From assembly GCA_903937385.1 (NCBI GenBank), contig CAIZZF010000008.1, positions 434,001 through 498,000 of the forward strand: a DNA stretch of 64,000 nt, in the 5' to 3' direction. Shown here one piece after another: positions 1 to 64,000 of the stretch. The notes under the pieces were generated by a model, which worked only from the letters and a program-made list of their open reading frames with translations, was not told where the DNA came from and searched no databases. Source of the DNA: an uncultured Holophagaceae bacterium (GTDB lineage Bacteria; Acidobacteriota; Holophagae; Holophagales; Holophagaceae). Position numbers and translations under genes: made by a program. Numbering within the stretch: the stretch's first letter is position 1; the number at the start of each line of letters is the position of its first letter.

Positions 1-858
1 GGCCTCCCGGATCTTCTGGACGGTGGCCGGTGCCAGCGACGGCGCGCCCATGGCGCTGTGATCCACCAGGTGGAGGTAGACCAGACCCAGGGCATCGATC
101 TGTCGGGCCAGATAGGTGTAGGCCGCCTCGGTCTCGGCGAAGGGTGCGATGTCGTTGAACACGCCGTGGGGAGACAGCCGGATGCCCACGCGGTCCTTGC
201 CGATGGCGGCCACCGCCGCGGCCGCAACCTCCAGGGTGAAGCGACTGCGGTTCTCAATGGAGCCGCCGTAGGCATCGGTACGGGTGTTGGAGCCTGGGTT
301 GAGGAACTGCTCCAGCAGGTAGCCGTTGGCCGAGTGGAGCTCCACCCCGTCGAAGCCCGCCTCCACCGCATTGGTGCAGCCCTGGGCGAACTCCGCCACG
401 GCCTGCCGGATGTCCTGCTCACTCATGGCCCGGGGCACGGGATGCGGCTGCAGGCCCTGGGCGTCGGTCCAGATCTCCCCCGCCGCTGCCACCGCCGAGG
501 GCGCCAGGACCTCGGCCCCCGCGGGCAGGTTGGCCGCGTGGCCGATGCGGCCCGTGTGCATTAACTGGAGGAAGAGCTTCCCGCCCTTAGCGTGAACGGC
601 GGCCGTCACCGCCTTCCAGCCCGCCACCTGGGCCTCGGAGAAGATGCCGGGAATGCGGGGGTACCCCAGGCCATTGGGCGAAGGCGAGGTCCCCTCGGTG
701 ATGATGAGCCCCGCGCTGGCGCGCTGCCCATAGTAGGTCGCCACCAGCTCCCCGGGGACGTTGCCCAGGGAGCGGTTGCGGGTCATGGGGGCCATGACCA
801 CGCGGTTCGAGAGGGTGAGGGCGCCGAGGGTGGCGGGGCTGAAGAGGTCGCGGTTCAT
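1..858 (-). CDS. Old Yellow Enzyme family NADH:flavin oxidoreductase (NemA-like), C-terminus cut by window edge
   Basis: The frame stays open from ATG at 858 to the window edge (286 codons), so the last part of the barrel is missing. The N-terminus reads MNRDLFSPATLGALTLSNRV, followed by VMAPMTRNRS, typical of FMN-dependent ene-reductases of the OYE/N-ethylmaleimide reductase family, which reduce activated C=C bonds or nitro groups with NAD(P)H. The substrate-binding His/Asn pair is seen in ELHSANGYLLEQFLNP, and the conserved NTRTDAYGGSIENR stretch follows. An AAGGAG ribosome site lies just before the start. The physiological substrate cannot be read from sequence. It is a single gene transcribed towards the left edge. 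Confidence 0.9.
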   Translation of the reverse strand, partial: MNRDLFSPATLGALTLSNRVVMAPMTRNRSLGNVPGELVATYYGQRASAGLIITEGTSPSPNGLGYPRIPGIFSEAQVAGWKAVTAAVHAKGGKLFLQLMHTGRIGHAANLPAGAEVLAPSAVAAAGEIWTDAQGLQPHPVPRAMSEQDIRQAVAEFAQGCTNAVEAGFDGVELHSANGYLLEQFLNPGSNTRTDAYGGSIENRSRFTLEVAAAAVAAIGKDRVGIRLSPHGVFNDIAPFAETEAAYTYLARQIDALGLVYLHLVDHSAMGAPSLAPATVQKIREA

Positions 859-892
859 GGGGATCTCCTTTCCAGAAGAGCCCCAGGATAGT

Positions 893-925
893 GTTAAATC
901 CAAACCGGGTGTTGGAACATTTAAC
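893..925. promoter_or_regulatory. Short inverted repeat upstream of the OYE gene
   Basis: The arms GTTAAAT (893-899) and ATTTAAC (919-925) are perfect inverted repeats separated by 19 bases, in the 62-bp gap between the OYE start and the barstar stop. It could be an operator for the OYE gene or part of a 3' structure for the barstar gene; no regulator gene adjoins it. The assignment is weak. Confidence 0.25.
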
Positions 926-1367
926 CCGGACCCCTAGCGCCCCCTGTAAGCAGCACCTGGACCCCCTGCTCCAGGTCCCGGAACCGCGCCGGTTCCGCCT
1001 GGAGGATCACCCGGAAGGGCTTGGGTGCCAGCTCCTCGGCCGCCGCCCGCAGCACCGCCAGCCAGGTGATGCCATCAACGGGTGGAGCCTCCTGGAAGAG
1101 CTGCTCCGCGTCGAGGATAAGGAAGGTGCCCCCCTCGGGCAAGTCCGCGAGCGCATCGCGCAGGGCGTCCCAGGTGCCCCCGAAGTAGGGTGGGAACTGG
1201 GCGGCGGCGGCCCACTCATCCATGAGCCCGCGCCGGGTCCGCATGCGGGCGCCCCGCAGCCACCAGACGGGGCCCTTGTCCGCCGTGGCGTCGACCAGGG
1301 TGGCCGCCGAGCCGCGCCAGACCTGGAGCAGGGGGTCTCCGGGGGCGGGGTAGGCGAGACCGGTCAT
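921..1367 (-). CDS. Barstar family ribonuclease inhibitor
   Basis: A 148-aa protein whose centre contains YFGGTWDALRDALADLPEGG, the recognisable barstar core, followed by a strand-helix segment with ILQAEPARF. Barstars bind and block barnase-type RNases in the cytoplasm. Its ATG at 1367 overlaps the TGA of the upstream RNase gene by four bases (ATGA), so the pair is almost certainly co-transcribed and translationally coupled, which fits an enzyme-inhibitor role. It is longer than the roughly 90-aa Bacillus barstar because of an N-terminal extension of about 55 residues. The same frame continues open far upstream only because it runs through other genes out of phase; MTGLAYP is the sensible start. 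Confidence 0.85.
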   Translation of the reverse strand: MTGLAYPAPGDPLLQVWRGSAATLVDATADKGPVWWLRGARMRTRRGLMDEWAAAAQFPPYFGGTWDALRDALADLPEGGTFLILDAEQLFQEAPPVDGITWLAVLRAAAEELAPKPFRVILQAEPARFRDLEQGVQVLLTGGARGPG

Positions 1368-1783
1368 TTCACCTCGAGGAAGGTCTTGTAGTGGTCGGCG
1401 GTATACCAGGCGCGGCCGTCGTTGCCCGTGACCAGGCGCTCTGCACCCCGGTTGCGGCCCTCGGCCCGGGGCCGGACATCCCACTCGCGGTACTCGATGC
1501 GCTTGCGCCGGGCGTTGTAGCGGGGCAGCTGGCCCTCGTAGTTCCCATAGATCCGACCGCCCACATAGCCCGGCGGGGCGTAGCCATGCTGGCGGACATA
1601 GGCGAGGGTCTGACGCACGTGGGCCGGGAGGGCGGCCACCGGGGGCGCGACCTGCACCTGGACCTGCGCCGGGGTCGGAGGCGGTGGGGGGGTGGCCGGG
1701 CCGCAGGCGCACAGGGGCAGCAGGACCCCCAGGCAGACCAGGCCTGCGGCCAGGAATGCCAGGGTCCTTCGCCAGCGGGTCAT
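1364..1783 (-). CDS. Exported guanyl-specific ribonuclease (barnase/RNase Sa type), possible lipoprotein
   Basis: A 139-aa protein with a basic N-terminus and hydrophobic stretch (residues 5-26), then a proline-rich linker, then a microbial RNase domain (about 72-139). Visible family motifs are IYGNYEGQLP, YREWDV with the expected catalytic Glu100, RGAERLVTG with Arg112/Arg116, and the C-terminal WYTADHYKTF with His131. These enzymes cleave single-stranded RNA after guanosine. The sequence LCAC ending at Cys27 could be a lipobox, which would tether the enzyme to the membrane; cleavage by signal peptidase I is the alternative. It is followed directly by its barstar gene with a 4-base overlap. 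Confidence 0.88.
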   Translation of the reverse strand: MTRWRRTLAFLAAGLVCLGVLLPLCACGPATPPPPPTPAQVQVQVAPPVAALPAHVRQTLAYVRQHGYAPPGYVGGRIYGNYEGQLPRYNARRKRIEYREWDVRPRAEGRNRGAERLVTGNDGRAWYTADHYKTFLEVK

Positions 1784-1813
1784 GGGGCCTCCGGGGTTGG
1801 AGAAAGTGTACGC

Positions 1814-3109
1814 CTAGGCGGGCTGGTTCGCAGTGGTGATGGTCTCCAGGCCCTTGGCATCGGGACCCGTTTCCGCCCGGCGAAGCAGGTAGGCAAAGAG
1901 GAAGCCGAAGAAGCCGAGGCAGCTGAAGATCCACATGCCAAGGTGATAGCCCCCAGGATTGGCTGCGCTGGCGGCGGAGTGATCGTTGGCCCAGCCGATG
2001 AGGAAGTTGAAGCCGGCCAGGCCCACATTCTGGATCAGGGTCATCAGGCCGTAGGCGGTGCCGAGCTTCTCCTCGGGGACGAGGTAAGCCACCGAAGGCC
2101 ACATCACGGCGGGAATGAGGCTGAAGGCGATGCCCATGAGGGCCATGGGCACGTAGAGGCTCACGTGGGTGTAGGCCATGAGCAGGTAGACGGGGATCAG
2201 CAGGAGGCTGCCTAGCATCATGAAGAGGGCCCGCTTCCCGACACGGTCCACCAGCAGGCCGAAGAGGGGCGTCCCCACCATGGCGAAGAGGGTGAGCATC
2301 GAGGAGAGGAAGCCCCCGGTCTCGCGGCTCACGCCGTGGGCATCCTGGAAGAACTTCACCGCGAAGGTCTGGAAGGGGAAGATGCCGCTGTAAAACGTGA
2401 TGCAGAGGGCCACCACATACCAGTAGGTGGGACTGAACTTCAGCAGGTCGCCCCAGACCACTTTGTCCGTGCCCCCCTGGGAGCGCAGGGTGTAGCGTCG
2501 GGCCGCCTGATTCTCCATCAGCCAGTAGATCCCCGCCGCGATCACGCAGACCGAGCCGAACACTGTGGCGATGAGCAGGGGGGTGCGCCAGGAGCCGAAG
2601 GCCCCCCGGGCCCAGGTGGGGCTGTTCAGGGCCGCAAAGGACCCCAGCCGGGCGATGAGCAGGTTGATGCCGAAGGCGAAGCTCAGCTCCTTCCCACGGA
2701 ACCACTGGGCCACCGCGGCGGTCACCGCAACGATGAGGCTCTCCGCGCCCAGCCCGAAGATCAGCCGCCCCGTCGCCATGATGGCGAGGCGGGGGCTCAG
2801 GGCCGTCACCGCCGCCCCCAGGAAGCAGAGCAGGGCGAAGATGAACGTGGCGCGCTTCACCCCGATGCGGTCGATGAGGATGCCACCGATGAGCACCATC
2901 ACCACGTTGGGCACACTGTAGATGCCCTGCAGCAGACCGATGTTGGCGTCCGAGAAGCCCAGTTGCTTCTGCAGCACGTCCGCGAGGGGGCTGATGGCGT
3001 CGTAGACGTAGTAGTTGCCGAACATGGCCAGGCTGATGACCACCAGCACCAGCCAGCGGAAGGCTGGGGGGGGTGCGGGACGTTCCTGGACTGGCTCGGA
3101 CGAGGACAT
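1814..3109 (-). CDS. Major facilitator superfamily transporter
   Basis: A 431-aa membrane protein with about 12 hydrophobic segments. The loop between segments 2 and 3 carries the MFS motif A-like GGILIDRIGVKRA, and a second copy, LLVDRVGKRALF, occurs in the C-terminal half. I chose the ATG at 3109 (MSSSEPVQ) because a GGGAG ribosome site lies just before it; an in-frame start at 3148 would add 13 residues. Substrate and direction of transport cannot be inferred, and the neighbours (RNase, metalloprotease) do not help. Confidence 0.88.
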   Translation of the reverse strand: MSSSEPVQERPAPPPAFRWLVLVVISLAMFGNYYVYDAISPLADVLQKQLGFSDANIGLLQGIYSVPNVVMVLIGGILIDRIGVKRATFIFALLCFLGAAVTALSPRLAIMATGRLIFGLGAESLIVAVTAAVAQWFRGKELSFAFGINLLIARLGSFAALNSPTWARGAFGSWRTPLLIATVFGSVCVIAAGIYWLMENQAARRYTLRSQGGTDKVVWGDLLKFSPTYWYVVALCITFYSGIFPFQTFAVKFFQDAHGVSRETGGFLSSMLTLFAMVGTPLFGLLVDRVGKRALFMMLGSLLLIPVYLLMAYTHVSLYVPMALMGIAFSLIPAVMWPSVAYLVPEEKLGTAYGLMTLIQNVGLAGFNFLIGWANDHSAASAANPGGYHLGMWIFSCLGFFGFLFAYLLRRAETGPDAKGLETITTANQPA

Positions 3110-3303
3110 GGAGCTCCCGATTTGGATAACGTTCCATCCTGCCAGCAACAGGGCTGGGGCCTCGGAGAGAAGTGGGTGTCATAGAAATTGTTTTCTTGCT
3201 TTTTGAATTGTTGGTTTGTAACTTCAACACACTCTTATTCACGGTTTATTACTCTCTGATCTTCGTGACAGCGTGGACCTACAAGTTCTTAAAGGAGACT
3301 TAA

Positions 3304-4995
3304 ATGTCATCTCGCCTAGCCTTTCGCCTGGTTGCAGCGGGCCTGCTCATGGTGCCCACCCTCGGTGCGGGATCGAATGAATCGACCCTCGCTGCCGAGG
3401 CCCAGCGGCACCTGGCTGCCCGGCTCTACCAGCTGGGCCTCAGCCCCGACCACAGCTTCGCCACCCGCAACGTCTTCGAGGAGGCCACAGGCGAGGCCCA
3501 TGTGCGCCTGAACCAGTTCTACAAGGGCGTGCGGGTCTTCGAGGGCGAGTCCATCGTCCACCTTCGGGGCGGCGTGGTCACGGAGCACACAGATGCCCTG
3601 CTCCGCGGCCTTGCCCTGAACGTGTCCCCCTCCCTCAGCGCCCCGGAGGCCCTGGCCACCGCCCATGGCATCCTCGCGCCCCGGGGAGCCTTCGCCTACG
3701 CGCCCACCGCCGAGCTGGTCATCGCCACCCCCACCGACGGCCCCCAAAAGGGCCGCCCCGCCACCCCCACCCTGGCCTACCACGTCCACACCGAGCTCGA
3801 GAACGCCCAGGATGGGATCCGCCACACGGACTTCCTGGTGGATGCGCACACCGGCGCCGTGCTGGAGCAGTGGAACACCCTGCACACCGCCGGCACCACC
3901 ACCACCGCCAGCAGCCAGTATTCCGGGACAGTCTCCATTCCCACCAACAGCACGGCCACCGGCTTCGAACTGCGCGACATGACCCGGGGCGCCCGCGGCA
4001 CCTTCGGTAACAACGTGGTGACCAACGCCAATCATGCCGCCACGAGCTCCACCGCGGCCGGCACCGTCTATGCCAGCGCCACCAACACCTGGGGCGACGG
4101 GGCAAACTACATCGAAGGCAGCTCCACCACCGCCGCCAACGGCCAGACCGCCGCCGTGGACGCGATGTACGGCATGGCCCAGACCTGGGACTTCTACGCG
4201 AATATCTTCGGGCGCAACGGCATCGACAATGCGGGCACCGCCACCTACAGCCGGGTCCACATCGGCAGCGGCTACGACAACGCCTTCTGGTCGGATAGCT
4301 GCTTCTGCATGACCTACGGTGACGGCACCAGTTTCCTGACCCTGACCGCCCTCGACGTGGCCGGCCACGAGATGAGCCATGGCGTCTGCGCCCGCACCGC
4401 CAACCTGGCCTACCGGGCCGAGTCCGGGGGACTGAACGAGGCCAACTCGGACATCTTCGGCACCCTGGTCGAGTTCATGGCCCGGGGCGGTGGCAGCGGC
4501 ACCATCCCCAACCATACGGCGATCACGAGCACCCTCAGCACTGTGGGGGGCGTGGTCCCGGCAGCCAACTACCTCATCGGCGAGCAGCTCGAGACCAGCG
4601 CCTTCCCGAAGCCTCTCCGCTACATGTACAAGCCCAGCCTGGACGGCGCCAGTGCCGACGCCTGGTCCACCAGCCTCAAGCGGCTCGATGTGCACTACAG
4701 CTCGGGTCCCGCGAACCACTTCTTCTTTCTGCTCGCCCACGGCAGCCAGAAGGACACCTTCTCGGGCGGCATCCAATCCCCTCTGGCCAACGGCGTCACC
4801 AGCATCACGGGCCTCGGCAACGACCTGGCCGGGCGCATCTGGTACAAGGCTCTCACCGCCTACATGACCAGCAGCACGACCTACGCCGGCGCCCGCACCG
4901 CCACGCTTAGCGCCTGCACCGCCCTGGGCTACCCCGCCGGCAGCACGGTCTACACCACCGTGAACACCGCCTGGCTGGCGGTCAACGTCAAGTAG
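3304..4995 (+). CDS. Secreted M4 (thermolysin-type) zinc metallopeptidase
   Basis: A 563-aa protein with a signal peptide (about residues 1-23), a propeptide of FTP/PepSY type, and an M4 catalytic domain. The zinc site is HEMSH at 355-359 with the third ligand Glu379 in GGLNEANSD, twenty residues on as in thermolysin. The catalytic His is H464 in DVHYSSG. Such enzymes are exported as zymogens and digest extracellular protein. An AAGGAG ribosome site precedes the ATG. The 190 bp upstream is AT-rich against the rest of the window and probably carries promoters for this gene and the divergent MFS gene. Thr, Ala and Ser are abundant in the mature part, common in secreted proteins. Confidence 0.95.
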   Translation: MSSRLAFRLVAAGLLMVPTLGAGSNESTLAAEAQRHLAARLYQLGLSPDHSFATRNVFEEATGEAHVRLNQFYKGVRVFEGESIVHLRGGVVTEHTDALLRGLALNVSPSLSAPEALATAHGILAPRGAFAYAPTAELVIATPTDGPQKGRPATPTLAYHVHTELENAQDGIRHTDFLVDAHTGAVLEQWNTLHTAGTTTTASSQYSGTVSIPTNSTATGFELRDMTRGARGTFGNNVVTNANHAATSSTAAGTVYASATNTWGDGANYIEGSSTTAANGQTAAVDAMYGMAQTWDFYANIFGRNGIDNAGTATYSRVHIGSGYDNAFWSDSCFCMTYGDGTSFLTLTALDVAGHEMSHGVCARTANLAYRAESGGLNEANSDIFGTLVEFMARGGGSGTIPNHTAITSTLSTVGGVVPAANYLIGEQLETSAFPKPLRYMYKPSLDGASADAWSTSLKRLDVHYSSGPANHFFFLLAHGSQKDTFSGGIQSPLANGVTSITGLGNDLAGRIWYKALTAYMTSSTTYAGARTATLSACTALGYPAGSTVYTTVNTAWLAVNVK

Positions 4996-5007
4996 ACCCC
5001 GCTTCTA

Positions 5008-5039
5008 CCGCGGCGCCCGGGCCACCCTGGGCGCTGCGG
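5008..5039 (+). terminator. Hairpin after the M4 protease gene
   Basis: CCGCGGCGCCC (5008-5018) pairs with GGGCGCTGCGG (5029-5039) over 11 bp with one G-U pair, twelve bases after the protease stop codon. No T-run follows, so it may be a weak or Rho-assisted terminator. Confidence 0.45.
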
Positions 5040-5080
5040 CCGTTTGCAGCGCCGCCCCGGCTGGCGGATAGTTAGGAGTC

Positions 5081-5812
5081 ATGACCGCCCCCGCCCGCAG
5101 GACCTGCCCCAGCTGCCAGACGCGTCTCTCGCCTCTGGCCGCAGAGTGTCCCGAGTGCGGGCTGGGCCTGGCACCACCCCGGCAGAGCCGCCCCCTGCTG
5201 TTCCAGGCCTCGGCCCTGGCCCAGGTGACGTTCACCCCGCCGCCCCGGACCCTCACGGCCCCCGCCCTGGGCCGCGTGGCACCCATCGCCGTCGAGGTGA
5301 GCCCCGACGAGCTTCTGCAGGCACCCTTCCTGGATTCCGCGAGCCCCGCGCCTGAAGCCCTCCCCGAGCTGCCCCCGCAGCCGACCCTCAGTGCCGAGCC
5401 CACCACCAGCTTCTGGCCCCTGGTGAAGGTGGAGGCCTCCGAGGCGCTCCTGCTGGCCGCCCTGCAGGGAGTGGCCCTGCTGCTGCCGGCCTGGGTGCTG
5501 GGCATCTCCCCCACCCGGCTCTTCCTGGGGGCCTGGTTCTTCGTGGTGCCCTACCTCTTCGCGCTGTCCTGGGTGCTGTTCCTGGCGCCCCTGGGCCTGA
5601 CTGGGCAGTCGCCGATGATGGGCTATTTTGGCGTCACCCTGCCCGAGAACACCCCCGAGCGGCGCATCGCCTTCTCGCTCGTGCATCTGGTCTCGGTGGC
5701 CTGCTTCCCCCTGAGTTTTCTCTGCATGGTGCTGAGCCCCCGACACCAGACCCTGGCCGAGCTGCTGAGCGGCCAGGAGCTGTTGGCCAGGCCCATGCCC
5801 AGGCTGCGCTAG
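5081..5812 (+). CDS. Zinc-ribbon/RDD-domain membrane protein
   Basis: A 243-aa protein beginning with a zinc ribbon (CPSCQTRLSPLAAECPECG), a proline-rich linker to about residue 120, and then an RDD-like membrane domain with three or four hydrophobic segments (roughly 125-225). RDD proteins are small multi-pass proteins, some with ion/proton antiport activity; many have no known role. The gene follows the M4 protease by 85 bp and converges with the KimA-like pair. No function beyond membrane location can be supported. Confidence 0.75.
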   Translation: MTAPARRTCPSCQTRLSPLAAECPECGLGLAPPRQSRPLLFQASALAQVTFTPPPRTLTAPALGRVAPIAVEVSPDELLQAPFLDSASPAPEALPELPPQPTLSAEPTTSFWPLVKVEASEALLLAALQGVALLLPAWVLGISPTRLFLGAWFFVVPYLFALSWVLFLAPLGLTGQSPMMGYFGVTLPENTPERRIAFSLVHLVSVACFPLSFLCMVLSPRHQTLAELLSGQELLARPMPRLR

Positions 5813-5822
5813 GTGCACCCGC

Positions 5823-7751
5823 TCAGGGCAGGTGCACCGGCACCGAGGTCACGATCACACCGGTCCGCAGTAGCAGGGCGGCCTTGATGCGCAGGGCGCT
5901 CTGGTTGTGGAGGAGCTGCTGCCACCAGTGGGAGGTGATGAACTCCGGCAGGATGACGGTGAGGGCCAGCTCGGGCTCCGCGAACAGGATGCGCTCCACC
6001 TCTTCCAGGATAGGCTCCACCATGCGGCGGTAGGGGCTGGGCAGCACCCGCAGGGGGATGCCCATGCCGTAGCTGGTCCAGTCCTCCCGGAGCTTCTCGA
6101 TGGCGCTGCTGTCCCTGCCCCCGTCCGAGCCCAGGTCCACCGTGATCGCCTCCACCCGGTCCCCGGCGATGAGCCGGGCGTAGAGGAGGGACTGCACCAC
6201 GCCCCCGTGGATGCTGTTCACCAGCACGAGCGCGTGGTGCTTGGGGGGCAGCACCGCATCGGTGCGACTGGCAGCCAGCCGGGAGCGCACCCCGATGTAG
6301 TGGCGCCGGATGCTGAAGTGAAGCGCCACCAGCAGCGGCACCAAGAGCAGGACGATCCAGGCGCCATGGACGAACTTGGTGATGGCGATGTCCAGCAACA
6401 CGATCAGGGCCGTGACGGCACCCAGGCCATTCACGAAGGCCTTCAGGTGCCAGTGGCGACCCCGCACCTTCCGCCAGTGGACCACCATGCCCGTCTGGCT
6501 GAGGGTGAAGCCGATGAAGACGCCGGCAGCGTAGAGGGGCAGCAGCACATCCGTGTTCGCATGGAACAGCCACACCAGCAGAGCCGAGAAGAAGAACAGC
6601 AGCAGGATGCCATTCGAGAAGACCAGGCGGTCCCCCTGAGAGGCGAACTGCCGGGGCAGGAACCCATCCCGCGCCTGCAGCGCCGCCAGACGGGGGAAGT
6701 CGGCGAAGGCGGTGTTCGCGGCCACCACCAGGATCGCGAAGGTGAAGCCCTGGACCCCGTAGTAGATCAGCTTGGGCAACCCCTGGCTGACGTCCCCCAG
6801 GATGGCCTTGTTCAGCTTGGAAAGCAGGGTCTCGGCCACCACACTGGGGTCCGCGCTGTGCTGGTAGGTGACGCCGAAGCGATGGGCGAGGAAAGTGATA
6901 CCCAGGAACATGGTGCCCAGCAGCACCACCATCCAGACCATGGTCTTGGCGGCGTTGGGCCCCGCGGGCTCGCGGAAAGCTGTGGCGCCGTTGCTGATGG
7001 CCTCGACGCCAGTGAGGGCGGTGCAGCCCGCGCTGTAGGCCCGCATGAAGATCCACACCATGGACAGGCCCGCCAGGGGGACACCCTGCGCCACGGCCTG
7101 CTGGACCTCCGGCAGCGCGGGTCCCCGCCCCAGGAGGATCTGCATCAACCCATAGCCCAGCACCAAGAGGATGCTGACGACGAAGCCATAGGTGGGAATG
7201 GCGAACAGGGTCCCGCTCTCCCGGATCCCCCGGAGGTTCATGAGGGCGATGAACCCGATGGCCAGGATGGTCAGGAAGACGTTGTGGCCCGCCAGGGCTG
7301 GCACCGCCGCCGTGATGGCCGCCACCCCCGAGGAGACGGAGACCGCCACCGTCAGCAGGTAGTCGATGAGCAGGGAGGCCCCGGCTGTCAGGGCCGGCAG
7401 GTCCCCCAGGTTCTCCTTGGCCACGATGTAGGCGCCACCCCCGCCGGGGTAGGCGAGGATCGTCTGCCGGTAGCTGATGGCGAGGATCACCAGCAGCGCC
7501 ACGATGCCCAGGGCCACCGGGATGGACCAGCCATAGATCGCGTGGCCGGCCACCCCCGCAAGCAGCCCCGCCCCCGCGGCGGGGAGCAGGGCCCCCGACA
7601 GCGAGGCCATGATCTCCTGCGTGGCGTAGGCCACCGAGGAGAGCGCATCCGAGCTGAACACCGCCAGCCCGATGGGATTGCTGATCTTGGTGTGGGGGGT
7701 CTCCTGGCTCGACAACCGCCTGCCCAGGAGGATCCGTCTCAGGCTCTGCAT
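5823..7751 (-). CDS. KimA-like APC-superfamily potassium transporter, second copy
   Basis: A 642-aa protein closely resembling Bacillus subtilis KimA (YdaO), a high-affinity K+/H+ symporter of the APC superfamily. Visible features are the start SSDALSSVAYATQEIM, SYRQTILAYPGGGGAYIVAK in the first core helices, CTALTGVEAISNG, about 12 membrane segments to residue 470, and a cytoplasmic C-terminal domain ending in LLHNQSALRIKAALLLRTGV as in KimA. It lies 21 bp downstream of a close paralogue on the same strand, so the two form an operon. In Bacillus KimA is controlled by c-di-AMP; whether that holds here is unknown. A generic 'amino acid permease' label is the alternative. Confidence 0.82.
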   Translation of the reverse strand: MQSLRRILLGRRLSSQETPHTKISNPIGLAVFSSDALSSVAYATQEIMASLSGALLPAAGAGLLAGVAGHAIYGWSIPVALGIVALLVILAISYRQTILAYPGGGGAYIVAKENLGDLPALTAGASLLIDYLLTVAVSVSSGVAAITAAVPALAGHNVFLTILAIGFIALMNLRGIRESGTLFAIPTYGFVVSILLVLGYGLMQILLGRGPALPEVQQAVAQGVPLAGLSMVWIFMRAYSAGCTALTGVEAISNGATAFREPAGPNAAKTMVWMVVLLGTMFLGITFLAHRFGVTYQHSADPSVVAETLLSKLNKAILGDVSQGLPKLIYYGVQGFTFAILVVAANTAFADFPRLAALQARDGFLPRQFASQGDRLVFSNGILLLFFFSALLVWLFHANTDVLLPLYAAGVFIGFTLSQTGMVVHWRKVRGRHWHLKAFVNGLGAVTALIVLLDIAITKFVHGAWIVLLLVPLLVALHFSIRRHYIGVRSRLAASRTDAVLPPKHHALVLVNSIHGGVVQSLLYARLIAGDRVEAITVDLGSDGGRDSSAIEKLREDWTSYGMGIPLRVLPSPYRRMVEPILEEVERILFAEPELALTVILPEFITSHWWQQLLHNQSALRIKAALLLRTGVIVTSVPVHLP

Positions 7752-7772
7752 TCAGCCACCCCAGGAGGGAGG

Positions 7773-9716
7773 CTACTCCACCAAAGGCTCCAGGTGGTAG
7801 GGAATCGAGATGACCACTGTCTTGGGCTTCAGCAGCAGGGTGCCCTTGATGCGCCAGGCGGTCTGGTTGTGCAGCACGTTGGCCCACCAGTGACCCGTCA
7901 CGAATTCGGGCAGGATCACGGTGATGGTGTATTCCGGCTCGGCCCGGCGCATGCGGTCGAGCTCCTCGACGATGGGCTCGACGATCTTCCGGTAGGGGCT
8001 CTCGATGGACCGGAGGGGGATGCCTTCGCAGTAGTGGGGCCAGTCGGAGCGGAGCTTCTCCAGGGCGGCGCTCTCCCGGCCGTTCTCATCCGGGAAGTCC
8101 ACCGTGAGGGCCTCCACCTCGCCGTGGGCGGCGATGACCTTCGCGTAGTTGAGCGACTGCACCACGCCGGAGTGGATACCTGAGACCAGCACCACCACGC
8201 GGTTCCGGCGGTGAGGCAGGAACTCGGTGCGGCTGCCCGCCAGGATCGACTTCACCCGGATGTAGTGCCGGTGGATCTTGAGGAAGAGCCACACCATCAG
8301 GGGGATCAGCACGACCACCAGCCAGGCGCCGTGGGAGAACTTGGTGACGGCGATGTCAAGCATGACCACGCCCGAGGCCACCATGCCGAGGCCGTTGGTG
8401 ATGGCTTTGGCGAGCCAGCGGGGCTCTTCCCGCTTGAGCTTGGTCCAGTGCATGACCATGCCCGCCTGGGAGATGGTGAAGCCCGTGAACACGCCCAGGG
8501 CGTAGAGCGGCAGCAGCAGGTCCGTGTTGGCGTGGAGGACGAAGACCAGGAAGCAGCTGACCGAGGTCAGGATCAGGATGCCGTTGGAGAAGACCAGGCG
8601 GTCCCCCTGGCTGGCGAACTGGCGGGGCAGGTAGTTGTCCCGGCCCATGAGCGCCGCCAGCCGCGGGAAGTCCGCATAGGCCGTGTTCGCGGCCACCACC
8701 AGGATGGCGAAGGTGAAGCCCTGGGTGAGGTAGTACATCAGCTTGGGCAGCCCATGGGTGACGTCACCGTAGATGGCCTTGGCCAGCTTGGAGAGCAGGG
8801 TCTCCGGCACGACGCTGGGGTCGAGGCTGTGCTGGTAGACCACGCCCAGGCGGTTCGCCAGGAGGGTGATGCCGAGGAACATGACACCCAGCAGGAGGAC
8901 CATCCAGATCATGGTCTTGGAGGCGTTCCGCTCCGGCGGATCCTTGAAGGCCTGCACGCCGTTGGAGATGGCCTCCACCCCCGTCAGGGCGGTGCAGCCG
9001 GCAGAGTAGGCGCGCATGAAGATCCAGATCATCGCCAGGCCGCCGAAGCGCTGGGTGTGCTCCACGGCGGTCTGCACCTGCACCTGGGTGGGGCCGCCGC
9101 TCAGGAAGGTCTTGAGGGTCCCGTAGCCGATCATCACCAGCATCAGGGCCACGAAGCCGTAAGTGGGCACCGCGAAGAGGGCGCCGCTCTCCTTCACGCC
9201 GCGCAGGTTCGCCATGGCGATGAGGACGATGCAGACGATGGTGATGAAGACGTTGTGGCCGTCGAGGCTGGGTATGGCCGCGGTGATGGCGGCAACGCCT
9301 GACGACACCGAGGCCGCCACGGTCAGGATGTAGTCGATGAGCAGGCTAGCGCCTGCGACCAGGGCCGCGATCTCACCCAGGTTCTCCTTGGCGACGATGT
9401 AGGCGCCGCCGCCGGTGGGGTAGGCCAGGATGGTCTGCCGGTAGCTGATGCCCAGGATGGCCAGCAGCCCGATGATGCCCAGAGCTACCGGTACGGAGAG
9501 GCCGAAGAGCGGATGCACCACGGCCACCGTCGCGGCGGCCGCGACACCGTGGAGGTTGCTGGACAGGCTGGCCATGATCTCCTGGGTGGCGTAGGCCACG
9601 GAGGAGAGGGCGTCCGAGCTGAACACGGACAGGCCGATGACGTTGCTGACCTTGTTGTGGTGGCTCTCGACGCTGGACAGCCGCCGCCCAAGAAGAAATC
9701 GTCTGACGTTGGGCAT
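7773..9716 (-). CDS. KimA-like APC-superfamily potassium transporter, first copy
   Basis: A 647-aa paralogue of the next gene, with the same order of features: SSDALSSVAYATQEIM, SYRQTILAYPTGGGAYIVAK, CTALTGVEAISNGVQAF, QFASQGDRLVFSNGI, and a cytosolic tail ending in VLHNQTAWRIKGTLLLKPKT. The resemblance to KimA covers both the membrane core and the C-terminal domain, which supports K+ uptake over amino-acid transport. It is the upstream gene of a two-gene operon. The 206-bp gap upstream (9717-9922) must hold the promoter; I could not fit a c-di-AMP riboswitch there with confidence. The ribosome site is weak. Confidence 0.82.
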   Translation of the reverse strand: MPNVRRFLLGRRLSSVESHHNKVSNVIGLSVFSSDALSSVAYATQEIMASLSSNLHGVAAAATVAVVHPLFGLSVPVALGIIGLLAILGISYRQTILAYPTGGGAYIVAKENLGEIAALVAGASLLIDYILTVAASVSSGVAAITAAIPSLDGHNVFITIVCIVLIAMANLRGVKESGALFAVPTYGFVALMLVMIGYGTLKTFLSGGPTQVQVQTAVEHTQRFGGLAMIWIFMRAYSAGCTALTGVEAISNGVQAFKDPPERNASKTMIWMVLLLGVMFLGITLLANRLGVVYQHSLDPSVVPETLLSKLAKAIYGDVTHGLPKLMYYLTQGFTFAILVVAANTAYADFPRLAALMGRDNYLPRQFASQGDRLVFSNGILILTSVSCFLVFVLHANTDLLLPLYALGVFTGFTISQAGMVMHWTKLKREEPRWLAKAITNGLGMVASGVVMLDIAVTKFSHGAWLVVVLIPLMVWLFLKIHRHYIRVKSILAGSRTEFLPHRRNRVVVLVSGIHSGVVQSLNYAKVIAAHGEVEALTVDFPDENGRESAALEKLRSDWPHYCEGIPLRSIESPYRKIVEPIVEELDRMRRAEPEYTITVILPEFVTGHWWANVLHNQTAWRIKGTLLLKPKTVVISIPYHLEPLVE

Positions 9717-9922
9717 GGTTCAAGATTCCCGGATCATGGGTGCCTTGACCAGAGGCTGTAGAAGGTCACGGCGAGACCCACCGGCTTGGATGACCCGGGC
9801 GGCTCTTGAAAGAAGGGGGCGGGGCGGGCACGACACCAGCCGGAGGGGAGCATCCATAAGCCAACCATTATGGCCGTGAAAACAAGGAGTGGGGGCAAGG
9901 GTTGACCTTCGCCACAGGCGGT

Positions 9923-10834
9923 TCAGCCGCCCACCCCGGACGCGCGGAACGCCAGAGCCTCCACCAGATGCTGTTGCCCGGGCGCCACGGGCCAGAGCCA
10001 GCGCTTAGCACGGAACGGAATTCTCTCGGTCCCGCCCATCAGGGCCATGACATCCAGGCCCGGAAGCGGGTCACTCACCTCGAGACCCTCCGCACCCTGC
10101 AGCTGCTGGAGCCAGCGGTTCTCCCAGGAGCTGAGGCCCAGTGGAGCCTCCGCGAACACCACTGCCCGGTCATGCACCAGCCACAGGTCGGCACCACTTT
10201 CCTGCAGCACCGCCAGGAAGGCTACCGCAGCCCGGCGCGTCCAGGCATCCAGGGCCTCCGCCAGGGGATCCGCCACCTCGGGATCCTGGGTCCAGGGTGA
10301 TCCTCCAAAGAGTGTCTCCACCAGCCGCTCGGCCACGACGCCGAACTGGCCCATCACGTTGGCGGACAGGATCGTCCCCGGCCGCCGGGCTGCCATCCAG
10401 GCCCGCAGGGCGGCGGGGTCCGGGTGCAGCGAGGGCAGCAGTCCCGCGAGGCGGAGGATCGCCTGCTCCCGGCCGCGGCGGCGGCCGGACCAGGGCTCGG
10501 CCACGGTCCGGCGTACCGCCGCCTCCAGGCCCGACAGTCCGCCCGTGAGGTCCTCGAAGACCCAGGGCGCCCAGCGTCGGTGCCGCAGCGCGGTCCAGCA
10601 GCGGCTCCAGGGATCCGCGTCCCAGCCGGTGGTGTCCGGGGGGGCCAGGGCCCACGGCACCTCCAGGCCTGAGCCCGCGCCCAGCACCAACACAGGGCGG
10701 GCAGGATCCGCCGCCTGCAAGCCTTCACCCAGGAACGCCCGGATCTGGTCCAGGTGCCCGCCCCAGGCCGAGTGGTCCCGGGTGAGGAAGGCAAACTGCT
10801 CCTGGCGCAGCAGCCGGGCGAGGGGCGTAGACAT
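9923..10834 (-). CDS. Hypothetical protein with a Rossmann-like (possible SAM-methyltransferase) motif
   Basis: A 303-aa protein I do not recognise. Residues about 47-60 read PVLVLGAGSGLEVP, resembling motif I of class I SAM-dependent methyltransferases, followed by WDADPWSR where an acidic motif II would be expected. The rest is rich in Trp, Arg and Leu and has no signal peptide or membrane segment. It is transcribed divergently from lipA with about 66 bp between the starts and does not form an operon with the KimA-like genes. Methyltransferase activity is only a guess from the fold motif. Confidence 0.65.
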   Translation of the reverse strand: MSTPLARLLRQEQFAFLTRDHSAWGGHLDQIRAFLGEGLQAADPARPVLVLGAGSGLEVPWALAPPDTTGWDADPWSRCWTALRHRRWAPWVFEDLTGGLSGLEAAVRRTVAEPWSGRRRGREQAILRLAGLLPSLHPDPAALRAWMAARRPGTILSANVMGQFGVVAERLVETLFGGSPWTQDPEVADPLAEALDAWTRRAAVAFLAVLQESGADLWLVHDRAVVFAEAPLGLSSWENRWLQQLQGAEGLEVSDPLPGLDVMALMGGTERIPFRAKRWLWPVAPGQQHLVEALAFRASGVGG

Positions 10835-10900
10835 CCCGCCATCTTACCGACCCTGTCCCTGGGAGGCAGCCTGCGAGAGACTGGAGGATCTGGAGTCCGT

Positions 10901-11827
10901 ATGCCCCGATTCTCAAAACGCGCCGGCCGGGAAGTCCTCGAGGGGCATCCCCGGCTGCCCGAGTGGATCACCAAGGAGCGCGTGAAGCTGCGCGACCTCC
11001 ATGGCATGAAGAAGGACCTGCGCGACTCCCACCTGCACACGGTCTGTGAAGAGGCCCGCTGCCCCAACCGCAGCCACTGCTTCACCCAGGGCACGGCCAC
11101 GTTCTTGCTCATGGGCGGGATCTGCACTCGGGCCTGCGGGTTCTGCAGCATCCAGAGTGGCAAGCCCCTGGCGCTGGATCCCCGGGAGCCCCAGGAGACC
11201 GCCGAGCGCGTGGCCGCCATGGCCCTGCGCTTCGCGGTGCTCACCAGCGTCAACCGCGATGACCTGCCGGATGGCGGGGCAGGGCACTTCGCGGAGACCA
11301 TCCTGGCCATCCGGCGGCGCAACCCTGGGGTGGGCGTGGAGGTGCTGGTGCCAGACTTCCTGGGCGACCACGATGCCGTGGCCCGGGTGGTGGCCGCAGG
11401 ACCAGCGGTGTTCAACCACAATGCCGAGACCGTGCCCAGCCTCTATTCCGTGGTGCGGCCCGCAGGGCGCTTCGACCGGACCCTGGGTGTCCTTACCCAC
11501 GCCAAGGCCCTGGGCTCGGCCCTCTACGGCCCGGTATTCCGCACCAAGAGCGGGCTCATGCTGGGCCTCGGAGAGACCGAGGCGGAGCTCCGCACGACCT
11601 TCGCGGCCTTGGCGGGCGCCGGCGTGGACATCCTCACCTTGGGCCAGTACCTGCGTCCCACGCGCCACCAGCTGCCCGTGAAGCGCTACGTGCCACCGGA
11701 AGAGTTCACTGCCCTCGGGGAGTTGGCCAAGACCTTCGGCTTCAAAACCGTCTACGCGGGCCCCCTCGTCCGCTCCAGCTTCAACGCCCACGAGGTGGCG
11801 GAGACCAGCGGCATCAGCATCCTCTAG
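10901..11827 (+). CDS. lipA: Lipoyl synthase
   Basis: A 308-aa radical-SAM enzyme that inserts two sulfurs into octanoyl groups on lipoyl domains of 2-oxoacid dehydrogenases and GcvH. Both cluster motifs are present: the auxiliary [4Fe-4S] ligands Cys49, Cys54 and Cys60 in CEEARCPNRSHC, and the SAM-cluster motif CTRACGFC (Cys75, Cys79, Cys82). The C-terminal arginine and serine in GPLVRSSFNA also fit the family, in which a conserved Ser ligates the auxiliary cluster. I chose ATG 10901 (MPRFSKRAGRE) because GGAG sits just ahead; an upstream in-frame start gives an unconserved extension. No lipB adjoins it. Confidence 0.96.
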   Translation: MPRFSKRAGREVLEGHPRLPEWITKERVKLRDLHGMKKDLRDSHLHTVCEEARCPNRSHCFTQGTATFLLMGGICTRACGFCSIQSGKPLALDPREPQETAERVAAMALRFAVLTSVNRDDLPDGGAGHFAETILAIRRRNPGVGVEVLVPDFLGDHDAVARVVAAGPAVFNHNAETVPSLYSVVRPAGRFDRTLGVLTHAKALGSALYGPVFRTKSGLMLGLGETEAELRTTFAALAGAGVDILTLGQYLRPTRHQLPVKRYVPPEEFTALGELAKTFGFKTVYAGPLVRSSFNAHEVAETSGISIL

Positions 11828-11842
11828 GGTCCCGGGCCAGGC

Positions 11843-12490
11843 TCAATCCCGGCGCGGCTCCACGATGATCGCGGTGGGCTCGGAGGGGCAGGAAAAGACA
11901 CAGAGGCCGCAGCCGGTGCAGGCGTCGGCCGACACCACCGGGTGGCCGATGGACGCGCCCTCGGCCGGGGCCGAGATCCAGATGGCCTCTTCGGGGTAGG
12001 GACACCGGTCCACACAGATGCGGCAGGCCCGGGGCTCCCGCTCCAAGGTGCCCCAGGTGACACAGAGCCCCGGCTTCACCCGGGCGGTGCCCATGCGCAC
12101 CGCCTTGGCGCCCTCGAGCACCGTGCCGTCCGCGCGGGTGAGCCGGGGCCAGACCAGGGCTTCGTCCTCACACTCCGCCACGCAGGGCAGGGTGGTGCAG
12201 AGGAAGCAGGGGATGCTGCGGGGATCGATGTAGGGCGTCTTCAGGGCGAGGCCCATGGTGGGCGGGGCCTTGATCACGGCATTCTCAGGACAGGCCCGGA
12301 CGCACTTGTCGCAGCGAGTGCACTTGACCAGGAACTCGAACTCATCCAGCGCACCAGGCGGCCGCAGCAGCGTGGGCCCCAGGCCCGTCACCGTGTCCTC
12401 GATGCGGTTCGCCACGAAGCCGGCAAAGAGCGTCCCCAGGGACTTGAAGAAGTCCCCCCGCTCCTGGGGTTCGTCGAGCTTCTTGGCCAT
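11843..12490 (-). CDS. NapG/MauM-like polyferredoxin
   Basis: A 215-aa protein with four cysteine groups: CTRCDKCVRACP, CFLCTTLPCVAEC, CRICVDRCP and CTGCGLCVFSCP. The arrangement resembles NapG/NapH-type or MauM-type ferredoxins that hold about four [4Fe-4S] clusters and pass electrons in respiratory chains. No twin-arginine signal is visible at the N-terminus (MAKKLDEPQERGDFFKS), so a cytoplasmic location is likely, unlike periplasmic NapG. It starts seven bases after the stop of a semialdehyde-dehydrogenase-like gene and converges with lipA. The redox partner cannot be named. Confidence 0.8.
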   Translation of the reverse strand: MAKKLDEPQERGDFFKSLGTLFAGFVANRIEDTVTGLGPTLLRPPGALDEFEFLVKCTRCDKCVRACPENAVIKAPPTMGLALKTPYIDPRSIPCFLCTTLPCVAECEDEALVWPRLTRADGTVLEGAKAVRMGTARVKPGLCVTWGTLEREPRACRICVDRCPYPEEAIWISAPAEGASIGHPVVSADACTGCGLCVFSCPSEPTAIIVEPRRD

Positions 12491-12496
12491 GACTTC

Positions 12497-13324
12497 CTAC
12501 ATCAGTCCCAGCAGCCTGAGCGTCGGCCTCAGCACGCCCCACAGCACGGGATCGAAGCCCAGGGTCAGCACGGCGGCCTTGCTGTCTGTGGCGAGGTCGA
12601 AGTGGGCCAACAGGTCGGCACTGACGGCCACATCCCGGGAGCTGGGGGCGGCGTCCACCCACTGCACACCGGCCGGGGCCTCCTTCTTCACCAGGGTGTG
12701 GCCCTCCTGGGCGCGCACCTGCAGGATGAGCAGGTCGCCGTGGAAGGAGGGCACCCGGATCTCCATCAGGCGCCCCTTGCCCACGACGGGCGTGACGGGC
12801 ACCATCTCGAAGGCTTGGCGGTAGCCGAGCTTGCCGGGCTGGGGATCCTCGCCGTTCAGCACGGCCAGGGTCTGCTCGACGAGACCATCGAGGCCGCGGT
12901 CGCCCAGCCAGGCCACGGAGCGCAGGTGGGTGCCGCCGACCTCGCCGACGCCGTCCAGCAACGAGGGGATGAGGGCGAGCACCTGCTCCAGGGCCGGGCG
13001 CCCCCGCAAGCTCTTGGTGCCCTGGGGCCAGGTGCCGGCCAAAGGCATGGCGTCGATTCGAGCCTCGGGCTCAGTCCGCAGGTCGAGAATGCGGCCCGGG
13101 AAGCCCTCCAGGAGGGCCGGATCCGGCGTATCGACGAGGAGCACCGCATCCAGCCCCTCGAGCAGCAGCTGACTGGGGGCGAAGACCACGAGGTCGCCCA
13201 CCTCTTCATCCACCGTAAGGGCCCCGATGGAGAGGGGCACCACAGAAGCCTCGCAGGCCTCCAGGGCACTCACCAGTTCGCGGCCCAGCAGGCTCTGGGC
13301 ACCAATAACAGCAAGCTTCAACAT
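12497..13324 (-). CDS. Semialdehyde dehydrogenase-like NAD-binding protein (Usg/Asd-like), apparently lacking the catalytic Cys
   Basis: A 275-aa protein starting MLKLAVIGAQSLLGRELVSA, the dinucleotide-binding start of the aspartate-semialdehyde dehydrogenase family, with Asd-like C-terminal segments such as VPVTPVVGKGRLMEIRVPSF. The active-site Cys of true Asd is not seen: the only cysteine I find is in ALEACEAS near residue 32. This resembles the Usg-type Asd paralogues of uncertain function. ATG 13324 is preferred because of a GAGAGGA ribosome site; a start at 13348 is possible. It lies immediately upstream of the polyferredoxin gene. Confidence 0.7.
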   Translation of the reverse strand: MLKLAVIGAQSLLGRELVSALEACEASVVPLSIGALTVDEEVGDLVVFAPSQLLLEGLDAVLLVDTPDPALLEGFPGRILDLRTEPEARIDAMPLAGTWPQGTKSLRGRPALEQVLALIPSLLDGVGEVGGTHLRSVAWLGDRGLDGLVEQTLAVLNGEDPQPGKLGYRQAFEMVPVTPVVGKGRLMEIRVPSFHGDLLILQVRAQEGHTLVKKEAPAGVQWVDAAPSSRDVAVSADLLAHFDLATDSKAAVLTLGFDPVLWGVLRPTLRLLGLM

Positions 13325-13379
13325 GCGGATTCCTCTCCGGTGGTGCATTCAAAGATCGGGGGGATTCCCCCTGGGCAGA

Positions 13380-14831
13380 TCAGACCCGCACGGCGGCCGA
13401 GTCAGCGGGGACGTGGTCCCGGAGGGCCTGGGCCACGGGACCCGCGAGAAACTGGCGGACCTGGTCACCGGCCCGACCCGTGAAACGCCGGGCATCGAGC
13501 AGGGCGGCAAGCTCCGCTTCGGTCATGGCCCAGGCGGAATCCGCGGCCAGGAGCTGGAGCAGCTCGTTGGGACGGCCCTCGGCCTTGATGCGGCGGCCAG
13601 CCTCCAGGGCCGAGATACGGAACCGCTCATGCAGGTCCTGACGGTCGCCGCCTCGCTTGACCGCCTCCATGAGCAGCACTTCGGCGGCCATGAAGGGCAG
13701 CTCCTGGGCAAGGCGGGCCTCGATCATCTTCGGATACACCACTAGGCCCGAAGCCACGTTGCGCAGCAGCACCAGGATGGCGTCCGCCGCCAGCAGGCCC
13801 TGGCTGATGGTGAGACGGCGGTGGGCGCTGTCGTCGAGGGTGCGCTCCATCCACTGGCTGGCGCTGGTCTGGTAGCTGGAGGGCATCAGGCCCAGCACGA
13901 AGCGGGCGAGGCTGTTGATGCGCTCGGAGCGCATGGGGTTGCGCTTGTAGGGCATGGCGCTGGACCCGATCTGCTTGGTCTCGAAGGGCTCTTCGACCTC
14001 CTTGAGGTGCTGGAGCAGGCGCAGGTCGCTGGCGAACTTGGAGGCCGAGGCCGCGATCCCGCAGAGCACCTGGCCGATGCGATCCTCCAGCTTGCGGGTG
14101 GCGGTCTGACCCGAGACGGGAATGGCCGGGAAGCCCACCTTGGCGCAGAACCGCGCCTCCAGGGCCTCCACCTTGGCGCCGTCGCCGTCGAACAGCTCCA
14201 AGAAGCTGGCCTGGGTGCCCGTGGTGCCCTTCACGCCGCGCACGGGGGTGGTGCGCATGAGGTGATCCAGGTCCTCCAAGTCCAGCAGCAGGTCCTGGAT
14301 CCAAAGGGTGGCGCGCTTGCCCACGGTGGTGGGCTGGGCGGGCTGGAAGTGGGTGAACCCCAGGGTCGGCTGGTCCTGCCACTGGGCCGCGAAGGCCGCC
14401 AGCGCGGCAAGAACATCCTGCAGGCGCCTCCGCAGCAGGGCCAGGGCCTCGTGCACGATGAGCAGGTCGCCGTTGTCGGTGACGAAGCAGCTGGTGGCGC
14501 CCAGGTGGATGATGGGCCGGGCCCCCGGCGCCTGCTCGCCCCAGGCGTGGATGGCGGCCATGACGTCGTGGCGCAGCGCCGCTTCGTGGCCGGCGATGAC
14601 CTCAAGGTCCACGTCGTCCTGGGTGGCGCGCAGCTCGGCGAGCTGGGCCTCGGTGACGGGCAGCCCCAGCTCGGCCTCGGCCTCGGCCAGGGCGATCCAG
14701 AGCCGCCGCCATACGCGCTGGCGGTAGAGGGGCGAAAGCAGGCGCACCATGGCCTTGCTGGCGTAGCGGCTGGCCAGGGGATGCTCGAAGCGCTCCAGCT
14801 CGGGGCCCTCGTGGGGGGGAAGGAAGGACAT
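13380..14831 (-). CDS. purB: Adenylosuccinate lyase
   Basis: A 483-aa member of the fumarase/aspartase superfamily that cleaves SAICAR and adenylosuccinate in purine synthesis. The superfamily signature loop is GSSAMPYKRNPMRSE, with the expected mobile-loop serines, and the histidine-bearing GFTHFQPAQPTTVGKR and IHLGATSCFVTDNGD segments are present. The form is the longer, eukaryote-like type with a helical C-terminal domain. ATG 14831 (MSFLPPHEG) has GGAG five bases ahead; an upstream in-frame ATG at 14858 lacks a better site. It diverges from glyA, which feeds one-carbon units to the same pathway. Confidence 0.95.
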   Translation of the reverse strand: MSFLPPHEGPELERFEHPLASRYASKAMVRLLSPLYRQRVWRRLWIALAEAEAELGLPVTEAQLAELRATQDDVDLEVIAGHEAALRHDVMAAIHAWGEQAPGARPIIHLGATSCFVTDNGDLLIVHEALALLRRRLQDVLAALAAFAAQWQDQPTLGFTHFQPAQPTTVGKRATLWIQDLLLDLEDLDHLMRTTPVRGVKGTTGTQASFLELFDGDGAKVEALEARFCAKVGFPAIPVSGQTATRKLEDRIGQVLCGIAASASKFASDLRLLQHLKEVEEPFETKQIGSSAMPYKRNPMRSERINSLARFVLGLMPSSYQTSASQWMERTLDDSAHRRLTISQGLLAADAILVLLRNVASGLVVYPKMIEARLAQELPFMAAEVLLMEAVKRGGDRQDLHERFRISALEAGRRIKAEGRPNELLQLLAADSAWAMTEAELAALLDARRFTGRAGDQVRQFLAGPVAQALRDHVPADSAAVRV

Positions 14832-14949
14832 GGGAACTCCGGGCTTCCAGTGTCGCATGGCCGCGAGACTGTGATCCCGCTCACGAAGAGGGCCTGATTG
14901 GGCCGCCCCAGCAGGGCTAGGATAGGGGCATCACCACGGAGCCCACACC

Positions 14950-16188
14950 ATGTATGAAGTGATCCGAACCGTTGACCCCGCAGTGTTCCAGGCCCTGGAA
15001 CTGGAGGTCCAGCGCCAGCGGCACCACCTGGAGCTCATCGCGTCGGAGAACTACGCCTCCCGGGCCGTGATGCAGAGCATGGGCTCCCACTTCACGAACA
15101 AGTACGCCGAGGGCTATCCGGGCAAGCGCTACTACGGCGGCTGCAGCCAGGTGGACATCATCGAGAACCTTGCGCGGGATCGGGCCCGGCACATCTTCGG
15201 GGCCGAGCACGCCAACGTCCAGCCCCACAGCGGCGCCCAGGCCAACATGGCCGTCTACCTCGCAGCACTGAAGCCCGGCGACACCGTCCTGGGCCTGGAC
15301 CTGTCCCACGGCGGCCACCTCACCCACGGCCACCCCCTGAACAGTTCGGGCATCCTCTACAAGTTCGTGCCCTACCACGTGCGCCAGGAGGACGAGCGCG
15401 TGGACATGGACGAGGTCCGCGCCCTGGCCCGCGAGCACCGGCCCAAGATGATCGTGGTCGGCGCCTCCGCCTACAGCCGAACCTGGAACTTCCCCCTCTT
15501 CCGCGAGATCTGCGACGAAGTGGGCGCCCTGCTCATGGTGGACATGGCCCATATCGCGGGCCTGGTCGCCACCGGGCACCATCCGAGCCCCGTGCCGCAC
15601 GCGGATTATGTAACCACCACGACCCACAAGACCATGCGCGGCCCCCGGGGGGGCTTGATCCTCTGTAAGTCACACTATGCCAAGGACATCGATCGAGCCG
15701 TCTTCCCGGGCGTCCAGGGTGGCCCCCTCATGCATGTCATCGCCGCCAAGGCCGTGGCCCTGCACGAGATCATGCAGCCGGAGTTCAAGGCCTACAGCGG
15801 CCAGGTGATCCGGAATGCCCACGCCCTCGCCAAGGGCCTGCAGGAGCGGGGCTGGCGCATCGTCAGTGGCGGCACCGACAACCACCTGTTCCTGGTGGAC
15901 TTGCGGGACCATGGGCTGCTCGGTCACGAGGCCGAGGAGTGCCTCCACCGGGCTGGCATGACCACCAACAAGAACGGCATCCCCTTTGATCCGAACCCGC
16001 CCCTCAAGCCCTCCGGCGTGCGCCTCGGCAGCCCCGCCCTCACCACCCGGGGCATGAAGGAAGAGGAGATGGACCACATCGCCCGCTTCTTCGACCTGAC
16101 CCTGCGCCACCGGGCCGACGAGAGCACCTTCGCCCGGGTCCGCCAGGAGGTCTTCCACCTGACCGACCAGTTCCCGATTCCGGAGTAG
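14950..16188 (+). CDS. glyA: Serine hydroxymethyltransferase
   Basis: A 412-aa PLP enzyme interconverting serine and glycine and supplying methylene-tetrahydrofolate. The PLP lysine is K227 in [14 protein letters not shown]. The N-terminal [14 protein letters not shown], the [14 protein letters not shown] segment and [13 protein letters not shown] are all diagnostic. Length and start match the family, and a CGGAG site precedes the ATG. A strong hairpin follows the stop. Confidence 0.97.
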
Positions 16189-16208
16189 TCCCCTCGTCGG
16201 GCCAGACC

Positions 16209-16237
16209 ACCGCCAAAACGCCTCGCGTTTTGGCGGT
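16209..16237 (+). terminator. Perfect 13-bp hairpin after glyA
   Basis: ACCGCCAAAACGC (16209-16221) and GCGTTTTGGCGGT (16225-16237) form a perfect stem with a 3-base loop, 20 bp after the glyA stop. The only T-run is inside the right arm. It lies just ahead of the next gene's ribosome site, so partial read-through is possible. Confidence 0.65.
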
Positions 16238-16257
16238 ATGTTCGTACGGGGGGGATC

Positions 16258-16686
16258 ATGGCGGCGGATGGGCTCTTCGTTTACGGGACACTGCGGGAGG
16301 GGGGGTCGAACCATGCCTGGCTGCTACGGACCCAGCCCGAGGGGCTGACCCGGGCCCGGGTCGCGGGGCGGCTCTTCCAGCTGCCCGCGGGCTACCCCGC
16401 CCTGGTGCCGGGCCCCGAACCCGAGGCGCCGCCACCCTGCCCCGGCTGGGTCGTCGGAGACTTCGTGGGCTACGAGGAGGAGGAGGACCTCGAGTCCGCG
16501 CTGGCAGATCTGGACCCCCTGGAAGGTGTCGAAGAGGGTCTCTTCAGCCGCGAGATCCTGCCGGTGACCCTTGAGGGCGGCCAGCACTATCAGGCCTGGG
16601 TCTATGTGTTCCACGTGGAACGCCTGCCCCGCCTGCAGCGGGAGGCGGTGGAGCTGACGACCGGGGACTGGCTGCCCTACCTCTAG
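16258..16686 (+). CDS. Gamma-glutamylcyclotransferase-like protein
   Basis: A 142-aa protein with the family signature LFVYGTLREGGSNH near the N-terminus and an acidic central segment (YEEEEDLESALADLDPLEGV) carrying the Glu expected in the GGCT/AIG2 fold. Such enzymes cyclise gamma-glutamyl groups to 5-oxoproline, but many bacterial members have unknown substrates. Its last four bases overlap the end of the convergent ABC permease gene. A parS-like palindrome lies inside the coding sequence at 16608-16621, where it encodes part of VFHVER. Confidence 0.8.
   Translation: MAADGLFVYGTLREGGSNHAWLLRTQPEGLTRARVAGRLFQLPAGYPALVPGPEPEAPPPCPGWVVGDFVGYEEEEDLESALADLDPLEGVEEGLFSREILPVTLEGGQHYQAWVYVFHVERLPRLQREAVELTTGDWLPYL
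16608..16621. other. parS-like site 1
   Basis: GTTCCACGTGGAAC is a perfect 14-bp palindrome matching the parS core used by ParB (general consensus TGTTTCACGTGAAACA; the CC/GG variant is known in Myxococcus). It lies inside a coding gene about 9 kb from the origin and is one of four such sites in the window. Confidence 0.8.
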
Positions 16687-17489
16687 CGGACCCGGCTGCT
16701 CCGAGGCTGGGCCTTGGCCTGCGGGGGGCGGTGCTTGAGCACCCAGGCCACGTCCACCGCGCCGACCAGCAGCATCAGGCCCAGGGTGCTGGCCATCGTG
16801 ACTGACACCCAGCGGTGGCCCCGCTGGAGATCCGCCCGGCCCTGGGCGACCTGCAGGTAGCCCGCGAGGCCGAGCCCCAGGGTCACGCCCACCAGCAGGC
16901 CCAGCCACAGGTGGAACATCTCGGGAAAGGCCTCGACCGCAATGAGCCGCAGGCTCAGCCACCGCACCACGCCGAAGAAGACCGCCCAGGCCATCAGGTC
17001 CAGCAGCAGCCACAGGGACCGCGAGCGCACCTGGATCGACACCGCATGAAAAAGCAGCAGCAGGCTCAGGCTCCCGGCCAGACCGACCCCGAGGACGGAA
17101 CCGACGTCCCGGAGCGTGACCCCCCGCCAGAGGCCGCTCAGCAGCACCGAGGGCAAGCTGGCGAGGACGCCCGCGACCAGGGCCAGACCCAGGCCCGCCA
17201 GAACCTTTCCCAGGAAGATCTGGGCTGGATGGAGGGGCTGGTTTAGGAGGAACCCGAAGCGCCGCTCCTCCAGGTCCCGGCTCACCATGGTGGCTCCGCA
17301 GAGGAGGGCCACCACCCAGGCGAGCATCGTCCCCGAAAAGATGCCCACGAAGGAGGCATAGTCCTGGGCGGTCTTGGGATCCGGCTTGAAATACACCCCC
17401 AGGAACTGGATGACTCCGACCCCCAGGGCCAGCAGGAGGATATTTCGGCGGCCGGTCCACTCCCGGCGGGTGACGGCAAGGATGCTCAT
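16683..17489 (-). CDS. ABC-2 type transporter permease
   Basis: A 268-aa integral membrane protein with about six hydrophobic segments and the N-terminal signature SILAVTRREWTGRRNILLLA. The conserved segment VSRDLEERRFGFLLNQPLHP is typical of ABC-2 permeases working with a GntR-controlled ATPase. Its GTG/ATG overlaps the ATPase stop by four bases (ATGA). The protein ends in a basic tail. The substrate is unknown; in Bacillus ytr-type operons related transporters are induced by cell-wall antibiotics, which is the best analogy but unproven here. Confidence 0.82.
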   Translation of the reverse strand: MSILAVTRREWTGRRNILLLALGVGVIQFLGVYFKPDPKTAQDYASFVGIFSGTMLAWVVALLCGATMVSRDLEERRFGFLLNQPLHPAQIFLGKVLAGLGLALVAGVLASLPSVLLSGLWRGVTLRDVGSVLGVGLAGSLSLLLLFHAVSIQVRSRSLWLLLDLMAWAVFFGVVRWLSLRLIAVEAFPEMFHLWLGLLVGVTLGLGLAGYLQVAQGRADLQRGHRWVSVTMASTLGLMLLVGAVDVAWVLKHRPPQAKAQPRSSRVR

Positions 17490-18376
17490 GAGGCCACCTC
17501 GGATTCACTGCCCACCAGGGCGACGAACAGCTCTTCCAGGGAGAGGGCATGGACCTGCAGGCCCGGTATTTGGCCCGGATCACCCTGACTGAGGATGGCC
17601 TCCCCGCCGAGGCTGCCCGCGCGGGTCCAGAGGGGCGCGAAGGGAGCAAGGTCCCCGGCATTCACCGCCAGGGTGGGCGCCCAGCTCACTTTCCGGTGCC
17701 TGGCTTTGAGGTCCTCCAGGCTGGCGTCCACCAGGAGGCGGCCCTGGTGCAGGATGCCGATGCGATCCGCCAGGCCCTCGATGCCTGCCAGGTCATGGGT
17801 GGTGATGAGCACCGTGGTGCCCCGCTCCGCCAGCTCCCCCAACAGCTCGTCGTAGACCTCGCGCCGGGCCACGGCATCCAGGCCCAGGGTCGGGTCGTCC
17901 AGCACCAGCAGGTCCGGTTTCGGGCCCAGCGCCAGGGCCAGGGCAACCTGCCCCTTCTGGCCCCGGGACAGGCGCCCGAAAGGCTGGTCCAGGGGTACCC
18001 GGAAGCGGCCCAGCCGCTCGTCCACGCCGGCCTGGTCCCAGGTTGGGTAGAGGCCCCCGCAGAAGCGGACCAGCTGCCGGGTGGTCATGAGCGGCGGCGC
18101 GTCCGGTTCCTCGGCCACCACGCCCACGCGGTGCATGAGGACCTGGCGGGAAGTCCACACCTCCTGGCCATAGAGCTCCACCCGGCCGGCGGTAGGCTTC
18201 TGGTGGCCCAGCAGGCAGCGCACCAGGGACGTCTTGCCCGAGCCGTTGCGCCCCAGCAGGGCATAGACCTGCCCCGGTTCCACCTGGAAGGTGGCCTCCG
18301 CCACAGCCTGGGTGCGGCCGTAGCGCACCCCCACCTGGCGGCAGGCCACGGGCAGTATTTCCACTTGGCTGGTCAT
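17486..18376 (-). CDS. ABC transporter ATP-binding protein
   Basis: A 296-aa ATPase with Walker A GRNGSGKTSL, a signature motif LSRGQKGQVALALAL (S-R-G-Q rather than the usual S-G-G-Q), Walker B DLLVLDDPTLGLD and a switch His in TTHDLAGIEG. A C-terminal domain of about 70 residues follows the ATPase core. ATG 18376 overlaps the regulator's TGA by four bases, and the stop overlaps the permease start by four. The order regulator-ATPase-permease is the classic YtrA-type arrangement. Confidence 0.9.
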   Translation of the reverse strand: MTSQVEILPVACRQVGVRYGRTQAVAEATFQVEPGQVYALLGRNGSGKTSLVRCLLGHQKPTAGRVELYGQEVWTSRQVLMHRVGVVAEEPDAPPLMTTRQLVRFCGGLYPTWDQAGVDERLGRFRVPLDQPFGRLSRGQKGQVALALALGPKPDLLVLDDPTLGLDAVARREVYDELLGELAERGTTVLITTHDLAGIEGLADRIGILHQGRLLVDASLEDLKARHRKVSWAPTLAVNAGDLAPFAPLWTRAGSLGGEAILSQGDPGQIPGLQVHALSLEELFVALVGSESEVAS

Positions 18377-18780
18377 GACTTGCCTCCCGTCCGGACTGGC
18401 TTGAGGGTCTTCCAGGCTGTGCCCAGGGTGCCGGTGGCCTCCGGCAGGTCCGCGCCCACAGAGAGCGCCGTGGTGGCGAAGCGCAGGGCCCCCTCCCGGA
18501 GCAGGCCCAGGCGCTCGGCCGGGCTGAAGCCGGGAGGCGTCTCGGCCACGTAGGTGCCGTCCCCTCGCCGCACCGTGAGGACCCCTGCTTCCACCAGGTG
18601 CTGGTAGGCCCGCACCACGGTGTTGGGGTTCACGCCCAGCTCCCGGGCGAGCTCCCGCACCGAGGGCATCGGGGCTCCCGCCGCAAGGCCGCCCGTGGCC
18701 ACCAGGCGCCGCACGCCGTCCTCGATCTGCCGCCACAGGGGCGCTGCTTCTGCTGGATCCACCTGAAGGATGGCCTTCAT
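18373..18780 (-). CDS. GntR family regulator, YtrA subfamily
   Basis: A 135-aa protein with an N-terminal winged helix: PLWRQIEDGVRRLVATGGL, then PSVRELARELGVNPNTVVRAYQHLVEAGVL, the strongly conserved GntR recognition helix, and a short C-terminal dimerisation segment of only about 50 residues, which defines the YtrA subfamily. These repressors control the ABC genes they sit with. A palindrome just upstream is the likely operator, implying autoregulation of the three-gene operon. Confidence 0.92.
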   Translation of the reverse strand: MKAILQVDPAEAAPLWRQIEDGVRRLVATGGLAAGAPMPSVRELARELGVNPNTVVRAYQHLVEAGVLTVRRGDGTYVAETPPGFSPAERLGLLREGALRFATTALSVGADLPEATGTLGTAWKTLKPVRTGGKS

Positions 18781-18803
18781 GCTGCGCCTCCCGAACGAGC
18801 CAC

Positions 18804-18823
18804 TGTATCACTGAACTAATACA
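18804..18823 (-). promoter_or_regulatory. Probable operator of the YtrA-type regulator
   Basis: An imperfect 20-bp palindrome, TGTATTAGTTCAGTGATACA on the minus strand, with perfect outer arms TGTAT/ATACA, centred about 33 bp upstream of the regulator start in an otherwise GC-rich region. TATTAG within it could serve as a -10 element, so repressor binding would block RNA polymerase. Assignment is by position and symmetry. Confidence 0.5.
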
Positions 18824-18854
18824 CTAATCCAGGCGGGCGGCCCGTCAAGGGGCG

Positions 18855-18903
18855 AAAAAATAGCCCCAGGGGGACAGCGCGTGTCTTCGCGCTGTCCCCC
18901 TGG
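18855..18903 (-). terminator. Rho-independent terminator of gyrA
   Basis: A perfect 16-bp stem (18866-18881 with 18888-18903) with a 6-base loop is followed, on the minus strand, by TATTTTTT (18855-18862). It begins 15 bp after the gyrA stop. Confidence 0.92.
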
Positions 18904-18918
18904 ATCAAGCCGTGGAGG

Positions 18919-21525
<2,607 letters not shown>

Positions 21526-21537
21526 GGGTCTTCCAGT

Positions 21538-21551
21538 GTTCTACGTGGAAC
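21538..21551. other. parS-like site 2 (one mismatch)
   Basis: GTTCTACGTGGAAC differs from the palindrome GTTCCACGTGGAAC at one position. It occupies the 55-bp gyrB-gyrA spacer, about 4 kb from the likely origin. Placement outside a gene and near the origin supports function despite the mismatch. Confidence 0.6.
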
Positions 21552-21580
21552 GCGGCTCGACATAGCTGTAAAAAAGGAAC

Positions 21581-25331
<3,751 letters not shown>

Positions 25332-25589
25332 ATATCACCCTTGATGATGCTGAAGACCGGGGCAGCCTGTGGAAAGTCGCGTCAAAGCCCTATCCTACCG
25401 GAGTTTCCTCGCCTGGGACAGGCTGTGGAAACCCCCTGGTACGTGGTGCAAGTCGGCCTCTCAGGATCCCGGAAGCCGTCCTTCGCGGGCGACTGTGGAG
25501 TCCCCAGGGACCAACCCTGTGGAAAAGTAATTAAATCTTTTGTAATCAAGTAATGCTGTTCAAGAGGGCCTGGACCATCCTGTGGAATT
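25332..25589. other. Probable replication origin (oriC) between dnaA and dnaN
   Basis: The 214-bp dnaA-dnaN spacer holds DnaA-box-like nonamers, all in the same orientation: TGTGGAAAG (25368), TGTGGAAAC (25424), TGTGGAGTC (25494) and TGTGGAAAA (25518). The last is one base from the consensus TGTGGATAA. A fifth, TGTGGAATT (25581), lies in the dnaA 3' end. Beside the 25518 box is an AT-rich run (about 25526-25555) that could be the unwinding element. Placement beside dnaA and the switch of gene direction near 27 kb support an origin. A second part upstream of dnaA is possible, but I saw no boxes there. Confidence 0.75.
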
Positions 25590-26919
25590 CCGGATCCCGC
25601 TTCATGCGCTCCCGAACCGAGTCGATGGCATTCATCACCGTTGAGTGGTGCATGTTGAAGGAGCGCCCGATGTCCGCGAAGGGCAGCGAGGCGATCTCCC
25701 GGGCCAGATACATGGCGACCTGACGCGGCAGCAGGATGGCCTGTTGCCGGGAACGCTTCTTCATCAGGTCCGCAAAGGAGACATTGAAGGTCTCTGCGGT
25801 CATGCGGAAGATGCGCTCGGGGGGGATCGGTGCGGAAGCCTCCTCGCCACTCTGTCCCTGGAACGCTGCGTGGGCGACCTCCAGGCTGGGAGGCACGCCG
25901 ATGAGGCTGGCCTGAAAGATCACCCGGGTCAGGAAGCCCTCCAGGTCGCGGACGCTGCCCTTCGCCTTGTGGGCAATGAAGGTCAGGACGTCCTCGGGAA
26001 TGGGAGGAACGTTCGAAAAGTCAGCATCTTCCAGCTTCTTGCGCAGGATCGCGATGCGGGTCTCGAAGTCCGGCGGCTGGATGTCGGCGGTCAGACCCCA
26101 CTTGAAGCGGGTGATGAGCCGCTCGTGGCAGCCCTCCAGGCGCTGGGGCGGCTTGTCGGAGGTAATGACGATCTGCTTCCCATGCTGGAGCAGGTGTTCG
26201 AGCACGTGGAAGATCTCTTCCTGGGTCCGCTCCATCTTTCCGAGGGTCTGCACATCGTCCAGCAGGAGCACGTCGTTCTGCTGGTACTTCTTGCGCATGG
26301 GCTCCGTATTCTTGGCGCGGATCGCGACGGTGAGCTCGTTGAAGAAGTTGTCGACCTTGACGTAGGCCACGCGGAGCTTGGGATCCCTCTCGAGCAGGCC
26401 CTTCCCGATGCCCACCATCAGGTGGGTCTTGCCCAGGCCCGCGCCGCCATAGATGAACAGGGGATTCATGCTGAGGGGTGTGGCAGCCTTGCCGTAGCTG
26501 TCCACCACGGCCTTGGCCGCCGCGAAGGCGAGTTGGCTGCCGGGACCCACCACGAAGCGGTCGAGCGTGTAGCGATTGAACAGGTAGGGGAAGGAGGCCA
26601 GGGGCTCCACGGGGCCCGCCGCCGCAGCCTGGGTGCGCCGGGCGGGTTTGGGCTCGGCCACGGGGGTGCCGTTCACCCGGAACTCCAGGCGCAGGTCACC
26701 CAGGCCGCCCATGGCCAGGGCGTCGCTGAACTCTTCGGGGAGCTGCTGCTCGATCCAGAGCTTGGCCGCGGCGCTGGGAACCTGGATCCACAGCGTGCCG
26801 CCCTTCACTTCCAGCGGGGCGCAGGGCGCGATCCACTCCTTGAAGCTGGCCTCCGGCAGCTGCTTGGACAGGCCTTGCCGCAGGGTGTCCCAGAGAATGG
26901 TGGGGTCGGTGGATCGCAT
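25546..26919 (-). CDS. dnaA: Chromosomal replication initiator DnaA
   Basis: A 457-aa AAA+ initiator. Domain I covers about residues 1-85; the AAA+ core has Walker A GGAGLGKTHLM and Walker B VLLLDDVQTL; domain IV carries the DNA-binding helix MHHSTVMNAIDSVRERM. The region corresponding to the arginine-finger box reads RFKWGL. The linker (domain II) is short and Ala/Pro-rich. ATG 26919 (MRSTDPTILW) matches the family start, though its ribosome site is poor; upstream in-frame starts add a low-complexity Arg/Pro extension. Confidence 0.97.
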   Translation of the reverse strand: MRSTDPTILWDTLRQGLSKQLPEASFKEWIAPCAPLEVKGGTLWIQVPSAAAKLWIEQQLPEEFSDALAMGGLGDLRLEFRVNGTPVAEPKPARRTQAAAAGPVEPLASFPYLFNRYTLDRFVVGPGSQLAFAAAKAVVDSYGKAATPLSMNPLFIYGGAGLGKTHLMVGIGKGLLERDPKLRVAYVKVDNFFNELTVAIRAKNTEPMRKKYQQNDVLLLDDVQTLGKMERTQEEIFHVLEHLLQHGKQIVITSDKPPQRLEGCHERLITRFKWGLTADIQPPDFETRIAILRKKLEDADFSNVPPIPEDVLTFIAHKAKGSVRDLEGFLTRVIFQASLIGVPPSLEVAHAAFQGQSGEEASAPIPPERIFRMTAETFNVSFADLMKKRSRQQAILLPRQVAMYLAREIASLPFADIGRSFNMHHSTVMNAIDSVRERMKRDPEFHRMVQALLNSIT

Positions 26920-27054
26920 GGGTAGCACCGGAGGAAGGCGAACACAGGCGCGCACAGTCGTCGGAGGGCGCGTCGCGCGCTCCGGCCTCACTGGGCTCGC
27001 AGAGGGAAACATCAATCTAGCATCCCGGCCGAGGATGCGCCGTTGGAAATGCCC

Positions 27055-27083
27055 TTGAGTTGTACGGACCTCGCTGGTATTGT
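27055..27083 (+). promoter_or_regulatory. Sigma-70-like promoter of rpmH
   Basis: TTGAGT (27055-27060) and TATTGT (27078-27083) are separated by exactly 17 bases and sit about 46 bp upstream of the rpmH ATG. Each hexamer differs from consensus at two positions. Confidence 0.55.
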
Positions 27084-27129
27084 TGAAGGTTCGTCCTCCT
27101 CCCCGGGAGGGGACCCCCGAGGTGGAACC

Positions 27130-27264
27130 ATGAAGCGCACCTTTCAGCCCAACAACCGCCGCCGCGCCAAGACCCACGGGTTCCTGAGCCGGATGAAGAC
27201 CAAGAATGGCCGTCTGGTGCTCAAGCGCCGCCGCGCCAAGGGCCGTCACGTCCTGGCGCTCTAG
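27130..27264 (+). CDS. rpmH: Ribosomal protein bL34
   Basis: A 44-aa highly basic protein, [20 protein letters not shown] followed by an Arg/Lys-rich helix, identical in form to bL34. It is part of the large subunit. GAGGTGG precedes the ATG. Its place next to dnaA and ahead of rnpA is one of the most conserved arrangements in bacteria. Confidence 0.98.
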
Positions 27265-27285
27265 TCTCCGCCCAGGCCTTGGCCC

Positions 27286-27654
27286 GTGATCTTCAAGGAC
27301 CGATTCCGCACGGTCCGACACAAGGACCACGCGGTTCCCGCACCCCCGCCCCGGCCCCTGCTGGGGCATTCCTCGTTCCTGGACATCCGGGCCTGGCAGC
27401 ACGCAGGGGTGGACCAGCCGCTGCTGCTGGTAACCTCGCCCCGGAAGACTGGGGGCGCGGTTCAGCGGAACCGCTTCCGTCGACAGGTGCGCATGGCCTT
27501 CCTGGCCAGCGCCGAGTCGCTGGCGGACGGTCCCTGGGTGATCTGGGTGCGCCCCAGCCGCTCGGCTCCGGCCCTCAGCAGCCTCAGCTTCCAGGACATT
27601 GAAAGCCAGCTTCGGCTGGCCCTGCGTCGTCTTTCCCCCCGGGAAACCCCATGA
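27286..27654 (+). CDS. rnpA: Ribonuclease P protein component
   Basis: A 122-aa basic protein starting at GTG 27286. The RNase P protein signature is seen as AVQRNRFRRQVRMAFL, and the preceding TSPRKTGGAV matches the usual S-K-K-V-G-x-A-V. The first 45 residues are more divergent and Pro/His-rich than in typical RnpA. It binds the catalytic RNA in 5' processing of tRNA. It follows rpmH by 21 bp and overlaps yidC by four bases; the small yidD gene that often lies between them is absent. Confidence 0.88.
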   Translation: MIFKDRFRTVRHKDHAVPAPPPRPLLGHSSFLDIRAWQHAGVDQPLLLVTSPRKTGGAVQRNRFRRQVRMAFLASAESLADGPWVIWVRPSRSAPALSSLSFQDIESQLRLALRRLSPRETP

Positions 27655-29195
27655 AAAATCGCAACGTCATCCTCTTCGTCATTGGCAGCATGATCCTGCT
27701 GGGCGGCCAGTTCTGGCTGTCCTCGCGCTATGCCAAGCCTGTTGCCAAGGCCGAGACCACCCAGGCCGCACCCGTTCCCGCCAAGGCGGAGCCGGTCGCC
27801 CCCGTGGTGGCCCCGACCGCCCCCAAGTCGGTCGAAGGTGTGAAGATCGCCGATGCGGCGGCCACCCACACCTTCTCCAACAATGAGCTGACCCTCACCT
27901 GGCAGGTCGCCACGGGCGCCCTCAAGCAGGTGGTCTGGCGGCAGGATGGCACGAAGTTCTTCCCGGCCGGTTTCCCCGGCCTGGGGGCCTCCCGTGGCGT
28001 CGGCTTCGAGGCGGTCCGCCTGGAAGAGCGGGGCGCCAAGGGCACGGCCGTGATCTTCGAGAACGCCGCTGGGGAGCGCCTGGGCTACCTGGTTCCGCCC
28101 CTTGGCCACGTCCTGCAGCTGGAGGGCGCCTCCCCCAGTGGGGCCGCGGCCCTGCTGATCCCGAACCCCGCCACCGAGGATCCCGTCAAGCACTTGGGCC
28201 GCGTCTTCACGCTGAGCGACAAGGGCATCGAGGCGGTGGCCTGGACCGACATGCTGCACGACCCGTTCTTCAGCTTCCTGGGCTCCAAGCGCAAGCTGCT
28301 GCCCCCCACCGCGGAGCGCCTGGGCGTGGACGCAGGGCTCGAGAAGGACGAAAAGAACCAGCGCAACCACTACTTCGCCGCCCTCTGGAAGCTGCCGCGG
28401 CCGGCGGCCCGGGACAACGCCGTGGGCTACACCCTGCTGCCTGAACAGGGCCGCCTGGAGGCCTCGCTGTACCTGGGGCCCAAGCAGGATGAGCCGCTGC
28501 TGGCCTTTGAGAAGCCCTTCACCCAGGTCATCGACTACGGGTTCTTTGGCGCCGTGGCCCACCTGCTGTTCTGGATCCTCAAGAAGATCCATGCCTTGGT
28601 GGGCAACTGGGGCTGGTCCATCGTGCTGTTCACCTTGGTCATCCGCCTCACGACCTGGCACCTGAACACCAAGCAGACCATCTCCATGCTGCGCATGAAG
28701 GACTTCGAGCCCCACCAGAAGGCCATCCAGGCCAAGTACGAGAAGTTCGGCAGCGACATGACCAAGAAGGCCGAGATGCAGAAAGAGCTCATGGAGCTCT
28801 ACAAGAAGAACGGCCACAACCCCATGGGCGGCTGCCTGCCCATGCTGCTGCAGATGCCCATCTTCCTGGCCCTCTGGTCCATGCTCAACGCGGTCTTCGA
28901 GCTGCGCAACGCGCCCTTCTTCGGCTGGATCGTCGACCTCTCCTCCCGGGATCCCTATTTCATCTACCCGGTGCTGATGGGCGGCTCCATGTTCGCCCAG
29001 CAGTACATGACCCCGGCTGTGGGCGATCCCGCCCAGCGCAAGATGATGCTGGTGCTCATGCCCGCCATGATGACCTTCATGTTCGCGCAGAGCCCTGCGG
29101 GCCTGACGATCTACTACTTTGTCTTCAACATGATCGGCCTGGGCCAGACCTGGTGGATCATGCGGTCCTATCAGCCCCAGTCCATCACGCTGTAG
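27651..29195 (+). CDS. yidC: Membrane protein insertase YidC
   Basis: A 514-aa inner-membrane insertase with the Gram-negative layout: an N-terminal membrane anchor (RNVILFVIGSMILLGGQFWL), an Ala/Pro/Val linker, a periplasmic domain (about 65-290) and a five-helix core with KKIHALVGNWGWSIVLFTLVIR, the cytoplasmic helical hairpin and NPMGGCLPMLLQMPIFLALW. It inserts proteins with or without SecYEG. It starts four bases inside the rnpA stop, indicating translational coupling. Confidence 0.97.
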   Translation: MKNRNVILFVIGSMILLGGQFWLSSRYAKPVAKAETTQAAPVPAKAEPVAPVVAPTAPKSVEGVKIADAAATHTFSNNELTLTWQVATGALKQVVWRQDGTKFFPAGFPGLGASRGVGFEAVRLEERGAKGTAVIFENAAGERLGYLVPPLGHVLQLEGASPSGAAALLIPNPATEDPVKHLGRVFTLSDKGIEAVAWTDMLHDPFFSFLGSKRKLLPPTAERLGVDAGLEKDEKNQRNHYFAALWKLPRPAARDNAVGYTLLPEQGRLEASLYLGPKQDEPLLAFEKPFTQVIDYGFFGAVAHLLFWILKKIHALVGNWGWSIVLFTLVIRLTTWHLNTKQTISMLRMKDFEPHQKAIQAKYEKFGSDMTKKAEMQKELMELYKKNGHNPMGGCLPMLLQMPIFLALWSMLNAVFELRNAPFFGWIVDLSSRDPYFIYPVLMGGSMFAQQYMTPAVGDPAQRKMMLVLMPAMMTFMFAQSPAGLTIYYFVFNMIGLGQTWWIMRSYQPQSITL

Positions 29196-29204
29196 GAGTT
29201 CGCC

Positions 29205-29669
29205 ATGCGCAAGAGCGGCGCCAGCCTGGAGTCCGTGCCTGAAGTCATCGCCCGCTGGGCCGGCCACCTCGGCTTCACGGTCGAGGCCAAGTTCGCCCCC
29301 TCGGGGGACGAGGAGGCCTTCCCCAACCGCGTGGCGCTCTCGGGGCCCGACGCCTCCCACCTGGCCGCCAACCGGGGTGTGGCCCTGGATGCGCTGCAGT
29401 TCCTGGTCCACGAGGCCCAGGGCGAGCGCGAGGACTCGAAGCTGGCCTACCTGGACGTGAAGGGCGCCCGCCTCTTCCGCATGCAGGAGGTCATGGCCAT
29501 GGGCCTCTATGCCGCCGAGAAGGCCCGGGAGCTGGGCACCCACACGCTGGGCGCCCTGAGCGCCCGGGAGCGCCGGTGGGTGCACCTGGTGATCAGCCGC
29601 GAGGAGGGCCTGGGCACCGAGAGTGAAGGGGTGGGCACCTTCAAGCCCGTGAGGGTCTTCCGGAAGTAG
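29205..29669 (+). CDS. khpB: KhpB/Jag-type RNA-binding protein (KH and R3H domains)
   Basis: A 154-aa protein with a KH-like segment (GPDASHLAANRGVALDALQFLV, about residues 46-67) and a C-terminal R3H motif (LSARERRWVHLVI, about 120-132). The position between yidC and mnmE is that of jag/khpB. The N-terminal Jag_N domain of Firmicutes proteins is missing. KhpB forms an RNA-binding complex with KhpA in some bacteria; khpA is not in this window. Confidence 0.88.
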   Translation: MRKSGASLESVPEVIARWAGHLGFTVEAKFAPSGDEEAFPNRVALSGPDASHLAANRGVALDALQFLVHEAQGEREDSKLAYLDVKGARLFRMQEVMAMGLYAAEKARELGTHTLGALSARERRWVHLVISREEGLGTESEGVGTFKPVRVFRK

Positions 29670-29678
29670 ACTGAGCAG

Positions 29679-30986
29679 GTGACCGCCGCTCCGGATCCCA
29701 TCTGCGCCCCTGCCACACCGTTGTTTCCCGCGGCCGTGGCCGTGGTGCGCCTCTCTGGACGGGGCCTTCTGGGGGTCCTCGCACCCCTGCTGGAGCTGCC
29801 GCAGCCCCGCCGGGCCGAGCTCCGCACGCTCGGCTGGGATGGTTTTCAGGAGAAGGCCTTGGTGCTGTTCTTCCCGGGCCCCGCCAGCTACACCGGCGAG
29901 GACGTGGTCGAGCTCCAGGTCCACGGCAACCCCCTGCTGGTGCGCCGGCTGCTGGGGCACCTCGGCACCCTGGGGGTGCGGCTGGCCGAGCCTGGCGAGT
30001 TCACCCGGCGGGCCCTGCTGAACGGCAAACAGGGGCTGCTGGAGGCCGAGGCCTTGCGGGATCTGGTGGCCGCCGAGACCGACACCCAGGTGCGCCTCGC
30101 CCAGGCCCGGGCGGGGGCCCAGCCGGAGTGGCTCCAGGAGGCCCGGAGTCGCCTCGCCCCCTGGATGGCCCGGGCCGAGGCGGTCGTGGACTACGGCGAG
30201 GAAGAGGGCATCATCCTAAATCTAAAAGACTTGGCCACAGAGCTTGAGCCGCTGCGGGCGAGGTTCCACGTGGAACAGGTCCGCTGCGGGGCTGCCCGGC
30301 ACCTGCGGGAAGGGCTCCGGCTGGCCCTGGTGGGACGGCCGAATGCCGGGAAGAGCACCCTGTTCAACGCCCTGGCCGGGGAGGATCGGGCCATCGTCAC
30401 CGACATCCCTGGCACCACTCGGGATGTGCTGGAGGTGCGCTGCGAGTGGCGGGGCCTGCCGCTGCGCCTGTTCGACACGGCGGGCGTGCGCGAGACCCTG
30501 GATCCCCTGGAGCGCCTGGGCGTGGCCCGGGTGCGCCCGGTGCTGGAGGCCGCGGACCTGATCCTCCACCTGATCCCCGCCCGGGATGAGGGTCCCGACG
30601 AGGCCCTGACCCTGGCCCTGGGGCCCTTCCAGGGCAAGGTGGCCGAGGTGCGGACCTTCGCGGACCAGGCCCCGAAGGCGGGACCCGCCATCTCAGCCCT
30701 GTCCGGTGACCTGGATGTTCTCGAGGCGATCCTGAAGGCGCGCCTGCTGGGCGGAATGGCCCCGGACGCCTGCTTCGGGGCCCTGGCCACGGACCGCCAG
30801 AGCGCGCTGCTGGATGACCTGGTCCGGCAGCTGGACCTGTTGCTTGCGCTGACTATCGAGGACCCCCCAGAGCTGGTGGCCTCGTTGCTCCAGGGCGCCT
30901 GGGGTCTGCTGGCTAGCCTCACCGGCGAGGACCGGGCCGACACGGCCCTCGATGCCCTGTTCAGCGGCTTTTGCCTGGGCAAGTAG
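29679..30986 (+). CDS. mnmE: tRNA modification GTPase MnmE
   Basis: A 435-aa GTPase that with MnmG modifies U34 of certain tRNAs. The N-terminal folate-binding domain includes PGPASYTGEDVVELQVHG and GEFTRRALLNGK; the G domain has GRPNAGKST, DIPGTTRD and the switch DTAG; the C-terminus ends in FCLGK, carrying the catalytic Cys. The start is GTG 29679. It is somewhat shorter than the 454-aa E. coli protein. mnmG, rsmG and parAB, which commonly follow, are absent here. A parS-like palindrome lies inside the gene. Confidence 0.96.
   Translation: MTAAPDPICAPATPLFPAAVAVVRLSGRGLLGVLAPLLELPQPRRAELRTLGWDGFQEKALVLFFPGPASYTGEDVVELQVHGNPLLVRRLLGHLGTLGVRLAEPGEFTRRALLNGKQGLLEAEALRDLVAAETDTQVRLAQARAGAQPEWLQEARSRLAPWMARAEAVVDYGEEEGIILNLKDLATELEPLRARFHVEQVRCGAARHLREGLRLALVGRPNAGKSTLFNALAGEDRAIVTDIPGTTRDVLEVRCEWRGLPLRLFDTAGVRETLDPLERLGVARVRPVLEAADLILHLIPARDEGPDEALTLALGPFQGKVAEVRTFADQAPKAGPAISALSGDLDVLEAILKARLLGGMAPDACFGALATDRQSALLDDLVRQLDLLLALTIEDPPELVASLLQGAWGLLASLTGEDRADTALDALFSGFCLGK
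30263..30276. other. parS-like site 3
   Basis: A perfect GTTCCACGTGGAAC palindrome inside mnmE, about 4 kb from the likely origin on the opposite side from sites 1 and 2. In the mnmE frame it encodes the FHVE part of RFHVEQV, the same FHVE encoded at site 1. Confidence 0.8.
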
Positions 30987-31061
30987 CCCCCCTCGGGAAC
31001 CCCACCCCACCCCGGCGCATCTGCCGAGCAACCCTCGATCCCGTCCGCTCTGGAGTCACCC

Positions 31062-31805
31062 ATGAAGCGCTCGCTCCTCTTGCTGCTGATCTCGGCCCTC
31101 GGACTGTGGGCCGATGGCGTGGCAGACCTGCGGGCGGCCCTCAGCCGACTGCAGGGCACCACGGCCCTCAAGGGCACCCTGGAGGTGAAGCGCTGGAACC
31201 GCAACGGCGAGGGCAAGGAGGCCATCGAGCGCTCCGGCCAGGCCTCAGCCTGGGTTGAGGACGGACCCCAGGGGCTGCGGATGTTCTGGGACCGGAACCT
31301 GCTGGGTCAGGTGGGCCAGGAGGCCCGGGCGATCCGGAAAGACCCGAACGCGAAAAACCCCGCCACCACCGGCCTGGGGGCCCTGTCGCCAAAGCTGGTG
31401 ACCGAACAGATCAATGCGGCCGAGGCCGTCGCCGGGCAGCTCGAACATGCCCGTTTTCAAGCGGAGACCCGCGAAACCTGGCAGGGTCGGTCCGCACGCA
31501 TGCTGACATTTGTTTTGACAGTAAAGGGACTTAGCGATCGAGACCGAAAATACGTGAAGGATTTCGCGGGGACGGCCCAGATCTGGATTGACGAGGACGG
31601 GACGCCCCTCGCTTCCACCACCAAGGTGAGCCTGAAGGGGCGGGCCTTCCTGGTGGTCTCCTTCAACCAGGAGCAGGAGGAGTCCTCGGCGTTCCAGAAG
31701 GTCGGGGACCGGCTGGTCTGCGTGCGCACGGAGCTGACCTCCGCCGGCAGCGGAGCCGGCGAGAAGGGGAAGACCCACAACGTGACCACCTTCGCAGTCC
31801 AGTAG
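31062..31805 (+). CDS. Secreted protein of unknown function
   Basis: A 247-aa protein with a clear signal peptide (MKRSLLLLLISALGLWADG). The rest alternates predicted beta strands (ALKGTLEVKRWN, SARMLTFVLTVKG, TAQIWIDEDGTPLASTTKV), which recalls LolA/LppX-like or other periplasmic barrel folds, but I see no diagnostic motif. It sits between mnmE and gatB in the plus-strand run with 75-bp and 38-bp gaps. One stretch around 31490-31560 is noticeably less GC-rich than its surroundings. Confidence 0.7.
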   Translation: MKRSLLLLLISALGLWADGVADLRAALSRLQGTTALKGTLEVKRWNRNGEGKEAIERSGQASAWVEDGPQGLRMFWDRNLLGQVGQEARAIRKDPNAKNPATTGLGALSPKLVTEQINAAEAVAGQLEHARFQAETRETWQGRSARMLTFVLTVKGLSDRDRKYVKDFAGTAQIWIDEDGTPLASTTKVSLKGRAFLVVSFNQEQEESSAFQKVGDRLVCVRTELTSAGSGAGEKGKTHNVTTFAVQ

Positions 31806-31843
31806 GAGCTTCGCCCCCGGCTACACTGGCGCTGGGGGAAGGC

Positions 31844-33301
31844 ATGGGCGCTTACGAAGCGGTGATCGGGCTGGAGGTGCACGTCCAGTTGAGGACGCGG
31901 ACCAAGATGTTCTGCGGCTGTGCCAACCGCTACGGGGCCCCGCCCAACACCCAGACTTGCCCAGTATGCCTGGGGCTGCCCGGGGCCCTGCCCGCGCTGA
32001 ACCGGGAGGCGGTCCGCATGGCCCTGGCGCTGGGCCTGTCCGTGGACGCCCGGATCCAGCCTCGCAGCACCTTCTACCGGAAGCAGTACTTCTATCCAGA
32101 CCTGCCCAAGGGCTATCAGATCACCCAGGGCCCCGTGGCGGTCGTCGAAGAGGGGCACCTGGAGATCCCCGGCGACGCTGCCGTCCGCGGCTGCGAGGGG
32201 CTTGTGCGGATCCGCCTGGAGCGGGCGCACCTGGAGGAGGACGCTGGCAAGAGCCACCACGACCTCGACGACACGAGCAGCCACGTGGACCTGAATAGGG
32301 CCGGCGTGCCCCTCTTGGAAATCGTCGGCGCCCCGGATCTGCGCAGTGCCCAGGAGGCTTCGGACTACCTCAAGGCCCTGCACCGCCTGGTGGTGGCCCT
32401 GGGCATCTGCGACGGCAACATGGAGGAGGGCAGCTTCCGCTGTGACGCCAACGTCAGCCTCCGACCGGCGGGGGGCACGGCCTTCGGCACCCGAGTCGAG
32501 GTCAAGAACCTGAACTCCTTCCGCTTCATCCGGCAGGCTCTGGACTACGAGCTCGGTCGCCAGGCGGCCCTGCTGGAGCGGGGCGAGCCGGTGGCCATGG
32601 AGACCCGGGGCTGGGATGCCGCCGCGGGTGAGACCCGGGGCCAGCGCACCAAAGAAGCCGCCATGGACTACCGCTACTTCCCTGAGCCGGACCTGCCCAC
32701 CCTGACTGTGGACCCTGCGGAGATCGAGGCGTTGCGGGCCACCCTGCCCGAGCGGCCCGACCGCCAGGTCCGCCGCTGGCAGGAGGCCTATGGGCTGGGG
32801 GTCGGGGAGACCCAGACCCTGGCCCAGAGTCCCGCCTTCGCGGCCTACTTCGAGGCCCTAGCCGAGGCGAGCGGCAGCGGCAAGGGCGCCGCGGCCTGGC
32901 TGCTGGGCGAGGTGAGCCGCGTCCTCAATGAGCGCGGGACCGGCATCGAGGCCTTCCCAGTGGCTCCCGAGGCCCTGGCGGGGCTGGTGCGGCTGGTGGA
33001 GAGCCGCGCCTTGTCCTTCGGCGCGGCCAAGGAGCAGGTCTTTCCGGCCCTGCTGGCCGGCGAGGGTAGCGCCAAGGCCGTCGTGGCCCGGAAGGGTCTG
33101 GCTCAGGTCAGCGACCGCGGGGCCATCGAGGCCCTGGTGGCCCAGGTGGTCGCGGAAAACCCCGGCCCTGTGGCTCAGATCAGAGGCGGCAAGGCCAGCC
33201 TGAAGGGGTTCCTGGTGGGTCAGGTCCTGAAGGCGGGTCGGGGCCAGCTCGACGCCAAGGCGGTGAACGAGATCCTGGCTGAAGTGCTGGCCAAGGACTA
33301 G
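31844..33301 (+). CDS. gatB: Asp-tRNA(Asn)/Glu-tRNA(Gln) amidotransferase subunit B
   Basis: A 485-aa subunit that binds and phosphorylates misacylated tRNA for amidation with GatA/GatC. The N-terminal YEAVIGLEVHVQLRTRTKMF, CPVCLGLPGALPALN, the FYRKQYFYPDLPKGYQITQ segment and HLEEDAGKSHHD are signature pieces; the C-terminal helical and YqeY-like domains follow from about residue 300. gatA and gatC are not adjacent. Confidence 0.97.
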   Translation: MGAYEAVIGLEVHVQLRTRTKMFCGCANRYGAPPNTQTCPVCLGLPGALPALNREAVRMALALGLSVDARIQPRSTFYRKQYFYPDLPKGYQITQGPVAVVEEGHLEIPGDAAVRGCEGLVRIRLERAHLEEDAGKSHHDLDDTSSHVDLNRAGVPLLEIVGAPDLRSAQEASDYLKALHRLVVALGICDGNMEEGSFRCDANVSLRPAGGTAFGTRVEVKNLNSFRFIRQALDYELGRQAALLERGEPVAMETRGWDAAAGETRGQRTKEAAMDYRYFPEPDLPTLTVDPAEIEALRATLPERPDRQVRRWQEAYGLGVGETQTLAQSPAFAAYFEALAEASGSGKGAAAWLLGEVSRVLNERGTGIEAFPVAPEALAGLVRLVESRALSFGAAKEQVFPALLAGEGSAKAVVARKGLAQVSDRGAIEALVAQVVAENPGPVAQIRGGKASLKGFLVGQVLKAGRGQLDAKAVNEILAEVLAKD

Positions 33302-33322
33302 CCGCCGCCCCATGCTGGCTCT

Positions 33323-33610
33323 ATGAGCAACGAGATCCCCTCCGCCCTCCAGGCCTACCATCCCGGCGTGGTCCATATCTGCCAGCAGTGCGGCTGCTCG
33401 GTGGTGGATGCCGTGGAGACTCCAGGCGAGCCCTTCCACTGCCTGGACTGCCGGCACCTGGTCCCGCCCCCGGAAGACGAGCTGACCCGTGCGGCCCTGG
33501 AAGACCGCGGTCCCTACGACATGCCGGATGACAAGCCCACTTTCTGGCGGCTCATCACGGTCGTCGTCTTCGCGGTGGTCGCCCTGGCCATCGTGTTCTG
33601 GAAGCGGTAG
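33323..33610 (+). CDS. Small zinc-ribbon protein with a C-terminal membrane anchor
   Basis: A 95-aa protein with two CxxC pairs (CQQCGC and CLDC, about residues 20-48) forming a likely zinc ribbon, an acidic linker, and one C-terminal membrane helix (about 73-92) ending in WKR. The topology suggests a cytoplasmic ribbon tethered to the inner membrane. It follows gatB by 21 bp. No function is known to me. Confidence 0.7.
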   Translation: MSNEIPSALQAYHPGVVHICQQCGCSVVDAVETPGEPFHCLDCRHLVPPPEDELTRAALEDRGPYDMPDDKPTFWRLITVVVFAVVALAIVFWKR

Positions 33611-33672
33611 CGGGCGCCCTGGCCCATGACCTGAACCCTCGCCGGCCCTATGCTGGAGGTTCGGAGCCAATG

Positions 33673-34866
33673 ATGTCCAAAGCCTGGGGACCCACCACCA
33701 CCGCCATCCACGCCGGAAAGCACTTCAACACCACCCGGGCCGTGACCACGCCGATCTTCCAGACCTCGGTCTTCCAGCTCATGGAGAACCAGGAGGGAGC
33801 CACGTTCTCGGCCAGCGTCGAGCCCCCGGCTTTCTACACCCGCTGGGGCAACCCCAACAGCAGCGAGGTGGAGGCGGTGCTGGCGCAGCTGGAGGGTGCC
33901 GAGCGGGCCCTGGTGACGGCTTCGGGCATGGCAGCCTTCGCCCTGGTCTTCGAGGCCTTCTTGAAGCGTGGGGACCACCTGGTGGCACCCAGCGCCATCT
34001 ACCTGGGCACCGAGCAGCTCATTCGCCGCTGGGAGGCCGAGCGCGGGCTGCAGGTGACCTGGGTGCAGAACACCCTGGACCTCGGGGAGTGGGAGGCGGC
34101 GATCCGCCCCGAGACCCGCATGCTTTGGGTCGAGACCCCCTCCAACCCCACCCTGGCCTTGACGGATTTGGCGGGGGTGGCGGCCCTGGGCCAGCGGCAC
34201 GGCATCCGCACCGTGGCCGACAACACCTTCCCGAGCCCCATCCACACCCGGCCCCTGGCCTTCGGGTTCGACCTGAGCGTCGCCTCCGCCACCAAGTATC
34301 TGGCGGGCCACTCGGACGTGGTGGCGGGCGTCATCGCTGGCCGGGACACCGACATCGTGGCCTGCTGGCACCTGACCAAGCTCCTGGGGCCGACGCTGGA
34401 TCCCATGGCCGCCTGGCTGCTGCATCGGGGCCTCAAGACCCTCGCCCTGCGCATGCGCCGGGCCTCGGACAACGCCCAGGCCCTGGCCCAGTGGCTGCTC
34501 TGGCAGCCCCAGGTGGCGCGGGTGGACTACCCGGGTCTGCCTACCCATCCGGGCCACGAGGTCGCCGCCCGGCAGATGGAGAAGGGCTTCGGCGCCATGG
34601 TCGGGATCGAGCTGCGGGCGGGGCTGCTGGCGGGCCAGCGCTTCTGTGAGGCGCTGGAGGTCATCACCCGGGGCGTGAGCCTGGGGGGCGTCGAGAGCCT
34701 CATCCAGCACCCGGCCAGCATGAGCCACCTGCGGACCGCGCCCGAGGTGAAGGCCCGCCTGGGCATCACCGATGGTCTGCTGCGCTTCTCGGTGGGCATC
34801 GAGGATGAGCCGGACTTGGTCGCCGACCTGGAAAAGGGCTTCGAGGCCGCCGCGGAGGCCCGGTGA
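33673..34866 (+). CDS. Trans-sulfuration family PLP enzyme (cystathionine gamma-synthase/lyase or O-acylhomoserine sulfhydrylase type)
   Basis: A 397-aa Cys/Met-metabolism PLP enzyme. The PLP lysine is in [39 protein letters not shown] and ASGMAAF near the N-terminus and VETPSNPTL in the middle are family hallmarks. Members either join sulfide or cysteine to activated homoserine or cleave cystathionine or methionine; sequence alone does not decide. Its stop overlaps the start of thiS, so a sulfur-carrier protein is made with it. Of two adjacent ATGs (33670 and 33673) I chose the second for better spacing from GGAG at 33663. Confidence 0.9.
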
Positions 34867-35063
34867 AGCTCACCCTCAACGGCGAGGTCCGCGAGGCCCC
34901 CGAGCTGGCCACCCTGGCTGAGCTGGCGGCCTGGTTGGAACTGCCCGCCTACGGCAGCGCCATTGAGCTGAACGGCGAGGTCATCCGCCGCGCGGACCAC
35001 GCCGCCACCCCCCTGCGGGAGGGGGATCGCCTGGAGGTGGTGCGGCTGGTGGGCGGCGGCTGA
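34863..35063 (+). CDS. thiS: ThiS-like sulfur carrier protein
   Basis: A 66-aa ubiquitin-like protein starting at GTG 34863 inside the end of the PLP enzyme gene. It has the ThiS pattern [19 protein letters not shown] and a C-terminal [12 protein letters not shown]. The terminal Gly is normally adenylated and converted to a thiocarboxylate that donates sulfur, classically for thiamine thiazole. No thiG, thiF or thiH is nearby; instead it is coupled to a sulfur-amino-acid enzyme, so a role in homocysteine or cysteine synthesis should be considered. Confidence 0.88.
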
Positions 35064-35302
35064 ACCCGACCCCTGGTCATCGAGCTGTCTTTGGCGAGAA
35101 AAACAAACCACAGATGACGCAGATGGCGCAGATGAGTTCGAGGGGCTCAGGGATCCAAGTGCCAGAGCCTTGCCACAGGACTGGCCTGGGGGTTGAACCA
35201 ACAAGTCTGGGCACCCGGGGGAGTGCCGGCCCCCATCTCCGGAAATCTGCGACAGCTACGGTTCAGCTTCTGGTCTTGATGGGTTGAGTGGGCCAATCGG
35301 GC
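35064..35302. other. Intergenic region between convergent thiS and ribD
   Basis: This 239-bp stretch contains no convincing gene. It holds a short degenerate direct repeat (units GATGACGCA and GATGGCGCA, about 35113-35135) and a weak GGCAC/GTGCC hairpin at 35210-35227 that could help end transcription. Its composition is less GC-rich at 35090-35140. Confidence 0.4.
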
Positions 35303-36430
35303 TCAGCGCCAGACTTCCCAGGTACCGCCGGGCCAGCGGGCCGCAGCAGCCTGGGTCCAGCTTCCCGGAAAGGCCAGGTCCAGGGATGGCCCTTGGGCGG
35401 GTCGATCTGCCTGGAATCGATGGAACTCGTCGGCGAGGCCCTGCGCCAAGAAGGCCTGCACCAGGGAGCCGCCCCCTTCCACCAGGAGCCGGCCGACCCC
35501 TCGCGCCGCCAGCTCGTGGAGGAGGTGGCGCAGGCTGCAGCCTTGTCCTTCGGGGGGCAGGCTCAGGTCCTCGACGCCCCGGAGGGGAACTCGATCCCCC
35601 GTGACGGCGCGGAAGGCCGGCTGGCCTGCCACGGGTACCCAGACCCGGGCCGTGGCGGGCAGCCGTCCCAGGGGGTCCAGCACCACCCGGGCGAAGAGCC
35701 GGTGCGGGGCGGAGGGGCCGGGCCAGCGGTCCGTGAGTTGGGGATCGTCGATGGCGATGGTGCCGCGGCCCACCAGGATGGCCTCGGAGGCCCTCCGGAG
35801 GGCGTGGGCCAGGTGCTGCACCTCGGGGGGGGTCACCTGGGTGGTCTGGCCAGCGGGTCCCAGGGAGCCGTCCGAGCCCAGGGCCAGCTTGAGGGCCACC
35901 CAGGGCAGGCCCGTGCGGATGAGCTTGAAGAAGGGGGCGTGGAAGCGGGCACAGGCCTCGCCCAGCACGCCTTCGTCAACCTCGAGGCCCTGAGCGCGCA
36001 GGATCGCGAGGCCACCGCCGTCCACCCGGGGGTTGGGATCGCGCACCCCCACCACCACCCGCGCCACGCCGGCCTGGAGCAGGGCCTGGGTGCAGGGGCC
36101 GGTGCGGCCCTGGTGGCAGCAGGGCTCCAGCGTCACGTAGGCCGTCGCACCCCGGGGGTCCTGGCCGCGAGCCTCCGCGTCCCGCAAGGCCATGATCTCG
36201 CCGTGGGGATCCCCGGCCCGGGTGTGGACACCCGCACCCAGGACCCGGCCCTCCCGCACCAGGACGCAGCCCACGGGCGGGTTGGGGCTGGCCAGGCCCA
36301 CGCCCTTGAGGCCCTCCTGGAGGGCCAGGGCCATGAAGTGGGCGTCTCCCGTCAGCTCGGCGGGGTCCGGCCAGGGGCCGCCTGTGGCCAGGGCCCAGGC
36401 GACCGCGGGCGTCAGGGCCAACTCAGCCAT
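35303..36430 (-). CDS. ribD: Bifunctional riboflavin biosynthesis deaminase/reductase RibD
   Basis: A 375-aa two-domain enzyme. The N-terminal deaminase has the zinc motifs GDPHGEIMAL and LEPCCHQGRTGPCTQALL; the family usually has PHAE, so the Ala-to-Gly change is notable but conservative. The C-terminal reductase includes WVALKLALGSDG and GVGRLLVEGGGSLVQAFL. It converts the GTP-cyclohydrolase product towards ribitylamino-uracil. ATG 36430 overlaps the ftsY stop by eight bases. ribF lies far away at 50.7 kb; no other rib genes are adjacent. Confidence 0.94.
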   Translation of the reverse strand: MAELALTPAVAWALATGGPWPDPAELTGDAHFMALALQEGLKGVGLASPNPPVGCVLVREGRVLGAGVHTRAGDPHGEIMALRDAEARGQDPRGATAYVTLEPCCHQGRTGPCTQALLQAGVARVVVGVRDPNPRVDGGGLAILRAQGLEVDEGVLGEACARFHAPFFKLIRTGLPWVALKLALGSDGSLGPAGQTTQVTPPEVQHLAHALRRASEAILVGRGTIAIDDPQLTDRWPGPSAPHRLFARVVLDPLGRLPATARVWVPVAGQPAFRAVTGDRVPLRGVEDLSLPPEGQGCSLRHLLHELAARGVGRLLVEGGGSLVQAFLAQGLADEFHRFQADRPAQGPSLDLAFPGSWTQAAAARWPGGTWEVWR

Positions 36431-37340
36431 CGAGCAGGCTGTCCACGAAGGCCTCCGCCTCGAAGGGGATGAGGTCGTCCACACCCTCCCCTACGCCCAC
36501 GAAGGCGATGGGCAGCTTCAGGCGATCCAGGATGGGCACCACCACGCCGCCCTTGGCGCTGCCATCCAGCTTGGTGAGGACCAGGTCTGTGACGCCGGCG
36601 ACCCGGGCGAAGGTCTCGGCCTGGTGCAGGCCGTTCTGGCCCGTGGTGGCGTCGAGCACCAGGAGTACCCGGTGGGGCGCGTCCGGGATCACCTTCTGGA
36701 GGCTGCGGTGGATCTTGTCGAGCTCCTTCATCAGGTGGTCCTTCGTGTGCAGCCGGCCCGCGGTGTCGATGAGCACCCAGGAGGTGCCCTTGGCGAGGGC
36801 GCTGGTGGCGCCGTCGAAGGCGATGGCCGCGGGATCGCCGCCCATCTGGTTGCGGATCACGGGAACCCCGGCCCGCTGGCCCCAGAGCTCCAGCTGGTCG
36901 ATGGCGGCGGCGCGGAAGGTGTCGCCGGCCACCACCAGCACGGACTCACCCCGGGTCTTCAGGAGGGCGGCCAGCTTGCCCAGGGTGGTGGTCTTGCCGA
37001 CGCCGTTGACGCCCACGAGCAGCACCACCTGGGTGCCCTGGGCGACGAAGGGCTGGGCGGGCCGCTGCCGCAGGATCCGCAGCAACTCTTCCTTCAAGAT
37101 TGCCTTGGCGTCGATCTCGGTGCCGCCCTTGAGCTCGCTGCGCAGCCGGGCCATGAGCTGCTCCACGGCGGTCACGCCCAGGTCGGCCTGGAGCAGCAGG
37201 TCCTCCAGTTCCTCCAGTTGAGCCGCGTCCAGGCGACGGAGGCCCAGCAGGCGCCCCAGGGGCGCCAGCACCAGCTCCTGGGTGCGCTTGAGCCCCTGCT
37301 TGAACTTGCTGAAGAGACCACCCAGAAGACCCACGCCCAC
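36423..37340 (-). CDS. ftsY: Signal recognition particle receptor FtsY
   Basis: A 305-aa SRP GTPase with an N domain (about 1-95) and G domain: VVLLVGVNGVGKTTTLGKLA, DTFRAAAIDQL, LIDTAGRLHTKDHLMKEL and the guanine motif TKLDGSAKGG. It docks ribosome-nascent chain complexes at the membrane. The long acidic A domain of E. coli FtsY is missing; only a short N-terminal amphipathic stretch (GLLGGLFSKFKQGLKRT) remains. The start appears to be GTG 37340, with a second in-frame GTG two codons later. Confidence 0.96.
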   Translation of the reverse strand: MGVGLLGGLFSKFKQGLKRTQELVLAPLGRLLGLRRLDAAQLEELEDLLLQADLGVTAVEQLMARLRSELKGGTEIDAKAILKEELLRILRQRPAQPFVAQGTQVVLLVGVNGVGKTTTLGKLAALLKTRGESVLVVAGDTFRAAAIDQLELWGQRAGVPVIRNQMGGDPAAIAFDGATSALAKGTSWVLIDTAGRLHTKDHLMKELDKIHRSLQKVIPDAPHRVLLVLDATTGQNGLHQAETFARVAGVTDLVLTKLDGSAKGGVVVPILDRLKLPIAFVGVGEGVDDLIPFEAEAFVDSLLDG

Positions 37341-37429
37341 CTCGCGAACTCCCAGTCTACCGAAGCCTTGCGGGAATCTGCGGGAGGGACCGCAAACCAG
37401 GGCCTGGGTGCTGCCGTGTCACCCCCTGG

Positions 37430-37445
37430 TGTTCCACGTGGAACA
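37430..37445. other. parS-like site 4
   Basis: TGTTCCACGTGGAACA is a perfect 16-bp palindrome, the longest match of the four parS-like sites, in the non-coding gap between ftsY and the small ORF below it, about 12 kb from the likely origin. Confidence 0.85.
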
Positions 37446-37490
37446 AGTCCCGCGGCCCCACGAAGCGGGCAACCCCTTTGGGTGCAGGTT

Positions 37491-37862
37491 CTAGCGAATC
37501 GGCGGCAGCGCCATGGGTGGAACCAACACGGGCGTGACGCCGCCGACGTTGCCCCAGGTCCGCAGGCCCCAGGAGCGCTCATCCCAGCCGCCGTGGGTGG
37601 CCGCGAGGGCGCCCAGCACCAGCAGGCCATCCACCACGTGGTTCACCAGGTGGCGCAGGGGGGCGCCGGGACGGAGGGCGGCAGGGTCCACGGCATAGGA
37701 TCTTGGTCCTGGATGGGGGGGTAGCTTCAGCGGCTGGGGCCTGCCCAGCTCACCCACCTCGCAGGTGAGCTCCCGGGGCGGCGGCAGCGCCCGCAGGGGT
37801 AGAGGGGGACCAAAGGCCAGCGGTGGCAGCTCAAGGACCAGCACAAGCGGGGCGATCAGCAT
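37491..37862 (-). CDS. Small hypothetical protein downstream of lon
   Basis: A 123-aa reading frame with a hydrophobic start (MLIAPLVLVLELPPLAFG) that could be a signal or anchor, a Pro/Leu-rich middle, and a C-terminal part containing HLVNHVVDGLLVLGALAATH. It is not a family I recognise. It begins 48 bp after the lon stop on the same strand, and its AGAGG ribosome site lies inside a perfect hairpin. Codon use looks normal for the window, but a non-coding stretch remains possible. Confidence 0.5.
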   Translation of the reverse strand: MLIAPLVLVLELPPLAFGPPLPLRALPPPRELTCEVGELGRPQPLKLPPHPGPRSYAVDPAALRPGAPLRHLVNHVVDGLLVLGALAATHGGWDERSWGLRTWGNVGGVTPVLVPPMALPPIR

Positions 37863-37902
37863 GGGGCGCCTCTGGAAGCAACATCGGCCCAGAGGCGCCC
37901 CA
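37862..37902 (-). terminator. Perfect 14-bp hairpin between lon and the small ORF
   Basis: TGGGGCGCCTCTGG (37862-37875) pairs perfectly with CCAGAGGCGCCCCA (37889-37902) around a 13-base loop. On the minus strand it lies 9 bp after the lon stop, as a terminator would, but no T-run follows and the 3' arm holds the ribosome site and first base of the next ORF. It may end lon transcription or mask translation of the small ORF. Confidence 0.55.
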
Positions 37903-37910
37903 AGGCAAGG

Positions 37911-40316
<2,406 letters not shown>

Positions 40317-40343
40317 GGAAAACCTCGGTCGTCCAGTGTAGCC

Positions 40344-40916
40344 CTACTTCCGGCGACCCTTCAGTGGCGGGGCCTCCAGCCCTTCCACTGGGAACAGGGC
40401 CTGAGGCAGGGGCTTGGGGGGGGCCAGCGCGGGGGGCGGGGCTCCCACGCGGGCCGTGGTGGCCTCCTTGTGCATGAGGCCCTCCAGGGCCTTCACGAAG
40501 TCCGGCAGGTCCTTGAAGTCGCGGTAGACGCTGGCGAAGCGCACGTAGGCCACCTGGTCGAGGCCCTTCAGCTCGTCCATGATCAGCTCGCCCAGCTCGC
40601 GGCTGCGGATCTCCCGGTCGGGCCGCTCCATGAGCCGGGCGTGGAGGTCCTGCACCAGCTCTTCGATGCGGGCCAGAGAGACAGGGCGCTTCTGGCAGGC
40701 CAGCAGCAGGCCCTTCATGAGCTTCTGGCGGTCGAAGGGCTCGCGGCGCCCGTCCTTCTTGATGATGACAAGAGGGACCTCTTCCACCCGCTCGTAGCTG
40801 GTGAAGCGGCGGCTGCAGGAGAGGCACTCCCGGCGGCGGCGGATGGAGTCCCCCTCGCGGGACTCGCGGGAGTCCACCACCTTGTCCTCAAGGTGTCCAC
40901 AGAAGGGACAGTGCAC
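40344..40916 (-). CDS. nrdR: Transcriptional repressor NrdR
   Basis: A 190-aa protein with an N-terminal zinc ribbon (Cys3, Cys6, Cys31, Cys34) followed by RRRECLSCSRRFTSYERVE and an ATP-cone domain (VIIKKDGRREPFDRQKL through VAYVRFASVYRDF). NrdR senses dATP/ATP and represses ribonucleotide reductase genes. It has a Pro/Ala-rich tail of about 40 residues beyond the usual 150. No nrd genes or obvious NrdR boxes are seen in the window. Confidence 0.96.
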   Translation of the reverse strand: MHCPFCGHLEDKVVDSRESREGDSIRRRRECLSCSRRFTSYERVEEVPLVIIKKDGRREPFDRQKLMKGLLLACQKRPVSLARIEELVQDLHARLMERPDREIRSRELGELIMDELKGLDQVAYVRFASVYRDFKDLPDFVKALEGLMHKEATTARVGAPPPALAPPKPLPQALFPVEGLEAPPLKGRRK

Positions 40917-40929
40917 CGGACGTCCCCCC

Positions 40930-41376
40930 CTAGACCTCGATGACGCGGGGAGCCATGACCGCCTCGCAGGTGACGGAGTTCGCCACGAAGCAGTATTTGT
41001 GGGCCTTCTCGAACAGCTCGATGACCTTGGCCATGCTGGTCCCCTGGGCCACCCGGATCACGGGGCGCAGGTGGACCTTGGTGATGCGCGTGACCTTGTC
41101 CACGGTGTCGAGCACGGCCTCGGCGTGGTCCTCGTAGGCCAGCACCTGGATCTTGGTCTTGGCGCAGAGGGCCAGGAACGTGAGCATGTGGCAGGTGGCA
41201 AGGGCCGAGCCCAGCAGGTCTTCGGGGTTCCAGCGGGTGGGGTCGCCAGCGTATTCCGGGGCGCTGCTGACAGCCAGGGCGTGCTTGCCTGGGTTGGTGA
41301 CTGTGGCGTTCCGGTTGTAGGTGCCGTCCAGGGTGTTGCCCGTCCAGCCAACAGTGAGGGGATAGGTGTGGGCCAT
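40930..41376 (-). CDS. OsmC/Ohr family protein
   Basis: A 148-aa protein of the OsmC fold, with WNPEDLLGSALATCHMLTFLA (first redox Cys) and ANSVTCEAVMAPRV (second Cys) at the expected places. OsmC proteins reduce organic hydroperoxides using this Cys pair. Start 41376 (MAHTYPLTV) has a strong GAGGAG site. It is the first gene of the minus-strand run leading to nrdR and lon, with 13 bp to nrdR. Confidence 0.87.
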   Translation of the reverse strand: MAHTYPLTVGWTGNTLDGTYNRNATVTNPGKHALAVSSAPEYAGDPTRWNPEDLLGSALATCHMLTFLALCAKTKIQVLAYEDHAEAVLDTVDKVTRITKVHLRPVIRVAQGTSMAKVIELFEKAHKYCFVANSVTCEAVMAPRVIEV

Positions 41377-41453
41377 GGTCACTCCTCGGGAAGTCCGCTC
41401 CCAGGATGCCACAGGCCCGCATGCTAGCCTGGATCAGCCTTTCCGGAGCCCTC

Positions 41454-42617
41454 ATGCGCCCGCTGCTCTCTGTCGCCTTGGCCCTGCTGGCCTGGCCCGT
41501 CCAGGCCCAGTTCTGGAGCGAGCTGGCCAACCCCAAGGTGGAGGTGATCCTGGTGCATCCCCCGGGGCTCGGCCTGCGGGTGGAGCGGCTGGCCTTTGCG
41601 CCGGCCCGTGACCTGAACTCCCGGGAGCTGGCGGACATCCTCACGGCCGACCTGGTGCAGAGCCGCCAGGTGGAGGTGGTGGACCGCGCCCACCTGGATG
41701 CCGTGCTCCGCGAGCAGGAGCTGGGCGCCAGCGGCTATGTGGAGCCCGCCACCATTGCCATGCTGGGCAAGCTGCTGGGCCCCAGCGTGCTGGTGATCGT
41801 CAACGTGAACCGGTCGGACCTGAGCCACAACAAGTCCAGCAAGGAAGAGTGGACCACCGACTCGAAGACCAAGAAGGACGTGCTCCGGATCAAGCGCACC
41901 AGCATCACCAGCCTGGACTTCAGTGCCACCGTGCAGGTGCTGGACCTCAGCACGGGCCGCGTGTTTGGCGCCCAGCGCCTGGAAGACGCACCCAGCCTCA
42001 GCAACACCTCCTACGACGGCTTTCCGGCCCACCCCCGGGACTCTGACGTGCGCCGGCTGGCCTTCGAGACCGCGAAGGTCAAGGTGCTCCGGATGCTGCT
42101 GGCCTGGAGCGAGCCCCGCAAGCTGACCTTCTTCGATGACGAGACCTTCGGGATGGAGAAGGCACACGACCGGCTGCTGGCCAAGGATGTGCCCGGCGCC
42201 CTGCGCCTGGCCCAGGAGGGCCTCGAGGAGTCCCTGCGGGACAAGGGGCAGAAGCCCAAGTTCTACCCAAGGGCCCAGTACAACGTGGGGATCATCCACT
42301 TCATCCTGGGCCGCTACGAGGAGGCCCTCCCCTTCCTCCGGACCGCCCTGGACATGCAGTCCGACGCCAGCATCTTCCAGACCGCCCTGCGTGAGTGCCA
42401 GGAGGCCATCGCCCTGCAGGCCGCTCTCCGCAGCGTCGAGAGCCGCTCGGAACCCACGCCCCGGAGCCAGCCCAAGCCCGTGGCTCCGGCCGCCACGGCC
42501 AGCGGCAAGCCCACCCCCGAGGAGCGCCTGCAGAAGATCCAGGACCTCTACAAGCGGGGTTTGCTGGAGAAAAAGGATTTCGAGGCCAAGAAGGCCGAGA
42601 TCCTGAAGGAGCTGTAG
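41454..42617 (+). CDS. CsgG-like protein with TPR region and C-terminal SHOCT-like segment
   Basis: A 387-aa exported protein. After a signal peptide (MRPLLSVALALLAWPVQA) comes a CsgG/curli-assembly-like domain (QVEVVDRAHLDAVLREQELG, MLGKLLGPSVLVIVNV), then helical TPR-like repeats (YNVGIIHFILGRYEEALPFL), a Pro/Ala/Ser linker, and a terminal RLQKIQDLYKRGLLEKKDFE resembling SHOCT. No lipobox is seen, unlike true CsgG. Start 41454 has GGAG. A role in envelope assembly is plausible but unproven. Confidence 0.72.
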   Translation: MRPLLSVALALLAWPVQAQFWSELANPKVEVILVHPPGLGLRVERLAFAPARDLNSRELADILTADLVQSRQVEVVDRAHLDAVLREQELGASGYVEPATIAMLGKLLGPSVLVIVNVNRSDLSHNKSSKEEWTTDSKTKKDVLRIKRTSITSLDFSATVQVLDLSTGRVFGAQRLEDAPSLSNTSYDGFPAHPRDSDVRRLAFETAKVKVLRMLLAWSEPRKLTFFDDETFGMEKAHDRLLAKDVPGALRLAQEGLEESLRDKGQKPKFYPRAQYNVGIIHFILGRYEEALPFLRTALDMQSDASIFQTALRECQEAIALQAALRSVESRSEPTPRSQPKPVAPAATASGKPTPEERLQKIQDLYKRGLLEKKDFEAKKAEILKEL

Positions 42618-42658
42618 GCACATCGGGGGATAATCGGGGTTCTACCCTTCGGAGCCCC

Positions 42659-43942
42659 ATGCCCACGCCCGCCCGCATCCACGTCGCCCACGCCCTCCAC
42701 GAAGTGTTCGGGGAGGGCGGCCGCGTGCCGGACATCTGGGACCGCGACCTGGGCGAGGACGCGCACCTGGCCCAGGCCCTGCTGGGCCTCTGCCTGCGCC
42801 GCTGGGGGCGCCTGCAGGCCTGGGTGAAGCCGAACCTGAAGGACCCCACCCGGGGCGTGCCCCTGGGGACGCGGGTCGCCCTGGCCATGGGCCTGGCCCA
42901 GCTGGCCTGGCTGCCGGGCGTCAGCGACCACGCGGCGGTGAACGAGTCTGTGGAGCTGGCGGCCAGCCGGGAGCTGGGCTTCCTGCCCCACAAGGGGCTG
43001 GTGAATGCGCTGCTGCGGCGGGCGTCCAAGGACCGCGGTGCCCTCGCGGCGGAGCTGGACGCCCTGCCCCCCGCCCTGGACCGCACCCCGGCGGTGGAGC
43101 AGGCCCTGGCCGCGGCCCTGGCGCCCCACGGGGCCGAGGGCGAGCTGGAGGACCTCTGGGCCCGGCTCCAGAAGCCCCCCCGGCCCACCTTCCGCCTCCT
43201 GAAGGGGGAGGTGCCCGAGGGCATGCTGCCCGATCCCGAGCTGCCAGGCTGCCTGCACCTGCCCGAGGGAGAGTCCTTTCCCCGTCCCTGGCTGGAGGCC
43301 TCTTGCGGCATGGTCCAGGACCGCAGCTCCCAGGCCCTGCTGGCCTATGTCTGGGATCGCCCCGTGACGCGCATCCTGGATGCCTGCGCCGCCCCCGGCG
43401 GCAAGACGACCTCGCTGGCCCTGCGGCATCCCGGCGCGGCTCTCACGGCCCTGGAAGTCCACCCCAAGCGGGCGCTGCGCCTGCGCCAGACCCTCCAGCA
43501 GCGGGGCCTCGAGGCCCACGTGATCCAGGCGGATGCCGCCGAGTGGCTGGAGACCGCCAGCGGCGACTTCGACCTCATCCTGCTGGATGCCCCCTGCAGC
43601 GGCAGCGGCACGATGCAGAAGCACCCGGAGTGGCCCTGGATCTCCCACGACGACCTGCCCCGCCTCACGGGCCTGCAGCGCCGCCTCTTGACCGCCGCCG
43701 CAGCGCGACTGGCTCCCGGCGGCCTGCTGATCTACGCCGTGTGCTCGTGGCTGCCGGAGGAGGGGGTTGCCCACTCGGAATGGCTCGCCACGGCGCGGCC
43801 AGACCTGCACCCGGCCGAGGTCTGGCCTGCGGCCAGGGTGGCGGGCAGGGAGGCTCCTGCGGGTGCCACGGCTTTCTTCAGGCCCAATCCCATCGCCTGG
43901 GAGGGCGAGGGCTTTCAGGGCTTCGCCGTCTCGAGGGGCTGA
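42659..43942 (+). CDS. rsmB: RsmB-type 16S rRNA m5C methyltransferase
   Basis: A 427-aa protein with an N-terminal NusB-like RNA-binding domain (about 1-140) and a C-terminal RsmB/NOP2 methyltransferase: motif I ILDACAAPGGKT, motif IV LLDAPCSGSGTMQKHPE and motif VI YAVCSWLPEEG, giving the two family cysteines. It methylates C967 of 16S rRNA in E. coli. The start at 42659 has GGAG; a longer in-frame opening overlaps the preceding gene and looks spurious. Confidence 0.9.
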   Translation: MPTPARIHVAHALHEVFGEGGRVPDIWDRDLGEDAHLAQALLGLCLRRWGRLQAWVKPNLKDPTRGVPLGTRVALAMGLAQLAWLPGVSDHAAVNESVELAASRELGFLPHKGLVNALLRRASKDRGALAAELDALPPALDRTPAVEQALAAALAPHGAEGELEDLWARLQKPPRPTFRLLKGEVPEGMLPDPELPGCLHLPEGESFPRPWLEASCGMVQDRSSQALLAYVWDRPVTRILDACAAPGGKTTSLALRHPGAALTALEVHPKRALRLRQTLQQRGLEAHVIQADAAEWLETASGDFDLILLDAPCSGSGTMQKHPEWPWISHDDLPRLTGLQRRLLTAAAARLAPGGLLIYAVCSWLPEEGVAHSEWLATARPDLHPAEVWPAARVAGREAPAGATAFFRPNPIAWEGEGFQGFAVSRG

Positions 43943-43947
43943 CGGGA

Positions 43948-43999
43948 CGGAACCCCAGCCATCCAGGGGCAACACCCAGAGGATGGAACCGGGGTTCCG
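43948..43999. terminator. Hairpin between convergent rsmB and gapA
   Basis: CGGAACCCC (43948-43956) pairs with GGGGTTCCG (43991-43999), with an inner CCATCC/GGATGG stem extending it. It lies in the 77-bp gap between the two convergent genes and could serve both strands. There is no T-run. Confidence 0.5.
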
Positions 44000-44019
44000 G
44001 GTCGAGTCGATCCAGGTGA

Positions 44020-45126
<1,107 letters not shown>

Positions 45127-45277
45127 TCAACCCTCAGGAGGGTCGTGCCGATTCATTCCAAGACTCGAGGGTCTACGGCACGCCATCCATGTTCGCCCCG
45201 GCGGTGTTCGGGGTCAATCTGACGATCCTGGGCGGGGGTTCCGGTATCCTCAAAGTTCCGAAGAAGGAAGGGCCACC

Positions 45278-46387
45278 ATGTCCAGTCCCATCCGCCGCAT
45301 CGCCATCTGCACGGGGGGGGGCGACGCGCCCGGCCTCAATGCGGTCATCCGGGCCACGGTCATCGCGGCCACCAACCTGGGCTGGGAGTGCTACGGCATC
45401 CACGAGGGCTACAACGGCATCCTCTTCCCGGAGCGCTACCCGGACGGCGGGGTGTTCAAGCTGACCCGGGACCGGGTGCGGGGCATCGCCCACCTGGGCG
45501 GCACCATCCTGGGCACCACCAACAAGGGCAACCCCCTGCACTTTCCCATCCGGATGCCGGACGGCACCGTGAAGGAAGTGGACCGGACCGACGAGATCCT
45601 GGAGTTCTTCGGCCGCCGGGAGCTGGACGCCCTGGTGTCCATCGGCGGGGATGGCTCCCTGACCATCGCCCACGCCCTGGCCAAGAAGGGCCTCCGGGTG
45701 GTGGGCGTGCCCAAGACCATCGACAACGACCTGGACAAGACCAACACCACCTTCGGCTTCGACACGGCCGTAGGCTTCGCCACGGAGTGCCTGGACCGCC
45801 TGCACAGCACCGCCGAGAGCCACCAGCGCATCATCGTGGTGGAGGTCATGGGCCGCTACGCGGGCTGGATCGCCCTCCATGCGGGCATCTCCGGGGGCTC
45901 CCACAGCATCCTGATCCCCGAGATCCCCTTCAACCTGGACAAGGTGGCCGCGAAGATCCGGGAGCGGGACAACCAGGGCCGGCTCTACAGCCTGGTGACG
46001 GTCGCCGAGGGCGCCAAGCCCGCCGATGGCCACCGCGCCGTCCTGCAGGCGGCGGAGATCGGCCACGAGGAACGCCTGGGCGGCGAGGGCGAGCGGGTGG
46101 CCAAGGCCCTGCAGGAGATCACCGGGAAGGATGCCCGCGTGGTGGTGCTCGGGCACCTGCTCCGGGGCGGCAGCCCCACCAGTTTCGACCGCCTGGCGGC
46201 GCTCCGCTTCGGCGCCGCGGCCGTGCGGGCCCTGCACGAGGGCCACACCGGCATCATGGTGGCCCTGGGCTTCCCCAACGTGAACTATGTGCCCCTGGAA
46301 GAGGTCGCTGGCCGCATGAAGGGCGTGCCCCTGGACTGCGACACCATCCAGACCGGCCGCGACCTGGGCATCTGCTTCGGGGACTGA
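45278..46387 (+). CDS. pfkA: 6-phosphofructokinase
   Basis: A 369-aa enzyme phosphorylating fructose 6-phosphate. The phosphoryl-donor loop reads ICTGGGDAPGLNAVIRA, then VSIGGDGSLTIAHAL and VPKTIDNDLDKTN with the catalytic Asp. It combines Gly at the E. coli 104 position (ATP type) with Lys at the 124 position (the Lys usual in pyrophosphate-dependent and group III enzymes), so ATP use is likely but not certain. Start 45278 has AAGGAAGG. An in-frame opening upstream is not conserved. Confidence 0.94.
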   Translation: MSSPIRRIAICTGGGDAPGLNAVIRATVIAATNLGWECYGIHEGYNGILFPERYPDGGVFKLTRDRVRGIAHLGGTILGTTNKGNPLHFPIRMPDGTVKEVDRTDEILEFFGRRELDALVSIGGDGSLTIAHALAKKGLRVVGVPKTIDNDLDKTNTTFGFDTAVGFATECLDRLHSTAESHQRIIVVEVMGRYAGWIALHAGISGGSHSILIPEIPFNLDKVAAKIRERDNQGRLYSLVTVAEGAKPADGHRAVLQAAEIGHEERLGGEGERVAKALQEITGKDARVVVLGHLLRGGSPTSFDRLAALRFGAAAVRALHEGHTGIMVALGFPNVNYVPLEEVAGRMKGVPLDCDTIQTGRDLGICFGD

Positions 46388-46507
46388 GCCCCACGACTCC
46401 GGGCAGCCCGATCAACCCGGCCTGCCGGCAAAGAAAAAGGTTCTTCCGGGATTTCCGGGAATGCCAACCTTTCATGGACTCAACCCGTTCACGAGGAAAG
46501 GGCTACA

Positions 46508-46611
46508 ACTCTCGCAGAGGATGCGGAGAGGGCTGAGGTTCGCAGAGAACAGCGGGTAAGCCGAAGCCCTCAGCGCCTCTCCGCACCCCCTCGTCTTTTC
46601 TCTGCGAGAGT
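46508..46611. repeat. Long imperfect inverted repeat between pfkA and the M28 peptidase gene
   Basis: Outer arms ACTCTCGCAGAG (46508-46519) and CTCTGCGAGAGT (46600-46611) are perfect. Inner arms TGCGGAGAG/CTCTCCGCA (46522-46530/46577-46585) and CTGAGG/CCTCAG (46533-46538/46568-46573) continue the stem, giving a 104-nt cruciform or RNA hairpin. It lies in the 280-bp gap of convergent genes, where no coding frame is convincing. It may be a terminator or a mobile palindromic repeat. Confidence 0.65.
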
Positions 46612-46667
46612 GGTTTCTTTTGGCACTCTTGGGGGTGCTCTCTCCTGTTTCACGGGTGCAGAAGGAC

Positions 46668-48272
46668 TCAGCGTGCCCCGACGAGCTTGTTGAAGCGGGG
46701 CTTCTCGGGGGCGTTGGCGACGGCCTGGCCGAGGTCGAAGGTGAACTGGGCCTGCTGGACCATGCCCCGCAGGTCCCAGGCGGGATCGTATTCGTCGGTC
46801 ACCTGGTGGTAGCGGCTGCCCATGGTGGCGGCCTTGGCCCTCAGGGCGGCGGGATCGGCGCCGAGGTAGTCCCGGCCTCCCCCCACAGACAGGGCCGGGA
46901 CACCGGCCTGCACGAAGCTGTAGTGATCCGAGCGGAAGTAGCCGCCGGCGGTGTCCGGGCGCGGGGGCGCCACGGCCAGTCCCTGGGCCTTGGCCAGGAG
47001 GCGGCCCGTCTCCCCCAGGGTGCTGCGCTCGCCGAAGGGCAGGCCGATGTCCCGGGTGGGAGCGACCCAGTTGAGGCTGTCCAGGTTGAGGTCCGCGGCG
47101 GTCAGGGCCAGGGGCCAGAGGGGCGCCCCGGCGTAGGCCCGGGAGCCCAGGAGACCCTGCTCCTCGGCACAGACGAACAGGAACATCTGGCTGCGCTTCG
47201 CGGGCCTTGCCGCGGCCACCTGGGCCATGGCCAGCAGGGCCGCGCAGCCCGAGGCGTTGTCCACGGCGCCGTTGTAGATCGTGTCGGTCTCGTGGCCGGG
47301 ATGGGTGTCCAGGGAGGGCGTGCTGCCCTTGCCCAGGTGATCCCAGTGGGCGGAATACACCACCAGCTCCTGCTTCAGCTTGGGGTCGGTGCCGGGTATC
47401 ACACCGGCCACATTGAACTGCTCCACGGTCCGCACGGCGCTGGCCAGGATGCCCTTCAGGGTCAGGCCAAGGGGCACGGGGCGGAAGTCGCGGCGCTGGG
47501 CCTGAACCCGCAGGGCATCCAGATCCTGGCCACCGCGCTTGATCAGCGCCCGGGCCGTATCCTCCGTCAGCCAGCCCTCAAGGGGCGTGCCCCCGGCTTC
47601 CTGGGCCAGGCTGAAGCGCTCGCCGTCCCAGCCGTTCCGGACCACGGGCCAGCCGTAGCTGGCCGAGGCGGCGGTGTGGATGAGCAGCACCCCGGCGGCG
47701 CCATGGCGGGCGGCCATCTCGAACTTGGTGGTCCAGCGACCGTAGATGCTGAGGTTCGGGCCGTCGAAGAGGCCGGGCTCCTCCGCCGTGGGGGCCGGTT
47801 CGTTCACCAGCACGAGCAGCACCTTGCCGCGCACGTCCTGGCCCTTGAAGTCGTCCCAGCGGTAGTCCGCGGCCTCGATGCCGAAGCCCAGGAACAGCAC
47901 GGGCGCGTCGAAGGTCTGCTCGGCCTTGGCCACGCCGGAGCCGAAGACGATCTCGGCGCCGAAGGCCGGGGTGGAGCAGGCGCCCTCGCTCATGAAGCTG
48001 AGGGTGCTGCGGCCCACAAGGGTCCGCAGCCCGAGCAGGCTCACGGGCTGGCGGTAGGACTCGCCCCGGCCCGGGACGGCGCCCAGGGCCTGCAGCTGGG
48101 TCTCCAGGTAGCGGACCGTGAGCTCGGCCCCCCGCTGCCCGGTGCCCCGGCCCTCCAGCAGGTCATCCGCGAGGAAAGCCAGGTGGGCCCGCAGGGGGGC
48201 TTCCTGCACCTTGGGGGGCGCGGACTGGGCGACGAGGCTGGCCGCGACCAGGAAAGGCAGCAGGGCACGCAT
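46668..48272 (-). CDS. Secreted M28 family metallopeptidase (aminopeptidase)
   Basis: A 534-aa exported peptidase with signal peptide (MRALLPFLVAASLVAQSA). The di-zinc site of M28 is seen as VVYSAHWDHLG, YNGAVDNASG, CAEEQGLLGS (general-base Glu pair) and a distal His in YFRSDHYSFVQAG. A PA-like insert (about 130-260) with VRGKVLLVLVNEP precedes the catalytic core. Such enzymes release N-terminal amino acids outside the cytoplasm, a partner to the M4 endopeptidase in nutrition, though the two are 40 kb apart. Confidence 0.92.
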   Translation of the reverse strand: MRALLPFLVAASLVAQSAPPKVQEAPLRAHLAFLADDLLEGRGTGQRGAELTVRYLETQLQALGAVPGRGESYRQPVSLLGLRTLVGRSTLSFMSEGACSTPAFGAEIVFGSGVAKAEQTFDAPVLFLGFGIEAADYRWDDFKGQDVRGKVLLVLVNEPAPTAEEPGLFDGPNLSIYGRWTTKFEMAARHGAAGVLLIHTAASASYGWPVVRNGWDGERFSLAQEAGGTPLEGWLTEDTARALIKRGGQDLDALRVQAQRRDFRPVPLGLTLKGILASAVRTVEQFNVAGVIPGTDPKLKQELVVYSAHWDHLGKGSTPSLDTHPGHETDTIYNGAVDNASGCAALLAMAQVAAARPAKRSQMFLFVCAEEQGLLGSRAYAGAPLWPLALTAADLNLDSLNWVAPTRDIGLPFGERSTLGETGRLLAKAQGLAVAPPRPDTAGGYFRSDHYSFVQAGVPALSVGGGRDYLGADPAALRAKAATMGSRYHQVTDEYDPAWDLRGMVQQAQFTFDLGQAVANAPEKPRFNKLVGAR

Positions 48273-48324
48273 GCGAACTCCAGGAGAGTCCCCATGTTAC
48301 CTCGCAAGACGTGGCTTGGTCCGG

Positions 48325-48822
48325 TCAGATCGGCGTGGCGCCGGCGGGCAGGCTGACTCCAGCCACACTCGCCACCTTCGCGTTGGCCAGCAGTCTGCCG
48401 CCGGTGCCCGGGCCAATGCCCAGCGCGGCGCCCTGGCGGACCCCCGCCTCGGTGGTGGCCACGGTGGGCACCTTGATGGCAGCCATGCGCTGGATGAGGA
48501 AGGTGGCAGCACTGCTGCCGTCCCCCACGACCCGGTCCGTGGCCACCAGCAGCACCGCATCGGGATGCCGGCTGGCCAAGGTTCCCAGGGCCTTGCCCAT
48601 GTCCTGGGGACCCTTCACGTCCACGACGAACACCTTCATACCCGGCAGGGAGCCGACCAGGGTGTCCAGGACGCCCTTGCTGCCACTGGCGTCGCACACG
48701 ATGGCCACGGTGGTCACCTGGGGCCAGGCGGCATGCATGGCCTTGCCGATGGCATCGTAGTCCCCGGCGACCAGGGCGCTGGAGCACAGGGTCACGACGC
48801 CGAACCAAGCTGAAAGCCTCAT
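48325..48822 (-). CDS. Exported protein resembling an ABC-type periplasmic binding domain
   Basis: A 165-aa protein with a signal peptide (MRLSAWFGVVTLCSSALVAG) and alternating strands and helices (VTTVAIVCDASGSKG, MKVFVVDVKGPQDMGKAL, PDAVLLVATDRVVG) like one lobe of TrpX/YrbA-type ABC substrate-binding proteins. It is about half the length of such proteins. ATG 48822 with AAGGAG is preferred over an earlier in-frame start. No ABC permease is nearby. Confidence 0.65.
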   Translation of the reverse strand: MRLSAWFGVVTLCSSALVAGDYDAIGKAMHAAWPQVTTVAIVCDASGSKGVLDTLVGSLPGMKVFVVDVKGPQDMGKALGTLASRHPDAVLLVATDRVVGDGSSAATFLIQRMAAIKVPTVATTEAGVRQGAALGIGPGTGGRLLANAKVASVAGVSLPAGATPI

Positions 48823-48964
48823 GGGGTGCTCCTTGAGCCGTCCAAAGCCACCCCAGGCCGGCATTGGGAATTCATCGGTCCCATCCGGCTTTTTCATTAG
48901 CCCTTTGTATCCTTTGAATTTTTAACCAGCCCAACCCTGGTGGCGCTTGAGGATGGGCTCCCGG

Positions 48965-49690
48965 TCAGGGCCCCAGAAGCCCCGGCAGCTGGAACTGCAC
49001 GGCCCCCAGCAGGGCCACCGGGGCGGTCACGGCCCGCAGGATGCTGCGGCCCAGGCTGACGGCCTGCCAGCCGTGGGCGACGAGGGCCGCGAACTCCTGC
49101 TCGGTGATGCCCCCCTCGGGACCGCTGGTGAAGGCCAGGGCCTCGGCCCGCAGGGAGGGATTGCTCTGCCCCGTGGCGAGCTCGTAGGCCACCCACTTCT
49201 GGGGCGCATCCCAGGCGAGCAGAGCCTCGAAGGCCATGGGGGGCCGCAGCTCCGGGAGGCGGCTCCGGTGGCTCTGCTCACAGGCGGACTGAATGAGCCG
49301 GGCCCAGCGCTCCATGCGGGCGGCGGTCTTGGCAGGATCGAACTCGCTGCGCGCGTAGACCACCGGCTGGATGAGGGTGACGCCCAGCTCCACCAGGGGT
49401 GGCAGCAGCTCGTCGAAGAGGCTGAGCTGAGCCGGCAGCGGCAGACAGGCCTGGAGGGCGAAGGGGGGTTCCCGGTCCTCGTGCAGGGGCGCCACCAGGC
49501 GGGCCACGGCCCGGGTCCGGTCCAGCTCCGCCAGGTCGGCCTTCCAGGGCTGGTTCCCCAGCACCACCTCGAGGGCATCCCCGGCTTTGAGGCGCAGGGC
49601 CCGCAGGTGTCGCACGGCCTCACTACCCAGCTCCACCGTGGTGTTTTCGGCGGCGGGGAGGGCGGCGAGGAAGAGGCGGGGGAGGCTCAC
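48965..49690 (-). CDS. rsmE: 16S rRNA (uracil-1498-N3)-methyltransferase
   Basis: A 241-aa SPOUT methyltransferase. The N-terminal PUA-like domain (SLPRLFLAALP, VRHLRALRLKAGDALEVV) is followed by the trefoil-knot domain with LIQSACEQSHRSRLPEL, AFTSGPEGGITEQE and VSLGRSILRAVTAPVALLG, all diagnostic of RsmE. I chose GTG 49690 because it gives the usual start; an in-frame opening to 49762 exists. It diverges from the TerC gene. Confidence 0.9.
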   Translation of the reverse strand: MSLPRLFLAALPAAENTTVELGSEAVRHLRALRLKAGDALEVVLGNQPWKADLAELDRTRAVARLVAPLHEDREPPFALQACLPLPAQLSLFDELLPPLVELGVTLIQPVVYARSEFDPAKTAARMERWARLIQSACEQSHRSRLPELRPPMAFEALLAWDAPQKWVAYELATGQSNPSLRAEALAFTSGPEGGITEQEFAALVAHGWQAVSLGRSILRAVTAPVALLGAVQFQLPGLLGP

Positions 49691-49749
49691 CCAAGCATGA
49701 TCCCACGGGGGCTTCCCTGATTCGATAAGCTGGAGGCTCTGGAGGAACC

Positions 49750-50694
49750 TTGGTCGATGCACTGCTCCAAGCCGCGCCCTGGTGGGCCTGGGTAGGCTTC
49801 CACGCCTTCGTGTTCCTCATGCTGGCCCTGGATCTGGGGGTCTTCAACCGGCGCATCCATGCCCCGACGGTGCGGGAAGCCGCCATCTGGAGTGGCGTCT
49901 GGATCGGCCTCGCCCTCACCTTCAATGCCCTCATCTTCCAGGCCGAGGGCACCCAGAAGGGGCTGGAGTGGTTCACGGGCTACGTGCTGGAGAAGTCCCT
50001 GAGTGTGGACAACCTCTTCGTGTTCGTCCTGGTCTTCCAGAGCTTCCAGGTGGACCTGCGCCACCAGCACCGGGTCCTCTTCTGGGGCGTGCTTGGGGCC
50101 CTGATCATGCGTGCGGCCATGATCCTCGCGGGCACGGCCCTGCTGAACCGCTTCGAGTGGATGATGTACGTGTTCGGCGGGTTCCTGGTCTACACGGGCC
50201 TGAAGATGCTGCTGGTGGAGGAGAAGGAATCCAATCCCGCCCAGAGCCCCTTGGTCCGGGCCTTCAAGCGGGTGGTGCCCTACGACGAGGCCGCCGGGCA
50301 TACCCACCTGCTCACACGGCACGACGGCCGGACCTTCGCCACGCCCATGCTGCTGGTCCTCCTCACCATTGAAGTAGCGGACCTGGTCTTCGCGGTGGAC
50401 TCCATCCCGGCGGTGCTGGCGGTGACCCGGGATCCCTTCGTGGTCTACACCTCGAACATCTTCGCCATCCTCGGCCTGCGCAGCCTGTACTTCCTGCTCG
50501 CCAAGATGATGGGCCGCTTCCACCGGCTCAAGACTGGGCTGGCCGTGGTGCTGGCCTTCGTGGGCGTGAAGATGTGCATCACCCACTGGCTTCCCATTCC
50601 CGTGGCCTACAGCCTCCTGGTCATTGCCGCAGTGCTGGCGGGAAGCATCGTCGCCAGCCTGGCCTGGCCCGAGGAACACGGCGGGGAGAACTGA
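49750..50694 (+). CDS. TerC family integral membrane protein (Alx-like)
   Basis: A 314-aa protein with about nine membrane helices. Conserved acidic and polar residues lie in EKSLSVDNLFVFVLVF and DLVFAVDSIPAVLAVTRDPF, the TerC hallmark. Family members act in tellurite resistance, in alkaline response (Alx) and in manganese export. The start codon is TTG at 49750, set by a GGAGG site five bases ahead. Its TGA shares one base with the ribF ATG, so the two are coupled. Confidence 0.92.
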   Translation: MVDALLQAAPWWAWVGFHAFVFLMLALDLGVFNRRIHAPTVREAAIWSGVWIGLALTFNALIFQAEGTQKGLEWFTGYVLEKSLSVDNLFVFVLVFQSFQVDLRHQHRVLFWGVLGALIMRAAMILAGTALLNRFEWMMYVFGGFLVYTGLKMLLVEEKESNPAQSPLVRAFKRVVPYDEAAGHTHLLTRHDGRTFATPMLLVLLTIEVADLVFAVDSIPAVLAVTRDPFVVYTSNIFAILGLRSLYFLLAKMMGRFHRLKTGLAVVLAFVGVKMCITHWLPIPVAYSLLVIAAVLAGSIVASLAWPEEHGGEN

Positions 50695-51629
50695 TGGACG
50701 TCTGGCGTCACGCACTTGAGAACGCTCCGGCCTCGGGCCCCTTTGTCTTGACCCTGGGCACCTTTGACGGGGTCCACGCGGGGCACCGGGAGCTGCTCCG
50801 CGCGGCGGCGAGCCGCGCCCAGGCCGACGGCCACCGGGCGGCGGTGGTGACCTTCGACCCCCATCCCGCGGTGGTGGTGGCGCCCCAGCGGCGGCCCAAG
50901 CTGCTGATGACCCTGGAGCAGCGGCTGGCGGCCTTCGAGGCCGAGCACATGGACCTGGCCTGGGTGATCCCCTTCAGCCGGGCCTTCTCGGAGCTGGAGC
51001 CCCGGGCCTTCCTGGACAAGCTGCGCCAGATCCTGTCGCCGGTGGAGGTGCATGTGGGCCGGGCCTTCTGCTTCGGCCGGGACCGGAGCGGCAACGTGGC
51101 GACCCTGGAGTCCTGGGGCGCGGACTACGGCTGCCAGGTGCACACCCTGGCCCTCAGGGCCCCGGACGGCGGTCGGCTCTCCAGCACCCGGATCCGGGAG
51201 GCTCTGGATGAAGGCGACGTCACCTCGGCGGCGGCCTTCCTGGGCCACCCCTATGCCCTGACCGGGGTGGTGGTGGAGGGCGACCGTCGGGGTCGGCACC
51301 TGGGCTTTCCCACGGCCAACCTGGACTGGGAGCAGGAGCAGCTGCCGGCCTTCGGGGTCTACGTGACAGAAGCGGTCCTCCCCCACCATGGAGGCTCGCA
51401 CCTGGGGCTCACCAACGTGGGCGAGAAGCCCACCTTCGAAGGGCAGCAGCTCACGGTGGAGACCCACCTGCCGGGCTTCCAGGATGATCTCTACGGTGCG
51501 CGGATGGAGGTGCGCTTCCTCCACCGCATCCGCGGGGAGGCCCGGTTCGAGACTGTGGACCAGCTGCGGGACCAGATCAGCCGAGACGTGGCCGCGGGTC
51601 AGGCCTGGTGGCAGGCCTGGAAGGACTGA
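50694..51629 (+). CDS. ribF: Bifunctional riboflavin kinase/FAD synthetase RibF
   Basis: A 311-aa enzyme that makes FMN then FAD. The N-terminal nucleotidyltransferase has LTLGTFDGVHAGHRELL, VVTFDPHPA and SSTRIREALDEGD; the C-terminal kinase has VVVEGDRRGRHLGFPTANLD and LTNVGEKPTF. ATG 50694 overlaps the TerC stop by one base. Its position with TerC instead of rpsO or lspA is unusual but does not alter the call. Confidence 0.96.
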   Translation: MDVWRHALENAPASGPFVLTLGTFDGVHAGHRELLRAAASRAQADGHRAAVVTFDPHPAVVVAPQRRPKLLMTLEQRLAAFEAEHMDLAWVIPFSRAFSELEPRAFLDKLRQILSPVEVHVGRAFCFGRDRSGNVATLESWGADYGCQVHTLALRAPDGGRLSSTRIREALDEGDVTSAAAFLGHPYALTGVVVEGDRRGRHLGFPTANLDWEQEQLPAFGVYVTEAVLPHHGGSHLGLTNVGEKPTFEGQQLTVETHLPGFQDDLYGARMEVRFLHRIRGEARFETVDQLRDQISRDVAAGQAWWQAWKD

Positions 51630-51830
51630 CTAGCTGGCCACGGCGATGCGCCAGCGGGTCAGGGGCCGCTCCGCCAGATCCCAGATCTGCATGCCCAGGG
51701 GCAGCCGGCTCACGCCCAGGCGACGCCGGATGATGGCCTTGGCGGTCTCCAGGCTGTCGGCCTCGATGGGGCCGTACTCCATGAAGTAGCCGCTGAACTT
51801 GTAGGCGAAACTGCGAATTTCGGTCCGCAT
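51630..51830 (-). CDS. Small hypothetical protein
   Basis: A 66-aa protein (MRTEIRSFAYKFSGYFMEYG at the start) with a CGGAG site six bases before the ATG and a stop codon directly abutting the ribF stop on the other strand. It has no cysteine, signal or membrane segment. The upstream 170 bp up to the acetyltransferase stop includes AT-rich sequence around 51840-51900 suitable for a promoter. I do not recognise it. Confidence 0.6.
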   Translation of the reverse strand: MRTEIRSFAYKFSGYFMEYGPIEADSLETAKAIIRRRLGVSRLPLGMQIWDLAERPLTRWRIAVAS

Positions 51831-52002
51831 GGGGGCTCCGTTTGTCCCTTTCACCCAGTATTCGTCTTTTTTTCGTGTGTGTCAAGGCCGGACACGAAAA
51901 TTGTTTCGGGGTGGAAGAGCTGACGCAGTTCCAGCATGCGGCTGGGGCTTGGACAAGAGTTGTCCAATCCAGGCCTTCAGGAGAGCTGCCTTCACCCTGC
52001 GC

Positions 52003-52665
52003 TCAGCGCTCGCGGCGGTCCCCCACGACCACGGCGGGCACGCCCGCAACAATGGCCCACTCGGGGACATCCCGTGTCACCACGGCGCCCATGGCCACCA
52101 CGGCGTGGTCGCCGATGCTGACGCCATCCGTGACGCCGGCGTTGGCGCCGATCCAGACGTCCCGGCCGATGTGGATCCCGCGGGAGCGCACCGGCTGGTC
52201 CTTGAGGTCGCGGTCGGGCTTGAGCCCGTGGTCGAAAGCGTAGAGGGCGGCGCCGCTGGCGATGCGGGTGCCGTCGCCGACGCGGAGGCCCTTGCGGCCC
52301 CCATCGAGCCGCGCCCCGGCATTGACGCTGACATCGTTGCCCAGGGTGATCGGCCCATGGAGGAAGGCCTGGGCCGCCACGGCGCAGCGGTCCCCCAGGA
52401 CGACGGCGCGGCCGGGTTCGCCGAAGATGGCCGCGTCCGGGGCGATGAAGCAGTCCTCTCCCAGCTCGACAGTCTCCTGGGCCCGCAGCAGAGCCTGTAC
52501 CTCGGCCTGCCAGGCCTGGGCCCAGCCCTGGTGGCGGGGCTTCAGGGCGAAGTAGAGCCAGGGCATCCAGGCGAGGCGGCGCTGGTGCTGTTCGCGCAGT
52601 ACCGCGAGCCTCGCCGGGTCCGGCGGAGCGGCGGGGCTATTGTGGGGTGGCTTCGGGACAGGCAT
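52003..52665 (-). CDS. Hexapeptide-repeat (LbH) acyltransferase
   Basis: A 220-aa protein whose residues about 70-215 form left-handed beta-helix repeats ([63 protein letters not shown]). The His in YAFDHGLKP and the WIGAN motif match maltose/galactoside-type acetyltransferases. The acceptor is unknown. It follows the glutathione peroxidase gene by 28 bp on the same strand and may share its transcript. Confidence 0.85.
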
Positions 52666-52693
52666 GCCGACATGGTAGCGGCAGCCGGGGCGG

Positions 52694-53236
52694 CTACTTA
52701 AGCGCCGCTTCCAGGGCGGCCTTCAGCTCGGCGCTGTCGGGAGCCACCTTGCTGGGAAAGGCCTGGATGACCTGGCCGTCCTTGCCGACCAGGTACTTGT
52801 GGAAGTTCCAGGCCGGCTCCCCGTTCCGGGCGGTGAGGAACTGGTAGACCGGAGCCTGACGGGGCCCCTTGACCTCCAGCTTCTCGAAGAGCGGGAAGGT
52901 CACGCCGTAGTTCTTCTGGCAGAAGGCCTGGATCTGGGTGGCGCCACCGGGTTCCTGGGCGCCGAACTGGTTGCAGGGAAAGCCCAGGATGACCAGGCCG
53001 CGGTCCTTGTAGTCGGCGTAGAGCTTCTGCAGCCCTGCGTACTGGGGCGTGTAGCCACACTCGCTGGCCACGTTGACAGCCAGGACCACCTTGCCCCGGT
53101 AGGCGGCCAGGGACTGGGGCTTCCCGTCCAGGGCGGGGAGGGTGATCTCGTGGAGGCTCATGGGGACCTTCCTTTCGGCGGCGGGCAGGGACAGGCACAA
53201 CAGGGTGAGGAGGGCGGGGATCGGGTTGGGGCGCAT
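52694..53236 (-). CDS. Exported glutathione peroxidase-family protein (Cys type)
   Basis: A 180-aa thiol peroxidase with an N-terminal signal peptide ([20 protein letters not shown]). The peroxidatic Cys60 is in [12 protein letters not shown], Cys replacing selenocysteine; [13 protein letters not shown] and [12 protein letters not shown] are the other family motifs, and Cys in GFPCNQF could be the resolving Cys for thioredoxin-like reduction. An internal Met in [11 protein letters not shown] would give a cytoplasmic form. It probably detoxifies peroxides in the periplasm. Confidence 0.92.
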
Positions 53237-53416
53237 GAAACCTCCGGGGGTGCTGCGTTGGTTGCCGGCGGCGGGCCGGGCGTTCCAAGGCAGAGAGCTG
53301 GGCTCGGGCTGGATCGTGGGTGGGTTTCGCCCGGTGCCCCTGAAACAAAAGAGTTAGAGGGGATTTGACGATGGAGGCGTTGGGCCCCAGATTCCCACCG
53401 GGCCAGACCCCACCCC

Positions 53417-54781
53417 ATGTCAGGACCTCGCCAGCACTCGCCGCAAGCTCCGCCGGTTGCCACCACGGGCGCCCTGCGTGTGGCGATCCTCTACGCCGGG
53501 TTCTCGGGGCTCTGGATCCTGCTGTCCGATCGAGCGGTGGAAGCCCTGAACCTGCAGTCGGCGACCATGACCCTCCTGAGCATCCTCAAGGGGTGGGTCT
53601 TCGTGGCGGTAACCGCGGCCCTGCTCTTCGTCATGGTGAAGCGGCTGGTGGCCGGGGTGGCGAGCCGGGAGGCCAAGCTGCAGACCCTCATCCACGCCAT
53701 CCTGGATCTGGTGTGGCTGAAGAGCCCTGAGGGGAGCTACCTCGGCTGCAACCGGGCCTTCGAGCGCCTGTGCGGTGTCCGCGAGGCCGAGCTGCTGGGC
53801 CTCACCGACTACGACCTGTTCTCCCGGGACCAGGCAGAGTTCTTTCGGCAGAGGGACCTGGAAGCCATCGCGGCGGGGACCACCCGGGAAAACGAGGAGT
53901 GGGTCATCCAGGCCGAAACTGGCCGCCGGATCCAGCTGGAGGTCCTCAAGACCCCCATCCAGGACGCCAGCGGGACGCCCATCGGTGTGCTGGGCATCGG
54001 TCGGGACATCACCGAGCACCGCCGCCTCGCCGCAGAGCGCATCCGGCTCGAGGCCCGGCTGAACCAGGCCGAGAAGATGGAGATGGTCGGCCGCTTTGCG
54101 GGCGGCGTGGCGCACGACTACAACAACATGCTGACCGTGATCCTCGCGAACGCCGACCTGGCGATGGAGAAGCTGGGCTCGGATTCCTGCGGGCGCAAGC
54201 ACCTGCTGGAAATCCAGCGGGCCGCTCGGCACTCGACGGATCTCACCCAGCAGCTGCTCGCCTTCGCCCGCCAGCAGCCCGTGGCCCCCCGCCTGGTGGA
54301 CCTCAATGAGGCGGTGACAGGCCTCCTGGAAGTCCTGGGCCGGCTGGTAGGACCCGACATCAACCTGGTCTGGACCCCCGGCCCCGACCTCTGGTGGGTC
54401 CAGATGGACCCCACCCAGCTCGATCAGGTGCTGACCAACCTGCTGGTGAATGCCCGGGACGCCATGGGCGGGCCGGGGCGGCTCGAGGTCACGACCTCGA
54501 ACTGCGCGCTTGGTGAGGCTGACTGCGCGGACCTGGCCGACCTCGTGCCGGGCGAGCACGTCTACCTGAGCGTGACAGACAGCGGTTGCGGCATGGCGCC
54601 CGAGGTGGTGGCGCGGATCTTCGAACCGTTCTTCACCACCAAGGCCCCAGGCAAGGGCACGGGGCTAGGTCTGGCCATGGTCCATAGCGCGGTGAAGCAG
54701 AATCACGGTGCCATCCGGGTCGAGAGCGAACCCGGCCGGGGTACCTGTTTCAAGATCTTCCTGCCGCGGGTCCAGGCCTGA
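53417..54781 (+). CDS. Membrane-bound PAS-domain sensor histidine kinase
   Basis: A 454-aa kinase: two membrane helices (about 20-38 and 55-76), a PAS domain (about 85-205), HisKA with the phospho-accepting His233 in [14 protein letters not shown], and an HATPase domain with the N box [41 protein letters not shown]. The short loop between the helices makes a small periplasmic sensor or none. No cognate regulator adjoins it; it converges with rseP. Confidence 0.92.
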
Positions 54782-54793
54782 GTAGGGATCGGG

Positions 54794-55924
54794 CTACTTC
54801 CGGAGCTTGAGCAGGTCCATCACGATGACCAGAGCCATCAGGGAGGCCAGCAGCAGGAAGCCACCCGTGAGGATCTTTTCCTTCAGCTCGATGGTGAGGT
54901 CCTTGCGGCGCAGCTTCTCGAAGGTCAGGAGGGCCATGTGGCCTCCGTCCAGGGCCGGAATGGGCAGGGCGTTCAGGATGGCCAGCTGCAGGCTGATGGC
55001 GCCACACATGAACAGGAAGACGTCCCAGCCGGTCTTGGCCGCCCGGCTGCCCTGGCGGATGATGCCGATGGGGCCGGCCACCTCGGCGCTCCGGGCCTGG
55101 AAGCTGACAAGCCGCTTGAGAAAGCCCAGCACCTGGCCACTCATCTGCCAGGACTTGACCACGGCATAGCGGCCGCCCGTCAGGAAGTCCCCAGGCCGGT
55201 AGGCCCGGCGCTCCAGGGGCAGGGGCATGGGCATGGGCATGAAGCCCAGGCGCCCCTTGCCGCCGTCCAGCCGGGGGGTGAGGGGCAGCTCCAGGGGCTT
55301 GCCTTCCCGAGTGATCAAGAATGAGACGGACTCCCCGGGGTGGGCCTGGATGAAGCTCACAGCCTCCTCCCACTGGGAACCAGGAAAGCGGAGGCCGCCG
55401 ATGCCGCGCAGCTCGTCACCGACCTTGAGGCCGCCCTGTTCCGCGGCGCCACCCGGGATCACTTCGACCACCGTCCAGGATTCCTGGACCTTGACCACCC
55501 GGGCCTGGTCCGCGCCCACAAAGGTGAACAAAACAAGGGTGGTCAGCAGGTTGGCCAGGATGCCCCCGCTGTAGAACAGCATCCGCTTCCCATAGGGCTG
55601 CTTCAGGAAGCCATGGGGATCCTCGGCGCCGGGCTCCTCGGGGTTGAAGCCCGCGAGCTTCACATACCCCCCCAGGGGCAGCAGGCGCAGGCAGACATCG
55701 GTTTCCCGCCACTGGAAGCCCACGAGGCGGAGCCCGAAGCCCAGGGAGAAGGACTCCACGGGCATCCCCATGTACTTGGCCGCCAGGAAGTGGCCGCCCT
55801 CATGCAGGAAGATCAGGCCCCCCAACATGACCACGGGGCCCCAGAACCCGACCCCGGGCAGCTTGAAGGCCACGAGGGACAGGATGGCGAGGCTCAGGAC
55901 GTAAGACAGGCGAAAGCGATACAT
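54794..55924 (-). CDS. rseP: Site-2 zinc protease RseP
   Basis: A 376-aa intramembrane metalloprotease. The zinc motif is HEGGH (His41, Glu42, His45) in the first helix and the third ligand is in NALPIPALDGGH near the C-terminus. A single PDZ domain (about 120-200, GGAAEQGGLKVGDEL) lies between, where E. coli RseP has two. It cleaves anti-sigma factors and signal-peptide remnants. ATG 55924 (MYRFRL) leaves 14 bp after dxr; a TTG start at 55960 would overlap dxr. Confidence 0.92.
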   Translation of the reverse strand: MYRFRLSYVLSLAILSLVAFKLPGVGFWGPVVMLGGLIFLHEGGHFLAAKYMGMPVESFSLGFGLRLVGFQWRETDVCLRLLPLGGYVKLAGFNPEEPGAEDPHGFLKQPYGKRMLFYSGGILANLLTTLVLFTFVGADQARVVKVQESWTVVEVIPGGAAEQGGLKVGDELRGIGGLRFPGSQWEEAVSFIQAHPGESVSFLITREGKPLELPLTPRLDGGKGRLGFMPMPMPLPLERRAYRPGDFLTGGRYAVVKSWQMSGQVLGFLKRLVSFQARSAEVAGPIGIIRQGSRAAKTGWDVFLFMCGAISLQLAILNALPIPALDGGHMALLTFEKLRRKDLTIELKEKILTGGFLLLASLMALVIVMDLLKLRK

Positions 55925-55938
55925 GGACACCCAGAGGA

Positions 55939-57093
55939 TCAGGTCCGAGTTTGGACCCAACCTTCAGCATGACGCCTTGCGGCCCGGTCTGCATCCAGCA
56001 CTTGGGCGAGGGAGGTCAGCGGGGTCACCGGAAGGTGGGCCAGAGTGTCCTGGTTACAGGCCTGGATGTCCCAGAAGCCCAAGCGTCCCTGCAGAAAGGC
56101 TTCGACGGCCACCTCGTTCGCGGCGTTCAGGAGGGCCGGGGCCGTTCCCCCGGCCCGCAGGGCCGAGAAGGCCAGGCCCAGGCAGGGGAACCGCTCCAGG
56201 TCCGGGGGCTCGAAGGTCCAGGTCCGGGCCTGATCCCAGGAATAGGGGGGCACGGGGCCCGGTTGCCGATCGGGATGGAAGAGGCAGTACTGGATGGGCA
56301 GCTTCATGTCGTTGGCGCAGACCTGGAGCTGGTAGCTGCCGTCGTGGAAGCCCACCATGGCGTGGACCTGGCTCTGGGGATGCACGGTGACCGAGAGCTG
56401 ATCGGCACCGAGACCGAAGAGCACGGAGGCTTCGATGACTTCCAGGCCCTTGTTCATGAGGGTGGCGCTGTCGATGGTGATCTTGGGTCCCATCTTCCAG
56501 GTGGGATGGTTGAGGGCCTGCTCCACGGTGGCGGCCTGGATGCGCTCCAGGGACCAGTCCCGGAAGGGCCCGCCGCTGGCGGTGATGCGTACCTCGCGCA
56601 GGGTGGCCCGGTCGCGGCCGTCCAGCAGCTGGTGCAGGGCTGCATGCTCACTGTCCACGGGCAGCAGCTCGCCGCCCCCGGCGAGGGCAGCCTCGTGCAT
56701 GAGCGCGCCGCCCACCACCAGGGACTCCTTGTTGGCGACACAGACCCGCCGTCCGGCTCGCAGCGCGGCTTCGGTACTGGCCAGGCCGGCGCTGCCCACG
56801 ATGGCCGCCACCACGGTGTCCACCCCGGCATCCAGGGCACAGGCCAGGAGGCCCTCGTTCCCCCAGTGCAGCTCAGTCTGGTAGGCGAGGTTGGCGCGCA
56901 GCCACGCCGCGTCTTCCTGGGAGCCCACGGAGACACAGCGGGGCCGGAAGGCCTCGCACTGTTCCTTCAGCAGGTCGCGGTTCCGTCCCGCCGCCAGGGC
57001 CACCACGCCCAGCCGCTCCGGGTGCGCCCGCACGACCTCCAGCGTGGAAGTGCCGATGGAGCCCGTGCTCCCGAGAACCGCGAGGTGGCGCAC
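55939..57093 (-). CDS. dxr: 1-deoxy-D-xylulose 5-phosphate reductoisomerase
   Basis: A 384-aa enzyme of the MEP isoprenoid pathway using NADPH. The N-terminal HLAVLGSTGSIGTSTLEVVR, the NKESLVVGG segment, LPVDSEHAALHQLL with acidic metal ligands, ITASGGPFRDW and HPTWKMGPKITIDSATLMNKGLE segments are characteristic. The GTG start at 57093 abuts the cdsA TGA. It supplies precursors used by UppS, the first gene of the same operon. Confidence 0.97.
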   Translation of the reverse strand: MRHLAVLGSTGSIGTSTLEVVRAHPERLGVVALAAGRNRDLLKEQCEAFRPRCVSVGSQEDAAWLRANLAYQTELHWGNEGLLACALDAGVDTVVAAIVGSAGLASTEAALRAGRRVCVANKESLVVGGALMHEAALAGGGELLPVDSEHAALHQLLDGRDRATLREVRITASGGPFRDWSLERIQAATVEQALNHPTWKMGPKITIDSATLMNKGLEVIEASVLFGLGADQLSVTVHPQSQVHAMVGFHDGSYQLQVCANDMKLPIQYCLFHPDRQPGPVPPYSWDQARTWTFEPPDLERFPCLGLAFSALRAGGTAPALLNAANEVAVEAFLQGRLGFWDIQACNQDTLAHLPVTPLTSLAQVLDADRAARRHAEGWVQTRT

Positions 57094-57981
57094 TCAGTTG
57101 AAGCCGTGGACGAAGTGCACGTAGGCGTAGAGCACAGGCGCGGCGAACACCAGACTGTCCACCCGGTCCAGCATGCCGCCGTGGCCGGGGATGCCGACAC
57201 CACCCACATTCGAGTCCTTCACGCCGGCACTGCGCTTCCAGGTGCTCTCCGCCAGGTCACCCAGCTGCCCGACGGTGCCCAGCAGCAGGCCCAGCGCGAG
57301 GACATCCACCAGGGACCACTCGGAGCAGACCGTGGCCTGCATGAGGAAGGCGCCGAGCAGGTTGCCGCCGAGGTTGCCGAAGGCGCCCTCCCAGCTCTTC
57401 TTGGGGCTCACCCGCGGCGCCAGCTTCCGGTGACCGAAGTAGCTGCCCACGAAGTAGGCGGCGGTGTCGCCGAACCACGTGATGATGATCAGCGCAAGGA
57501 TCAGGCGGCTGCCGGTCTTGGGCAGCGTGCCCTGGAGCATGAACAGCTTCAGCTGGAAACCCAGGCCGAGGCCCATGTAGAGCGCACCGAGCCAGGTGAT
57601 GGCCTGGCTCGGCAGGGCTTCCTCAAGCTTGGGGTCGAAGAAGAGGGCGCCGAGGTGGATCACCAGGATGGCCCCGGCGAGGACGAGCCAGAGGGGCAGT
57701 GGATCCTGGTTTCCCGTGGCCAGGAAGAAGTGAAGCAGCAGGGCCCAGGCGACCAGGACACCGGTGGTCAGGGAGGGGTTGAAGCCCCGGACCCGGGCCA
57801 TGAGGGTCATCTCGCGGACGCCCATGAGGATGGCCCCGGCCATGACCACGAGGAAGGTCCACGGGGCCCAGGGGCGATCCCCGAACCAGAGGAGGCTGAA
57901 GAAGAAGAGGCCGAACACCAGGGCTGTGGCCACCCGGGTGGCCAGGTTGCCGGTATCCATCCTGGGCGTGGTCCGTTCCAT
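57094..57981 (-). CDS. cdsA: Phosphatidate cytidylyltransferase
   Basis: A 295-aa membrane enzyme making CDP-diacylglycerol. About eight helices are seen, with the signature near the C-terminus GIPGHGGMLDRVDSLVFAAP and TWFGDTAAYFVGSYFGHRKL plus RVSPKKSWEGAFGNLGGN. Its ATG shares one base with the uppS stop. A second in-frame ATG eight codons on (57960) is an alternative start. Confidence 0.96.
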   Translation of the reverse strand: MERTTPRMDTGNLATRVATALVFGLFFFSLLWFGDRPWAPWTFLVVMAGAILMGVREMTLMARVRGFNPSLTTGVLVAWALLLHFFLATGNQDPLPLWLVLAGAILVIHLGALFFDPKLEEALPSQAITWLGALYMGLGLGFQLKLFMLQGTLPKTGSRLILALIIITWFGDTAAYFVGSYFGHRKLAPRVSPKKSWEGAFGNLGGNLLGAFLMQATVCSEWSLVDVLALGLLLGTVGQLGDLAESTWKRSAGVKDSNVGGVGIPGHGGMLDRVDSLVFAAPVLYAYVHFVHGFN

Positions 57982-58667
57982 CAGATTCCCCCGAATCGCC
58001 GTTCACGCTGAGCATAGTCCTCGAGGGCTTCCTTCAGCGCCGCGGGACCGAAATCCGGCCACAGAACATCCGTCATGTAGAGCTCAGCATATGCGGATTG
58101 CCAGAGCAGGAAGTTGGAGATGCGGTGCTCCCCGCTGGTGCGGATGAGCAGGTCGACGTCGGGCACCCCGGCCGTCCAGAGGCGCGCCCCCAGGGCGGCC
58201 TCGTCCACCTGGTCGGGGCGGAGGCCGTCTTCCACGCAGCGCCGGGCGGCCTGGGCCAACTCCAGGCGGGAGCCGTAGTTCACGGCCAGGTGGAAGGTCA
58301 TCCCGGTGTTGCCGGCGGTGGCCTCCTCGAGGGTCTTCACGTCTGCCTGGATGCCCCCGGGCATGCCCCGGAGGTCTCCCAGGTGCTGAAAGCGAATGCC
58401 CTTCCGTGCGAGCTGGTGGACGAACATGCGCAGGTACATCCGCAGGAGGGCCATGAGCGCCGCCACCTCGGCGGGGGGGCGCTTCCAGTTCTCGGTGGAG
58501 AAGGCATAGAGGCTCAGGTGCTGGATGCCCTCGTCAGAGGCTGCCTCCAGGATGCGCTCTACCGCCTGGACGCCGGCCTTGTGGCCCTTGATGCGCGCCC
58601 AGCCCCGCTGCGCCGCCCAGCGCCCATTGCCGTCCATGATGATGGCTACGTGGGTCGGTGCCGTCAT
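57981..58667 (-). CDS. uppS: Undecaprenyl diphosphate synthase
   Basis: A 228-aa cis-prenyltransferase producing the C55 lipid carrier for wall polymers. The start MTAPTHVAIIMDGNGRWAAQ holds the catalytic Asp12; STENWKRPPAEV, LAVNYGSR and DLLIRTSGEHRISNFLLWQ are the other conserved regions. No ribosome site precedes the ATG (58667). Instead, a short ORF ends with a 4-base ATGA overlap, and the first 11 codons are themselves copied in tandem upstream. Translation may depend on coupling to those short ORFs. Confidence 0.95.
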   Translation of the reverse strand: MTAPTHVAIIMDGNGRWAAQRGWARIKGHKAGVQAVERILEAASDEGIQHLSLYAFSTENWKRPPAEVAALMALLRMYLRMFVHQLARKGIRFQHLGDLRGMPGGIQADVKTLEEATAGNTGMTFHLAVNYGSRLELAQAARRCVEDGLRPDQVDEAALGARLWTAGVPDVDLLIRTSGEHRISNFLLWQSAYAELYMTDVLWPDFGPAALKEALEDYAQRERRFGGI

Positions 58668-58774
58668 CGAGTGCCCAGGGGGGAGAGGAAGGCGGACTGA
58701 GCCGCGTGGCCGGCCTCGCGTATGCCTGGAGGGCATACCGAGATGATGATGGCTACGTGTGTCGGTGCCGTCAT
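58664..58774 (-). CDS. Short ORF immediately upstream of uppS (repeat unit)
   Basis: A 36-codon frame starting with the uppS-like MTAPTHVAII and continuing through ISVCPPGIREAGHAA to LSPLGTR. Its TGA (58664-58666) overlaps the uppS ATG as ATGA. It has no ribosome site of its own. It is best seen as a product of tandem duplication that may act as a leader ORF; whether a peptide is made is unknown. Confidence 0.35.
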   Translation of the reverse strand: MTAPTHVAIIISVCPPGIREAGHAAQSAFLSPLGTR

Positions 58775-58881
58775 CGCGTGCCCAGGGGGGAGAGGGAGGC
58801 GGGCTGAGCCGCGTGGCCGGCCTCGCGTATGCTCGGAGAGCATACCGAGAAGATGATTGCGACGTGGGTCGGTGCCGTCAT
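58771..58881 (-). CDS. Second short ORF in the uppS leader (repeat unit)
   Basis: A 36-codon frame, MTAPTHVAIIFSVCSPSIRE then AGHAAQPASLSPLGTR, nearly the same as the next short ORF. Its TGA overlaps that ORF's ATG by four bases. The reading frame is intact despite several base differences between units, but the sample is too small to prove selection for coding. Confidence 0.3.
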   Translation of the reverse strand: MTAPTHVAIIFSVCSPSIREAGHAAQPASLSPLGTR

Positions 58882-58982
58882 CGTATGCCTGAGGGAGAAG
58901 GGGGCCGAGCCGCGTGGCCAGCCTCGCGGTGGCCTCGGGAGCCCGCCAGAGGGATAAGCCTGGAGCGGATCTGAACGGTCAT
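58878..58982 (-). CDS. First short ORF in the uppS leader (degenerate unit)
   Basis: A 34-codon frame beginning MTVQIRSRLI and containing HREAGHAARP, which matches REAGHAA of the other two. Its TGA overlaps the next ATG by four bases. Its ATG at 58982 lies in a similar context (CGATGAC), suggesting a worn fourth copy. It would be the entry point for ribosomes if the chain is translated; no clear ribosome site is visible. Confidence 0.25.
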   Translation of the reverse strand: MTVQIRSRLIPLAGSRGHREAGHAARPPSPSGIR

Positions 58983-59115
58983 CGCGCACTGAAAATGTCG
59001 ACAAAATTCCAAAAGATAATGCTAACACGTGGGTTGCCGTTGAGAGGGGAGAGGCTGGTCTCCCCCGCGACCCATCATGGTAGGCTTTAGCCCATCCTTT
59101 TTCCTGGCAAAACAC

Positions 59116-61482
59116 ATGGTTCAGTTCAATACGCGAGGCAATGAGATTCTGCTCAAACTGGTCTATTACGGGCCGGGTCTCAGCGGTAAGACCACCAACC
59201 TGCAGTCCCTGCACGCCATGTGCTCCGACGCGCAGCGGGGGGAGATGTTCTCTGTCAACACCCAGGAAGACCGCACGCTCTTCTTCGACCTGCTGCCCAT
59301 CAACCTCGGCTACATCTACGGCAATGCCATTCACCTCCAGATCTACACCGTGCCTGGCCAGGTGCAGTACGACGCGAGCCGGCGGGTGGTCCTGGGGGGT
59401 GCGGACGGGGTCGTGTTCGTGGCGGATTCCTGCGAGTCCAAGATGCAGGACAACGTGGACTCGCTCTCGAATCTGTATCACAACCTCAATGCCAATCGGC
59501 TGAACATCAAGCAGATCCCCTTTGTCATCCAGTACAACAAGCGAGACCTTCCGGACGCCATGGCCGTGGGGGTCATGAACCGCCGACTGAACTTCCGTAG
59601 CGTGCCCTACTTCGAATCCGTCGCCAACCGCGGCACCGGCGTGCTGGACACCTTCCTCTCCATCACCCGGGAGACCGTCGGCTACACGTTCAAGAAGTAC
59701 CACCTCGACAAGAAGATCAAGGACTTCGATGAGATGTTGAACCTCATCGACGCCAACGTCCGGACGAGCATGCGGGAGCTGCCGCCGCCTGAGCCGGGAC
59801 CCTCGGTGTCCGCCATCGAGACGACAGTACTGAGACACAGCAACGTGAGCGTGGCCGACCTCCTGCCAGGCAAGGTCGCGGATGCGCACGAGCTGCTGGA
59901 AGACGCCCTCAAGTCCAACATGGAGACCGCCCGCCTCTACTCTGAGCTCAAGCAGATGAAGGAGGCTCTGGAGAAGAAGAACGAGGAACTGAGCGCGCTC
60001 TACTCCCAGTTGGATCGGGCCAACCAGGACAACCTCAAGACCCGCCGCTACCTCGAAGGGCTGGTGCAGAACATCGGGGAAGCGGTCATCTCCTACTCGC
60101 CTGACGGCAAGATCCTCACCTGGAACATGGCGGCAGAGCGCATCTTCGGGTATTCACGGCCCGAGATCGTGGGCAGGAGCATGGCCCAGCTGACGCCGGA
60201 TCACCTGCTTGGGGAGCTGGAGCAGGTGGCCCAGCAGGTGGCCCGGGGTCAGGTCATCCGGGGGGTGGTCACGACCCGGATGCGCAAGGGGGGCATCCCC
60301 TTCCCGGCCAACATCACCTATGCCCCCGTCCGGGGCAGCGACGACCGGGTGCTGGCCTTTTCCGCCCTGGTCCGGGACACGAGTGAGCAGAAGGATCTCC
60401 GGGAGCGGCTTGACCATTCCCAGAAGCACGAGGCGCTGGGTCGGCTGGTGCCCACCCTCTTTCATGAGGCTGCCAACCGCCTGACCCCCGTCTTCCTGGA
60501 AGCGCAAAGGCTGGCTGAAGCCGGCAAGGATTCTGAGCCGGTCGACCGCCTGGTGAAGGCTGTGAGTTCCATCCAGGACCTGCTGCTTCCCCTGCAGACC
60601 CTCCTCAACCCGCCCGCGCCCGTGCGGACGCCCGTCCAGCTCAATGAGCTTGTGGCGGAGGTCGCGGCGCTGGTTCATCCCAAGGCGCAGGAGGTGGGTG
60701 TTTCGGTCGAGTTGAACCTGGACCCGAGCCTGCCGGTGTCCGACCTGGACGCGGGACTCCTGCGGCAGGCTCTCACCAGCCTGCTCCAGAGCAGCCTCCA
60801 GTCCCTGACCCTCCGCCCCGTCAAGCAGCTGCGAGTGAGCACCCGGTTCTCCGGGGACAGCCTCCACGTGGTGGTGCAGGACAGTGGCCCACTGATTCCT
60901 GAAGGCCGACAGGCCGAGCTGTTTGATGCGGCCGAGATCACCAGCACCGAGGGCATGGGGCTTCCCGTCGCCGATACCCTCTGTCGGCAGCACGGTGGCC
61001 GCCTGAGCGTGCAGAGCCAGGAAGGGTCGGGCAACGCCTTCCTGATGGAAATCCCGCATGGGGTTGCCGCGCCCCGGGCGGTCTCGCCCAGTGGTGGGCT
61101 CCAGGGCAAGCGGGTCCTGGTGGTGGATGACGAATCCTTCCTCCTGGAATGCCTTGTGGACGCCCTCAGCGCCTGGGGTGTGGACGTCGCCTCCAGCACC
61201 CGGGGCGACGAAGCCATCGAGCAGCTTCAGCAGGGGACCTTCGACTTGATCGTCTCTGACATCCGCATGCCAGGGTTGTCAGGCGTCGAGCTGTATGACT
61301 GGCTGAAGGTCGAGCGGCCCGACATGACTCGGCGGATCCTCTACACGACGGGGGATTCCTTCGATACCAAGACGCGGGAGTTCCTGGAAACGAACCAGGT
61401 GCCCTACCTGGGTAAGCCCTTCGATCTAAAGCAACTCAAGCAAAGTCTTGAGCTCCTCCTAGGGAGTCCGGCGGAGGCGTGA
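59116..61482 (+). CDS. MglA-type GTPase fused to coiled coil, PAS, degenerate kinase and receiver domains
   Basis: A 788-aa multidomain protein. Residues 1-195 are an MglA-like Ras GTPase: P-loop GPGLSGKTT (Lys25), the MglA-specific TVPG at 78-81 in place of DxxG, and NKRD at 141-144. Then come a coiled coil (about 265-310), a PAS domain (about 312-422), a HisKA-like helix with His450 in LFHEAANRL, an HATPase-like region in which the N box is not recognisable and the G1 motif reads DSGPLIP, and a C-terminal receiver with phospho-acceptor Asp715 (DLIVSDIRMPG). MglA sets cell polarity in Myxococcus. ATG 59116 fits MglA starts; 59077 is an in-frame alternative. No mglB adjoins. Confidence 0.9.
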   Translation: MVQFNTRGNEILLKLVYYGPGLSGKTTNLQSLHAMCSDAQRGEMFSVNTQEDRTLFFDLLPINLGYIYGNAIHLQIYTVPGQVQYDASRRVVLGGADGVVFVADSCESKMQDNVDSLSNLYHNLNANRLNIKQIPFVIQYNKRDLPDAMAVGVMNRRLNFRSVPYFESVANRGTGVLDTFLSITRETVGYTFKKYHLDKKIKDFDEMLNLIDANVRTSMRELPPPEPGPSVSAIETTVLRHSNVSVADLLPGKVADAHELLEDALKSNMETARLYSELKQMKEALEKKNEELSALYSQLDRANQDNLKTRRYLEGLVQNIGEAVISYSPDGKILTWNMAAERIFGYSRPEIVGRSMAQLTPDHLLGELEQVAQQVARGQVIRGVVTTRMRKGGIPFPANITYAPVRGSDDRVLAFSALVRDTSEQKDLRERLDHSQKHEALGRLVPTLFHEAANRLTPVFLEAQRLAEAGKDSEPVDRLVKAVSSIQDLLLPLQTLLNPPAPVRTPVQLNELVAEVAALVHPKAQEVGVSVELNLDPSLPVSDLDAGLLRQALTSLLQSSLQSLTLRPVKQLRVSTRFSGDSLHVVVQDSGPLIPEGRQAELFDAAEITSTEGMGLPVADTLCRQHGGRLSVQSQEGSGNAFLMEIPHGVAAPRAVSPSGGLQGKRVLVVDDESFLLECLVDALSAWGVDVASSTRGDEAIEQLQQGTFDLIVSDIRMPGLSGVELYDWLKVERPDMTRRILYTTGDSFDTKTREFLETNQVPYLGKPFDLKQLKQSLELLLGSPAEA

Positions 61483-61539
61483 AGGGGCACCCGGGCGCAT
61501 ACTGGGAACCTTCACCGTTCCTTTCCCGAGGAGTCTCCG

Positions 61540-62634
61540 ATGCAGCGAAGCTGGGCTATGACCTGGATCCTGGCCACGGGCCTGCTGGCCCAGGCGCCGT
61601 CCCCCGAGCCACCGTCCGTCCCTGTGACCCAGGCCCCCAAGCCGGAGCCGCCGCCGCCGCCGACGCCTGAAGCCACCAAGCCTGTTGAGGCCAAGGCCTT
61701 CGATCAGCAGCGGCCCACCCAGCGGAAGCTGGTCTATACCCTCCATCGGGCCGCCCTCTCCGCCCATGAGCTGGGCTACTACCGGAGCCACCCCAGGGTC
61801 GTGGAGGTGCGGACCATCCTCGGGGAGCTGCTGGCAGCCAAGCCCGTCCTGCCCGAGAAGGCCTCCGCCTCGCTGCCTGCGGTTGAGGCCTACCTTGCCC
61901 AGCTCCGGGCCAACCACGGCCTCTACGACACCACCGGCGCCAAGCTGCTGCTCGGCGGCACCTGGAAGGACCTCCAGGCCGCCGCCCGCGCTGCGGCCAA
62001 GGTCGGCCACCCGGGCCTCGAGCCGCGCCTGCTCAAGCTCAAGGGCCTGCTCTTCGACGCCAAGGTGGATGCGGTGGCCCCCAGCTGGGCTGAGCCCGTG
62101 GCCCCCGCCAAGGGCAAGAAGGCCAAGGCTGTGAAGGCGCCTGCCTCCCCCGAGGGTTTCGCCGAGCAGAAGGCCATCACGGCCCTCTGGGTGAAGCGCG
62201 CCCAGGCCTGGGTCGAGAACACCTCCCAGGAGGTGGAGATCAACGGGGAGAAGAAGAGCCGGCGGCTGCCCGATCCGGTGCAGACCAAGGCCCTGAATGA
62301 TCTGCTGGCCTGGCTGGACAAGGAGGACCTCGTCCTGCTGGGCGACCCGGCCTTCGGGTGGCTGGACCTGCGCCGCCTGGGCGCTGCGCCCGGCGCCGGC
62401 CTGCTGGCCCGGTCCGCCGACCTCGCCGCCGCCAAGGCGCCCGAGGGCGTCCCGGGCGAACTGGCGCTGCTGCCGATCTTCGAGCCGGTGCTGGGCGATA
62501 GCAAGTTCGCCCCGGGCGAGGAGAAGCGGGCCGTCCTGGTGGAGGTCAAGCAGGGCCCTGCCCCGGCGACGCTAGCCGAGCAGATGGCGGCCTTTGAGAA
62601 GCTGGGCCGCAGCCGGGAGCTGGAGGTCAAATAG
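61540..62634 (+). CDS. Exported protein of unknown function
   Basis: A 364-aa protein with an N-terminal hydrophobic segment (AMTWILATGLLAQAP) that looks like a signal peptide, then a long Pro/Ala/Lys-rich linker (about 20-50) and a mostly helical domain with RKLVYTLHRAALSAHELGYY and LRANHGLYDTTGAKLLLGG. The latter faintly recalls dipeptidyl-peptidase III-type proteins, but no HExxxH zinc motif is present. A GAGGAG site precedes the ATG. It follows the MglA fusion by 57 bp and may be co-transcribed. Confidence 0.7.
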   Translation: MQRSWAMTWILATGLLAQAPSPEPPSVPVTQAPKPEPPPPPTPEATKPVEAKAFDQQRPTQRKLVYTLHRAALSAHELGYYRSHPRVVEVRTILGELLAAKPVLPEKASASLPAVEAYLAQLRANHGLYDTTGAKLLLGGTWKDLQAAARAAAKVGHPGLEPRLLKLKGLLFDAKVDAVAPSWAEPVAPAKGKKAKAVKAPASPEGFAEQKAITALWVKRAQAWVENTSQEVEINGEKKSRRLPDPVQTKALNDLLAWLDKEDLVLLGDPAFGWLDLRRLGAAPGAGLLARSADLAAAKAPEGVPGELALLPIFEPVLGDSKFAPGEEKRAVLVEVKQGPAPATLAEQMAAFEKLGRSRELEVK

Positions 62635-62652
62635 AGCCCTGCCCCAAAGCCC

Positions 62653-63372
62653 CTACTCCTCGCCCTTCCGCTGCCGGCCCTCAGGGTCGAACTGGTAGCC
62701 GACGCTCCGGAGGGTGTGGACCCAGCGGGGGTGGTGGGGATCGTCTTCCATGACCCGGCGGATGCGCACGATGAAGTTGTCGACGGTGCGGCTCGTGGGG
62801 TAGGCGTCCTCCCCCCAGACCTTGTCGAGGATGTCGGTGCGGCTCACCACCTGGCCCGGCCGCTCCATGAGCAGCTTGAGGATCATGGACTCCTTCACGC
62901 CCAGCTGGAATGGCCCGCTCGGCCCCTCGCCGCAGAAGTTGTCGAAGTCCACCCAGTAGGCCCCGAAGGTCTGTCGGCTGTTGATCTCGCGGCTCTTGTA
63001 CCAGGACTCGCGGCGGAGGATGGCCCGGATCCGGAGCAGCAGCTCCCGGACCTGGAAGGGCTTGCCCAGGTAGTCGTCGGCGCCGGTCTCGAAGCCGTGG
63101 ACCCGGTCATCGTCGGTGTTCTTGGCGGTCAGGAACAGGATGGGCGTGAAGTTCTTGGCCTCCCGCACCCGCTGACAGATGGTGTAGCCATCCAGGCCCG
63201 GCAGCATGACGTCGAGGATCACCAGGTCATAGGTCTCCGCCAGGATCTGCTTCAGGGCCTGATCCCCCCGGGGGATCCAAGTGCAGGCGAGGCCCTCCAG
63301 CTCCAGATTGAGCTTGATCCCCTCGGCGAGGCTGAGCTCGTCTTCCACCAGCAGGATCTTGGGTTCGGACAT
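62653..63372 (-). CDS. OmpR/PhoB family response regulator
   Basis: A 239-aa regulator with a receiver domain (phospho-acceptor Asp54 in DLVILDVMLPGLDG; Lys in YLGKPFQ) and a C-terminal winged-helix (about 135-232, with KVWGEDAYPTSRTVDNFIVR and VRGVGY-like LRSVGYQFD). It binds promoter DNA when phosphorylated. No kinase gene is adjacent; it is divergent from the glycosyltransferase gene, a possible target. Confidence 0.94.
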   Translation of the reverse strand: MSEPKILLVEDELSLAEGIKLNLELEGLACTWIPRGDQALKQILAETYDLVILDVMLPGLDGYTICQRVREAKNFTPILFLTAKNTDDDRVHGFETGADDYLGKPFQVRELLLRIRAILRRESWYKSREINSRQTFGAYWVDFDNFCGEGPSGPFQLGVKESMILKLLMERPGQVVSRTDILDKVWGEDAYPTSRTVDNFIVRIRRVMEDDPHHPRWVHTLRSVGYQFDPEGRQRKGEE

Positions 63373-63426
63373 GGCAAACTCCGGGCACAGGTCTTGATCC
63401 TACTAGAATGAGGGCTCGGAGCACCC

Positions 63427-64000
63427 ATGGACCCCCAATCAACCCCCTTCCTCAGCATCGTTATCCCCATCTTCAACGAGGAGGAGAACATCCCCGTGCT
63501 GTGGGAGCGCCTGTCCAGGGTGCTGACGGAGTCCTTCGCGGATCCGTCCCACAGCTGGGAGGTCATCTTCACGGATGACGGCAGCCGGGACCGCAGCCTG
63601 CCGATGCTGGTGGACATCGCCAGGGCGGAGCCCCGGGTGCGGGTCGTGGAGTTCAACCGGAACTACGGCCAGCACAGCGCCATCTTCGGCGCCTTCGCCG
63701 AGGTCCGGGGCCAGGTGATCGTGACCCTGGACGCGGACCTGCAGAACCCCCCGGAGGAGATTCCCAAGCTGGTGGCCAAGGTTGAGGAGGGCTTCGATGT
63801 GGTGGGCGGCTGGCGCCAGGGCCGCACGGACAACGACAGTTTCTTCCGCACCATGCCCAGCAAGATCGTCAACGCCGTCACCCGCAAGACCACGGGCGTG
63901 AAGCTTCACGACTACGGGTGCATGCTGCGGGCCTACAGCCGCGAGGTGGTGGACGCCATGCTGCTCTGCAAGGAGCGGTCGAGCTTCATCCCCGCCCTGG
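63427..64000 (+). CDS. Family 2 glycosyltransferase (ArnC/DPM1-like), C-terminus cut by window edge
   Basis: The frame is open from ATG 63427 to the window end (191 codons). It starts FLSIVIPIFNEEENIPVLWE and has TDDGSRDRS, the NRNYGQHSAIFGAF segment typical of ArnC-type undecaprenyl-phosphate glycosyltransferases, and the metal-binding DADLQNPPEEI. These attach a sugar to polyprenyl phosphate at the inner membrane. The membrane helices expected at the C-terminus are outside the window. CGGAG precedes the start. Confidence 0.9.
   Translation, partial: MDPQSTPFLSIVIPIFNEEENIPVLWERLSRVLTESFADPSHSWEVIFTDDGSRDRSLPMLVDIARAEPRVRVVEFNRNYGQHSAIFGAFAEVRGQVIVTLDADLQNPPEEIPKLVAKVEEGFDVVGGWRQGRTDNDSFFRTMPSKIVNAVTRKTTGVKLHDYGCMLRAYSREVVDAMLLCKERSSFIPAL

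Follow-up and report, generated by a model that had tools for sequence, protein, structure and literature searches.

The uppS gene of an uncultured Holophagaceae bacterium was found to be preceded by a tandem array in which copies of the gene's own start open short reading frames, each ending beside the next start and the last of them on the uppS start codon. The reading we favor, with a probability of roughly two in three, is that this leader is one duplicative insertion site of a family-wide palindrome, that its reading frames would work as a coupled chain, and that the array was probably expanded and reduced later by recombination.

The array upstream of uppS and its hairpin

The window is the whole stretch of 64,000 nucleotides that was analyzed (contig CAIZZF010000008.1, positions 434,001 to 498,000 of the forward strand). 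In it, the whole array lies on the minus strand and consists, upstream of uppS, of a pair of direct repeats of 107 bp each plus a worn copy of 101 bp. Tandem Repeats Finder placed the repeat at 58636-58928, with a period of 107, 2.8 copies and 87% matches. The features of the region are as follows.

55939..57093, minus strand: dxr, next after cdsA in the uppS gene run (TIGR00243, 417 bits)
57094..57981, minus strand: cdsA-like phosphatidate cytidylyltransferase gene, 1-nt overlap with the uppS stop (98.1 bits, below the model cut-off of 385)
57981..58667, minus strand: uppS, undecaprenyl diphosphate synthase, 228 aa, start MTAPTHVAIIMDGNGRWA (TIGR00055, 269 bits, cut-off 109.55; PF01255, 270.8 bits)
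58664..58774, minus strand: short ORF 3, 36 codons, TGA overlapping the uppS ATG (ATGA)
58771..58881, minus strand: short ORF 2, 36 codons, TGA overlapping the following ATG (ATGA)
58878..58982, minus strand: short ORF 1, 34 codons, worn copy, TGA overlapping the following ATG
58668..58774, minus strand: uppS-proximal unit, 107 bp, with uppS-start copy (about 58742-58774), hairpin and linker
58775..58881, minus strand: middle unit, 107 bp, with uppS-start copy (about 58849-58881), hairpin and linker
58882..58982, minus strand: outermost unit, worn, 101 bp, hairpin degenerate
58714..58743, minus strand: palindrome (hairpin with bulged G) in the uppS-proximal unit (model R1, 67.7 bits, E 6.8e-18; fold −16.7 kcal/mol, z −2.45)
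58821..58850, minus strand: palindrome in the middle unit (model R1, 65.8 bits, E 2.9e-17; fold −17.3 kcal/mol, z −2.72)
59019..59027, minus strand: TGTTAGCAT, candidate extended −10 for the uppS leader, proposed from its conservation
59116..61482, plus strand: divergent PAS sensor histidine kinase gene with receiver domain (ORF and kinase, PAS and receiver profiles; neighbor in congeners)

The start of the divergent kinase gene forms the far boundary of the uppS leader; in our reading, the N-terminal part of this kinase may be small GTPase-like (MglA-like). An earlier sequence-only reading had described a 107-bp repeat of the uppS start with ATGs at 58667, 58774 and 58881 and a worn copy at 58982, and frames of 34-36 codons ending three times in a row in a four-base ATGA overlap, and the coordinates bear out both statements. 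The ATGs at 58982, 58881 and 58774 open frames of 34, 36 and 36 codons, respectively, the last of which runs into the uppS ATG at 58667. The stops (58880-58878, 58773-58771 and 58666-58664) are TGA triplets that each begin one base inside the following ATG. Over the 28 bases past the start codon, the start copies were identical to uppS at 25/28 and 27/28 positions. In the copy at 58982 the start is worn and the downstream half still matches the other units; a worn outermost unit recurs at the equal position in the sister species L003, L004 and L005.

No Shine-Dalgarno (SD) sequence was present at any of the four starts (best anti-SD energies of +0.4, −1.9, −2.1 and −2.1 kcal/mol compared to −3.3 kcal/mol at random positions), in agreement with the earlier statement that uppS has no visible ribosome site. 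A scan for sigma-70 consensus promoters and terminators found none, and an Rfam search of positions 58500-59200 of the window at up to E = 1 matched no family. In the fold of this genome, the uppS start (58639-58667, minus strand) can fold back on itself, pairing ATGA with TCAT and GGC with GCC, and such a fold could mask the start codon against direct initiation.

Every good unit contains a copy of the uppS start, a hairpin immediately after it and then a linker of approximately 40 nt. The hairpin is approximately 30 nt long (CTCGGTATSSSCTNNGSSSATACGCGAGAC) and has the form TCTCG-GTATSSSC-loop-GSSSATAC-(G)-CGAGR with one bulged G. Aligned hairpins start with TCTCGG and end with CGAGR, and neither a GTAG nor a CGTC tag was present at their foot. 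Among 39 distinct sequences, 95.9% of the cells of the 13 base pairs were paired and 8 pairs had changed on both sides, and 0 of 500 shuffles matched the observed covariation measures. The hairpin is kept with compensatory changes across eight genera, and part of this covariation could reflect palindrome-correcting template switches instead of selection. A conserved leader peptide was rejected as a candidate, since the peptide residues encoded by the hairpin vary while RNA pairing is maintained. The linker differs between species, yet it is homogenized among adjacent units of one array.

Copy number and stop-start coupling among relatives

Beyond this genome, uppS was located in 42 genomes of the genus, compared as single genomes, one per species. 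One was truncated at the start, and the leader was read in the remaining 41. The copy-number variation anticipated by the sequence-only reading was found, with 0, 1, 2 or 3 units in the leaders of these 41 congeners. Accordingly spaced, the distance from uppS to the divergent gene is quantized at about 127, 233, 340 and 446 bp for 0, 1, 2 and 3 units, respectively. At least 19 copy-number changes were counted on the uppS tree (41 species; first 36 nt of uppS left out). This genome has three units compared to one in its nearest relative, L003, whose UppS is 99% identical, and close species differ by one or two units (L002, three, and L003, one; L016, one, and L018, none). Outer units were frequently worn. 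The leader of L036 is just a 38-nt stub ending in ATGA, and that of L004 (genome G014) has a stopless 105-bp unit fused in frame, which would extend the UppS N-terminus by about 35 residues.

Six congeners have no units and carry an ordinary SD at uppS. Relatives of this kind had been named beforehand as evidence for a neutral duplication; these six fit the description, but appear to have lost the units or never to have gained them. The motif TG(C/T)TAGCAT was conserved ahead of the outermost copy in congeners at any unit number, and in most of them GAGG was present ahead of the outermost start, at a position that is also constant at any unit number. TG(C/T)TAGCAT is possibly promoter-like, and the position of the two elements would fit the outermost copy or, in leaders without units, uppS. 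Ahead of uppS, units were also found in seven further genera of this family (g3, g4, g5, g6, g7, g8 and g9), with ATG, GTG or TTG as start codons, and no uppS units were found in genera g2, g10 and g11 of the same family. Because relatives in both genus and family also have units, the uppS array is not a private duplication.

The layout had been proposed earlier as a termination-reinitiation chain on the strength of three successive overlaps. In that one genome, the ATGA overlaps count as one chance event, of probability about 1 in 3, and not as three, because any ATGA-starting unit with a length of 2 mod 3 overlaps automatically, and the evidence against chance overlap comes from the relatives. 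Across them, a stop lay between −12 and +5 relative to the next start in 70 of 76 distinct uppS units despite changes in length, sequence and start codon, compared to 0 and 15 units in the other two reading frames, these being counts from units related by descent that are not phylogenetically independent, with frame +1 closed trivially by the TGA inside ATGA. Units of 101, 104, 107 and 110 bp all end beside the next start, and the solutions found across units are ATGA, GTGA or TTGA overlaps, TAGTG (in L047 and L048) and an in-frame TAG at −10. Units of 106 bp cannot use ATGA, and an in-frame TAG at −10 was present in 12 of 15 such units; among units of 107 bp, 6 of 47 have TAG there but out of frame (p = 2.7e-6, uncorrected for kinship). 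The exceptions to the stop rule are L042 (−22), L044 (−37), the first unit of L047 (−17), L060 (−36) and the L004 unit that runs in frame into uppS.

In the genus of the window, the median SD values were −5.4 at first starts and −5.3 at zero-unit uppS, and −3.4 at uppS behind units compared to −3.3 at random positions. A weak SD behind units together with a strong SD at the first start is what delivery of ribosomes through the chain predicts; counter to this, the outermost start of this genome (58982) is also without SD. Other genera keep an SD-like site at uppS behind units (median −6.3), and their inner starts range from −6.3 to −8.6. Direct initiation at inner starts is possible in those genera, and because SD-like sites are kept there, reinitiation need not be the sole source of uppS translation. 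Taken at the level of sequence, termination-reinitiation into uppS is well supported by the comparison of relatives, and the stop-start coupling looks to be under selection.

Dispersal of the palindrome and arrays at other genes

A pattern search allowing up to 3 mismatches matched the uppS units only, and a repeat private to uppS was rejected when a covariance model revealed its dispersal. This model, R1, describes the hairpin and was trained on the uppS units, and its E-values are rough. R1 matched in 70 of 77 family genomes, with up to 40 copies per genome; outside the family, there were scattered weak matches at most. This genome gave 22 matches with E no higher than 1, and uppS and polA had the strongest of them. 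Most of the other copies are single and intergenic, often lie just 3' of a gene and carry a CAAACAG-like tail; flanking duplications were absent from the single intergenic palindromes of this genome. The single palindromes L167 and L170-L173 of this genome lie within longer intergenic inverted repeats (CCACGAAGACCACGAAG...CTTCGTGGTCTTC), which are perhaps a second repeat family. G073 (genus g11), a genome without uppS units, gave 31 weak R1 matches (best E 1.3e-7), possibly from a related but different palindrome family.

Arrays with a near-constant period of 103-108 bp were found at the starts of polA, manC (a mannose-1-phosphate guanylyltransferase-like gene, NTP_transferase in Pfam), a DUF502 gene and a prepilin-like gene, and antisense arrays at the 3' end of rpsT (S20) and a few other genes. 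The simple tandem slip of the uppS start that the sequence-only reading had assumed does not hold, and plain tandem slippage was rejected as a full account: the good units also hold a covarying palindrome that is absent from uppS and dispersed in genomes, and similar arrays occur at polA, manC, DUF502 and rpsT. The polA array has 0 to 3 units among congeners. In this genome (G000:C15:27068-27449; L164, L236), the native polA start is followed by two 103-bp units containing the palindrome and then by the real start, which is preceded by a GGAGGTG ribosome site. Units at three of these genes likewise stop beside the next start, at +5 in polA (103 bp), +1 in DUF502 (104 bp) and +1 or −2 in manC. 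uppS, polA, manC and DUF502 all read intact from the last start, the exception being uppS of L004. An array of shorter period was seen at L200 (G001:C7 98242-98626), where six antisense palindromes lie behind an adenosine deaminase gene at a spacing of 68-71 bp.

At the clearest rpsT sites, a palindrome of approximately 30 nt lies between direct copies of approximately 70-75 bp of the target. In the filled rpsT site of G008, a 30-nt palindrome (CTCGG..CGAGAC) comes after TTCACCTT, and about 72 nt of target sequence then appear a second time; the empty site in the relative G018 has neither palindrome nor target copy. At other rpsT sites, the target copies span 64-78 nt, the best 70-75, and L314 keeps just 23 nt. 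The palindrome is inserted behind a short stretch rich in pyrimidines, for example TTCAT or TTCACTTT. In the duplicates at uppS, polA and DUF502, likeness to the partner copy persists in the coding part only, and the linker is unlike the native upstream sequence; because the linkers there do not match, a duplication of approximately 72 bp at these three genes is proposed by analogy with rpsT.

Origin of the arrays and likeness to known systems

In the reading we favor, the palindrome would end up flanked by directly repeated target stretches of about 70-75 bp. In the resulting order A-palindrome-A-B, a gene would need to span the final A-B junction to survive; arrays are expected at 5' ends (palindrome sense) and at 3' ends (antisense), as observed, because elsewhere the gene would not stay whole. 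At uppS, the duplicated stretch would be the end of the leader plus the first approximately 33 nt of the gene, and the linker would be the decayed half of the same duplication. The native promoter and SD would now serve the outermost copy. Ribosomes would cross the palindrome while translating a 34-36-codon ORF, terminate on the next start or slightly short of it and reinitiate, and one to three such rounds would bring them to uppS. The stop-start geometry would be kept by selection for translation of the essential uppS, and copy number would be gained or lost via recombination or slippage between direct repeats. Tentatively, and with clearly less than an even chance, the palindrome may represent a minimal class of mobile DNA, that is, an enzyme-less element of approximately 30 nt that makes a target duplication of approximately 70-75 bp and settles in the ends of essential genes, where the number of mini-ORFs would set output.

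Three other explanations were weighed against this reading. If the array were neutral debris left over from a duplication, translation of uppS would begin independently at the gene's own start codon, and the short ORFs would be irrelevant. The six congeners that manage without units, the frequent changes in copy number and the worn outer units agree with this, and an ATGA-starting unit of length 2 mod 3 overlaps at no cost. It is nevertheless unlikely, given that the frame is conserved over several unit lengths and stop solutions and also in the polA, manC and DUF502 arrays, that in the window genus uppS behind units has an SD no better than random sites, and that compensatory changes keep the palindrome across eight genera. 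Conserved hairpins within translated ORFs and recurrent copy-number change, with the close species L002/L003 and L016/L018 one or two units apart, would also suit a tuned regulatory leader, in which units and hairpins would set or sense UppS output in an attenuator-like manner and the copy-number variation would be adaptive. Yet a dispersed repeat better explains why the identical palindrome also occurs at 3' ends and at genes of unrelated function, and with no Rfam match for the leader, some species lacking units, and residues of the hairpin peptide changing while pairing persists, such tuning appears distinctly improbable.

A REP-like or IS200/IS605-like single-strand element is another candidate origin; a Y1 (HUH) transposase would have moved it, picking up the gene start and inserting it again as a tandem copy. 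The imperfect hairpin is of REP size and dispersed intergenically, insertion follows a short pyrimidine-rich motif (TTCAT or TTCACTTT), and REPs reiterated in tandem with flanking DNA are on record (PMC3733652). The Y1 transposase profile PF01797, though, had matches in 13 of the 77 genomes of the family and is missing from this genome (G000), the 30 loci fetched around Y1 genes gave one weak palindrome match (17.3 bits), and the GTAG tag was not seen, which leaves this origin very unlikely. Identical multi-copy Y1 (PF01797) transposase genes are present in G031, G033 and G070, where no link to the palindrome was seen.

REPs are imperfect palindromes of 20-40 bp, mainly intergenic, family- or strain-specific and sometimes tandemly reiterated with flanking segments (PMC3733652). 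The repeat described here resembles REP/REPIN and RAYT systems in being an imperfect palindrome of approximately 30 nt in many dispersed copies, but it differs in having no cognate RAYT gene (absent from G000 and from 64 of 77 genomes) and no GTAG tag, in its near-constant target copies of approximately 70-75 bp, and in sitting in 5' coding ends, where it builds chained ORFs. Rickettsia palindromic elements are described, in an account reporting Ogata et al. 2000, as open in frame and inserted within conserved coding sequences (PMC2229807). Those elements are 105-146 bp and fused in frame in the protein, whereas here a 30-nt palindrome lies in a separate short ORF and the duplicated gene end leaves the protein intact, with the exception of L004, where the unit is in frame with uppS. 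MITE-like small repeats (Correia/NEMIS, RUP, ERIC, RU) are non-autonomous, form stem-loops and mostly have target-site duplications (PMC2229807). Unlike in these, the element here is the palindrome itself, without separate terminal inverted repeats or TA ends, and the clearest target copies, at rpsT, are 70-75 nt, with none at single intergenic copies in this genome. To our knowledge, copies of about 70-75 bp far exceed those of MITE-like small repeats, and we know of no transposition mechanism that they match.

On the side of translation, coupling by termination-reinitiation was demonstrated for 13 of 14 tested gene pairs in Haloferax and E. coli (PMC6728339), and leader ORFs ending shortly before gene starts are enriched in several phyla, Acidobacteria among them, and are most frequent at a distance of 10-11 bp (PMC4833913). 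The ATGA, GTGA and TAGTG overlaps at uppS units are like those of overlapping genes, but the upstream partners here are up to three copies of the start of the downstream gene and not real genes. Similarly, the TAG of the 106-bp units begins 10 nt ahead of the next start, as in leader genes that raise expression by reinitiation, but those are single leader ORFs without palindrome or start duplication. The earlier claim that no system of this kind has been described holds for the combination and not for termination-reinitiation itself, which is well known (PMC6728339, PMC4833913): in the open-access literature, we found no description of a tiny palindrome between long gene-end copies that makes a chain of coupled mini-ORFs, and no paper on repeats of such kind in Geothrix or Holophaga.

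The arrays suggest a route by which a small repeat may enter essential genes, in that it would bring along a copy of the gene end while reinitiation would rescue translation. Leaders with 0, 1, 2 or 3 units and several stop-start geometries form a natural series in dozens of species, in which the cost and reach of reinitiation could be measured. For annotation, the units account for dubious start sites upstream of uppS and polA in the family. The repeats of this family point to a small, probably mobile type of DNA repeat that has not yet been described.

Follow-up and report, generated by a model that had tools for sequence, protein, structure and literature searches.

A conserved MglA GTPase fused to PAS, degenerate histidine kinase and receiver domains in Geothrix-type bacteria

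Introduction

Can a Ras-like GTPase carry its own signaling regulators within a single chain, and what would such a protein do with them? The question is raised by a gene in the window analyzed here, a 64,000-nt stretch of DNA whose host is a Geothrix-type bacterium. Coupling of receiver domains to MglA is hard to study in Myxococcus xanthus because RomR, RomX, MglB and FrzZ are separate and dynamic. A conserved, soluble fusion chain that is present in cultured Geothrix renders this coupling testable with one purified protein and its point variants, and adds a group of MglA proteins set aside by length-filtered surveys. The small-GTPase set of Wuichet and Sogaard-Andersen (2014) was chosen at 150–240 aa, and that survey counted 488 MglA-subclade sequences, 449 of them shorter than 240 aa and hence 39 longer; kinase fusions of MglA are not described in the sections of the paper that were available (PMC4316618). 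A literature search limited to open-licence papers, some of them available in excerpt, returned none that deals with a fusion of MglA to a kinase or receiver, and no paper on MglA in Geothrix was found in the open-licence literature.

Results

A single conserved chain

The gene (59116..61482, plus strand, as are its domains and hyp364 below) is one unbroken reading frame with its ATG at 59116 and its stop at 61482, and encodes a 788-aa protein laid out as MglA, helix, PAS, DHp/CA pseudokinase and receiver (REC). The ATG at 59116 opens the MVQFN start that is kept in orthologs; an alternative longer ORF starts at 59077. Pfam profiles recognized Arf/Ras weakly (~67–186), PAS (313–421, 51.8 bits), HATPase_c (546–648, 46.9 bits) and Response_reg (667–778, 72.4 bits) in the fusion protein, with no match to HisKA (PF00512) even at E ≤ 1, and NCBIfam models placed the non-MglA remainder among hybrid histidine kinases of the AtoS/EspC sort, far under every equivalog cut-off. 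The fusion is confirmed, and the initial annotation, which had read an MglA, a PAS domain, an eroded kinase and a receiver with an intact Asp in one chain, was right in every part as judged by Pfam, the PDB match and the motif residues. An AlphaFold2 model reached a mean pLDDT of 78 with a pTM of 0.40, which makes the domain arrangement unreliable; folds were used per domain only and domain–domain contacts were left unused. The fusion has no PADLOC match as a defence system, and no tRNA genes were found within the 64-kb window.

The full-length chain recurs in 23/25 genomes of the genus (own genome included) at 71–100 percent identity, and these 23 orthologs are free of frameshifts and stops. 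Together with the single-contig assembly G020 among the 23 carriers, and with the conserved synteny across Holophagaceae, this rules out an assembly or annotation error joining two genes, the outcome that the initial annotation had named as fatal to its reading; we give such an artefact virtually no credence. An MglA-helix-PAS query matched 49/396 Acidobacteriota genomes at 1e-60 and, by our reading of the match rows, 40 of the 396 cover MglA through PAS, comprising 34/39 sampled members of the family plus another 6 genomes from the class. The five family genomes without the fusion are G402, which holds a fragment at a contig end only, G212 and G347, which are real absences, and G013 and G292. 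Natural deletion was considered for the latter two and rejected, G013 being devoid of any uppS match and G292 having uppS at a contig end; both look like assembly gaps. Neither G402 nor G011 (72 percent complete) was counted as a loss.

A scan of named genomes with the linker-PAS region of this type yielded 65 loci, nearly all from Holophagaceae/Geothrix MAGs or strains and including cultured G. fermentans, G. rubra, G. limicola and other Geothrix species, as well as Acanthopleuribacter pedis and Sulfidibacter corallicola. Complete proteins were recovered from 58/65 loci (none from L067, L103, L109, L116, L119 and L122, while L075 ran off its contig) and, with the window protein, make up the set of 59 orthologs used below, 50 of which enter structure alignment A3. 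Two Holophagaceae-type orthologs (L097, L100) came from MAGs titled Deltaproteobacteria and Bacillota, which are probably mislabelled or mixed bins.

In Holophagaceae the fusion and uppS are divergent neighbors, accompanied by cdsA, dxr and rseP, and the fusion is usually followed by hyp364, an OmpR-type regulator and a glycosyltransferase; Acanthopleuribacteraceae-type loci do not have the uppS setting. The downstream gene hyp364 (61540..62634), 57 nt after the fusion, has no Pfam or NCBIfam match, and its N-terminus resembles a secretion signal in appearance. Most Geothrix-clade loci have it next to the fusion, the g12 genomes lack the two together, and it is a possible operon partner, albeit not a universal one. 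Between uppS and the fusion, the window carries tandem ~107-nt direct repeats of the uppS 5' end and its upstream region (58636–58942), the second copy being 93 percent alike and the third weaker.

The GTPase and its connection to PAS

The GTPase domain spans residues 1–190 (59116..59685). Its best PDB match is M. xanthus MglA, aligned without gaps over residues 5–185 at 192 bits, and the modelled part superposes on the MglA structure 6h17 with a VIA Z of 22.2, so that likeness to MglA in sequence and fold extends over the whole G domain. All scored G-motif residues are intact in the window protein (K25, T26, R53, T54, Q82, N141, K142 and D144, plus T78); the first eight are retained in 59/59 orthologs and T78 is invariant among the 50 of the 59 in alignment A3. 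We take R53 and Q82 to have the catalytic-site roles that they have in MglA. Thr78 is given as a hallmark residue of MglA in the portion of PMC3000849 that was available. The protein departs from the MglA family in being no single-domain small GTPase of 150–240 aa, and in not being encoded with MglB, since the only Robl_LC7 gene of the genome adjoins a standalone mglA.

The GTPase is followed by a linker (aa 191–256; 59686..59883), variable in alignment A2 and modelled with low confidence (pLDDT below 50 at 225–245 and 248–251), and then by a single long helix of signaling type, predicted to run for 63 residues from MglA into PAS (aa 257–319; 59884..60072). This helix carries a conserved ELLxxAxxSNMETAxLY motif, and the alignments reveal a recognizable A-V-x-x-N-x-x-M-A-x-L pattern after MglA both in these proteins and in the GAF-type fusions described below. 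The PAS domain (aa 313–424; 60052..60387) was identified by Pfam PAS/PAS_9 and by PDB profile matches to PAS proteins. A haem-binding PAS, raised by matches to FixL and DosP, was set aside on a weak test, namely that the His of 'PDHLL' varies among the orthologs in alignment A2.

An eroded kinase module and an intact receiver

The DHp-like region (aa 427–505; 60394..60630) is supported by its match to HK853 and DivL and by two modelled helices at 445–468 and 474–497, the first of which holds His450 (60463–60465) as the phospho-acceptor expected of an active histidine kinase. The CA (HATPase)-like domain that follows (aa 506–655; 60631..61080) lacks the remaining signatures of such an enzyme: Ser replaces Asn at the two N-box sites (555 and 559), G1 reads DSGPL instead of DxGxG, its second Gly being gone, and G2 reads EGMGLP instead of GxGxG. 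We scored the same residues in the 88 HATPase_c domains that the own genome yields at E ≤ 1e-10, with an HMM seeded from a neighboring kinase. All seven motif residues were present in 73/88 of these domains and only 4/7 in the fusion, which sits in the lowest-scoring group of 6; three members of that group score low solely through an unaligned G2 box, and the 3/88 control domains with that feature may belong to other HATPase families. Another HATPase_c domain of the own genome (L251, G000:C13:77110-77427) has its N-box Asn replaced by His, no second G1 Gly and an altered G2, and is likely, on these residues, to be a second pseudokinase.

Counted over 48 sequences from Holophagaceae, the window protein among them, the second G1 Gly is found in 0/48, the G1 Asp in 47/48 and the two N-box Asn in 31/48 and 32/48; loss of both Asn is the state of the small clade to which the window protein belongs. 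Position 450 is His in 32, Asn in 11, Asp in 3 and Thr in 2. His450 occurs in 32/43 REC-bearing and 0/5 REC-less sequences. A rule that His450 goes with REC, suggested by the genus sequences and by the f3 sequences lacking REC, nonetheless fails, because the 11 Asn all occur in REC-bearing Holophagaceae proteins.

The initial annotation had also named a competent HATPase fold as grounds for refuting its reading. The fold part of that concern was realized, with AlphaFold2 predicting a DHp of two helices and a CA domain of complete fold that match HK853 (Z 21.7), DivL (21.3) and RetS (19.2), PAS-kinase structures being top-ranked when Foldseek alone was used; the competence part is in doubt, as the ATP-site residues are lost. 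The predicted retention of the DHp-CA fold alongside loss of catalytic residues is what defines a DivL-like pseudo-histidine kinase, and on this model the ATP competence of the module appears doubtful, its catalysis having presumably been lost.

The receiver (aa 664–788; 61105..61479) has by sequence all that a phosphorylatable receiver needs, that is, the acidic pair (D671, D672), the acceptor Asp715 (61258–61260), T745 and K767, each of them kept in 43/43 REC-bearing Holophagaceae proteins. Mean pairwise identity within the genus ranges from 95 percent in MglA, the most constrained part, to 62 percent in CA, the least conserved domain. Nei-Gojobori dN/dS in 14 chosen ortholog pairs stayed below 0.12 in MglA and below 0.34 in REC, spanned 0.055–0.27 in CA and reached up to 0.47 in DHp within the clade of the window protein. 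As far as these pairs represent the family, the pattern across the fusion is one of constraint and not of free decay, and the purifying selection still acting on CA argues that its fold is in use.

Architecture variants and related fusions

MglA-helix-PAS-DHp/CA-REC is the layout of Geothrix and of most Holophagaceae. One Holophagaceae clade (5/48 sequences) has lost REC; the Acanthopleuribacteraceae-type orthologs (7 sequences) consist of MglA-helix-PAS-CA, have only a small part of the DHp helix left and carry no REC; and family f2 orthologs are MglA-helix-PAS alone (~407 aa), a state to which G323, inside Holophagaceae, is also reduced. All these layouts thus have MglA-helix-PAS as their constant core. 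The REC losses in the 5/48 sequences and in the Acanthopleuribacteraceae-type orthologs imply that input through the receiver is not universal and that PAS is the commoner regulator.

A second type of fusion, MglA-GAF-HisKA-HATPase, was counted in 33/396 Acidobacteriota genomes from about 10 families, a row being counted if its match began at residue ≤7 and extended to ≥670. Among 30 loci of this type (L255–L284), 29 gave an MglA-GAF-kinase protein, L261 lacking the MglA part. The N-box Asn, the G1 Asp and the second G1 Gly are each present in all 29/29 proteins, and the phospho-acceptor His is retained in 17/29, its 12 replacements being T (3), Q (2), A (2), E (2) and, for the rest, N, D or S. 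These opposite motif losses indicate that the His and the ATP-site residues were lost independently in the two fusion types.

A tree was built from 58 hand-chosen MglA domains, of which 20 were PAS-type, 29 GAF-type and 9 of other kinds; it is unrooted and has several long branches. The PAS type forms one group in it (100/99), and a split of 100/99 parts the kinase-fused rows from unfused or otherwise extended MglA, M. xanthus included. Within the bounds of an unrooted tree of chosen rows, the topology fits a single lineage of kinase-fused MglA. Two more MglA types with long C-terminal extensions were seen (L003:1204-2181 and L004:817-2067 in the own genome; L048–L050); the L004 type is acidic and in Acanthopleuribacteraceae-type genomes attains up to ~800 aa, and Pfam recognized no domain after MglA in the own-genome L003 and L004 copies. 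In another locus (L191:1110-2690, G102), MglA is directly followed by a degenerate DHp/CA-like stretch in which PAS or GAF could not be recognized by eye, making it a possible third kind of MglA-pseudokinase fusion.

MglB and pilus genes

The own genome encodes four MglA-domain genes and one Robl_LC7/MglB, which forms a canonical mglBA pair with the standalone mglA, as well as PilB and PilT above NCBIfam cut-offs. The presence of this pair means that the earlier suggestion of a fusion bypassing separate partners was not borne out. Indirect help for that idea comes from draft assemblies: G022 and G023 (96 and 98 percent complete) have the fusion, with standalone MglA and Robl_LC7 not found, and in G323 (92 percent complete) the MglA-PAS remnant is the sole MglA domain, again with no Robl_LC7, and PilB and PilT are over cut-off. 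The two g12 genomes G212 and G347 (1.2 Mb, 96–97 percent complete) have no MglA domain and no Robl_LC7, and at their locus the OmpR-type regulator stands directly after uppS, with the fusion and hyp364 gone. Each has one strong T2SSE ATPase, and the copy tested, that of G347, falls under both the PilB and PilT cut-offs. The co-loss of MglA with pilus motors in these two genomes, taken with G323, points to pili as the output, a link that comprises three genomes, two of which are reduced to 1.2 Mb and may have shed many genes together. According to the available part of PMC11580455, PilB of M. xanthus is brought to the pole by SgmX, which is itself recruited by MglA-GTP.

Discussion

The reading that we favor, at a probability just short of even, is that of a cis-regulated MglA in which a DivL-like pseudokinase scaffold relays the state of PAS and receiver to the GTPase and thereby tunes type IV pili. 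From the anatomy of the chain, its conservation, the predicted folds, the motif loss, the intact receiver and GTPase, and the co-loss with pilus motors in two genomes, we infer a direction of signaling, phosphorylation in trans and a pilus output as follows. A Ras-like GTPase switch would have its own regulators within the same chain; DHp/CA would no longer be an ATP-driven kinase and would be retained, as in DivL, as a folded scaffold; and REC would receive its phosphate from a different kinase or from a small-molecule donor. Its state, combined with the input sensed by PAS, would then run backwards from DHp/CA through PAS and the 63-residue helix to MglA, altering the nucleotide state, oligomer state or partner access of the latter, and the most likely output would be control of type IV pili, as for M. 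xanthus MglA. The fusion thus probably gives signals direct access to the GTPase, and the proposal of the initial annotation, a coupling of signal input and phosphorylation to the switch, is plausible from sequence. A cis version of DivL logic would account for the erosion of the catalytic boxes in a protein that retains its fold, receiver and GTPase: MglA is the most constrained part, and its G residues (59/59) and the REC residues (43/43) persist against 0/48 for the second G1 Gly. The conservation of the connecting helix between PAS and GAF fusions argues the same way, whereas the frequency of His450 in REC-bearing proteins exceeds what a pure scaffold needs. A bolder version, possible and distinctly less probable, depicts a phospho-gated Ras-like GTPase whose dead kinase in cis reads REC and switches MglA without a separate GAP, GEF or response regulator, the protein being a branch of an old Acidobacteriota MglA-kinase lineage that lost catalysis several times as the kinase body became a conformational relay.

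Three other readings have to be weighed against the cis-regulated MglA. Signals could flow in the usual direction, with MglA as the input. By its GTP state or by binding at a pole, MglA would then position the hybrid module or set its conformation, and REC would thereby be phosphorylated or dephosphorylated for another pathway as a phosphate sink or localized hub. MglA does stand at the N-terminus, where hybrid kinases carry their sensors, and PAS-HK-REC is the ordinary order of such kinases (own-genome matches cover 285–782 and the EspC-like NCBIfam match 322–778), but REC, which would be the output, is absent from 5/48 Holophagaceae, all 7 Acanthopleuribacteraceae-type and all f2-type proteins, all of which keep MglA-helix-PAS. 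A reading whose output is so often lost fits poorly, and we regard it as unlikely. Alternatively, phosphoryl chemistry may persist, either as exchange between His450 and Asp715 (an HPt-like relay or a phosphatase) or through an altered CA that still binds ATP, in which case the protein would be an atypical active hybrid kinase. The link of His450 to REC (32/43 versus 0/5), the N-box Asn in 31–32/48, the G1 Asp in 47/48 and the full HATPase fold of the model accord with it; Asn450 in 11 REC-bearing sequences and loss of the second G1 Gly in 48/48 do not, nor does the window protein, which is devoid of both N-box Asn and has 4/7 motif residues against 7/7 in 73/88 domains of its genome. We consider persisting chemistry rather unlikely too.

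Finally, the kinase part may be decaying, a remnant of an MglA-hybrid kinase that was formerly active, with MglA-PAS alone being of importance. CA is indeed the least conserved domain, DHp shows the highest dN/dS (0.47) in the clade of the window protein, and reduction to MglA-PAS is seen twice, in f2 and G323. Nevertheless, the 23 genus orthologs are full length with neither frameshift nor stop, the receiver residues stand at 43/43, and CA and DHp dN/dS are well under 1 in all 14 pairs, which makes decay improbable. Whichever reading is adopted, the repeated loss of either the phospho-acceptor His or the ATP boxes in MglA-fused kinases constitutes a natural experiment on what a pseudokinase is for.

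The fusion shares with MglA of M. xanthus and Thermus, whose GAP is MglB, the fold, the P-loop, R53, T54, T78, Q82 and the NKxD motif, and differs from these ~195-aa standalone proteins in its 788 aa, in having regulators in cis and in not adjoining mglB. The GAF-type Acidobacteriota fusions likewise have an N-terminal MglA, a similar linking helix, a sensor and a kinase module, but carry GAF for PAS and intact ATP-site residues, and no REC was seen in those scanned. A receiver governs MglA in the RomR/FrzZ regulation of M. xanthus, as we propose for the fusion; in the part of PMC3441718 that was available, however, RomR is a separate protein with an N-terminal REC followed by its own C-terminal region, whereas the REC of the fusion (664–788) is C-terminal in the GTPase chain, with nothing after it. 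Conservons of Actinomycetota (CvnA kinase, CvnB roadblock, CvnC and CvnD GTPase) also couple an MglA-family GTPase with a histidine kinase-like protein, as stated in sections of PMC13343842 and PMC4316618. They do so with four separate operon proteins, roadblock included and REC absent, and their CvnA8 autophosphorylates on His; the window locus is no such cvnA-D cluster, its genes next to the fusion being rseP, dxr, cdsA, uppS, hyp364, the OmpR-type regulator and the glycosyltransferase. RetS is matched to the fusion DHp-CA by fold only. The closest logic is that of DivL and other pseudo-histidine kinases, with which the fusion shares PAS, DHp and CA, lost or dispensable catalysis and, putatively, the reading of a receiver. 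In DivL, as reported in the accessible portion of PMC4211667, a phosphorylated receiver is read by the catalytic domains of the pseudokinase, which turn the flow of information around, and PAS domains set specificity. DivL has Tyr for His and reads DivK in trans, whereas the fusion often keeps the His, has eroded ATP boxes and carries both its receiver and its GTPase in cis.
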